Source: Spirulina subsalsa FACHB-351 (GTDB lineage: Bacteria; Cyanobacteriota; Cyanobacteriia; Cyanobacteriales; Spirulinaceae). From it: a DNA stretch of 33,319 nucleotides. Below, one piece after another: positions 1 through 33,319 of the stretch. Position 1 is the first letter of the stretch. Each line of letters starts with the position of its first letter. The notes below the pieces were generated by a model that had not been told where the DNA came from, ran no database searches, and was given only the letters and a program-made list of their open reading frames with translations. Location: positions 1 to 33,319 of the forward strand of contig NZ_JAIHOM010000055.1 of assembly GCF_026130165.1 (NCBI RefSeq), read 5' to 3'. Made by a program: the position numbers and the translations under genes.

Positions 1-33
1 CTTGAGTTTGAAATCGTAGGTCATCGTTATCAT
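1..33 (-). CDS. tnpB: IS200/IS605-family TnpB (OrfB), N-terminal fragment cut by window edge
   Basis: Read on the minus strand from 33 to 1, this gives MITMTYDFKLK, the typical beginning of cyanobacterial TnpB proteins, which are RNA-guided nucleases of IS200/IS605-type transposons. Only 11 codons are in the window, so catalytic residues cannot be seen. An internal ATG at 24-22 is an alternative start. A good promoter (TTGCCA, 16-bp spacer, TATAAT at 45-40) lies directly upstream, and hairpins of the element's left end follow at 48-139. The 3' end of a tnpB in the same orientation lies at the other window edge, and the two may be copies of one element. Confidence 0.7.
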   Translation of the reverse strand, partial: MITMTYDFKLK

Positions 34-39
34 GCTCCC

Positions 40-67
40 ATTATAACACACTTAATAAAACTGGCAA
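40..67 (-). promoter_or_regulatory. Promoter of the left tnpB copy, nearly leaderless
   Basis: On the minus strand, TTGCCA (67-62) and TATAAT (45-40) are separated by 16 bp, close to the sigma-70 consensus. The predicted transcription start falls at about 34-32, on or next to the ATG at 33, so the message would be leaderless or start translation at the ATG at 24. The promoter is partly inside the inverted repeat 48-81. Confidence 0.5.
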
Positions 68-81
68 GGCTCATTAAGTGT
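48..81. repeat. 9-bp inverted repeat in the IS left end
   Basis: ACACTTAAT (48-56) and ATTAAGTGT (73-81) are perfect inverted repeats around a 16-nt loop. They sit just upstream of tnpB and overlap the promoter. IS200/IS605 elements carry subterminal hairpins recognised by the Y1 transposase; this could be one, or an operator. Confidence 0.5.
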
Positions 82-118
82 TGACGCTTCGCGGGTTACA
101 TACTGTTTTTCTTTTCAT

Positions 119-139
119 CCCCGTCCTAAAGTATCGGGG
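119..139. mobile_element. Probable left-end hairpin of the IS200/IS605-type element
   Basis: CCCCG (119-123) and CGGGG (135-139) pair around an 11-nt loop, about 85 bp upstream of the tnpB start. The restriction-endonuclease-like reading frame ends at 143-145, directly beside it. I infer that the element boundary lies at about 140-150. No tnpA gene is visible between this hairpin and tnpB, so the element looks tnpB-only and would need a Y1 transposase supplied in trans. Confidence 0.5.
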
Positions 140-142
140 CTT

Positions 143-451
143 TCAAGAAAACATGATCGGTAAACTAAAAATATTTGATGTTTCAATAACGAGCAGTTGC
201 TCAACCGCTTGGGTATAATGAAGTGAACTATTTGCGGATGGTAATATATCAAACTTTGTTACTAAAACTATCAGAGCAACGGAGTGGCTATTGAGTGCTA
301 ATTTTGACTTGAAAAGAACTTCACTTCTGATAATATTATTCAGCAAGAATGGCATAGAACATAACGTTTGCTCAACTTCCATCCACTCAGAGGGAAATTG
401 TTGAGTCAAATCCTCGTTCTGATTATTAAAATCTGTATACTCAATTAACAT
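143..451 (-). pseudogene. BglII-like type II restriction endonuclease remnant
   Basis: This 102-residue frame matches two separate parts of restriction endonuclease BglII as I remember it. Residues 1-34 resemble the BglII N-terminus (M-I--TD, W-E-E-TL--MP). From residue 34 the frame jumps to the BglII segment PFLLNN-VRSE, followed by SANSSLHYTQA (BglII ASNSSLYYEQA) and NIFSLPI (BglII NVFDVPI). About 65 residues between these parts are missing, and that stretch holds the BglII active-site Asp and Glu. The C-terminal quarter is also lost, where the IS left end begins. The product cannot be an active nuclease. The ATG at 451 lacks a clear ribosome-binding site. No partner methyltransferase is in the window. 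The alternative, an unrelated small protein, is unlikely given the colinear matches. Confidence 0.75.
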
Positions 452-522
452 TATTTGTAATGGCTCAAAAAATTTTAAATGAATGAGATTTAAGAATAAT
501 TTACCTCATTAATCCCTCACTA

Positions 523-559
523 AACTTTTGAGACAAGACCTTACCTTGTCTCAAAAGTT
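523..559. terminator. 15-bp perfect stem-loop, likely terminator of ktrBA
   Basis: AACTTTTGAGACAAG (523-537) and its exact complement (545-559) flank a 7-nt loop. The structure lies 27 bp beyond the ktrA stop. Its following T-run on the minus strand is short, so it may be an attenuating or RNA-stabilising hairpin as much as an intrinsic terminator. Confidence 0.6.
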
Positions 560-586
560 CACTTTATTTATTCTCTGGCTTCCTGA

Positions 587-1285
587 TTAAATGGGCAAAC
601 GTTTAATATCTTCATTAGAACCAATCACGACCATAGCGGTACCTTGACTTAAACGACGATTGGGGAGAGGATTAATTTCAAATTTCTTGTCGTCTTCGGC
701 GACAGCAATTAGGGTTAAACCATAACGGCCGCGCAGTTGAATTTCTGCGATAGTTTTGCCGTGAAACTCTTCGGGGACTAGCACTTCTACAATACTGTGG
801 TCAGGGTCAAGGTCGAAACGCTCCAAAATGGCCGGTTTGGTGAGAGTATAGGCTAAGGCACAACCCGCTTCATATTCAGGGAAAACCACTTGATCCGCCC
901 CAACTCGTTCTAGGAGTTTGCCATGAATTTCTGAGGAGGCTTTAGCCACAACGTGCTTAACACCTGCTTCCTTGGCGTTGAGGGTAGTAATGATGCTCTC
1001 CTGCACATAATTACCGATGGCGACAATGACGGTATCAAATTCAAAGATCCCGGCTTCTTTAAGAGCGTTGGGATCGGTGGAATCTAGGGATATGGCATGG
1101 GTGGCGACTTTATCGTTTAAGGCTTGGGCCACTAATTTCTCGCTGATATCAGTTCCCAAGACTTCATAACCCATTTTATGCAGGGCTCCGGCAACGGAAC
1201 GGCCAAAACGCCCTAGACCAATAACCGCGAATTGTTTATTCTCTTTACCGAGACTGGTTAGAAATTTAAGCGATCGCAAATTCAC
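587..1285 (-). CDS. ktrA: KtrA: cytosolic RCK regulatory subunit of the Ktr potassium transporter
   Basis: KtrA forms a nucleotide-binding octameric ring that gates the KtrB membrane subunit of the Na+-dependent K+ uptake system, important in cyanobacteria for osmotic adaptation. The protein starts with an RCK-N Rossmann fold: VIGLGRFGRS gives the GxGxxG dinucleotide motif at residues 23-28, followed by the acidic residue of TDIS at the end of strand 2. An RCK-C domain occupies about residues 145-232. Length (232) is normal for the family. I place the start at GTG 1285 because AGAGGA at 1300-1295 is then 9 nt away and the product begins MNLRSLKF, as KtrA homologues do; TTG 1291 is too close to that site. 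It lies 76 bp downstream of ktrB on the same strand, so the two are probably cotranscribed. Confidence 0.9.
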   Translation of the reverse strand: MNLRSLKFLTSLGKENKQFAVIGLGRFGRSVAGALHKMGYEVLGTDISEKLVAQALNDKVATHAISLDSTDPNALKEAGIFEFDTVIVAIGNYVQESIITTLNAKEAGVKHVVAKASSEIHGKLLERVGADQVVFPEYEAGCALAYTLTKPAILERFDLDPDHSIVEVLVPEEFHGKTIAEIQLRGRYGLTLIAVAEDDKKFEINPLPNRRLSQGTAMVVIGSNEDIKRLPI

Positions 1286-1361
1286 ACTCAATCATCCTCT
1301 TGCGCTCTCATTGGAATTGATCTCAAATTATCCCCTGTTTTGCCCCTCTCGTCTCCTCCCC

Positions 1362-2699
1362 CTATCCCACTAATAAATTTTCCTCGGGATATTGCAGACT
1401 GGTAGGACGCGGATCGCCGAAAATCGCCGCCATAAAGACTAAAATCCCGATTCTCCCGGTATACATGGTAAAAATTAAAATAATCTGACTAATCTCAGAT
1501 AAATCCGCCGTAATTCCCGTAGAAAGTCCCACCGTAGCAAAGGCCGAAACCACTTCAAAGAGGAGATGGATAAAATCAAATTTCCCAGCCTCGGTAATGG
1601 ATAACAGGGTGGTGACACTGACTACCATGGTGGCAGATCCCAAGACAACGGCAATGGCTTTATAAATTAGGGAGGTAGGAATCTTGCGGCTGTGCATAAT
1701 CACCTGTTCATGGCCCCGTAGGGTGGAACGAGTGCAATTAATTAATATTCCCAAGGTGGTAGTTTTTAAGCCGCCTCCTGTGCCACTGGGACTCGCTCCA
1801 ATAAACATAAAAGCAATGGTGATAAAGAGGGCGGTGTCACTCATACTCCCAAAATCAACACTATTAAATCCGGCAGTCCTAGTGGTGACAGATTGAAACC
1901 AAGCGGCCAATAGTTTATCTTTCAGAGTTAATGGACCTAATGTATTAAGATTTAAAAATTCTGTGGTAAAAAAGCCGATTGTTCCCGAAATCAATAAAAA
2001 GGCAGTTACTCGCACAACAACTTTAGTATTAAGGGAAAAAATCGATAAAACTCTCTGACCGCTTAATTTAGATTTGATCCAGTATTGCAATTCTAGTATC
2101 ACTTGATAGCCAATACCGCCAAAAATAATGAGTAGAGGCACACCAATATTAATGGCGATGGAATGCTGGTAGCCCATTAGACTGTCTGCAAATAGACTAA
2201 ATCCAGCATTATTCCAAGCACTAATACTGTGAAAGAAAGCAATCCATAAACCTTTTAAAAAACCATAGTCTTCTTGAAATGGCTTGAGAATAATTAGAAG
2301 ACCAGTCAGTTCAAAAAAGAAGGTTGTAATAATAATCGAGCGAATTAAATGTTGACTACCCTGTAAAAAAGGACGGTCAAAGGATTCTTGGATGGCCAGT
2401 TTTTGCCGCAGGTCAAATTTACGGCGTAAGACCAATAATAAAAAGGTGCTAGTGGTCATATAGCCTAGACCACCGATTTGAATTAAAAGCAAAATAAAAC
2501 ACTGTCCAAGGGTGGAAAAATGGCTGCCAGTATCGACGACAATTAAACCCGTAACACAGACGGCAGAAGTAGCAGTAAAGATGGCAACCAGTGGACTATT
2601 CCAATCGCCGCTACTGGTGGAAATAGGCAATAGCAGGAGCAATGTTCCGACGGATATTACCGCCAAAAACCCTAAACAAATAGTGCGCGCAATAGTCAT
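1362..2699 (-). CDS. ktrB: KtrB: TrkH/KtrB-family potassium uptake membrane subunit
   Basis: This inner-membrane subunit conducts K+ in the KtrAB(E) system. The 445 residues form the four-fold M1-P-M2 arrangement of the family. The filter glycines are visible in four P-loops: VCVTGLIV (G51), WNNAGFSL (G166), TRTAGFNS (G277) and FATVGLSTG (G391). The gating loop of the third repeat is visible as GASPSGTGGGLKTTT near residues 301-315. It starts at ATG 2699 and is followed by ktrA on the same strand. It is divergent from the URC1-like gene, sharing a 159-bp upstream region. A third subunit gene (ktrE) is not in the window. Family assignment is secure; K+ specificity rests on homology. Confidence 0.92.
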   Translation of the reverse strand: MTIARTICLGFLAVISVGTLLLLLPISTSSGDWNSPLVAIFTATSAVCVTGLIVVDTGSHFSTLGQCFILLLIQIGGLGYMTTSTFLLLVLRRKFDLRQKLAIQESFDRPFLQGSQHLIRSIIITTFFFELTGLLIILKPFQEDYGFLKGLWIAFFHSISAWNNAGFSLFADSLMGYQHSIAINIGVPLLIIFGGIGYQVILELQYWIKSKLSGQRVLSIFSLNTKVVVRVTAFLLISGTIGFFTTEFLNLNTLGPLTLKDKLLAAWFQSVTTRTAGFNSVDFGSMSDTALFITIAFMFIGASPSGTGGGLKTTTLGILINCTRSTLRGHEQVIMHSRKIPTSLIYKAIAVVLGSATMVVSVTTLLSITEAGKFDFIHLLFEVVSAFATVGLSTGITADLSEISQIILIFTMYTGRIGILVFMAAIFGDPRPTSLQYPEENLLVG

Positions 2700-2814
2700 A
2701 AAATTTCGGCTATTTCAGAAAACTGAACAAAGGTTAAACCGGGAGGAGTAAAGGGAAGAGGGGAAGATTCTGCTGGGAAAATTTTTCTGGAGTTCCCCCC
2801 CATTCTCAAGCAAC

Positions 2815-2833
2815 TTGCTACAATCAGGGCTTA
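2815..2833 (+). promoter_or_regulatory. Extended -10 promoter of the URC1-like gene, motif shared with 20445-20463
   Basis: The block TTGCTACAATCAGGGCTTA contains an extended -10 (TGCTACAAT, -10 hexamer 2819-2824), placing transcription start near 2831 and leaving a leader of about 28 nt before ATG 2859. The same 19-nt block with one mismatch occurs upstream of the giant gene at 20508. Confidence 0.45.
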
Positions 2834-2858
2834 TTTATAGCATGAGCCGTTACAAAAA

Positions 2859-4127
2859 ATGAATCAACCCAAACCTACGTCTAAGCCCAAGCATATTGTT
2901 CTCACCTCTCATCCCAACCGTCAAGGATCCTCGGTCTTACCCATTGAGTGGGGGAATCGGGATCCTCTCAAACGGGGTGCGATTATTGGCAGTTTGACTC
3001 ACCAAAGCCACCGTAACGTGATTGGGACTCATTCGGGGTCTTATGCGGTTTATCGGGCTTTAGCGGTGGCCAGTGGCTCCCTACAGCCCGATCACCGCGC
3101 TGATTTGACCCATACCGCCCCCCCAGTCCAGATTGGGCCTTATCCTAGTTGGGGAGATCCTCATGGGATTGTTTCGCTGGATCCCTTTGGGGCGATGGTG
3201 GAGGAGGTCTATGGGTCTTTGATTGCCCAGGGGTATGATCTTCGCCCGACGATTGCTGTTACTAAGGCCCAGATTAATTTACCGGAGTTGCAAGAGGCGA
3301 TCGCACAGAACAGAATTCAGGTTGATAATACCATTGTCAAAGCCAATGCGGGCTTATCGGTGATTAAAGTGGCTATTGACCCCGTATGGTATCTCCCCGG
3401 CATCGCTCAACGGATTGGGGTCAAAGAAAGTGATCTGCGACGGATTTTGTTCCAACAGACGGGGGGAATGTTCCCCGAATTGGTCACTCGTCCCGATCTC
3501 CATGTGTTTTTACCCCCCATTGGTGGGATGACGGTTTATATTCTGGGGGAATTAGACGCTATTACGGATGAGAGTAAACCTTTAGCGGTGCGCGTCCACG
3601 ATGAATGTAATGGGTCTGATGTATTTGGTTCGGACATTTGTACTTGTCGCCCCTATTTAGTCCACGGGATTGAGGTTTGTATTCAAACGGCCCAGGAGGG
3701 AGGGGCAGGGGTGATTGTGTACAATCGCAAGGAGGGACGCGCTTTAGGGGAAGTGACTAAGTTTTTGGTCTACAATGCGCGGAAACGTCAGGAAGGAGGC
3801 GATCGCGCTGATGCCTATTTTACCCGCACCGAATGCGTCGCTGGGGTGCAGGATATGCGTTTTCAGGAGTTAATGCCCGATGTTTTACAGTGGTTAGGAA
3901 TTACCCGCATTGATCGGTTAGTCTCCATGAGTAATTTAAAATACAACGCCATCACCCATTCTGGCATTGAAGTAGTGGAACGCATCCCCATCCCTCCCCA
4001 CTATATTCCCGAAGATGCCCAGGTGGAAATTGCGGCCAAAATGGCGGCTGGCTACTATACTGAGGGGGAAGTCCCTGATGAGGAGAAACTCGCTCAAATT
4101 AGTGGGCGTGGTTTACAAGATTATTAG
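2859..4127 (+). CDS. GTP cyclohydrolase II-like protein, URC1 family (uracil catabolism)
   Basis: The C-terminal half is a RibA-type GTP cyclohydrolase II domain. The zinc ligands follow the family pattern C-x10-C-x-C (C250, C261, C263, within HDECNGSDVF...CTC), and the loop RKEGRALG at 290-297 corresponds to the RQEGR of RibA. A 200-residue N-terminal extension and the altered end of the domain (MSNLKYNAI in place of the TNNP motif) mark the long URC1 type and not riboflavin-pathway RibA. URC1 was defined genetically in yeast as needed for uracil use as nitrogen source. Its usual partner, the DUF1688 protein URC4, is encoded at 12661-13872 on the same strand, which supports a role in pyrimidine breakdown. 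The exact reaction is not settled. No Shine-Dalgarno sequence is seen before the ATG. Confidence 0.85.
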   Translation: MNQPKPTSKPKHIVLTSHPNRQGSSVLPIEWGNRDPLKRGAIIGSLTHQSHRNVIGTHSGSYAVYRALAVASGSLQPDHRADLTHTAPPVQIGPYPSWGDPHGIVSLDPFGAMVEEVYGSLIAQGYDLRPTIAVTKAQINLPELQEAIAQNRIQVDNTIVKANAGLSVIKVAIDPVWYLPGIAQRIGVKESDLRRILFQQTGGMFPELVTRPDLHVFLPPIGGMTVYILGELDAITDESKPLAVRVHDECNGSDVFGSDICTCRPYLVHGIEVCIQTAQEGGAGVIVYNRKEGRALGEVTKFLVYNARKRQEGGDRADAYFTRTECVAGVQDMRFQELMPDVLQWLGITRIDRLVSMSNLKYNAITHSGIEVVERIPIPPHYIPEDAQVEIAAKMAAGYYTEGEVPDEEKLAQISGRGLQDY

Positions 4128-4354
4128 GGGGTGAATCATCTAGGTCTGTTAACCCTAGTGTTGCCTTGCCCTGTTTTTACTTTCGAGGTAGGATTAACTG
4201 ACAACTAAACAGCCAATCAGGGTAAGTTAAAGCTGTTCCCCCCCCACAAAGGAGGGATAACTGAGGGAACTGTAGGCTGAGGAAATTGAACGAGAGTATT
4301 AAACCTGATGCCCTACTGTTCCTATCATCAGCCGTGAATCATGATAGCTTGGAC

Positions 4355-5362
4355 ATGATGGATTTAACAGTGGTCATTCCGACCTATAACGGGGAAAAGC
4401 GTTTACCAGATGTTTTGGAAAAGTTGCGATCGCAAATCAGAACCGAGGGAATCTCATGGGAAGTTTTAGTCGTTGATAATAACAGTTCTGATCGCACAGC
4501 AGCCGTGGTGCAGCAGTTTCAAAAAAACTGGCCGCCACAGATTCCCCTGCGCTATGTATTAGAAACCAAACAAGGAGCCGCCTTTGCCCGTCAGCGTTCA
4601 GTCAAAGAATCCCAAGCGGAACTAATTGGCTTTTTAGATGATGATAATATCCCCGAATTAGATTGGGTCTATCAAGCCGTTCACTTTGCACAGAAACACC
4701 CCCAAGCAGGCACTTATGGCAGCCAAATTCACGGCCTCTTTGAACAAGAACTTCCCCCGAACTTTACCCGCATTCAATCCTATTTTGCCATCATAGAATG
4801 GGGCGACCAACCTAAACAGTATAACCCGAAATATAACTTAGTTCCCCCTTCGGCTGGGTTAGTCGTCCGACGTAAAGTTTGGCTAAAATATGTCCCAGAA
4901 ACCTGCATTTTGAGCGGTCGCACCCACAGCAGTATGCTCACCGGAGAAGACTTAGAAGCCTTATCTTATATTCACCATCAATCTAACTGGGAGATTTGGT
5001 ATAATCCCGCGATGCAGATTGATCATAAAATACCCCCCAAACGCCTTGAACCGGAATATCTCATTCCCTTCTTTCGCGGCATTGGATTAAGTCGTTATGT
5101 CACTCGTATGGTAGGAGTTCACCCCCTTTTAAAGCCGATTTTAACGACAGCCTACCTTGCCAACGACTTGCGAAAATTACTCCTTCACATCCTCCGTTAT
5201 GGTGTTTCTGCTCAAGATGAAATAGCCGCTTGTGAACGGGCTTTATTAATGGGGAGTTTAAACAGCTTTTTTTATCTGTGGTCTAACGGATACCTCAAGG
5301 GAAAAAATACCAGCGAAAAGCCTTCTAATGCCAAAATCAGCCAACTGCCAATGAGCCATTAA
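4355..5362 (+). CDS. hpsE: Family 2 glycosyltransferase, HpsE-like (first copy)
   Basis: This GT-A-fold enzyme resembles HpsE, a glycosyltransferase of hormogonium polysaccharide synthesis in filamentous cyanobacteria. It would transfer a sugar from a nucleotide donor at the cytoplasmic face of the membrane. Visible motifs are VVIPTYNGEKRLPDVL at the N-terminus, VDNNSSD for nucleotide binding and LDDDNIPELDW with the metal-binding acidic cluster. I use ATG 4355 because the product then begins MMDLTVVIPTYNG, as relatives do. Upstream in-frame TTG 4286 and GTG 4334 would add residues without similarity, although GAGGA sits just before 4286. The next gene is a paralogue. Donor and acceptor sugars are unknown. 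Confidence 0.8.
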   Translation: MMDLTVVIPTYNGEKRLPDVLEKLRSQIRTEGISWEVLVVDNNSSDRTAAVVQQFQKNWPPQIPLRYVLETKQGAAFARQRSVKESQAELIGFLDDDNIPELDWVYQAVHFAQKHPQAGTYGSQIHGLFEQELPPNFTRIQSYFAIIEWGDQPKQYNPKYNLVPPSAGLVVRRKVWLKYVPETCILSGRTHSSMLTGEDLEALSYIHHQSNWEIWYNPAMQIDHKIPPKRLEPEYLIPFFRGIGLSRYVTRMVGVHPLLKPILTTAYLANDLRKLLLHILRYGVSAQDEIAACERALLMGSLNSFFYLWSNGYLKGKNTSEKPSNAKISQLPMSH

Positions 5363-5513
5363 ACTTGACCGTTGTTTCTCCTAGGTTTATCAATCAAAAT
5401 ATTAACTCAAATCCTGAGCTTAATCATCAGTTAAAACCCTAAAGTTTAATATTTTTCTCAACTTTCCTCCTCCCATAACCATCCCAGTTAGTCTGATCGA
5501 ACTTCAACTGATT

Positions 5514-6491
5514 ATGACCCATGCTTCATTTTCCCTTACCCTAGCCATTCCCACCTATAACGGAGCCCAGCGTTTACCTGATGTATTAGAGGCATTACTT
5601 CATCAAACCCAGAATGATCAAAGCAATATTGAACCCATTCTGTGGGACATCATCATTATTGATAATAATAGCACAGATACAACCCAAAAAGTCGTTAAAA
5701 AATATCAACAAAACTGGTCAAAAAATCATCCCCTTCAATACTATTTTGAACCAAATCAAGGTCTTGCCTTTGCCAGAGAACGAGCCATTAAAGAAGCACA
5801 AGGAACTTATATTGCCTTCTTAGATGATGATAACATTCCCGCACCAGACTGGATTTATAGCATCTATCAATTTAGCCAAAACTACCCCCAAGCGGGAGCA
5901 TTTAGCGGTCAAATTCACGGCGAATATGAAATACAACCCCCCGAAAACTTTCAAAAAATTGCCACCTTTTTAGCCATACGAGAACACGGTTCTGAACCCT
6001 TTCGCTTTGACCCCGATAACTTAAGATTACCACCCGGTGCTGGCCTAGTTGTCAAAAAACAAGCCTGGCAAGATGCTGTACCTAAAACCCCTCAAGTTGT
6101 TGGGAATCAGGGAGATATATTAGCACGAGGAGACGATTATGCACCTTTACTTTATCTCCACAAACAAGGCTGGGAAATTTGGTACAATCCCCGGATGCAC
6201 ATAAACCATAAAATCCCTGCATTTCGTTTAGAACAAGATTATTTATTATCCTTAGCGCGGGCCTGTGGTTTAGCCACTTGTCAGTTACGGATGATTAACG
6301 CTAGTCCCAATGATAAACTGGTGATTATATTGAGAACAATTTTGGGCAATTTACGCCGAATAATTAAGCATTATATTCAGTATCAGGGTAAACTGCAATC
6401 CGACCTTATTCCAGCCTTTGAGATGGAATTTTATCGTGCTAGTTTGATGAGTGTATTTCATTGGATGAAACAGATCAGAAACAAACAATAA
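5514..6491 (+). CDS. hpsE: Family 2 glycosyltransferase, HpsE-like (second copy)
   Basis: A 325-residue paralogue of the preceding gene, in the same orientation 151 bp downstream. The two share PTYNG-QRLPDVLE or close variants, DNNS-D, GxAFAR, FLDDDNIP, the block QIHG near the middle and EIWYNP-M-I-HKIP in the second half. This shows a tandem duplication that has since diverged, with extra residues in the first loop of this copy (NDQSNIEPILWD). It should have the same GT-A mechanism but may use another donor or acceptor. No strong ribosome-binding site precedes ATG 5514. The stop lies 13 bp before the next glycosyltransferase, so the two are probably cotranscribed. Confidence 0.8.
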   Translation: MTHASFSLTLAIPTYNGAQRLPDVLEALLHQTQNDQSNIEPILWDIIIIDNNSTDTTQKVVKKYQQNWSKNHPLQYYFEPNQGLAFARERAIKEAQGTYIAFLDDDNIPAPDWIYSIYQFSQNYPQAGAFSGQIHGEYEIQPPENFQKIATFLAIREHGSEPFRFDPDNLRLPPGAGLVVKKQAWQDAVPKTPQVVGNQGDILARGDDYAPLLYLHKQGWEIWYNPRMHINHKIPAFRLEQDYLLSLARACGLATCQLRMINASPNDKLVIILRTILGNLRRIIKHYIQYQGKLQSDLIPAFEMEFYRASLMSVFHWMKQIRNKQ

Positions 6492-6504
6492 ATCAGGAGA
6501 AAAT

Positions 6505-7464
6505 ATGGCAATAATTTCAGTAATTATTCCTGCCTATAATGCTGAAACAACTATTCAAGCGACGGCTGAATCTGTTTTGAATCAAAGTTTTAAAGATTTG
6601 GAGTTAATCATTATTAATGATGGGTCTACCGATAAAACAGTTGAGGTCGTGTCCAGTCTGCTAGACGAACGGATTCATCTCTTATCTTACCCTAACTCTG
6701 GTCCCCAAAAAAGCCGTAATCGAGGAGTTGAAGTCGCAACGGGAGACTATCTAGCTTTTTTGGATGCAGATGATTTATGGACAACTGATAAATTAGAATC
6801 TCAACTGACTGCATTACAAAAGAATCCTGACTGTGCAGTTGCCTATAGTTGGACAGATTTTATTGATGAGTTTGGGAATAAATTACCAGGAGGACAACAT
6901 TTTAGATTTAAAGATAATGTCTATGAGCAGCTTTTATTAGGGGATTTTATTGGCAGTGGTTCTAATCCCTTAATTCGCAAAGATGCCTTGTTAGCAGTGG
7001 GACCTTTTGATGAATCTCTTCTGGGGGGTCAAGATTGGGAAATGTGGATTAGATTAGCGTCAAAATATCCCTTTGCCTTAGTGCCTAAAACCCAAGTATT
7101 TTATCGCCAGTCTATTGGGTCTTGGTCTGCTAATTTGGAACGACAGGAGCGGGGATATAAACAGGTCATTGAGAAGTGTTTAGCGACGGCACCAGAAAGA
7201 ATTCAAAAACGCCGCAAGGAAATCATTGGCAATCGCTATAAATTTCTGACTTTTGATGCACTAGCTTATGGCATTAATCGGAAACAGAGTCTTATGGCTG
7301 CCCGTTTTTTGGGGACAGCATTAACCCATCAACCGATACTTTTAAAAAATAAAGTAATTTGGATTGTTCTGGTTAAAATTATAATCGGTGTGCTTCTCCC
7401 GAGTCAAGCCGCAAGGACTGTGTTGGGTCACATTAAACGCTTGAATCCCCCAGAGGTCAAGTAA
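6505..7464 (+). CDS. Family 2 glycosyltransferase
   Basis: A 319-residue GT-A glycosyltransferase of the general family 2 type, distinct from the two HpsE-like genes before it. It begins SVIIPAYNAETTI, has the nucleotide-binding NDGSTD at 38-43 and the metal-binding FLDADD at 85-90, and continues with GGQDWEMWIRLA, the ED/QD acceptor-side motif typical of the family. The C-terminal 80 residues contain a weakly hydrophobic segment (IWIVLVKIIIGVLLP) that could anchor it to the membrane. AGGAG about 7 nt upstream supports ATG 6505. Together with its neighbours it probably builds an exported polysaccharide; the sugar is not predictable. Confidence 0.82.
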   Translation: MAIISVIIPAYNAETTIQATAESVLNQSFKDLELIIINDGSTDKTVEVVSSLLDERIHLLSYPNSGPQKSRNRGVEVATGDYLAFLDADDLWTTDKLESQLTALQKNPDCAVAYSWTDFIDEFGNKLPGGQHFRFKDNVYEQLLLGDFIGSGSNPLIRKDALLAVGPFDESLLGGQDWEMWIRLASKYPFALVPKTQVFYRQSIGSWSANLERQERGYKQVIEKCLATAPERIQKRRKEIIGNRYKFLTFDALAYGINRKQSLMAARFLGTALTHQPILLKNKVIWIVLVKIIIGVLLPSQAARTVLGHIKRLNPPEVK

Positions 7465-7500
7465 AATAGGTTAAAATTAAGCTATTTAGCACAAGGATTA

Positions 7501-8139
7501 ATGTTTATCACTAAACCGACTCGTTTTTTGCTTAAAAATCTCATCAAGGCCTCTGCTTTTAAGCTTAAGAAAGGTCCTCATATTACCCGTTACTATATGT
7601 ACCAGCATTTAGCCAGTGTTTTAATGCCAAGAATTACGAAGGGAAAAATTCTTTCTATTAGCCATTCTACAAATCTATGCCGACAGTTTTTTGATTTAAC
7701 TCAGTCAGAGTTACAAGAGGCAAATTATCCTGATTGTAATTTTGTAAATTTACCCTTTGATGACAATGAATTTGATTATGTTGTGAGTGATCAAGTTTTA
7801 GAGCATATCGAAGGAAATCCTCAACAAGCGATTGATGAAAGTTGGCGAGTTTTAAAACCGGGGGGATTGGCCATCCATACCACTTGTTTTATTAATCCAA
7901 TTCATGAATATCCGGGGGATTTTTGGCGTTTTACTCCTCAAGCTTTAACCTTTTTATGTGGTGAATTTTCTAACATTATTGAAGTGGGAGGATGGGGAAA
8001 TCGGTATGTTTGGGTGATGGATGCGGTGGGATTGCGTTATCAGGCTATTCCCGAGGCAAGTTGGCATCCTCTGAATAAAATTGCACAATATAATGATAAG
8101 AAGTGGCCGGTTGTCACTTGGATTATTGCGGAAAAATAG
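7501..8139 (+). CDS. SAM-dependent methyltransferase (class I, type 11-like)
   Basis: The 212-residue protein has the late motifs of small class I methyltransferases: NLPFDDNEFDYVVSDQVLEHI (motif II and the region after it) and SWRVLKPGGLAIHTT (motif III). The first glycine-rich SAM loop is degenerate (LSISHSTNLC replaces the usual GxGxG), so cofactor binding should be tested. The segment HEYPGDFWRFTPQAL is typical of methyltransferases found in polysaccharide clusters. AAGGA is close before ATG 7501. Its place between glycosyltransferases and a second methyltransferase suggests it methylates a sugar or another cluster product. Confidence 0.72.
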   Translation: MFITKPTRFLLKNLIKASAFKLKKGPHITRYYMYQHLASVLMPRITKGKILSISHSTNLCRQFFDLTQSELQEANYPDCNFVNLPFDDNEFDYVVSDQVLEHIEGNPQQAIDESWRVLKPGGLAIHTTCFINPIHEYPGDFWRFTPQALTFLCGEFSNIIEVGGWGNRYVWVMDAVGLRYQAIPEASWHPLNKIAQYNDKKWPVVTWIIAEK

Positions 8140-8214
8140 GTCAGTAGAGACAAGAAAGCTAAGAAACGTAAAACTTGAGCAAATTTAAACGCTTTTTTGG
8201 TAGTAGGAGTAAGA

Positions 8215-8820
8215 ATGCCGGGAGAATATTTAACCAAGCAGAGAATGATCAGCCAATATAACCAAAAAAGGATGATTCGGTTATTGGGAGAGTCGGTCAA
8301 AAATGTGTTAGAGATTGGGATTTATAATTCTCTGTTTTATCATCTCTTATCATCGGAGGGATATCAGGTCACTCGTGCGGATTTTAACCCCGATTTAAAG
8401 CCAGATTTTGTTTTAGATTTGAGAAGTGATTTTGAACTGCCGAGAGATACTTTTGATGCTATTGCTTTATTTCAAGTGTTGGAACATATTCCCTATGAGG
8501 ATTTCGAGAAAGCGATTCAGCGACTGGCAAATTTTACCAAAAAATATATTGTAATTTCGTTGCCGTATAATAGCAGTTATTGTAGCGTTCAGTTTCAACT
8601 CTCGTTTAATCGTCGTCCTCGGAGTTTGCTGTTACAAGTTCCCAAGTTTTGGAGCACAAAAACTTATACTCCTGATGAGCATTACTGGGAAATTGGACTA
8701 AAAGGGTATCCAAAAAAACGGATTGTTAGGTCGTTAGAAAATGCGGGGTTAAAGATTCGTCAGGAATATCAAGATCCCCTCTATCCCTATCATTATTTCT
8801 TTATTTTAGAAAAACTATGA
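8215..8820 (+). CDS. SAM-dependent methyltransferase, second in cluster
   Basis: The product has a recognisable SAM fold: NVLEIGIYNSLFYHLL (motif I, with EIG), the acidic RADFNPD at the end of strand 2, and IALFQVLEHIPYEDF, the VLEH stretch of type-11 methyltransferases. ATG 8215 is chosen because AGGAG at 8205-8209 lies 5 nt before it; TTG 8197 is upstream of that site. It gives 201 residues. The stop overlaps the next start as ATGA (8817-8820), indicating translational coupling with the esterase gene. Role inferred as methylation in polysaccharide synthesis. Confidence 0.75.
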   Translation: MPGEYLTKQRMISQYNQKRMIRLLGESVKNVLEIGIYNSLFYHLLSSEGYQVTRADFNPDLKPDFVLDLRSDFELPRDTFDAIALFQVLEHIPYEDFEKAIQRLANFTKKYIVISLPYNSSYCSVQFQLSFNRRPRSLLLQVPKFWSTKTYTPDEHYWEIGLKGYPKKRIVRSLENAGLKIRQEYQDPLYPYHYFFILEKL

Positions 8821-9749
8821 AAATCGCAAGTTTTTTGCTAAAAATTGGAAGTTATCTAACGTTATTTTTAGTTTTTTCTCCTCTGTTAAATGCTGTCGCC
8901 ATGATGAGTCCTATTTCAGAGGAGGATAGGGGTCAAATAACGGATTGCTCATCGAATTTACCTGCTATTCCTTTATTTATTTTAGCGGGTCAATCCAATA
9001 TGGTGGGACATCAATCAAATCTGGAGGATTTACCCCCTCAGTTGAGACAGCCTCAGCCCGGTGTGCTATGGTACAATCGGGAGGATCAATGGACTACGCT
9101 ACAGGCTCCGACAGAACCTTTTGATTTTAGTCCTCGTGTGGTCAATGGGGACGGATTTGGGCCTGAAATTACCCTGGGTGTCACCATTGCCAGACGGCTA
9201 CAAAAACCTGTTGCAATGGTTAAATATGCGCAGAATGGGACGGATTTGGAGAGCCAATGGAACCCCAAGTTGGAGGATTCGCTGTATCATGAGATGATGG
9301 TGCGGGTACAAAGGGCGATCGCACAACTTTGTCAGGTGGGGTATCGTCCAGAAGTGGCGGGGTTTTTCTGGATGCAGGGAGAGTCAGATGCCAAAGGTGA
9401 TTCTCCTTCCGAGACGCTGCGCGATCGCAATCGGGCCATGAATTACGCACAAAACCTTACCCAGTTTATCTCCCGACTGCGACAAGATTTAAACTCTCCC
9501 CAACTCCCCTTTATTCAGGGCCTCATCTTCCTAGAAAATAATCATCAAACTCCTAACTTCGGCACGTTTGAATATGGGGAGATAGTCCGTCATGGACAAT
9601 TAATAGTTGATCAAACAGTTAGTCATACCCGAATTGTGGAGACTCGTTACTTTCCCCGACATGAAGATAATTTACACTTGAATTCCTTTGGACTAATCCA
9701 TTTAGGCTATTATTTCGCCTTACAATGGTTAGAAATGCACGGGTTATAA
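8817..9749 (+). CDS. Secreted SGNH-type carbohydrate esterase (sialate O-acetylesterase-like)
   Basis: The N-terminal 28 residues form a signal peptide or anchor (MKIASFLLKIGSYLTLFLVF). The mature part belongs to the SGNH/GDSL acetylesterase family that includes sialate O-acetylesterases and plant DUF303 proteins. The nucleophile motif is LAGQSNMVG (Ser60), the middle block is FFWMQGESDA, and the C-terminal acid/base pair is HEDNLHLN (Asp284, His287). It probably removes acetyl groups from polysaccharide outside the cytoplasmic membrane. It overlaps the preceding methyltransferase gene by 4 nt and faces the O-acetylation pair at 9834-12487. All expected catalytic residues are present. Confidence 0.82.
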   Translation: MKIASFLLKIGSYLTLFLVFSPLLNAVAMMSPISEEDRGQITDCSSNLPAIPLFILAGQSNMVGHQSNLEDLPPQLRQPQPGVLWYNREDQWTTLQAPTEPFDFSPRVVNGDGFGPEITLGVTIARRLQKPVAMVKYAQNGTDLESQWNPKLEDSLYHEMMVRVQRAIAQLCQVGYRPEVAGFFWMQGESDAKGDSPSETLRDRNRAMNYAQNLTQFISRLRQDLNSPQLPFIQGLIFLENNHQTPNFGTFEYGEIVRHGQLIVDQTVSHTRIVETRYFPRHEDNLHLNSFGLIHLGYYFALQWLEMHGL

Positions 9750-9833
9750 AGGCAAAAACTAACCCGAAAAAGCGGATATAATCAGTAGTTTCTAAATCTT
9801 TTTTTCACTGTTTCTCCCCCATATATCAAACTA

Positions 9834-11006
9834 TTATTCGGGTTTTAACCCCTCGACAAACTCCACCCATTCCGGGTTATTTTTGACCCAAACGGCTCGG
9901 TCTTGGCGAATTTGTGCTAAATGATCCTCCAAATTATTAGGAGTCAACAATACCCCAAAATCAGGTGGAACTCCCTCTAAATAAACTACATCCAGATTGT
10001 AGTTCAATATTCGATTCAGAATTAAATCCCCTACTTCTTTCCGATAGTGAGAACTCTCGATATAATAGACCATCGAATCCGTTAGGGGTTCAGTCGTAAT
10101 GCTATTGTAACCAGAAAAATCCCAAATGGGTGCAAACTGAACAATTTCTCTTTTCCATTGTTCAAATTGTGACCAAAGTCCAGAGACTCGAATCGCCTCC
10201 CATTGCATAGCATGGGAGGGAGAAATAAAGATAGTTAGCTGAATTTCTCGTGCTTGAGATGTGGTAATAACGGCCTTTAAATCTTCTAAATAATCTCGCG
10301 AAAGTTGATAGTTGCCATATAAATCATCCCGCGTCATAAAATCTTGTAAAACTTGGGAAAATCTAGCTTTTGTGGGTTGGTTCTGATACGCTTTAGCGAT
10401 ATAAAAATCAGGATTAATACGACCATCGGGATAAAAAGAACCAATAGAATCCGGTTCTCTCCTACTACTTCTCACCGTTCTGACACTGGCAATTAGTGAA
10501 GATTTTGAAAACAAAATATCAAAAAAATCTTTAAAAATAATTCGACGCACTTCCAAGCGATTTTCATTAAAATCTGGAGTCACTTGTTGGAACTGATTAA
10601 ACATAAAAAAATCAATCCCTAGCACAATTTTTTTTACATCTGGCTGGGTAGCCATAACATGATCAAAATACCGCCTCACTTCATACATATTCCCGCCACT
10701 AATAGCTAAATTATACCCCGGTTGTTGGTTCTTTAAGGCAGGATGATGAGAATCTAAACCAAATTCAGTCCGAGATGAACCGAGGAATACACTCTGGACT
10801 TGCAGACGGTTAATCGCCAGAGTTTTAAACAGTCGAACCTGAAGATTTTTTTCTGATTTAACATTATTAACTCCTCGGATTTGTATTGTTCCGAGAGCTT
10901 CATAAGGATCAATTCCTGCGTTTACTCCTGCAATCAGACTTAAACTGAGTAAGGTTAAAACAAACACCCGGAGGATATAAAAACGATAAGCATTTTGCTT
11001 AGGCAT
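9834..11006 (-). CDS. AlgJ/AlgX/DltD-like SGNH O-acyltransferase partner protein
   Basis: A 390-residue protein with an N-terminal membrane anchor (about residues 10-30) and an extracytoplasmic domain. It carries VFLGSSRTEFGLD (Ser77 region), the GxSR nucleophile motif of the AlgX/AlgJ and DltD type, then AISGGNMYE and IVLGIDFFMF typical of this family. Such proteins accept an acyl group passed through the membrane by an MBOAT partner and transfer it to polysaccharide. The MBOAT gene ends 8 bp upstream on the same strand. Near the C-terminus the expected Asp-x-x-His appears as ESSHY, so Glu may replace Asp. Acetate as the group transferred is inferred. Confidence 0.75.
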   Translation of the reverse strand: MPKQNAYRFYILRVFVLTLLSLSLIAGVNAGIDPYEALGTIQIRGVNNVKSEKNLQVRLFKTLAINRLQVQSVFLGSSRTEFGLDSHHPALKNQQPGYNLAISGGNMYEVRRYFDHVMATQPDVKKIVLGIDFFMFNQFQQVTPDFNENRLEVRRIIFKDFFDILFSKSSLIASVRTVRSSRREPDSIGSFYPDGRINPDFYIAKAYQNQPTKARFSQVLQDFMTRDDLYGNYQLSRDYLEDLKAVITTSQAREIQLTIFISPSHAMQWEAIRVSGLWSQFEQWKREIVQFAPIWDFSGYNSITTEPLTDSMVYYIESSHYRKEVGDLILNRILNYNLDVVYLEGVPPDFGVLLTPNNLEDHLAQIRQDRAVWVKNNPEWVEFVEGLKPE

Positions 11007-11014
11007 GGGGTCAA

Positions 11015-12487
11015 TTAAAACTGAAAATAGAGAAATTCTGATACTTGATTAAGGGAGATAAAACAGGCTGTACTTAAGAAGACTATCCAAACTGTCCAAG
11101 GCCAACTAGGGGTAAATCGTGCAACCAGTTGTTGCGTATTGGGAAAGGCAAAAACCAGCAAAGCACATCCAGATAAAATCGTCAGCGTTTGATTGATTAA
11201 TAACGGAGGCAAATAGGAAAAATCGGCACTATTTCTAAATTCAACACCCCAAGGGATTAACCACCCTAAAAACGGCTGATGTGCGGCGTGTAAAACGACT
11301 CCTTTTATTCCTACCATTGACTGTAAAAGAGCTAAACTATCTGAAAAACTAGCAGATCGAAATAAGACCCAACTAGCGACTACGGCTAAAAAGGTCATGA
11401 CAACACCGAGGATATGAGGTACAGAAATTCCCCATTTTCGCCAAGCGTGATTAACGCCTAAAAATAGTCCATGAAGTCCCCCCCAAATCACATAAGTCCA
11501 TCCGGCACCGTGCCAGAGTCCACCTAATAACATGGTGATCATTAAGTTAATGACACGACGAGTTTCTCCTTGGCGACTCCCACCAAGGGGGATATAAAGA
11601 TAATCCCGTAAAAAGGAGGATAGGGTAATATGCCAACGTCGCCAAAAGTCAATAATTGAACGAGCTTTATAGGGGGAGTTAAAGTTAATTGGCAGGTCAA
11701 GATTAACCATCCAACCTAAACCAATGGCCATGTCAGAATAGCCAGAAAAGTCAAAATAGAGTTGAAAGGTATAGCTTAATGCACCGATCCAAGCTTCTAG
11801 GAAGGTGACAGTATCAGCATGACTAAAGACGGGTTCAACCCAGGGGGATAAGTTATCAGCAATTAGGACTTTTTTAGCTAAACCGAGGATAAATAAGGTT
11901 AAACCTCGGGCGAAATTTTTTTGAGAAAAGATGAAGTTCTGATGTCGAAGTTGGGGAATCAGTTCATCATGACGTAAAATAGGACCAGCAATTAATTGAG
12001 GATAAAAGGAAACAAAGAGGGTATAGGTGATGAAGTCATAATGGGAGTTTTGAGTTTCTCCTCGGTAAGCATCGACAAGATAGGCGATTTGGGTGAAGGT
12101 ATAAAAGGAGATGGCAAGGGGGAGAAAAATCTCAGGAGTCTGCCAGTTTTGAGTTATAATGGTATTAAGGGAACGGACAAAAAAGGCGGCGTATTTGTAA
12201 TAGCCAATGAGTGCTAAGTTAAGGCTAATCCCGAGGATGAGTAAGGATTGAGACTCGGGACTTTTTAGGGGACGTGAGGCGATTGCACGGCCCAGGGTAT
12301 AGTTTAAGGTAATGGAAACCAGTAGAAGCAGCAAATAGGGGGGATTCCAGTACCCATAGAAGAATAAGGAGGCCAAGGCCATCCAAATCATGGCCACCTT
12401 GACATAGTGTAAGCGCGTCAAGGCGAAATAGACGAGTAGGGTGAGGGGGAGAAAGGCGAAAATGAAAACGTAGGAGTTGAATAGCAC
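11015..12487 (-). CDS. MBOAT family O-acyltransferase, AlgI-like
   Basis: This 490-residue polytopic membrane protein belongs to the MBOAT family (AlgI, DltB, PatA) and should move acyl groups from a cytoplasmic donor across the membrane for polysaccharide modification. It starts MLFNSYVFIFAFLPLTLL, the usual AlgI opening, from a GTG codon. It contains FWRRWHITLSSFLRDYLYIPLGG and LLGGLWHGAGW, holding the two conserved histidines (H286, H326, the latter the presumed catalytic one). About ten to twelve membrane spans are visible. The SGNH partner follows after 8 bp, so the two form an acylation operon, divergent from the DUF1688 gene and convergent with the glycosyltransferase-to-esterase operon. 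Confidence 0.88.
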   Translation of the reverse strand: MLFNSYVFIFAFLPLTLLVYFALTRLHYVKVAMIWMALASLFFYGYWNPPYLLLLLVSITLNYTLGRAIASRPLKSPESQSLLILGISLNLALIGYYKYAAFFVRSLNTIITQNWQTPEIFLPLAISFYTFTQIAYLVDAYRGETQNSHYDFITYTLFVSFYPQLIAGPILRHDELIPQLRHQNFIFSQKNFARGLTLFILGLAKKVLIADNLSPWVEPVFSHADTVTFLEAWIGALSYTFQLYFDFSGYSDMAIGLGWMVNLDLPINFNSPYKARSIIDFWRRWHITLSSFLRDYLYIPLGGSRQGETRRVINLMITMLLGGLWHGAGWTYVIWGGLHGLFLGVNHAWRKWGISVPHILGVVMTFLAVVASWVLFRSASFSDSLALLQSMVGIKGVVLHAAHQPFLGWLIPWGVEFRNSADFSYLPPLLINQTLTILSGCALLVFAFPNTQQLVARFTPSWPWTVWIVFLSTACFISLNQVSEFLYFQF

Positions 12488-12660
12488 AAGCGGTCTAGAA
12501 TGGAAGGTGAGTCATTTCGATACCCCCTGATTTAAGTAGGCGATCGCAATCCTCCTGAAAACATGAGAGAGGGAGACTGGGATCATGGCGTAGCGTCTCA
12601 GAACGAGAATCGCCTAAAATACCTACTTTGGATAGATTGTACCCTCAGATCAAGCCCATC

Positions 12661-13872
12661 ATGACCCCACCGCCCTTATATTTACAAACTCCCTTCGCCA
12701 TTCGTCAAAGATGTGACCTTTTGTTTCAAAAGGCTTGCCAAAATGAATTAGATTACTTTTTTTGTGACCTGACTCAACTTGATGCCGTTACAGAATATGT
12801 CCTAAAAATTACCCAAGAAACCTATCCTGATTTTCAGATTCCTTTTCATAGTCGTTGGCGACATTTTGGCGTAGGAAATTATTCCCGTCTAGCTGAATTA
12901 AAAGCCGTTACTCAAACCCTTTCGCCCCTTGAACAAGCTAAAGTTTTAGTGGATTTAGTGATTGTGAGTGTGTTACTAGATGCGGGTGCGGGGGAAAAAT
13001 GGCAGTATTTTGAACTGCAAACCGGGCAAATGTTTCAGCGTTCCGAAGGATTAGCTGTTGCCAGTTTTAGGATGTTTTGTTCTGGTGCGTTTTCGAGTTA
13101 TAGCAGTTACCCTTTACAGGTCGATAGTTTAGGTTTAGAACAGTTAGACTTAGGGCAACTTAAAGAACAGTTTCAAGTTAGTTCAGAGAACCCTTTAGTG
13201 GGATTGGAAGGGCGCTTAAAATTGCTGCAAAAGCTAGGCAAAGTGATGAGAAAATCACCGGAATTGTTTGGAGAGGACTGTCCGCGTTTAGGAAATTTAG
13301 TCAATTATTGGTTGAGTCAACAGGATGAAGCAGGAAAACTTAGTGCGCTGACCGTGTTTAATACGGTCATTCAAGGACTGGGTGAAATTTGGCCGGGACG
13401 ATTTACCCTAGAGGGGATCAATTTGGGGGATGTGTGGCAACATTCCGCTATTCCTGATGATCATTTTGTGCCGTTTCATAAGTTAAGTCAGTGGTTAACT
13501 TACTCCCTATTAGAACCTTTAGAAAGTTTAGGTCTAAAAATTAAGGACTTAGACCAACTCACGGGATTAGCAGAGTATCGCAATGGGGGACTTTGTATTG
13601 ATTTAGGACTATTGCAGGTCAAACAACCGGATATCTTAGAAGTTGCCCATGTTCCCAGTTCAGAAGTCATTGTAGAATGGCGTGGTTTAACGGTTATTTT
13701 GTTGGATAAAATTGCCGAGAAAATGCGCGAAAAATTACAATTAACGACCGCAGAATTGCCGTTAGTGAAGGTGTTGCAAGGAGGGACTTGGACGGCAGGA
13801 CGACGCATCGCGGCACAGTTGCGGCAAGGTCTTCCCCCTCTTCGCTTAGAGAGTGATGGCACTGTATTTTAA
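12661..13872 (+). CDS. DUF1688 protein, URC4 family (uracil catabolism)
   Basis: The 403-residue product matches DUF1688, the URC4 protein of the yeast and bacterial URC pathway for uracil degradation. Recognisable parts are PFAIRQRC near the N-terminus, YPDFQIPFHSRWRHFG (HSRWRHF at 63-69), LLDAGAGEKWQY and EGLAVASFRMF, and near the end EYRNGGLCIDLGLL and RGLTVILLDKIA. ATG 12661 is used; TTG 12628 would add 11 residues without family support. The biochemical activity is not firmly known; work in yeast places it after URC1 in opening or processing a ribosylated uracil derivative. Here it is separated from the URC1-like gene by the polysaccharide cassette. No uracil phosphoribosyltransferase gene is in the window. 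Confidence 0.82.
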   Translation: MTPPPLYLQTPFAIRQRCDLLFQKACQNELDYFFCDLTQLDAVTEYVLKITQETYPDFQIPFHSRWRHFGVGNYSRLAELKAVTQTLSPLEQAKVLVDLVIVSVLLDAGAGEKWQYFELQTGQMFQRSEGLAVASFRMFCSGAFSSYSSYPLQVDSLGLEQLDLGQLKEQFQVSSENPLVGLEGRLKLLQKLGKVMRKSPELFGEDCPRLGNLVNYWLSQQDEAGKLSALTVFNTVIQGLGEIWPGRFTLEGINLGDVWQHSAIPDDHFVPFHKLSQWLTYSLLEPLESLGLKIKDLDQLTGLAEYRNGGLCIDLGLLQVKQPDILEVAHVPSSEVIVEWRGLTVILLDKIAEKMREKLQLTTAELPLVKVLQGGTWTAGRRIAAQLRQGLPPLRLESDGTVF

Positions 13873-14199
13873 TCGGTTTTAACTGAGAGATTTTTGTATT
13901 ATTTTTTTACAAGTTCCTCAAATCCTGACCTTGTAAGGATTTCAAGGGGGGGGTGAAATTTATGCCTTGGAAAGTGGTTTAGGATCAAAAAGTATATATG
14001 CTTAGAGAATTCTGATAGATTCTCTTGCTTCACCACAAAACGATTGAGGCTAGGCTATTGTTGGGACAAGACTTGCTCTTGTTGAACTCTCGATTGTTAT
14101 GATCAGGGGACTCAACAGGGTGATTGAACTCTATGTGACTCACTCTCACACTCCTGCCGATACCTAGCCCTTATTTTTTAATATAGGGGGAACGGTGTT
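13873..14199. other. 327-bp intergenic region before the PEP-CTERM gene
   Basis: No gene is recognisable. A 7-bp inverted repeat AGAGAAT/ATTCTCT (14004-14010 and 14019-14025, 8-nt loop) lies in the middle. Close to the next gene an AT stretch (TTTTTTAATATA, about 14172-14184) could supply a -10 region, and a G-run follows as a possible ribosome-binding site. A poly-G tract precedes 13955. The region could hold a long 5' leader. Confidence 0.4.
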
Positions 14200-15135
14200 A
14201 TGTCGCTCAAATCGTCGTTATTAGTGTTGACCAGTGGTTGTCTCGTTTGGGGTTGGGGTACCAGTGCTATTGCTGGTACATTTTACTCCATGTCAGTTTT
14301 AGGTATTTTTCCCACTCAAATGAGGGTCAATTATGGAGATAATCTCTATAATGAAAGCCTCATTTTTCAACTTGATGAAACGGGAAATGTGACGCTTAAA
14401 CTTTATGGCAGTTGCACTTATTATGGGATGCCTTTCTTTCCCAACTGTGAACAGATTGGTTATGGTGATACTTTTGCCGTAAATGATCAAGGTCAGGGGA
14501 TTTTTAATGGTTTACCGATGCCGAATCCAGCCCAAGCTTATTTTAGCCCCGGCAGTGAGGCAATGCCGCAACTAATCGGCGCAGGTTTAGCCACGGATCT
14601 AAATAATCAGGGCTTAGTGACGTTTAATGTGGGGAATAATATTGTCCCATTTGCTGATTTTACGGGCTACAATACTCCACAAAATACTACAGCTTACTTA
14701 TGGAATAGTCAAAACAATAGCTGGCTAAATTTAGGGCAAGGAAAAGCTTTTGGGGTCAATGATTCCGGTCAGGTGGTGGGGAGTTTTGGGCTATGGGATA
14801 ATGGGGAGTTAACGACTCTTGCCATGGTGAATAATGCCGTAGTCAACAAGGGATATAATATGCCGATTCAAGGAAATTACGACATTAAACAACTGCGAGC
14901 CATTAATAATCAAGGGCAAATTGTCGCCCTAGCCGAGGGGCCTTTGGGAACGCCGCAAATTGTCCTATTAAACCCCTTCACTCCTTCAGAACCTAATCCT
15001 GAATCGGGGAATGATGGGATAGTAAATCCTGACCCCAATCGAGTCCCAGAACCGAGTTTTCTGCTGGGTTTGTTGGGGATAAGTTTATGGGAATTCTGGC
15101 AAGGGTTGCGGCTTAAAGTTAAAGCGCTAGGGTAA
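14200..15135 (+). CDS. PEP-CTERM domain protein with HAF-like repeats
   Basis: A 311-residue exported protein. Residues 1-25 form a signal peptide ending TSAIAG. The C-terminus has the PEP-CTERM sorting signal: VPEPS at 282-286, a hydrophobic stretch (FLLGLLGISLW) and basic residues (RLKVK), so an exosortase should anchor or release it at the outer surface. The middle has repeated VNDQGQGIFNG, VNDSGQVVGSFG and INNQGQIV motifs like those of HAF-repeat proteins, which are predicted beta-propeller-like. Two cysteines in SCTYYGMPFFPNC may form a disulfide. Its end overlaps the end of the kinase gene on the other strand by 17 bp. Function unknown; a surface or extracellular matrix role is inferred. 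Confidence 0.78.
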   Translation: MSLKSSLLVLTSGCLVWGWGTSAIAGTFYSMSVLGIFPTQMRVNYGDNLYNESLIFQLDETGNVTLKLYGSCTYYGMPFFPNCEQIGYGDTFAVNDQGQGIFNGLPMPNPAQAYFSPGSEAMPQLIGAGLATDLNNQGLVTFNVGNNIVPFADFTGYNTPQNTTAYLWNSQNNSWLNLGQGKAFGVNDSGQVVGSFGLWDNGELTTLAMVNNAVVNKGYNMPIQGNYDIKQLRAINNQGQIVALAEGPLGTPQIVLLNPFTPSEPNPESGNDGIVNPDPNRVPEPSFLLGLLGISLWEFWQGLRLKVKALG

Positions 15136-16213
15136 TGGTAAAGGTGCTTCCTTTTCCCTGTTGTGAATCTACGGTAATATGTCCGTGGTGGGCAGTAATA
15201 ATACATTGAGAAAGGTGTAATCCTAAACCACTCCCAGCCCGTGTATGGTCGCCCTGTCGGAAGCGTTGAAAGAGGTATTTTTGCTCTTCGGGACTAATCC
15301 CTTGTCCGGTGTCTTGGACGGCTATTTTCACCTGTTGGGGGGTGTGGTGTAGGGTAATTTCCACACCCCCTTGATCGGTGAATTTAATGGCATTGCCGAT
15401 AATATTAATGAGTACTCGACGCAGTTCTAAAGCATCTCCTGAGATAGTGGGACAGGGTTCTGTTGCCGGGTGATAGGTGAGAGATAAGCCTTTTTCGGTG
15501 GCGAGTGGGGTAAGTTCTTCGACCACTTCTAAGATAATTTGGGTCAGATTAAGGGGGGTAATATTTAACCGCTTGCGTCCCGCTTCATAGCGATATACGT
15601 CTAGTAATGTATTAACTAAGGCGAGTAAATTCTGGTTGCTGCGAATCATGATAGATACCGCTTCCTGCATTTCTGAAGGAAGATCCCCGAAAGCGCCTTG
15701 TTGAAATAACTCTAACATCCGATCGGCGGCCACTAGGGGGGTACGGAGATCATGGGTGAGTCGGGAAACAAAATCCTCTCGTTGCCGGGCGATCGCATCT
15801 CGTTCATCGACACTCTGTTTTAAGCGCAAAAGCGATCGCACCCGAGCTAACAACTCCTCAATTTCCACAGGTTTGCGGATAAAATCATCAGCCCCACTAT
15901 CTAATCCCTGCACTACACTGGCTTGATCGTAGGCCGTGATCAGGAGAATGGGAATATAGGAAAGATGGGGATTTTCCCGAATCCGTCGCGTCACCTCAAA
16001 CCCATCCATTCCCGGCATCATCACGTCTAATAACACTAAATCCGGAGGGTTTTGTTCAATGGAGGCGATCGCATCCTGTCCATTTTCCGCTAACTCACTC
16101 TCATAGCCCTCCTCCTCCAAAATACTTTGAATCAAAAACAAATTATCTGGGGAATCATCCACCACCAAGATTCTATTCACCGCAGGAGTCGGTTCCAATA
16201 AGAAAAAGTTCAT
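15119..16213 (-). CDS. Hybrid response regulator-histidine kinase (REC-HisKA-HATPase)
   Basis: A cytosolic two-component protein without membrane spans. The N-terminal receiver domain (about residues 13-130) has VVDDSPDN, phosphoacceptor Asp63 in LVLLDVMMPGMDG and Lys114 in IRKP. A linker helix leads to the HisKA domain with SRLTHDLRTPL (His154). The ATPase domain has IGNAIKFTD (N box), DTGQGIS (G1), FQRF (F box) and GSGLGLHLS (G2). All catalytic elements are present, so it should autophosphorylate, with the receiver likely controlling its activity from an upstream kinase. I start at ATG 16213 (MNFFLLEPTP); ATG 16249 would add 12 residues that fall in the sequence CCCTTCGACATACTCAGTGC, which looks like an interspersed repeat. 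The signal is unknown. Confidence 0.87.
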   Translation of the reverse strand: MNFFLLEPTPAVNRILVVDDSPDNLFLIQSILEEEGYESELAENGQDAIASIEQNPPDLVLLDVMMPGMDGFEVTRRIRENPHLSYIPILLITAYDQASVVQGLDSGADDFIRKPVEIEELLARVRSLLRLKQSVDERDAIARQREDFVSRLTHDLRTPLVAADRMLELFQQGAFGDLPSEMQEAVSIMIRSNQNLLALVNTLLDVYRYEAGRKRLNITPLNLTQIILEVVEELTPLATEKGLSLTYHPATEPCPTISGDALELRRVLINIIGNAIKFTDQGGVEITLHHTPQQVKIAVQDTGQGISPEEQKYLFQRFRQGDHTRAGSGLGLHLSQCIITAHHGHITVDSQQGKGSTFTITLAL

Positions 16214-16826
16214 CGAAAAATTGGGTTTAAAACCCCGTCCCTTCGACATACTCAGTGCATCGCCTTCTAGGACGGCTTTTTTTGATTCTCAATATCAGTC
16301 TTGAGTATAGCGATGCCTCACTGACCAAAGCTACAAATTTGGCAAGCCAAGTTAGTATAATGCTACAGAACCACTTAGTCCACAGCGATGAAAGCCCGCT
16401 ATTAGTATAGAATCTACCCGACCACCCAACAGCAGCGAAGCCTTGCTCAACGGTTCGGCTGTCTGTAAGTGAGCCTTGAGCGCCCCCCCATAGCCAATCT
16501 CTCCGGAACAGCCCCAAAACCTGAGAAAAACAGAAACCGAAACCCCTTACCTGAAAATCAAGGGGGCAGATCGAAGAGTTGGTGCTAGAATCTGAACAGC
16601 CAATGCGCCCAAGTGTGCCAAAATCGGCAAAAAGAATAGCTCTTATAGGCAGACTCCCCTGCATTTTCCGAGGACTATCTCACCTGGGTCAGTGAAGGAG
16701 CGGTCAAATGAGAGAGATTACTAGACGGATGGGGAAAAACATAATAGAATCCACATCGATTACACTTAAATGAACTTAAAAGTTAGCTAAACACGACATT
16801 ATTAGACTTTGGGGGCTTAGAAACGA
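16214..16826. other. Long non-coding region between the kinase and mreB
   Basis: About 610 bp without a convincing gene. A minus-strand open frame at 16227-16664 has no recognisable domain and unusual Trp/Phe/Ser-rich composition. An imperfect 8-bp stem-loop lies at 16445-16481 (GCTCAA-c-GG / CC-TTGAGC, 20-nt loop). TTGGCAAGCCAA (16339-16350) is a short palindrome. On the minus strand, TGGACT, a 17-bp spacer and TATACT near 16357-16385 could be a promoter for the kinase. The part nearest mreB is AT-rich and should contain the mreB promoter. A small RNA is possible; I recognise no known family. Confidence 0.35.
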
Positions 16827-17870
16827 GTGGGTTTGTTTAGTCGCTTTTCACTATCACGAGATATGGGTATCGACCTCGGTACCGCTAACACCTTGGTGTA
16901 TGTCTCCGGAAAAGGCATTGTTTTACAAGAACCGTCAGTGGTTGCCATTGACCAAGACTTAAAAGTTCCCCTCGCCGTCGGCGAGGATGCCAAAAAAATG
17001 CTCGGTCGGACACCGGGCAACGTAGTTGCTTTACGCCCTTTGCGAGATGGGGTTATTGCGGACTTTGACACAGCCGAATTAATGCTCAAACACTTTATTC
17101 GTCAAGTCCACGAAGGCAGAGCCTTAGTTTCTCCCCGCATTGTCATTGGGATTCCCAGTGGGGTGACAGGGGTCGAACGTCGGGCCGTCATGGAAGCCGC
17201 TTCCCAAGCCGGAGCGCGGGACGTTTATCTCATTGATGAACCCGTAGCCGCCGCCATCGGGGCAGGCTTACCCGTAGCAGAACCCACCGGGAACATGATC
17301 ATCGACATCGGAGGGGGAACTACCGAAGTCGCCGTTCTCAGTTTGCAGGGGACTGTATTAAGCGAATCCGTGAGGGTCGCCGGGGACGAACTCAGCGAGT
17401 CCATCACCCAGTACATGAAAAAAGTTCATAACCTCGTGGTTGGGGAACGGACCGCCGAAGAAATTAAGATTCAAGTCGGTTCGGCCTACCCCACCCATGA
17501 TGATGATGAAGTCACCATGGAAGTCCGAGGCCTGCACCTGCTCTCAGGTCTACCTCGCACCGTCACCATTAAAGCTCCCGAAGTTCGGGAAAGTATGTCC
17601 GAACCTCTGGCCGTGATTGTTGATGCCGTCAAGCGTACCCTAGAACGGACTCCTCCTGAACTCGCCGCCGATATTATTGATCGGGGTATTATGTTAGCCG
17701 GAGGGGGAGCTTTGCTGAAAGGGTTAGACACCCTAATCAGTCATGAAACAGGCATTGTCACCCACGTTGCAGCCGACCCTCTCAGTTGTGTTGTTTTGGG
17801 AACTGGGCGTGTGTTGGAAAACTTCAAGCAACTGGAGCGGGTATTTAGTGGTCGTTCCCGCACTATCTAA
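16827..17870 (+). CDS. mreB: MreB, actin-like rod-shape determining protein
   Basis: MreB polymerises under the cytoplasmic membrane and organises peptidoglycan synthesis. The 347-residue protein has the actin-fold motifs MGIDLGTANTLVYV (phosphate 1), IIDIGGGTTEVAVLS (phosphate 2) and LAGGGALLKGLD (adenosine). The N-terminal GLFSRFSLSRD can serve as the short amphipathic membrane-binding segment. The start is GTG 16827, giving the usual MGLFSRF opening. mreC and mreD follow on the same strand after 147 bp and 18 bp, as in most bacteria. Confidence 0.96.
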   Translation: MGLFSRFSLSRDMGIDLGTANTLVYVSGKGIVLQEPSVVAIDQDLKVPLAVGEDAKKMLGRTPGNVVALRPLRDGVIADFDTAELMLKHFIRQVHEGRALVSPRIVIGIPSGVTGVERRAVMEAASQAGARDVYLIDEPVAAAIGAGLPVAEPTGNMIIDIGGGTTEVAVLSLQGTVLSESVRVAGDELSESITQYMKKVHNLVVGERTAEEIKIQVGSAYPTHDDDEVTMEVRGLHLLSGLPRTVTIKAPEVRESMSEPLAVIVDAVKRTLERTPPELAADIIDRGIMLAGGGALLKGLDTLISHETGIVTHVAADPLSCVVLGTGRVLENFKQLERVFSGRSRTI

Positions 17871-18017
17871 ATGAATGGGTTGTTGACAGTGAAGGTGGGT
17901 CCGGGGGGGGACTGAGAATGAATCGTGAAGGGATCATTCCCCTCGCCCTCATTCTTCCCCCCACCCCAAAACCTGCCCAACTCTCAACACCCAACGATGA
18001 ACTATTAACGATTAACT

Positions 18018-18764
18018 ATGTTTACAGTGCGTCGCTGGTGGGAACGTTACGGGTCACAACTGGTTCTAACGGGGGTCGTCCTAGGGATTGCCCTCTTTGT
18101 TCGTCAGACCCAAGGGGCTCTAGTATCAGAATTGTACTATCAAATTGTTCGACCCTTCCAAACAGGGCCTCGTCCAGAGGAAGCCTGGTCTAATGCCCGT
18201 GTTGAGGAGCTAGAAGCCCAAGTTGAGGAACTCACAGAGCAAAACCAAATGCTGAAAAACCAACTGGGTTATGTTCAGCAGCGCCCCACTAATGTGATTA
18301 CAGCTCCGATTATTGGTCGCAGTGTCGAACATTGGTGGGAACAAGTTACCTTGGGGCGAGGGAGCAAAGATGGCATCCAAGAGGGCTATATCGTCACCGG
18401 TCCGGGGGGCTTAGTGGGTCGTGTAGTCAAGGTGACACCGAACACCAGTCGAGTGTTATTAGTGAGTGATCCCACCAGTAAAGTAGGCGCTGTAGTCAGT
18501 CGGACTCGTTATATGGGTTTTGTCCGAGGGGAAAGCTCTGATCAAGCCGTGATGGAGTTTTTTGAGAAGGTGCCAGATGTGGAGAAGGGGGATAAGATCG
18601 TGACTTCCCATGTCAGTCATTTATTTCCGGCTGGAATTCCCATTGGGGAAGTAGAATCCGTTGATTTGGAGAAAAGCCCGGCTCCTGAAGTCATTATCCG
18701 CTTAACCACACCGATTCAGTATTTAGAATGGGTGGTGGTTGAACCCTTTGAACCGAAACTCTAA
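18018..18764 (+). CDS. mreC: MreC, rod-shape determining protein
   Basis: MreC links MreB and the PBP2/RodA synthase through its periplasmic part. The 248-residue protein has a short cytosolic start, one membrane span (about residues 13-31), a coiled coil (NARVEELEAQVEELTEQNQM, about 60-90) and the beta-rich MreC domain (VITAPIIGRSVEHWWEQVTL, GPGGLVGRVV, VLLVSDPTSKVGAVVSR, FPAGIPIGEVES). The length is on the short side but complete. The gap to mreB is 147 bp without a recognisable gene. mreD starts 18 bp downstream. Confidence 0.95.
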   Translation: MFTVRRWWERYGSQLVLTGVVLGIALFVRQTQGALVSELYYQIVRPFQTGPRPEEAWSNARVEELEAQVEELTEQNQMLKNQLGYVQQRPTNVITAPIIGRSVEHWWEQVTLGRGSKDGIQEGYIVTGPGGLVGRVVKVTPNTSRVLLVSDPTSKVGAVVSRTRYMGFVRGESSDQAVMEFFEKVPDVEKGDKIVTSHVSHLFPAGIPIGEVESVDLEKSPAPEVIIRLTTPIQYLEWVVVEPFEPKL

Positions 18765-18782
18765 AGGAGGATAACAAGACCT

Positions 18783-19406
18783 GTGGCAAGGATTTTTGAG
18801 GTTTCAGCCCCCATTCGCCAATTGTGTAATTGGCTCATTATTGGCGGGTCTGTGCTGATTTGTTTGATGGTGGTGTTTGCCCGCTTACCCGGAACGGAAC
18901 TCTTAGGCATTCGCCCCAATTGGCTGTTAATTTGGGTAGTAGTTTGGAGTGTCAAGCGGACGGTGTGGCAAGGTGCGATCGCCGGACTCGCTCTCGGTCT
19001 GATTCAAGATGGAATGATAGCCTTAGATACGATTACGTTTTTGGGCGATCCTAACGTTTCTGACCCCAATATAATGCCCATTGATGAAGTATTTGCGATC
19101 TATCCCTCTCACATCCTGAGTCTGGTCATTGTGGGGGTGTTGACCGCTAAAATCCAAAAGCAACGGTATATTCAAGAAGATTTTATTTCCATTGCCCTCA
19201 TTGTCTTTGGTATGGCGGTGATTGCTGAGACAGTGACGGCGATTCAGTACAGTTTAGAAGGAATTCGCGACCTTACCCTAGTTTGGGAAGAACATCAACG
19301 CATTGCCCTGTCCTCGGCCATTCTCAGCAGTTTATGGGCTCCGGTGGTCTATTATCCCCTCAATCGTTGGTGGGAATATATTAATAATATTGAGCAAAAT
19401 TCTTGA
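18783..19406 (+). CDS. mreD: MreD, rod-shape determining membrane protein
   Basis: The 207-residue product has about five hydrophobic spans, including GGSVLICLMVVFARL, WLLIWVVVWSV and AIAGLALGLIQDGM, the latter corresponding to the conserved G-x-x-x-D region of MreD. It is an integral membrane part of the elongasome. Synteny with mreB and mreC fixes the identity, since MreD sequences vary widely. The start is GTG 18783; AGGAGG at 18765-18770 precedes it by 12 nt, somewhat far. Confidence 0.88.
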   Translation: MARIFEVSAPIRQLCNWLIIGGSVLICLMVVFARLPGTELLGIRPNWLLIWVVVWSVKRTVWQGAIAGLALGLIQDGMIALDTITFLGDPNVSDPNIMPIDEVFAIYPSHILSLVIVGVLTAKIQKQRYIQEDFISIALIVFGMAVIAETVTAIQYSLEGIRDLTLVWEEHQRIALSSAILSSLWAPVVYYPLNRWWEYINNIEQNS

Positions 19407-19435
19407 ACAGTGAACAGTAATTAGTGAAATGTGGG

Positions 19436-19470
19436 AATTGATAATTGATAATTGATAATTGATAATTGAT
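19436..19470. repeat. Tandem heptamer AATTGAT, 5 perfect copies
   Basis: Five exact copies of AATTGAT lie between mreD and mtnP, followed by TATTCCC twice. These are short tandemly repeated repetitive heptamers of the kind common in filamentous cyanobacteria. Related arrays lie at 25613-25652 and 27403-27437. Confidence 0.9.
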
Positions 19471-19501
19471 ACCTATTCCCTATTCCCTAGTAATAATTGA
19501 A

Positions 19502-20377
19502 ATGAAAGAAATTAAAATCGGCATTATTGGCGGCAGTGGTCTGTATAAAATGGAGGCTTTACAAGAGGTGGAGGAAATTTATCTCGACACCCCCTTTGGT
19601 AAGCCATCCGATGCGTTCATTGTAGGGACGCTAGAAGGGACACCAGTCGCCTTTTTAGCCCGTCATGGTAGAAACCATCATTTAACCCCCACAGAACTCC
19701 CCTTTCGCGCTAATATTTATGCCATGAAAGAATTAGGGGTAGAGTACCTGATTTCCGCCTCAGCCGTGGGGTCTTTACAAGAAGACATTAAACCTCTAGA
19801 TATGGTGGTGCCAGATCAGTTTATTGACCGCACCCAACAGCGGATTTCCACCTTTTTCGGAGAGGGAATCGTGGCTCATATTGCCTTCGGGGATCCAGTT
19901 TGTTACCGTTTGGCGGGGATCGTCGCCAATGCGGTGGAACGTTTGAGCTTGCCCGAAGTAGCTTTACATCGCGGGGGGACTTATGTTTGTATGGAAGGCC
20001 CAGCGTTTTCCACTAAGGCTGAGTCCAGTCTCTATCGGAGTTGGGGCGCGAGTATTATTGGCATGACTAATTTACAGGAGGCCAAGTTAGCGCGGGAGGC
20101 GGAAATTGCCTATGCGACGTTGGCACTGGTGACGGACTATGATTGCTGGCATCCCGAGCATGATAGTGTCACAGTAGAGATGATTGTGGAGAATTTACAC
20201 CGCAATGCCAGTAATGCTCAACAGGTGATTCAAGAGGTGGTGAAGACGTTGGTCACCCGTCCGCCGGAGTCTGATGCTCATTCGGCTCTCAAGTATGCCA
20301 TTTTAACCCCGTTGGCTCAGGTGCCTGTGGCAACGAAGGAGAAGTTACAGCTGTTATTGGCAAAGTATATTGAATAG
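19502..20377 (+). CDS. mtnP: S-methyl-5'-thioadenosine phosphorylase
   Basis: This enzyme splits methylthioadenosine with phosphate into adenine and methylthioribose-1-phosphate in methionine salvage. The 291-residue protein carries the family motifs [10 protein letters not shown] (phosphate loop), [29 protein letters not shown] and [16 protein letters not shown], and VTDYDCWH with the purine-contacting Asp. ATG 19502 is chosen because the upstream TTG 19466 falls inside the heptamer repeat array. It is the fourth gene in line after mreBCD, but the repeat-filled 95-bp gap makes cotranscription uncertain. Confidence 0.93.
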
Positions 20378-20444
20378 TCTTAAGCCGCGCCTAGGAATGG
20401 CAGAGAGAATCTAGGGCATCAAACCCTATTGATTACCGCATTTT

Positions 20445-20463
20445 TTGCTAAAATCAGGGCTTA
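20445..20463 (+). promoter_or_regulatory. Extended -10 promoter of the giant pseudokinase gene
   Basis: TTGCTAAAATCAGGGCTTA contains an extended -10 (TGCTAAAAT, hexamer 20449-20454), predicting transcription start near 20461 and a 47-nt leader. It matches the block at 2815-2833 in 18 of 19 positions. It also makes the in-frame TTG at 20445 impossible as a translation start, since it lies in the promoter. Confidence 0.5.
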
Positions 20464-20507
20464 ATCTATCCATTCATTCCAACAAACAGCGCAGGAGTAA
20501 CGATTTC

Positions 20508-23500
20508 ATGCAGGCTCAGGTTGCCCACCGTTTTAAAGTCGGACAGTCAATCCTCGACCTGTATCGGGTCAAAACTATCCTCGGGGAAGGGGGATTAGGG
20601 ACGGTTTATCAAGTTCACCATGAGGGCTGGAATCAGGATTTAATTTTGAAAGTCCCTCATCCCGATGTGTTGGCTGGCGTAGGTGGATTAGAAAGTTTGC
20701 AATATGCAACGGGACAGTGGATAGATTTGGGGTTACACCCCCATCTGGTGAGTTGTCTTTATGGTCGGGTCTTGGAGAATCACCCTCTGATTTTCACAGA
20801 GGCGATCGCAGGAGGAACCCTAGAACAGTGGATTGCTCAGGGCAGGCTTTATCATGGGGGCAATACGGCAGCCCTGAAACGGATTTTAGATATTGCGATT
20901 CAGTGCGCTTGGGCTTTGGATTATGCCCACGGTAAGGGCTTAAAGCACCAAAATTTTAAGCCGAGTAATGTATTGTTAACCTCCCAAGGAACGGTTAAGG
21001 TGACGGATTGGGGCTGGGGCAATCTGCGTTCACACAGCGTTCGGGAGGAAACGGGACAGGGGAGAAATGTCCTGTGGAATCCTTTAGATCGGCGGGCGAA
21101 TGAGGAAAAGTTTACCCTCACCCCTTGGGGCGGTTGGACTCCGGCCTATTGTTCCCCGGAACAGGAACGGGGGGAAGCGATTCATCACCCAACGGATTTC
21201 TGGAGTTGGGGGTTAATGGTGCTGGAAATGTTCCAAGGGGGACGGAATTGGAATCGGGGAGCGATCGCCTCTCATCTGCTCAATCAATATCTCCAAACCA
21301 CGGCCCCTTCCCATTTACCTCTGATGCCCGAGGGCTTGGTGCATCTACTGCGCCATTGTTTTCAAGAATATCCCGGCGATCGCCCCTATCGCTTCCAAGA
21401 GGTCGCCGGACAACTCATGGGGATTTATCAAGAGGTAATCGGCACATCCTACCCCCGTCAAGCACTAAACGCCGAACCCCTCGCCGAACACCTAAACAAC
21501 CGCGCCCTCGCCCTATTAGACTTAGGGGAAACGGCCGAAGCCTTGCAGCTATGGGATCGAGCCTTACGCCATCAGCCCGGACACCCAGAATCGGTTTACA
21601 ATTGTGGGCTTTTATTATGGCGAATGCGTCAGATTACCGATGCCACTTTACTCGAAGAACTGGCAAAAACCTTGCCCCCCCGAGGATCTTGGTTAAATAC
21701 CTATCTCTGGGGCTGCATCCATTGGGAACGGGATGATTGTGAAAAGGCCTTGCAGTTGTGGGGGAAAATTGGGGAACCGGTGCCGGAAGAAGTGGCCAAC
21801 AGCATCGCCCAAGCGCAAAACCGTCTCTCTCAGTCCAAGCGCCTTTGTCCGACTCCCTTGGGGCAAGTGCGCGGCCAGAGTAATCCGACCCAAGTGAATG
21901 CGGTCTGTTTTAGCCAAGATGGACGCTATGGACTGGCGGGGAAACAGGATGGCACGATGGAACTGTGGGATTTTCAGACCCATCAACGGCACGTTTTCGC
22001 TGGAGAGGTGGGGGAAGCGGTGCAAGGGGTGTCCATTACGCCAGATAATCGTTATGTGGTGTCTGTGGGGTCAAAAATGTTACCTCCCCCCCCAGATCAC
22101 CCGGCCTATCCTCGCCAGTTTATCCCGGTGATTACCTTGAAGGTGTGGAGTTTAATCAGTGGGAAAGGGCTGTGTATGTTTGAGGTGCCGGCCACTCCTT
22201 TGGAAGAACAGGTCAGCCGTCGGGGAGAATTGCCCCCCGGTGAAGTGGCGGAAATTGGCGAAGTTTTGGCGACTTTTCCCCCTTCTACTACCCTCCCGCC
22301 CACTCAGGTCTTAGCGGCCAGCGCCGATGGGCGTTATGAACTGTGGCAAGACTCCCTGACCTTAACCTTGGTGGAAGTAGCCACGGGGCAAACTTTGTAT
22401 ATGAGCCAACTGAATGGCGATCGCATTCTCCTCACTCCTCAAGGTCGCTATGCCCTCACCGTAGGGGAAACCATTAAACTCTGGAAACTGGAAACCGGGC
22501 AATGTGTACGGGAGTTCCACTGTCAAGCCATGCAGCAAAATGCCGTCTGTATTTTCCCCAACGGCCGTTATTTCATCGCCGCCACAGTGGACTACAACCT
22601 AGAAATTTGGTCCCTAGCCACCGGGCGCTGTTTACGCACCCTGAAAACCGACCGCACCCACATCACCGCCCTGACCTTAAGCACCGATGGTCGCTATCTG
22701 GTCACGGCCGGACAATCCCTCAAACTCTGGTCTGTGGAAACTGGGCGCTGTTTACGCACCTTTAGCTTTCAAGATAGCGGCCAAACCGTCGCCATTAGTC
22801 CCGATGGCCACTATGCTCTAGTGGGAGGGATGGGGGTACAACTGTGGCAAATTAACTGTTACAACCCCGCTCCCCTTGCCCCCTTGCGCCTTTGCACAGT
22901 TCACCCCACGGCGAACTTGCTCTCAGACCCGGAAATCTATGAACAGGAACTCGCCCAAGCTAAACGGGCTTTTGGACAGGGGGACACCTTGACCGCCGTT
23001 CAGTGTTTGCGTCGGGCGCGCTCTCTGCGAGGCTACCGTCAAGAATCTCGTTCCCTCGCCCTCTGGACAGAACTCTACACCCGTCTGCCTCGGGGGCCGC
23101 TCCAAGATGCTTGGGAAGCCTTCACGCTGACAGGACATTATAAAGCCATGACCACGGTGGCGTTTAGTGCTGATAGTCAATGGTTGGTATCCGGGAGTAG
23201 CGATCGCACCGTCAAACTCTGGAATGTCAACACCGGAGAAGCCAGCCGTCAGTTTTACCAAATGGGGCAAGAAGCCATCACCATCGTCCAATTTAGCCCC
23301 AATGGGAATAATATTTTTGCCGGAACCAGCGCGGGCAAAGTGCATATTTGGGACATCACCACGGGCGACTGTCTCTATACCCTCACCGTAGACTCCCAAG
23401 GCATCACCGCCCTCGCCGTCAGCCCCGATGGTCTGTATCTGATGACGGGTGGCTATCAGGGGCTGGTGCAACTGTGGGAAATTGCCACCGGGCGCTGTTT

Positions 23501-25571
23501 ACGCACCTTTAGCGGCCACCAAAGCCCCATCACAGCCGTTCAATTTAGCCCCGATGGTCAATACTGTATATCCAGTGAAGCCGGAACCAGCCTCGCCCAT
23601 CAAGGCTATCCCAACCAAGCCACCACTTCCCCCACCCCCCAAGCTGACGGTTCCGTTGCCCTGGCCCTACTCACCCCCACCACCTTGGGGAATTGGCAAT
23701 ACTGGCGAATTGCCACAGGGGAATCTTTACAAACGGTGTCTGGTCTTCGTTCTGGCCTAACTTCCGTCACCTTTAGCCCCGATGGCAACTATGTAGTCTC
23801 CGCCAGCACGGACCACACCCTATCGGTTTGGGCGGTGCGCGTAGGGCGGAAAATTCGCACCCTCTATGGTCATACCGATATTGTGACGGCCGTTGCTTTT
23901 AGCCCAGATGGTCATTATTTACTCTCCGGTAGCTTAGACCAAACCCTGCGCCTCTGGAACGCCACTACTGGACTTTGTTTGCGCACCTTTGAAGAACCCT
24001 CCCCGGTGTTAAGTGTGGCTTTTAGTCGGGATGGCCGCTATGCTGTGGCCGCTCGTCAAGATGGCACGGGTCAACTGTGGATGTTAGATTGGGATTTAAT
24101 CGAACAACCCCGCTCCGATTGGGACGAACGGGCTAGACCCTATTTAGAGACGTTCTTAACCCTCCATCGGCCCTACGCTGGGGATTTACCTGAAGAATTG
24201 CAGTCTGATCTCAAGCCATCCCGTCGGGTTTATCAGCGTCCTGTAGGCTTTCTAGGGCTGTTATTTGTTATAGCTTGGGCTTGTACGGCCTTGGCGACGG
24301 AAGTATTTTCTGAGTGGGCTATCAATGCGGGTTTATTGGCTTTGGGCATGGCGGGCAGTGTGGCGGGGTATTTCTTCAGTCGGCAAGTGGGCAATCCAAC
24401 GTTACAACTGGGTTCCCTCTTTGGCACCGGGATTATGTTAACGGTTGCTTTGATGAATGCCTCGGAAGGGTGGGGGGCTCCGGCGGCGGCTTTATTGGGC
24501 GCGATCGCCGCCTATGTGTTCACGGGCTTAGTTTTAGGGATTAAAAGCTCGAATCCCGCCTCTGTAGTGCCAGGGATTCGGGCTTGTCAAGAACTCAAAG
24601 CCGAGTTTGGCAAAGCCTCCACCGCTTTGATTCTCTTAAGTACCCTCAGCGGGGGAATGGTGGTGGAATTATTGTTAGATCGCGGAACACTCGCCCCGTC
24701 TCATTGTGCCGTGATCTTATTGGTCATCTTAGGGGTCTTGATTTATCAAGGGGGGAAAAGACTACGCCAACAAGGGAAAATATCCCTGTCCAAAGTTGGC
24801 ATCACCCTACTCTGTTTTGTCTTAGCCCTGCTCTCCTTGGGCAAATGGGCGCTGCCCAGTGCTGTGGGGATCACCCCCGCCGATGTGTGCCACAATCTCA
24901 CCTTCACTCAAGATTATCTCGACCGGGCTGGCCGTCCTAATGCCAATGTCACCCTATACTATGAAACCCCAGGGGGCATTCTTCAATCCCGGGTGTTGCC
25001 CATTCTTCAGTGTGCGGTGGAGAACAATAACCTGCCGTTAGTGCAGTTATTATTACAGCGAGGGGCAGATCCCAATCAAGGGAATCCCCAAGGAATGACA
25101 GCCCTACATACCAGCGTAGAACAGAATAATCTGGAATTGACTCAAGTACTGCTTGATGGGGGCGCGAAGGTGAATGTTGTAGACCAGAATCAGCAATCCC
25201 CTTTGTATTTGGTTCAGGATAATGCGATCGCCCAACTTCTAATCCAACGGGGGGCAGATGTTAACCTCAACACCCCCAATGGTTCTATCCTCCACCGAGC
25301 CATTGCGGCCCGGAACGCCGAACGGGTGAAAATGCTCATCGAAGCCGGAGCCAGTCCCAACGTCGTTTGTGCAGAATGTCTCGGGACTACCCCCCTCCAT
25401 GCCGCTATCCGCATGAACCGTCAGGACTTACTCGATTTGGTTCTCACTCCAGAAGCAGATTTTACCATCAAAGACCAAGACGGCAATATCCCCCTTGCTC
25501 TGGCCACCAAAACCGGACGCACTGACATGGTGCAACTCCTGCTTAGTCGCGGCGCTCCCCCTTTAGAATAG
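20508..25571 (+). CDS. Giant pseudokinase-TPR-WD40-transmembrane-ankyrin repeat protein
   Basis: A 1687-residue multidomain protein. Residues 20-305 are a Hanks-type Ser/Thr kinase fold with GEGGLGTV (26-33), Lys48 in LILKV and DWG (167-169), but the catalytic HRD is HQN (147-149, GLKHQNFKPSN). The proton-accepting Asp is missing, so it is probably a pseudokinase. A TPR-like hairpin follows (about 323-360). Two WD40 blocks, about 460-795 and 875-1195, have many SPDG and TVKLW-type motifs and are joined by a helical linker. Five to seven hydrophobic spans lie at about 1245-1450, then a short extracytoplasmic or cytosolic linker and an ankyrin domain (about 1494-1685; LLLQRGADPN, LLDGGAKVN, LIQRGADVN, LIEAGASPN). 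ATG 20508 has AGGAG 10 nt upstream. It stands alone in its transcription unit. A scaffold or sensor role is inferred. Confidence 0.85.
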   Translation: MQAQVAHRFKVGQSILDLYRVKTILGEGGLGTVYQVHHEGWNQDLILKVPHPDVLAGVGGLESLQYATGQWIDLGLHPHLVSCLYGRVLENHPLIFTEAIAGGTLEQWIAQGRLYHGGNTAALKRILDIAIQCAWALDYAHGKGLKHQNFKPSNVLLTSQGTVKVTDWGWGNLRSHSVREETGQGRNVLWNPLDRRANEEKFTLTPWGGWTPAYCSPEQERGEAIHHPTDFWSWGLMVLEMFQGGRNWNRGAIASHLLNQYLQTTAPSHLPLMPEGLVHLLRHCFQEYPGDRPYRFQEVAGQLMGIYQEVIGTSYPRQALNAEPLAEHLNNRALALLDLGETAEALQLWDRALRHQPGHPESVYNCGLLLWRMRQITDATLLEELAKTLPPRGSWLNTYLWGCIHWERDDCEKALQLWGKIGEPVPEEVANSIAQAQNRLSQSKRLCPTPLGQVRGQSNPTQVNAVCFSQDGRYGLAGKQDGTMELWDFQTHQRHVFAGEVGEAVQGVSITPDNRYVVSVGSKMLPPPPDHPAYPRQFIPVITLKVWSLISGKGLCMFEVPATPLEEQVSRRGELPPGEVAEIGEVLATFPPSTTLPPTQVLAASADGRYELWQDSLTLTLVEVATGQTLYMSQLNGDRILLTPQGRYALTVGETIKLWKLETGQCVREFHCQAMQQNAVCIFPNGRYFIAATVDYNLEIWSLATGRCLRTLKTDRTHITALTLSTDGRYLVTAGQSLKLWSVETGRCLRTFSFQDSGQTVAISPDGHYALVGGMGVQLWQINCYNPAPLAPLRLCTVHPTANLLSDPEIYEQELAQAKRAFGQGDTLTAVQCLRRARSLRGYRQESRSLALWTELYTRLPRGPLQDAWEAFTLTGHYKAMTTVAFSADSQWLVSGSSDRTVKLWNVNTGEASRQFYQMGQEAITIVQFSPNGNNIFAGTSAGKVHIWDITTGDCLYTLTVDSQGITALAVSPDGLYLMTGGYQGLVQLWEIATGRCLRTFSGHQSPITAVQFSPDGQYCISSEAGTSLAHQGYPNQATTSPTPQADGSVALALLTPTTLGNWQYWRIATGESLQTVSGLRSGLTSVTFSPDGNYVVSASTDHTLSVWAVRVGRKIRTLYGHTDIVTAVAFSPDGHYLLSGSLDQTLRLWNATTGLCLRTFEEPSPVLSVAFSRDGRYAVAARQDGTGQLWMLDWDLIEQPRSDWDERARPYLETFLTLHRPYAGDLPEELQSDLKPSRRVYQRPVGFLGLLFVIAWACTALATEVFSEWAINAGLLALGMAGSVAGYFFSRQVGNPTLQLGSLFGTGIMLTVALMNASEGWGAPAAALLGAIAAYVFTGLVLGIKSSNPASVVPGIRACQELKAEFGKASTALILLSTLSGGMVVELLLDRGTLAPSHCAVILLVILGVLIYQGGKRLRQQGKISLSKVGITLLCFVLALLSLGKWALPSAVGITPADVCHNLTFTQDYLDRAGRPNANVTLYYETPGGILQSRVLPILQCAVENNNLPLVQLLLQRGADPNQGNPQGMTALHTSVEQNNLELTQVLLDGGAKVNVVDQNQQSPLYLVQDNAIAQLLIQRGADVNLNTPNGSILHRAIAARNAERVKMLIEAGASPNVVCAECLGTTPLHAAIRMNRQDLLDLVLTPEADFTIKDQDGNIPLALATKTGRTDMVQLLLSRGAPPLE

Positions 25572-25652
25572 GGAGTCGGGAGTCGGGAGTCGGGAGCAGG
25601 GGAGAGGGGGAGCAATTGTCAATTATCAATTGTCAATTATCAATTATCAATT
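25571..25652. repeat. Two adjacent heptamer arrays (GGGAGTC and CAATTRT)
   Basis: GGGAGTC is repeated three times plus a variant (25571-25598), beginning directly after the stop of the giant gene. A purine-rich stretch leads to five copies of CAATTGT/CAATTAT and a partial sixth (25613-25652). The second array is the reverse complement type of the array at 27403-27437. Confidence 0.88.
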
Positions 25653-25677
25653 CCCTTGTTGAGTCTAGCGTTGTTTT

Positions 25678-25695
25678 TTTTTCAGCAAGCCCTAG
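25678..25695. repeat. 18-bp dispersed repeat, copy 1
   Basis: TTTTTCAGCAAGCCCTAG, identical to 27481-27498 in the same orientation. It lies 12 bp beyond the stop of the beta-lactamase-like gene. The two copies bracket that gene. It could be an IS or MITE terminus. Confidence 0.7.
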
Positions 25696-25706
25696 CTGTT
25701 AATCCA

Positions 25707-27320
25707 TCAACCTCCCGGTTGAACAGCAATGGAATCCCGTTCTAGGGGTGCCATTGTTGTATCGGGAGTGGGAACCGGTTGATTAAAATACTGATAGGCT
25801 TCCCGGGAGATGTCCCGGATTAAATCCGTCGCCTTGGGATCATTGTGGGGGCGCTGAATAATAACAGCCGCGAGGTAGCGCCGTCCCGTTGGTGTATCAA
25901 TCAGCCCCGCATCTGCCACCACAGAACCAATATTTCCGGTTTTGTGGGCAATAATTGCCCCATTGTCCAAACCTTGGGGGAGGAGTTGGTTATTCTGAAC
26001 ATTGCGCATAATTTCCAATAACCGATCTCGCGATCGCAAATTCACTAAATCCCCGCGATTGACCCTAGCCATCACATGAGCTAAATCCACCGCGCTCGTT
26101 GTATTTGTCCCCTCCACATCCGGTAACAGATTGTGAATCATCGTTGCCGATAAACCCCACTCCGTAAAGCGTTGGTTCAGAATATCTTGCCCCCCCAAAC
26201 GCTTCATAATCATATTAGTGGCTGTGTTGTCACTAATTGTAATCATGCGGGTGACAGTATCTAGGGCCGAAAAGCGGGTTCCGAGAGGCTGATACTGCAT
26301 ATCTCCCGCCTCCCCAGCCAGGGTATCCTCTTCCATCACGAGGGTTTCCGTTAAGCTAACACTTCCCGCGTCTAGTGCTTGGAAAAAAGCAATCAGAATC
26401 GGAGTTTTAATGGTACTAGCCGCCGCAAAGGGTTTGTTACCTTGAATATCTACATAGTCCCCCGTGTCCAAGTCCATAAAAAACACCCCGGCCTCAAATT
26501 CCGAGTGGCGGGAAATCAGACTTTGTAACCGATTCTTAAGGGGCGTAATCTCCCGATTTGCCGCTAAAGCTGGGGGATAGCGACCTTGATCTCCCCGATC
26601 TCGGACGGCTTGACTGGTGGTGGGGGAAGGGGTGAGAAAGGGTAAATTGCGGGAAGCGTCTACTGTTCCCAAAATAGTTCCGGCGATCGCACCAGAGCCA
26701 ACCCCTAAAATTAACACCCGCAAACTATAGACCAATAACAAAGAACTAAGCGTCGGGGCAGATTTAGCCCCAACAGGTCTTAACAGGTCTTGGTTTTTCG
26801 ACCCCGCCCCCCGAGGTCTGGGAGCATCTGAGAGTTGCGATCCCACAGGGAAAGCCCCTTGAAGCTCGGTAGTCTGTTGGAGTCGAGTGGGTTGACCCTG
26901 GGGGCGCCGAGTTTTTGCCGGAGGTTGACCTTGACTTTTGCGCCGCTTTGTGCTAGGCAATTTGGGGTTAACTGAAGCCGGACGAGGGGAAGCCGAACGA
27001 GCCGGACCAAGACGGGAAATATGCGCATCTTGGGGGGGGCGTGGGAGGCGAGCCGGACGAGGGGGATTAGGACGGGAAACAGGCGCATCTTGTGGAGGAC
27101 GAGAAGGCAGAGAAACGTCACGCAAGGATTGCCGCCCCGGTTTAGGAGGTTGAGTATAGCCCCCTTGGTTCTCCGGTGAGGTTTTAGGGAGAGAGAGGTG
27201 AGGCGGGATAGGCGAAGGAGGCGATGGAGCAGGAGGAGGGGGGGTGGGATTCAACCCACCAAAAGGCAAGGCAAGATCCAACTTCTCTCGTTTTTTTTCC
27301 GATGATCCGTCTGATGGCAT
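25707..27320 (-). CDS. Membrane-anchored class A beta-lactamase-like serine hydrolase with Pro-rich cytosolic tail
   Basis: The C-terminal 280 residues form a class A beta-lactamase fold: STIK (302-305, nucleophile Ser302), SDN (363-365), Glu403 in LPDVEGTN and KTG (460-462). All catalytic motifs are present, so hydrolysis of a beta-lactam or a related cell-wall substrate is possible. A single membrane span (about 192-218) puts this domain outside the cytoplasm and leaves 190 residues inside. That tail is rich in Pro, Arg and Gln and contains an internal repeat (RPPQDAPVSR, RPPQDAHISR), so it is probably disordered. Typical class A enzymes are about 290 residues with a cleaved signal peptide. 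Cyanobacteria often encode such proteins, and resistance should not be assumed. The gene is bracketed by direct 18-bp repeats. Confidence 0.83.
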   Translation of the reverse strand: MPSDGSSEKKREKLDLALPFGGLNPTPPPPAPSPPSPIPPHLSLPKTSPENQGGYTQPPKPGRQSLRDVSLPSRPPQDAPVSRPNPPRPARLPRPPQDAHISRLGPARSASPRPASVNPKLPSTKRRKSQGQPPAKTRRPQGQPTRLQQTTELQGAFPVGSQLSDAPRPRGAGSKNQDLLRPVGAKSAPTLSSLLLVYSLRVLILGVGSGAIAGTILGTVDASRNLPFLTPSPTTSQAVRDRGDQGRYPPALAANREITPLKNRLQSLISRHSEFEAGVFFMDLDTGDYVDIQGNKPFAAASTIKTPILIAFFQALDAGSVSLTETLVMEEDTLAGEAGDMQYQPLGTRFSALDTVTRMITISDNTATNMIMKRLGGQDILNQRFTEWGLSATMIHNLLPDVEGTNTTSAVDLAHVMARVNRGDLVNLRSRDRLLEIMRNVQNNQLLPQGLDNGAIIAHKTGNIGSVVADAGLIDTPTGRRYLAAVIIQRPHNDPKATDLIRDISREAYQYFNQPVPTPDTTMAPLERDSIAVQPGG

Positions 27321-27402
27321 GAATTAAAGATCCCCACCGCACTGTATTCCAACAGAAACTTCACTCATTAAACCAATTTCGCTGACAAATAGCAAAACTT
27401 TT

Positions 27403-27437
27403 GATAATTGATAATTGATAATTGACAATTGATAATT
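27403..27437. repeat. Tandem heptamer GATAATT, 5 copies
   Basis: Three GATAATT, one GACAATT and one GATAATT copy lie between the K+ channel and beta-lactamase-like genes, followed by a C-rich CCCCTGCT stretch. Orientation is opposite to the array at 25613-25652. Confidence 0.88.
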
Positions 27438-27480
27438 GTTCCCCCTGCTCCCCTGCTCCCCCGCTCCTCGACTCCCCAAG

Positions 27481-27498
27481 TTTTTCAGCAAGCCCTAG
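27481..27498. repeat. 18-bp dispersed repeat, copy 2, contains the K+ channel stop codon
   Basis: Identical to 25678-25695. The TAG stop of the K+ channel gene (27497-27495 on the minus strand) lies inside this repeat, so the repeat defines the end of that reading frame. Confidence 0.7.
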
Positions 27499-28289
27499 GT
27501 CGCTTGCTGTTGCGCCCGTTGTTGTTTCCGTTCTCGAATTCGTTGCTTAATCGAGATTTCCTGTTGTTGCCGTTTATGAGCCAACACCCACGATAAGGTT
27601 GTAGACAGCACCACCAAACTAAAAAACATCGCCAGAAAAATCTCGCAAATCGCCACTGTGCGAGCTAAGAGTGAGGTCGGATGGATGTCCCCATACCCCA
27701 CGGTGGAAAAGGTGACAATGGAGAAATAAATCGCCAAAAAACCATCCTGTAAGCCCGTAAAATGGGCTGGATGATGCCGCCATAAATCTGTGTAAAGACT
27801 AGCAAACCCCAGTAAGATGCTGAGGAAGCAAATCCCCAGTAAAAACAAGACCATGCCAAAACGGTCTAGGGAGGGAATAAACTGATATTCCTTAATCAGA
27901 TAAGAACCTTGTTTAATTTCAAGTTCATGATCCTTACCTGCACCGCGAAAGATTTCCGTAATCAGCAGCAAGATTAACATTAACCCGGTGACGACAGTGG
28001 CCACCGAACAGGCCACCCCCCAGAGAAAGGCTGGATTGTCCCTAAAAACGCCGTGAAAGATGTTAATTAGGGCATAGATGAGAAACCCAATTACGGCCCC
28101 TGTCATCAGTTTCCGCACGAAGATCACCCGGGGATAACGGGGGTATATATCATCAGCGATCACTTCTAGGGATTCATCTGTTGCAATGGCTAAATTTAAT
28201 TTCTCCCCTAAACTTTGGGCAATGGCTTGAATTAACTCCTCCTGACTCAAGGGTAGATGAGGGGGAGGTGTTGGAGGGGTGTTACTCAT
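27495..28289 (-). CDS. Two-pore-helix-type potassium channel (Ion_trans_2), 4 predicted spans
   Basis: The 264-residue protein has spans at about 62-80, 88-112, 142-166 and 210-236. The last two flank a pore loop with the K+ selectivity filter STVGYGD (195-201). This makes a voltage-independent K+ channel of the KcsA/Kch class with two extra N-terminal spans. There is no RCK domain. The C-terminal tail is basic and glutamine-rich (RERKQQRAQQQAT) and ends inside a dispersed repeat. The first 30 residues are Pro-rich and then helical. It may act in K+ release or membrane-potential control, opposite to the KtrAB uptake system at 587-2699. It starts at ATG 28289. Confidence 0.86.
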   Translation of the reverse strand: MSNTPPTPPPHLPLSQEELIQAIAQSLGEKLNLAIATDESLEVIADDIYPRYPRVIFVRKLMTGAVIGFLIYALINIFHGVFRDNPAFLWGVACSVATVVTGLMLILLLITEIFRGAGKDHELEIKQGSYLIKEYQFIPSLDRFGMVLFLLGICFLSILLGFASLYTDLWRHHPAHFTGLQDGFLAIYFSIVTFSTVGYGDIHPTSLLARTVAICEIFLAMFFSLVVLSTTLSWVLAHKRQQQEISIKQRIRERKQQRAQQQAT

Positions 28290-28418
28290 AATTTTTGTCG
28301 GGGTGAGGAAATTGAGTATTGATTAGGGATGGTGCGTCAGGATGATATTAATTTCTCTGTTGCCTGAGTTGTTCTTCTGGCGAACCCTAGGACTGTTTAC
28401 TATTCACTACAAACCTGA

Positions 28419-28628
28419 TCATAACTCTACCCGATGACACCGCCCCCCTAGTGTCACCTCATCCCCTGATACTAACTTTCGGCCGCGTCGGGTTTCCACT
28501 ACACCATTCACCAACACCTCTCCCCCTTGAATCCGTAGCTTCGCTTCTCCTCCCGTTTGGACTAGATTTTGCCACTTGAGAAATTGATCTAACTTAATTG
28601 TCGATTCAGAATCTGATACAGTCCCCAT
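28419..28628 (-). CDS. Small S4-domain RNA-binding protein (YaaA/RlbA-like)
   Basis: The 69-residue protein is almost entirely one S4 domain: IKLDQFLKWQNLVQTGGEAKLRI, EVLVNGVVETRRGRKLVSGDEV. The pattern of KxGxxGG-like loop, VNGxxExRRxxKLxxGD is that of the short YaaA/RlbA group, which bind structured RNA, perhaps rRNA. ATG 28628 is used. It is on the same strand as the K+ channel, 129 bp upstream of it, and probably a separate unit. Confidence 0.85.
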   Translation of the reverse strand: MGTVSDSESTIKLDQFLKWQNLVQTGGEAKLRIQGGEVLVNGVVETRRGRKLVSGDEVTLGGRCHRVEL

Positions 28629-28696
28629 ATTCCTATCAATTGCGACGCTTAAGGAAGTGTAGCACCCAGCCCAGAGGCCAGGTGAGGATTAAAATA

Positions 28697-29071
28697 CTAA
28701 CGCCTTAGCAAGCGGTTGATAGGAACTTGTCCATTCGCATCCATGACCGTCAGGCGAATAATATTCGGCTCATTGGGTCGCCAAGTCACTTGATAGAGAG
28801 TGCCGTTATTCGACCAAGTATAGACACGACGATGAGATTCACCCGTGAAAGCAGGATCCAACAAAGCAATTTCAGCCCCCGTTCGCTTATTGCGTCCGAT
28901 ATACCAGAATGCACCATCATGCCAGCGCAAAGTCACCGCCCAATTTGCATCTTGGAACGTGCCGCTAGGAGTCGAAGCTTGAGCAACAGCAGCCGTATTG
29001 ACGGCTAGATCCGCGATCGCAGGAGTCGCAACAGCAAGAATAGCTGTCAGAGTCAAGGCCTTAAAATTCAT
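28697..29071 (-). CDS. Small secreted protein of unknown function
   Basis: A 124-residue protein with a signal peptide (MNFKALTLTAILAVATPAIA). The mature part has WAVTLRWHDGAFWYIGRNKRTG and TLYQVTWRP, suggesting a small beta-rich fold with several aromatic residues. I start at ATG 29071 because the signal peptide then begins normally; ATG 29113 would add 14 residues before it. I do not recognise a named family. It lies 68 bp upstream of the S4 gene on the same strand. Confidence 0.7.
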   Translation of the reverse strand: MNFKALTLTAILAVATPAIADLAVNTAAVAQASTPSGTFQDANWAVTLRWHDGAFWYIGRNKRTGAEIALLDPAFTGESHRRVYTWSNNGTLYQVTWRPNEPNIIRLTVMDANGQVPINRLLRR

Positions 29072-29193
29072 ACTGGTTTTCGGATATCCATAGAAATGCT
29101 CAAGGAATAACAATTACTCTAAGGACAATTTCGTAATAACTTAACATTTTGTAACAAAAGGTCGAGTAACATCCTCCCGACTCCCTTTTGACT

Positions 29194-29213
29194 AGGCAAA
29201 AGGCAAAAGGCAA
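29194..29213. repeat. Tandem heptamer AGGCAAA, nearly 3 copies
   Basis: AGGCAAA is repeated almost three times, followed within 70 bp by C-rich text with TTCCCTG repeated twice (about 29260-29273). These fill the gap upstream of glgC. Confidence 0.75.
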
Positions 29214-29295
29214 TAATTCTGAATTCCCCCTCTCCCCTGCCCCCTCTCCCAACTCCCGATTCCCTGTTCCCTGTTCGCCCAATTTCAGAAAGAAA

Positions 29296-29324
29296 TTGTG
29301 AGATGTCCCCTACAGGCTTAAACT
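29296..29324 (+). promoter_or_regulatory. Predicted glgC promoter
   Basis: TTGTGA (29296-29301) and TAAACT (29319-29324) are separated by 17 bp. Transcription would start near 29331, giving a leader of about 30 nt before the GTG at 29362. AGAGG at 29351-29355 is a suitable ribosome-binding site. Confidence 0.5.
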
Positions 29325-29361
29325 TGTCAGTGAGAGTCTACTGGCAGTCGAGAGGTTTTTC

Positions 29362-30651
29362 GTGAAAAGAGTACTAGGGATCATATTAGGGGGCGGTGCA
29401 GGAACTCGCCTGTATCCTTTAACTAAACTACGGGCGAAACCCGCCGTACCCCTCGCCGGAAAATATCGTCTCATCGATATTCCCGTGAGTAACTGTATTA
29501 ACTCAGACATTCAGAAAATCTACGTTTTAACACAATTCAATTCAGCATCTCTTAACCGTCACTTAACCCGCGCTTATAATTTTTCAGCCATTAGTGACGG
29601 TTTTGTTGAGGTACTCGCGGCCCAACAAACCGCAGAAAATCCTCAATGGTTTCAAGGGACGGCTGATGCAGTACGCCAGTATCTCTGGTTAATGCAAGAA
29701 TGGGATGTAGATGAATACCTGATCCTCTCGGGAGATCATCTTTACCGAATGGATTATAGTCTGTTTATTCAACGTCACCGGGAAACCAATGCAGATATTA
29801 CCTTATCTGTGATTCCCATTGATGAACGACGGGCTTCTAGCTTCGGTTTGATGAAAATTGATGATCACGGACGAGTTGTTGATTTCAGCGAAAAACCCAA
29901 AGGAGACGCATTAAAACAAATGCAAGTGGATACCACCACTTTGGGCTTAAATCCTGAAGAAGCAAGACTTAAACCCTATATTGCTTCTATGGGGATTTAT
30001 GTCTTCAAAAAAGACGTTTTGTGCAAACTCCTAGAACAAAATCCCGAACAGACAGATTTCGGTAAAGAGATTTTGCCCGGTGCGGCGAAAGATTATAATA
30101 TCCAAGCCTATCTGTTTGATGATTACTGGGAAGACATCGGAACCATTGAGGCTTTTTATGAAGCGAATTTAGCTCTGACCCAACAACCTCAACCCGCCTT
30201 TAGTTTTTACAACGAAAAATACCCCATTTACACCCGCGCCCGTTATCTTCCCCCCACTAAACTGTTAGATAGTGAGGTGAAAGAGTCGATTATTGGTGAG
30301 GGTTGTATTCTCAAAGACTGTTTAATTAGCCACTCAGTTTTAGGGGTTCGGACAAGAGTAGAATCTGGCTGTAAAATTGAGGATACGCTGGCGATGGGTG
30401 CAGATTATTATGAACCCTTTGCGGAACGGGAGAAAAACAAACAAACGGGTAAAATTCCTATTGGAATCGGCGAAAAATCAACCATTCGCCGGGCGATTGT
30501 GGATAAAAATGCCCGCATTGGTCGTGAGGTAATGATCCTCAATAAAGACCGGGTGGAAGAAGCGAATCGTGAAGATGATGGCTTCTATATCCGCAGTGGG
30601 ATTGTCGTCATCCTCAAAAATGCGGTTATTCCCGATGGTACCGTAATTTAA
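29362..30651 (+). CDS. glgC: Glucose-1-phosphate adenylyltransferase (ADP-glucose pyrophosphorylase)
   Basis: GlgC makes ADP-glucose from glucose-1-phosphate and ATP, the committed step of glycogen synthesis. The 429 residues begin [20 protein letters not shown] (nucleotide loop) and include [37 protein letters not shown] (metal-binding Asp) and VDFSEKPKG (sugar-phosphate lysine). The C-terminal left-handed beta-helix domain with allosteric lysines is complete. The cyanobacterial enzyme is activated by 3-phosphoglycerate and inhibited by phosphate. The start is GTG 29362, giving the standard MKRVL opening. Confidence 0.97.
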
Positions 30652-30680
30652 AAAACTGTTTTTAAGCAAAAAGTAAAACG

Positions 30681-30708
30681 GGGTGAGAATAACTCTCACC
30701 CTTTATTT
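30681..30708. terminator. Bidirectional intrinsic terminator between glgC and the phosphoesterase gene
   Basis: GGGTGAGA (30681-30688) and TCTCACCC (30694-30701) form an 8-bp stem with a 5-nt loop, followed by a T-rich run on the plus strand. On the minus strand the run CGTTTTACTTTTTG follows, so it can serve both convergent genes. Confidence 0.8.
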
Positions 30709-30724
30709 TTGCTCTTTTTTAGCT

Positions 30725-31645
30725 TCACGCTTGACGATTAATAATTCCCTGATCAAATACTTTGCCGTCGGTACCAATGCCTTGAATTAGGATTTGATCG
30801 GGATAAACAGTATAAGCCGCAAAACTTAAAGCTTCGGCGGCGTAGGCACTTTGAGGAATGCGGTTCACAATGGGACGTAAACCAGCCCCTCCCCCACAAA
30901 TCATATAAGTGGTGCCATCAACGGGGCGAATCCGCTCATAATGATGATCATGACCATTAATATAAAGTTGCACCCCGTAGGTTTTAAATAAGTGGGTAAG
31001 GGGTTTGACCCAAGAGGCTTGATTAATGCCATAGTGACCCGAAGAATAGATTTGATGATGACCAAAAACCACTTTCCACGGGGCATTACTTTGTTTGAGG
31101 GCTTTTTCAATCCAAATCATTTGATTAGCCCAGTCTGCATTATGGTTGGTATCAAGGGCAAAAAATTCTACATCTCCTTGACGGAAATTGTAATAACGGC
31201 GACCCTGCATATTAAACCCCGCATAGGCCACTTGAGGATCTCCGTTGTCCGTGCGGATGTCGTGATTGCCTAAACAAGCATAAAATTTAACCCCTCGTTG
31301 TAGAAGAGGGGCGTAAGGACGTTCAAAGACTTGCTCGATTTTCTCAATTTCGCCGTTGTTGTAGATGTTGTCTCCGGCCAACACTACAAGGGGGTAAGTA
31401 TTTTGTTGATAGTATTGGTGCATGACGTTGGCGACGGCATACTGGCCTTGAGCGCCTGTTCCGGTGTCCCCCACCGAGACAAAACGGAGGAGGGGAGAAT
31501 GGGGGGGCGTTTGGCTGAGTAAGTTCGTTCCATCCGGGAGGGGCGCGTTGGCTTGGACGGGGGAGCGAGCAACTTTGGCGATCGCCAAAGTTCCCAAACC
31601 GCTTAAACTAGCCCAAAGTAGAAATTGACGGCGCTTCATGTTCAT
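30725..31645 (-). CDS. Tat-exported metallophosphoesterase (purple acid phosphatase-like)
   Basis: The 306-residue protein has a twin-arginine signal (MKRRQFLLWASLSGLG), so it is exported folded, as metal enzymes often are. The calcineurin-like motifs are complete: GDTG (59-62), AGDNIYNNG (from 90), LGNHD (125-129), FGHHQIYSSG (194-203) and NGHDHHYER (230-238). The order resembles purple acid phosphatases and cyanobacterial phosphodiesterases with a two-metal centre. It probably releases phosphate from esters outside the cytoplasmic membrane. It converges on glgC and is divergent from the gene at 31782. No Pho box is recognised upstream. Confidence 0.87.
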   Translation of the reverse strand: MNMKRRQFLLWASLSGLGTLAIAKVARSPVQANAPLPDGTNLLSQTPPHSPLLRFVSVGDTGTGAQGQYAVANVMHQYYQQNTYPLVVLAGDNIYNNGEIEKIEQVFERPYAPLLQRGVKFYACLGNHDIRTDNGDPQVAYAGFNMQGRRYYNFRQGDVEFFALDTNHNADWANQMIWIEKALKQSNAPWKVVFGHHQIYSSGHYGINQASWVKPLTHLFKTYGVQLYINGHDHHYERIRPVDGTTYMICGGGAGLRPIVNRIPQSAYAAEALSFAAYTVYPDQILIQGIGTDGKVFDQGIINRQA

Positions 31646-31781
31646 AATAAATCTTTAGCGTGAGCAATAATAAACCGCAGATTGTGCGGTAAATTTGTCC
31701 TTAAAGTGGCAGGTTTCTTGCCTGAATGTATCGCAAATTGGTTAAAGATGGGTTAATCGGTGGGGATTAGAAAAAAACGGC

Positions 31782-32816
31782 ATGACACAAGACGATTCCA
31801 AACAAGCAAAAAATTTATTTTCCTCTGAGGTGCAACCTCTCTCAAAAGCAGACACTCTCAAGGCTTTACGGGAGGTGATTGGGCAGTTGGAAGGATTAGC
31901 GGAAAAATTAGACACCACTGAACAAGACGAATTAGCCGCCACTCCAGCCCTCAAGAGTCTGATGGCCGGAGTCAGCGCCCTCACCACCAGCCTCGAAACC
32001 CCACCCCCCCCACCAGCCGCCCCCAGACCGCCGAAAGGGGAGGATGATGAACCTTTAGAAGAAATTGTGAAAAACGAGCCGTCCTCGGCCGTTTCTGAGG
32101 GGTTAGAGGAAACGAACCGTCCGGGGATGGTATCAGAACCGGAAGAATTTCCGGATGATTTGGATGATCTGATTGAAAAAATCCCCCCCAGTTTCTCGAC
32201 GGTGCAAAAGGTTTGGGATTGGATTTTAGAAAAAGTGCGTTTTCTGTTGCCGGGGAGTTGGAATGAAAAGCTCTCGGATTGGGCATTAACGGGAATTATC
32301 AGTGCAACAGTGGTCTTGGTGCTATTGTTGTCCGTGACTTGGGTATCTCGTTCCCCCGCCCCCCAAGTGGCCGAAAAACCCCCAACTCCCAAGCTGGAAC
32401 AACCGAAAACTAGCCCAAAATCTAGTCAGAATCTCCCCTCAGATACTGAGGCTCCAAGTCCGAAAGCTCCCGTGGCTCCCATTGCGCCCCCTTCCCGTCC
32501 TTTACGTCTCAATCCTGAACAGAGTCTGATTGCGGCGATTCAAAATCAGGTGGCAGAAATCACGAATCAGTACGCGGAGGGTTTAATTCGGTCGATTGAA
32601 GCGGATTTTCTCGGCAGTCAGTTAATTGTTGCGGTAGGGGATGAGTGGTATAGCTTGCCCCAGAAACAGCAAAATCAGTTAGCAGATGAAATGTTTGCCC
32701 GTTCCCGGACGTTGGATTTCAAGAAAATTGAGTTATACGATGGGGAGGGGGTGTTATTAGCCCGGAGTCCGGTGGTGGGGGATGAGATGGTGATTTTAAG
32801 ACGGTCAAATGAGTGA
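31782..32816 (+). CDS. Single-span membrane protein of unknown function, upstream of cytochrome c6-like gene
   Basis: A 344-residue protein I do not recognise by name. It has a helical N-terminus (about 20-70), an acidic and Pro-rich linker (73-135, with PPPPPAAPRPP), a short amphipathic helix (VWDWILEKVRFLL), one membrane span (about 168-188), a second Pro-rich linker and a C-terminal domain (about 245-344). The C-terminal domain begins LNPEQSLIAAIQNQVAEIT and holds SIEADFLGSQLIVAVGDEWYSL. The layout suggests an extracytoplasmic sensor or structural domain tethered by flexible linkers. The stop lies 10 bp before the cytochrome gene, so they are cotranscribed and probably functionally linked. 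Similar proteins appear conserved in cyanobacteria. Confidence 0.7.
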   Translation: MTQDDSKQAKNLFSSEVQPLSKADTLKALREVIGQLEGLAEKLDTTEQDELAATPALKSLMAGVSALTTSLETPPPPPAAPRPPKGEDDEPLEEIVKNEPSSAVSEGLEETNRPGMVSEPEEFPDDLDDLIEKIPPSFSTVQKVWDWILEKVRFLLPGSWNEKLSDWALTGIISATVVLVLLLSVTWVSRSPAPQVAEKPPTPKLEQPKTSPKSSQNLPSDTEAPSPKAPVAPIAPPSRPLRLNPEQSLIAAIQNQVAEITNQYAEGLIRSIEADFLGSQLIVAVGDEWYSLPQKQQNQLADEMFARSRTLDFKKIELYDGEGVLLARSPVVGDEMVILRRSNE

Positions 32817-32826
32817 GGAATTAACC

Positions 32827-33198
32827 ATGATCTGGAAAACCCTTCAGCCCAAATGCTCCCATCTCCTCATTCAGGGGATACTGTTAGCCCTGCTTTTCTT
32901 ATCTGGACTGCTGTTCCACCCTCTCCCGAGTTATGGGGAATCGGCTCCGACGGGAGAGCGCCTGTTCACCTATTATTGTGCGGGATGCCATGCCGGAGGG
33001 GGAAATATTGTCCGACGGGGGAAAACCTTAAAATTAAGGGCCCTCGAACGGAATCAGGTGGATACCCTTGAGGCTATTGCTGAGTTAGTCACGAAGGGAA
33101 AAGCTAATATGTCTGCTTTTGGCGATCGCCTCACCCCCGAACAAATCCAAACCGTCTCCCGCTACGTCCTCGAACAAGCCCAAAACAACTGGAGTTGA
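32827..33198 (+). CDS. Cytochrome c6-family protein (c6C-like)
   Basis: A thylakoid-lumen or periplasmic c-type cytochrome. The 123 residues comprise a signal peptide (about 1-38), the haem site CAGCH (51-55), GGGN after it as in c6, and axial Met95 in KANMSAFGDRL. The block IVRRGKTLKLRALERN differs from classical PetJ (VIxxxKTLxKxALE) and recalls the c6B/c6C group, so an accessory electron carrier and not the main plastocyanin substitute is likely. I use ATG 32827 because GAGGA (32815-32819) is 7 nt upstream; ATG 32809 overlaps the previous gene. The stop codon lies within the right end of the adjacent IS element, so the last residues may be altered. Confidence 0.85.
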   Translation: MIWKTLQPKCSHLLIQGILLALLFLSGLLFHPLPSYGESAPTGERLFTYYCAGCHAGGGNIVRRGKTLKLRALERNQVDTLEAIAELVTKGKANMSAFGDRLTPEQIQTVSRYVLEQAQNNWS

Positions 33199-33244
33199 CA
33201 CTCCCATCGCTAAAAGCGAGGGATTCTTGGTTCAACGAGTTTCC
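33195..33244 (-). mobile_element. Right end of an IS200/IS605-type element
   Basis: On the minus strand the tnpB stop is followed by a hairpin (33203-33222: CCC-TCGC / GCGA-T-GGG with one bulged base and a 5-nt loop) and then TGTCAA (33200-33195), resembling the right-end cleavage sequence of IS608-like elements. This is the 3' part of the tnpB guide RNA region in such elements. The TGA stop of the cytochrome gene (33196-33198) is inside TGTCAA. Confidence 0.72.
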
Positions 33245-33319
33245 TTAACTTGGCAGGACGTATCCAACCAAGCCAGAGGGAATCTCTCCCCAAGCGTGAG
33301 TTCCGGTATGCCCTACCGT
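33245..33319 (-). CDS. tnpB: IS200/IS605-family TnpB, C-terminal fragment cut by window edge
   Basis: Read on the minus strand, the last 24 codons encode TVGHTGTHAWGEIPSG... and end at TAA 33247-33245. The GHTGT-AWG motif is the usual C-terminal end of cyanobacterial TnpB, after its zinc finger and RuvC-like domain, which are outside the window. TnpB is the RNA-guided nuclease of the transposon. The fragment has the same orientation as the N-terminal piece at 33-1. Confidence 0.78.
   Translation of the reverse strand, partial: TVGHTGTHAWGEIPSGLVGYVLPS

Follow-up and report, generated by a model that had tools for sequence, protein, structure and literature searches.

A membrane-spanning pseudokinase with two WD40 propellers and a predicted extracytoplasmic ankyrin domain in Spirulina-type cyanobacteria

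Architecture of the gene product

A single gene of Spirulina subsalsa FACHB-351 encodes a chain in which a kinase domain without its catalytic Asp is followed by a TPR, two WD40 propellers, a stretch of predicted membrane helices and a set of ankyrin repeats. On balance, we take this protein to be a transmembrane receptor or scaffold in which an external ankyrin sensor would be coupled to a cytoplasmic pseudokinase-propeller platform. The gene lies in the window, by which we mean the whole 33,319-nt stretch of DNA analyzed (contig NZ_JAIHOM010000055.1, assembly GCF_026130165.1; the genome is G000 below). The features are as follows, with residue numbers in parentheses.

20508 to 25571, forward strand: whole gene, a single open frame (1,687 aa and a stop codon); relatives align with it
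20493 to 20497, forward strand: AGGAG, a likely ribosome-binding site 10 bases 5′ of the ATG at 20508 (from the sequence)
20562 to 21389, forward strand: pseudokinase domain (19 to 294), from Pfam Pkinase and the family motif table
20649 to 20651, forward strand: Lys48, the VAIK-type lysine, retained (family motif table)
20946 to 20954, forward strand: HQN (147 to 149) where HRD is expected, the catalytic Asp being replaced by Asn149 (family motif table)
21006 to 21014, forward strand: DWG (167 to 169), metal-binding Asp retained (family motif table)
21486 to 21581, forward strand: TPR repeat (about 327 to 358), from Pfam TPR_1
21891 to 22850, forward strand: first WD40 propeller (about 462 to 781), from the model and fold search
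22926 to 23081, forward strand: three-helix linker between the propellers (about 807 to 858), from the model
23091 to 24098, forward strand: second WD40 propeller (about 862 to 1197), from the model and Pfam
24240 to 24839, forward strand: seven predicted membrane helices (about 1245 to 1444), N-in/C-out by charge, with no Pfam family
24840 to 25019, forward strand: juxtamembrane cap containing Cys1461 and Cys1502; single-pass transmembrane (TM) kinases have a homologous cap
25005 to 25568, forward strand: ankyrin repeats (about 1500 to 1687), predicted to be extracytoplasmic, with a CxxC at 1621 to 1624 (Pfam, model, fold search and alignment)

The Pkinase match at residues 19 to 294 scored 82.5 bits (Pfam cut-off, 31.7), and Pfam also gave one TPR, WD40 and Ank matches in the 1,687-aa protein; no Pfam family was found at an E value of 0.001 in residues 1195 to 1501, which span the membrane stretch. 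Structure models were built from the window sequence together with related loci. The model of residues 441 to 1205 (mean pLDDT, 77.9; pTM, 0.50) contained two tandem propellers of about seven blades each, by a strand count made by eye, with a helical linker. Its best fold match was a highly repetitive propeller and most of the others were multi-propeller proteins, the overall superposition being poor. The model of residues 1195 to 1687 (mean pLDDT, 77.3; pTM, 0.59; moderate in the membrane part, with a pLDDT of about 50 to 86) consisted of seven long helices and then an ankyrin stack, and ankyrins were among the best 50 matches listed in a fold search. One of those 50, a receptor construct (6z8n, rank 40, rmsd of 24), spanned the membrane part and is not counted as a fold match. 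The translation, Pfam matches, models and relatives bear out the joining of kinase, TPR, two WD40 blocks, membrane spans and ankyrin repeats in one chain, which an earlier note had read from the letters of this DNA, and the predicted helices, propellers and ankyrin stack agree with its picture of a membrane-anchored protein with a large interaction surface.

Distribution of the architecture

A search of 99 related genomes detected a relative in the same genus (G001) that aligned over the whole length at 92 to 93% and, within the same family, seven further genomes with long relatives at about 29 to 43%, one of these relatives being split over two contigs. With eight relatives so organized, each from a different genome, a chance architecture is excluded. 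Among 388 genomes of the order, a membrane-to-ankyrin profile that includes the window protein itself gave full-length matches in nine, all from one Spirulina-type family, and partial matches only in 35 others. The combination was unfamiliar to the author of the earlier note, and it is indeed restricted to a single family in this sample. The nine carriers are G000, G001, G002, G004, G006, G008, G010, G011 and G012; all six loci returned by a scan of the genome contigs with a one-peptide pattern were in carriers already found. Frames were intact at 1,512 to 1,712 aa (stop to stop) in eight carriers, and the ninth was on two contigs. In a two-gene species tree, the carriers sit in a clade of ten genomes (support, 97/96), the tenth of which, G003, had a partial match only. 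The three family members outside this clade had either no match (G005 and G007) or a partial match (G009).

State of the kinase domain

A motif alignment of the family confirmed that the window kinase retains its nucleotide (glycine) loop, Lys48 and the Asp of DWG and that HQN replaces HRD, as the earlier note had described, with consequent loss of the catalytic base. Asn154 and the TPAYCSPEQ region are also retained, while the α-C Glu is lost, the position that we take to be its own from the PknB motif being occupied by Ala67; both this position and the catalytic Asp are replaced in both genus members. A bacterial pseudokinase is defined by the absence of at least one of the β3 Lys, HRD Asp and DFG Asp, and the window protein falls within this definition through Asn149, with Lys48 and Asp167 kept. 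The catalytic Asp within HRD that marks an active Hanks-type kinase is thus missing from the window protein and is present in the G008 carrier. The window domain presumably lacks phosphotransfer; an HQN motif with the Lys and DWG kept would not, by itself, exclude weak activity. The genome of the window has 39 Pkinase matches, 37 of them above the cut-off, and the window kinase ranks 34th (80.1 bits). A passage of a 2007 survey of cyanobacterial kinases (PMC2176072) gives 97.2% conservation for the subdomain VIb Asp.

The G008 carrier has HQD, DFG and an APE-type motif, an intact catalytic set, and is the only one of the nine to retain the Asp. This residue is Asn in G000, G001, G002 and G004 and Arg in G006, G010, G011 and G012. 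Four carriers (G002, G004, G011 and G012) also have a degraded glycine loop and a deletion from behind DFG to the F helix, which removes the activation segment and APE. The WD40, seven-TM and ankyrin parts remain alignable across the carriers while the kinase motifs vary. The earlier note had allowed that rarity of the HQN change among close homologues would count against its reading, and HQN itself was found in only two of the nine carriers. The objection holds in the letter and not in the spirit, because most carriers (8/9) have lost the Asp. The differing replacements (N, R and deletion) hint that the kinase may have been lost by more than one path. A single change is sufficient on the kinase tree, in which branches are long and L154 is scored as degraded; the tree of the non-kinase remainder does not resolve G008, and the two-gene species tree has a polytomy at the corresponding node.

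Comparison of the window gene with that of G001 gave a dN of 0.037 and a dS of 0.56 for the pseudokinase, a dN/dS of 0.066 (bootstrap 5 to 95%, 0.045 to 0.097), against 0.080 for the whole protein. The pseudokinase is under strong purifying selection in the window's genus, indicating that the dead kinase is kept by selection there.

The earlier note had proposed a nucleotide-binding switch controlling a large interaction surface. In concrete terms, the pseudokinase would still bind ATP, and binding would govern what assembles on the WD40 and ankyrin parts. The intact glycine loop, Lys48, Asn154 and DWG Asp of the window protein are consistent with this mechanism, as is purifying selection on the domain, while loss of the α-C Glu position and the state of the four deleted kinases argue against it. 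Because required features have been lost in other carriers (the Asp in eight, the activation segment, APE and a sound glycine loop in four), a nucleotide switch is unlikely as the conserved function of the family and the proposal is not supported at that level; we consider it improbable overall, a mechanism that could hold in the window's genus only.

Membrane helices and the side of the ankyrin domain

The protein probably crosses the membrane seven times, as modeled. With an N-in/C-out assignment, the numbers of Lys and Arg residues per loop in the window protein are 4, 1, 4 and 4 inside and 0, 0, 1 and 1 outside. The bias is weaker in some carriers, e.g., 1, 1, 3 and 2 inside and 0, 1, 0 and 2 outside in L045. 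A hydropathy scan detected seven segments before the ankyrin repeats in seven of the nine carriers; in L042 and L040 it detected six. The same scan flags spurious segments within four ankyrin domains. Cysteines at positions 1461 and 1502 are conserved in all nine carriers and those at 1621 and 1624 in seven; the latter pair is absent from L042 and L044, as is the repeat in question.

A TM-cap-ankyrin module shared with single-pass kinases

Partial matches to the membrane-to-ankyrin profile were also instructive. Twenty such loci of the order (L105 to L124) were read, drawn from 19 of the 35 partial-match genomes, with G010 contributing an additional, second match. In 19 of the 20, a Ser/Thr kinase having HRD and DFG precedes a TM (weak in L109), the cap and repeats that are of ankyrin type by eye; L110 has the TM and ankyrin only. 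Pfam was run on three of the single-pass loci and detected Pkinase in all three and ankyrin in two. In 18 of the 20 loci, Lys plus Arg was higher in the 15 residues before the TM than in the 15 after it, the exceptions being L110 and L113 with more after the TM. This excess places the ankyrin part of the single-pass kinases outside, if the kinase is cytoplasmic.

Profile-profile comparison (hhalign) of the window-family module with the single-pass module gave a probability of 99.6% and an E value of 1.8e-24, for single-pass proteins that had been found with the carriers' own profile. The window protein shares with these kinases a homologous last TM, cap and first ankyrin repeat, and the cysteine pair is present in most of them. 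It differs in what comes before: the single-pass proteins have an intact HRD/DFG kinase directly in front of one TM, whereas the window protein has a pseudokinase, TPR, WD40 and seven TM helices. Neither the TPR-WD40 platform nor the six extra helices were seen in the 19 single-pass frames, as judged by eye and, for three of them, with Pfam.

A profile of the 20 loci was also run against 388 genomes of the class and found further cases outside the order (among L197 to L225, in part). In L201, L203, L205, L206, L211 and L212, the module lies directly behind a TM near the ORF start. A count of 84 of 388 genomes, obtained with the junction profile at an E value of 1e-5, was rejected as a census since it is inflated by generic ankyrin matches. 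The TM-cap-ankyrin kinases and the ankyrin proteins with a near-start TM possibly form an undescribed receptor class.

The cap cysteines were compared in 47 sequences, comprising the 20 single-TM loci, 18 of 30 loci from the class search and the nine carriers; the 12 loci omitted were 2 duplicates and 10 in which no script match began inside the first 30 profile positions. The pair was complete in 32 sequences, absent from 13 and reduced to its first cysteine in 2 (Fisher P = 7e-10, with sequences treated as independent). In L119, one of the two first-only cases, a nearby Cys has been shifted by the alignment. Cys1461 and Cys1502 are presumably joined by a disulphide.

Together, the charge pattern, the number of helices, the homologous single-pass module, the ORFs with a TM near their start and the cap cysteines are indirect evidence for a probable extracytoplasmic location of the ankyrin domain, across the membrane from the kinase and the propellers. 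Ankyrin repeats are usually intracellular. This general rule, the six hydropathy segments of two carriers and the weak charge bias of some are what could be expected of a membrane-anchored scaffold that has an even number of spans and keeps all of its parts, ankyrin included, in the cytoplasm. The seven helices of the model and the charge pattern of the window protein point the other way, as do the cysteine pairs of the cap, the CxxC and the occurrence of a homologous module behind the single TM of kinases, and an all-cytoplasmic arrangement is, in our view, improbable.

Relatives of the kinase-TPR block

A profile built with the window protein among its members detected the kinase-TPR block at an E value of 1e-60 in 20 of 388 genomes of the order, the nine carriers included. 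Outside the carrier genes, 14 further rows were read; they come from the 11 remaining genomes and, in the case of G011, from a second gene. The catalytic Asp is kept in 11 of these and lost in 2 (G048 and G070), with 1 row lacking coverage; most of the relatives retain HQD or HKD plus DFG. In L154, among the 11 rows keeping the Asp, the Lys and the DFG Asp are both lost. BLASTP of the window protein against L051 (G054) gave 37% over residues 9 to 1004 (E value, 0). A homologous kinase-TPR block followed by WD40 defines a cyanobacterial kinase-TPR-WD40 family to which the window protein belongs, and we infer that its ancestor was an active kinase-TPR-WD40 protein. No full membrane module was found in the other 11 genomes by profile search; several of the rows are truncated by contig ends. 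Five tails were scanned with Pfam: FHA and a second kinase were found in L148, L154 and L049, GUN4 in L050 and nothing in L149.

Some side observations were made on these and other kinases. A second kinase was detected by profile in L150, and both L154 and L049 combine a degraded first kinase with a second Pkinase domain. Seven other Pkinase matches of G000 (L053 to L059) lie in frames of 1,779 to 2,136 aa, five of which match the window protein in the kinase domain only and two not at all at an E value of 1e-5.

Retention of Lys48, Asn154, the DWG Asp and the TPAYCSPEQ region, together with the complete catalytic set of the G008 carrier, could indicate an active atypical kinase in which slow phosphotransfer is supported by Asn149 or by some other residue, as in some kinases once classed as pseudokinases. 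Replacement of both the catalytic Asp and the α-C Glu position in both genus members and loss of the Asp in eight of nine carriers oppose this explanation, which seems slightly less probable still than an all-cytoplasmic protein. A decaying relic, losing its function piecewise from the kinase onward, would account for the loss of kinase motifs across carriers and for the one genome in ten of the carrying clade without a full match, but it is largely refuted by a dN/dS of 0.03 to 0.11 in every stretch between the genus members and by the long intact frames, and is very improbable.

Proposed function and comparison with described systems

For a transmembrane receptor or scaffold, the following mechanism is offered as a proposal. 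The external ankyrin domain (periplasmic or thylakoid-lumenal), held by the disulphide-bonded cap, would bind a ligand or partner protein, and the seven membrane helices would carry the change to the cytoplasmic side. There, a platform made of the non-catalytic kinase fold, the TPR and the two propellers would gather signaling partners, possibly including other Ser/Thr kinases, of which this cell has many. More tentatively, we suggest that cyanobacteria possess a receptor class in which an external ankyrin sensor, mostly disulphide capped, drives a Ser/Thr kinase in many members. The Spirulina family may have joined this module via seven helices to a kinase-propeller platform in which the kinase then died in most lineages, leaving a pure scaffold receptor, with one relative still having an intact catalytic set. 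Living intermediates of pseudokinase evolution are valuable, and here nine proteins of one architecture span intact to deleted kinases. As these homologues run from an intact set to an excised activation segment with the rest kept, the switch from enzyme to scaffold is directly testable. Because single-pass kinases of cyanobacteria from within the order and beyond it share the module, there may be a receptor class here that is not named in the searchable text of the 2007 survey (PMC2176072).

Several of the components have precedents. Kinase-WD40 fusions, multi-span kinases, membrane kinases bearing repeats and bacterial pseudokinases are already known, according to passages of four papers (PMC2176072, PMC5587647, PMC11032199 and PMC12599244). 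The 2007 survey (PMC2176072) describes cyanobacterial kinases with WD40 (cbSTKII) and, separately, with membrane spans (cbSTKI-TM); in 13 kinases, the kinase domain is followed by 3 to 6 TM domains. Its available text contains neither "ankyrin" nor "ANK." As in cbSTKII, a kinase is followed by WD40 in one chain, to which the window protein adds a TPR; it differs from both groups in that one chain joins a dead kinase to two propellers, seven helices and a tail of ankyrin repeats.

Bacterial pseudokinases have been little studied, as stated in a review available in part (PMC12599244), in the accessible text of which WD40, ankyrin, ANK, TPR and propeller have no mention. The families described there resemble the window protein in missing a residue of the catalytic triad and, in several, in having a TM after the kinase, and ActPs2 has the same Asp-to-Asn change at HRD. 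In the same account, CP1 pseudokinases come mainly from cyanobacteria and proteobacteria, have no TM and are linked to COG3899. The window protein does not belong to CP1, given its seven predicted TM helices; no ATPase domain was found in it by segment scans or among the Pfam families listed (25 of 68).

Passages of PMC11032199 describe membrane Ser/Thr kinases of Planctomycetota with WD40 or TPR arrays and name the ankyrin repeat domain among the kinase-associated domains, so bacterial kinase-ankyrin chains are not new as such. These kinases are mostly single-spanning proteins with mostly periplasmic WD40 or TPR arrays (PMC11032199), whereas the WD40 and TPR parts of the window protein are predicted to be on the kinase side because they are located between the kinase and the membrane part. 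In the open-access literature, to which the search was largely confined, no description was found of the kinase, WD40, TM and ankyrin combination or of external ankyrin domains of Ser/Thr kinases. Identity with an anti-phage kinase (MAD6 or PD-T4-6; NCBIfam and PADLOC) was rejected, as matches were confined to the kinase, ankyrin or WD40 stretches. The MAD6 model scored 72 bits against a cut-off of 460, far from a whole-protein match to a defence model.

Gene neighbourhood

Upstream of the pseudokinase gene are mreB-mreC-mreD (window 16827 to 19403) and then a phosphorylase-superfamily gene, PNP_UDP_1 (four genes, 16827 to 20377). The same four-gene order is kept in G001, where the pseudokinase gene is not beside it, and no mreBCD was found near the pseudokinase gene in the eight other carriers (stretches of 9.8 to 19.9 kb). 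A conserved functional link was rejected on these grounds, and the gene order in the window seems to reflect either a rearrangement or an effect of the assembly. An HNH-type gene, so called from Pfam on the G004 copy only, is directly upstream in five of nine carriers (G001, G002, G004, G011 and G012; L041:6606-7241 and matching places). It is not claimed as a partner because it is on another contig in the remaining four (the window's genome, G006, G008 and G010). Response-regulator or histidine-kinase neighbours in six of nine carriers were of differing types by eye (Pfam on that of the window only) and were taken as chance. In the window, 15122 to 16249 (reverse strand), a few kilobases from the pseudokinase gene, encodes a histidine kinase that begins with a response regulator receiver domain.
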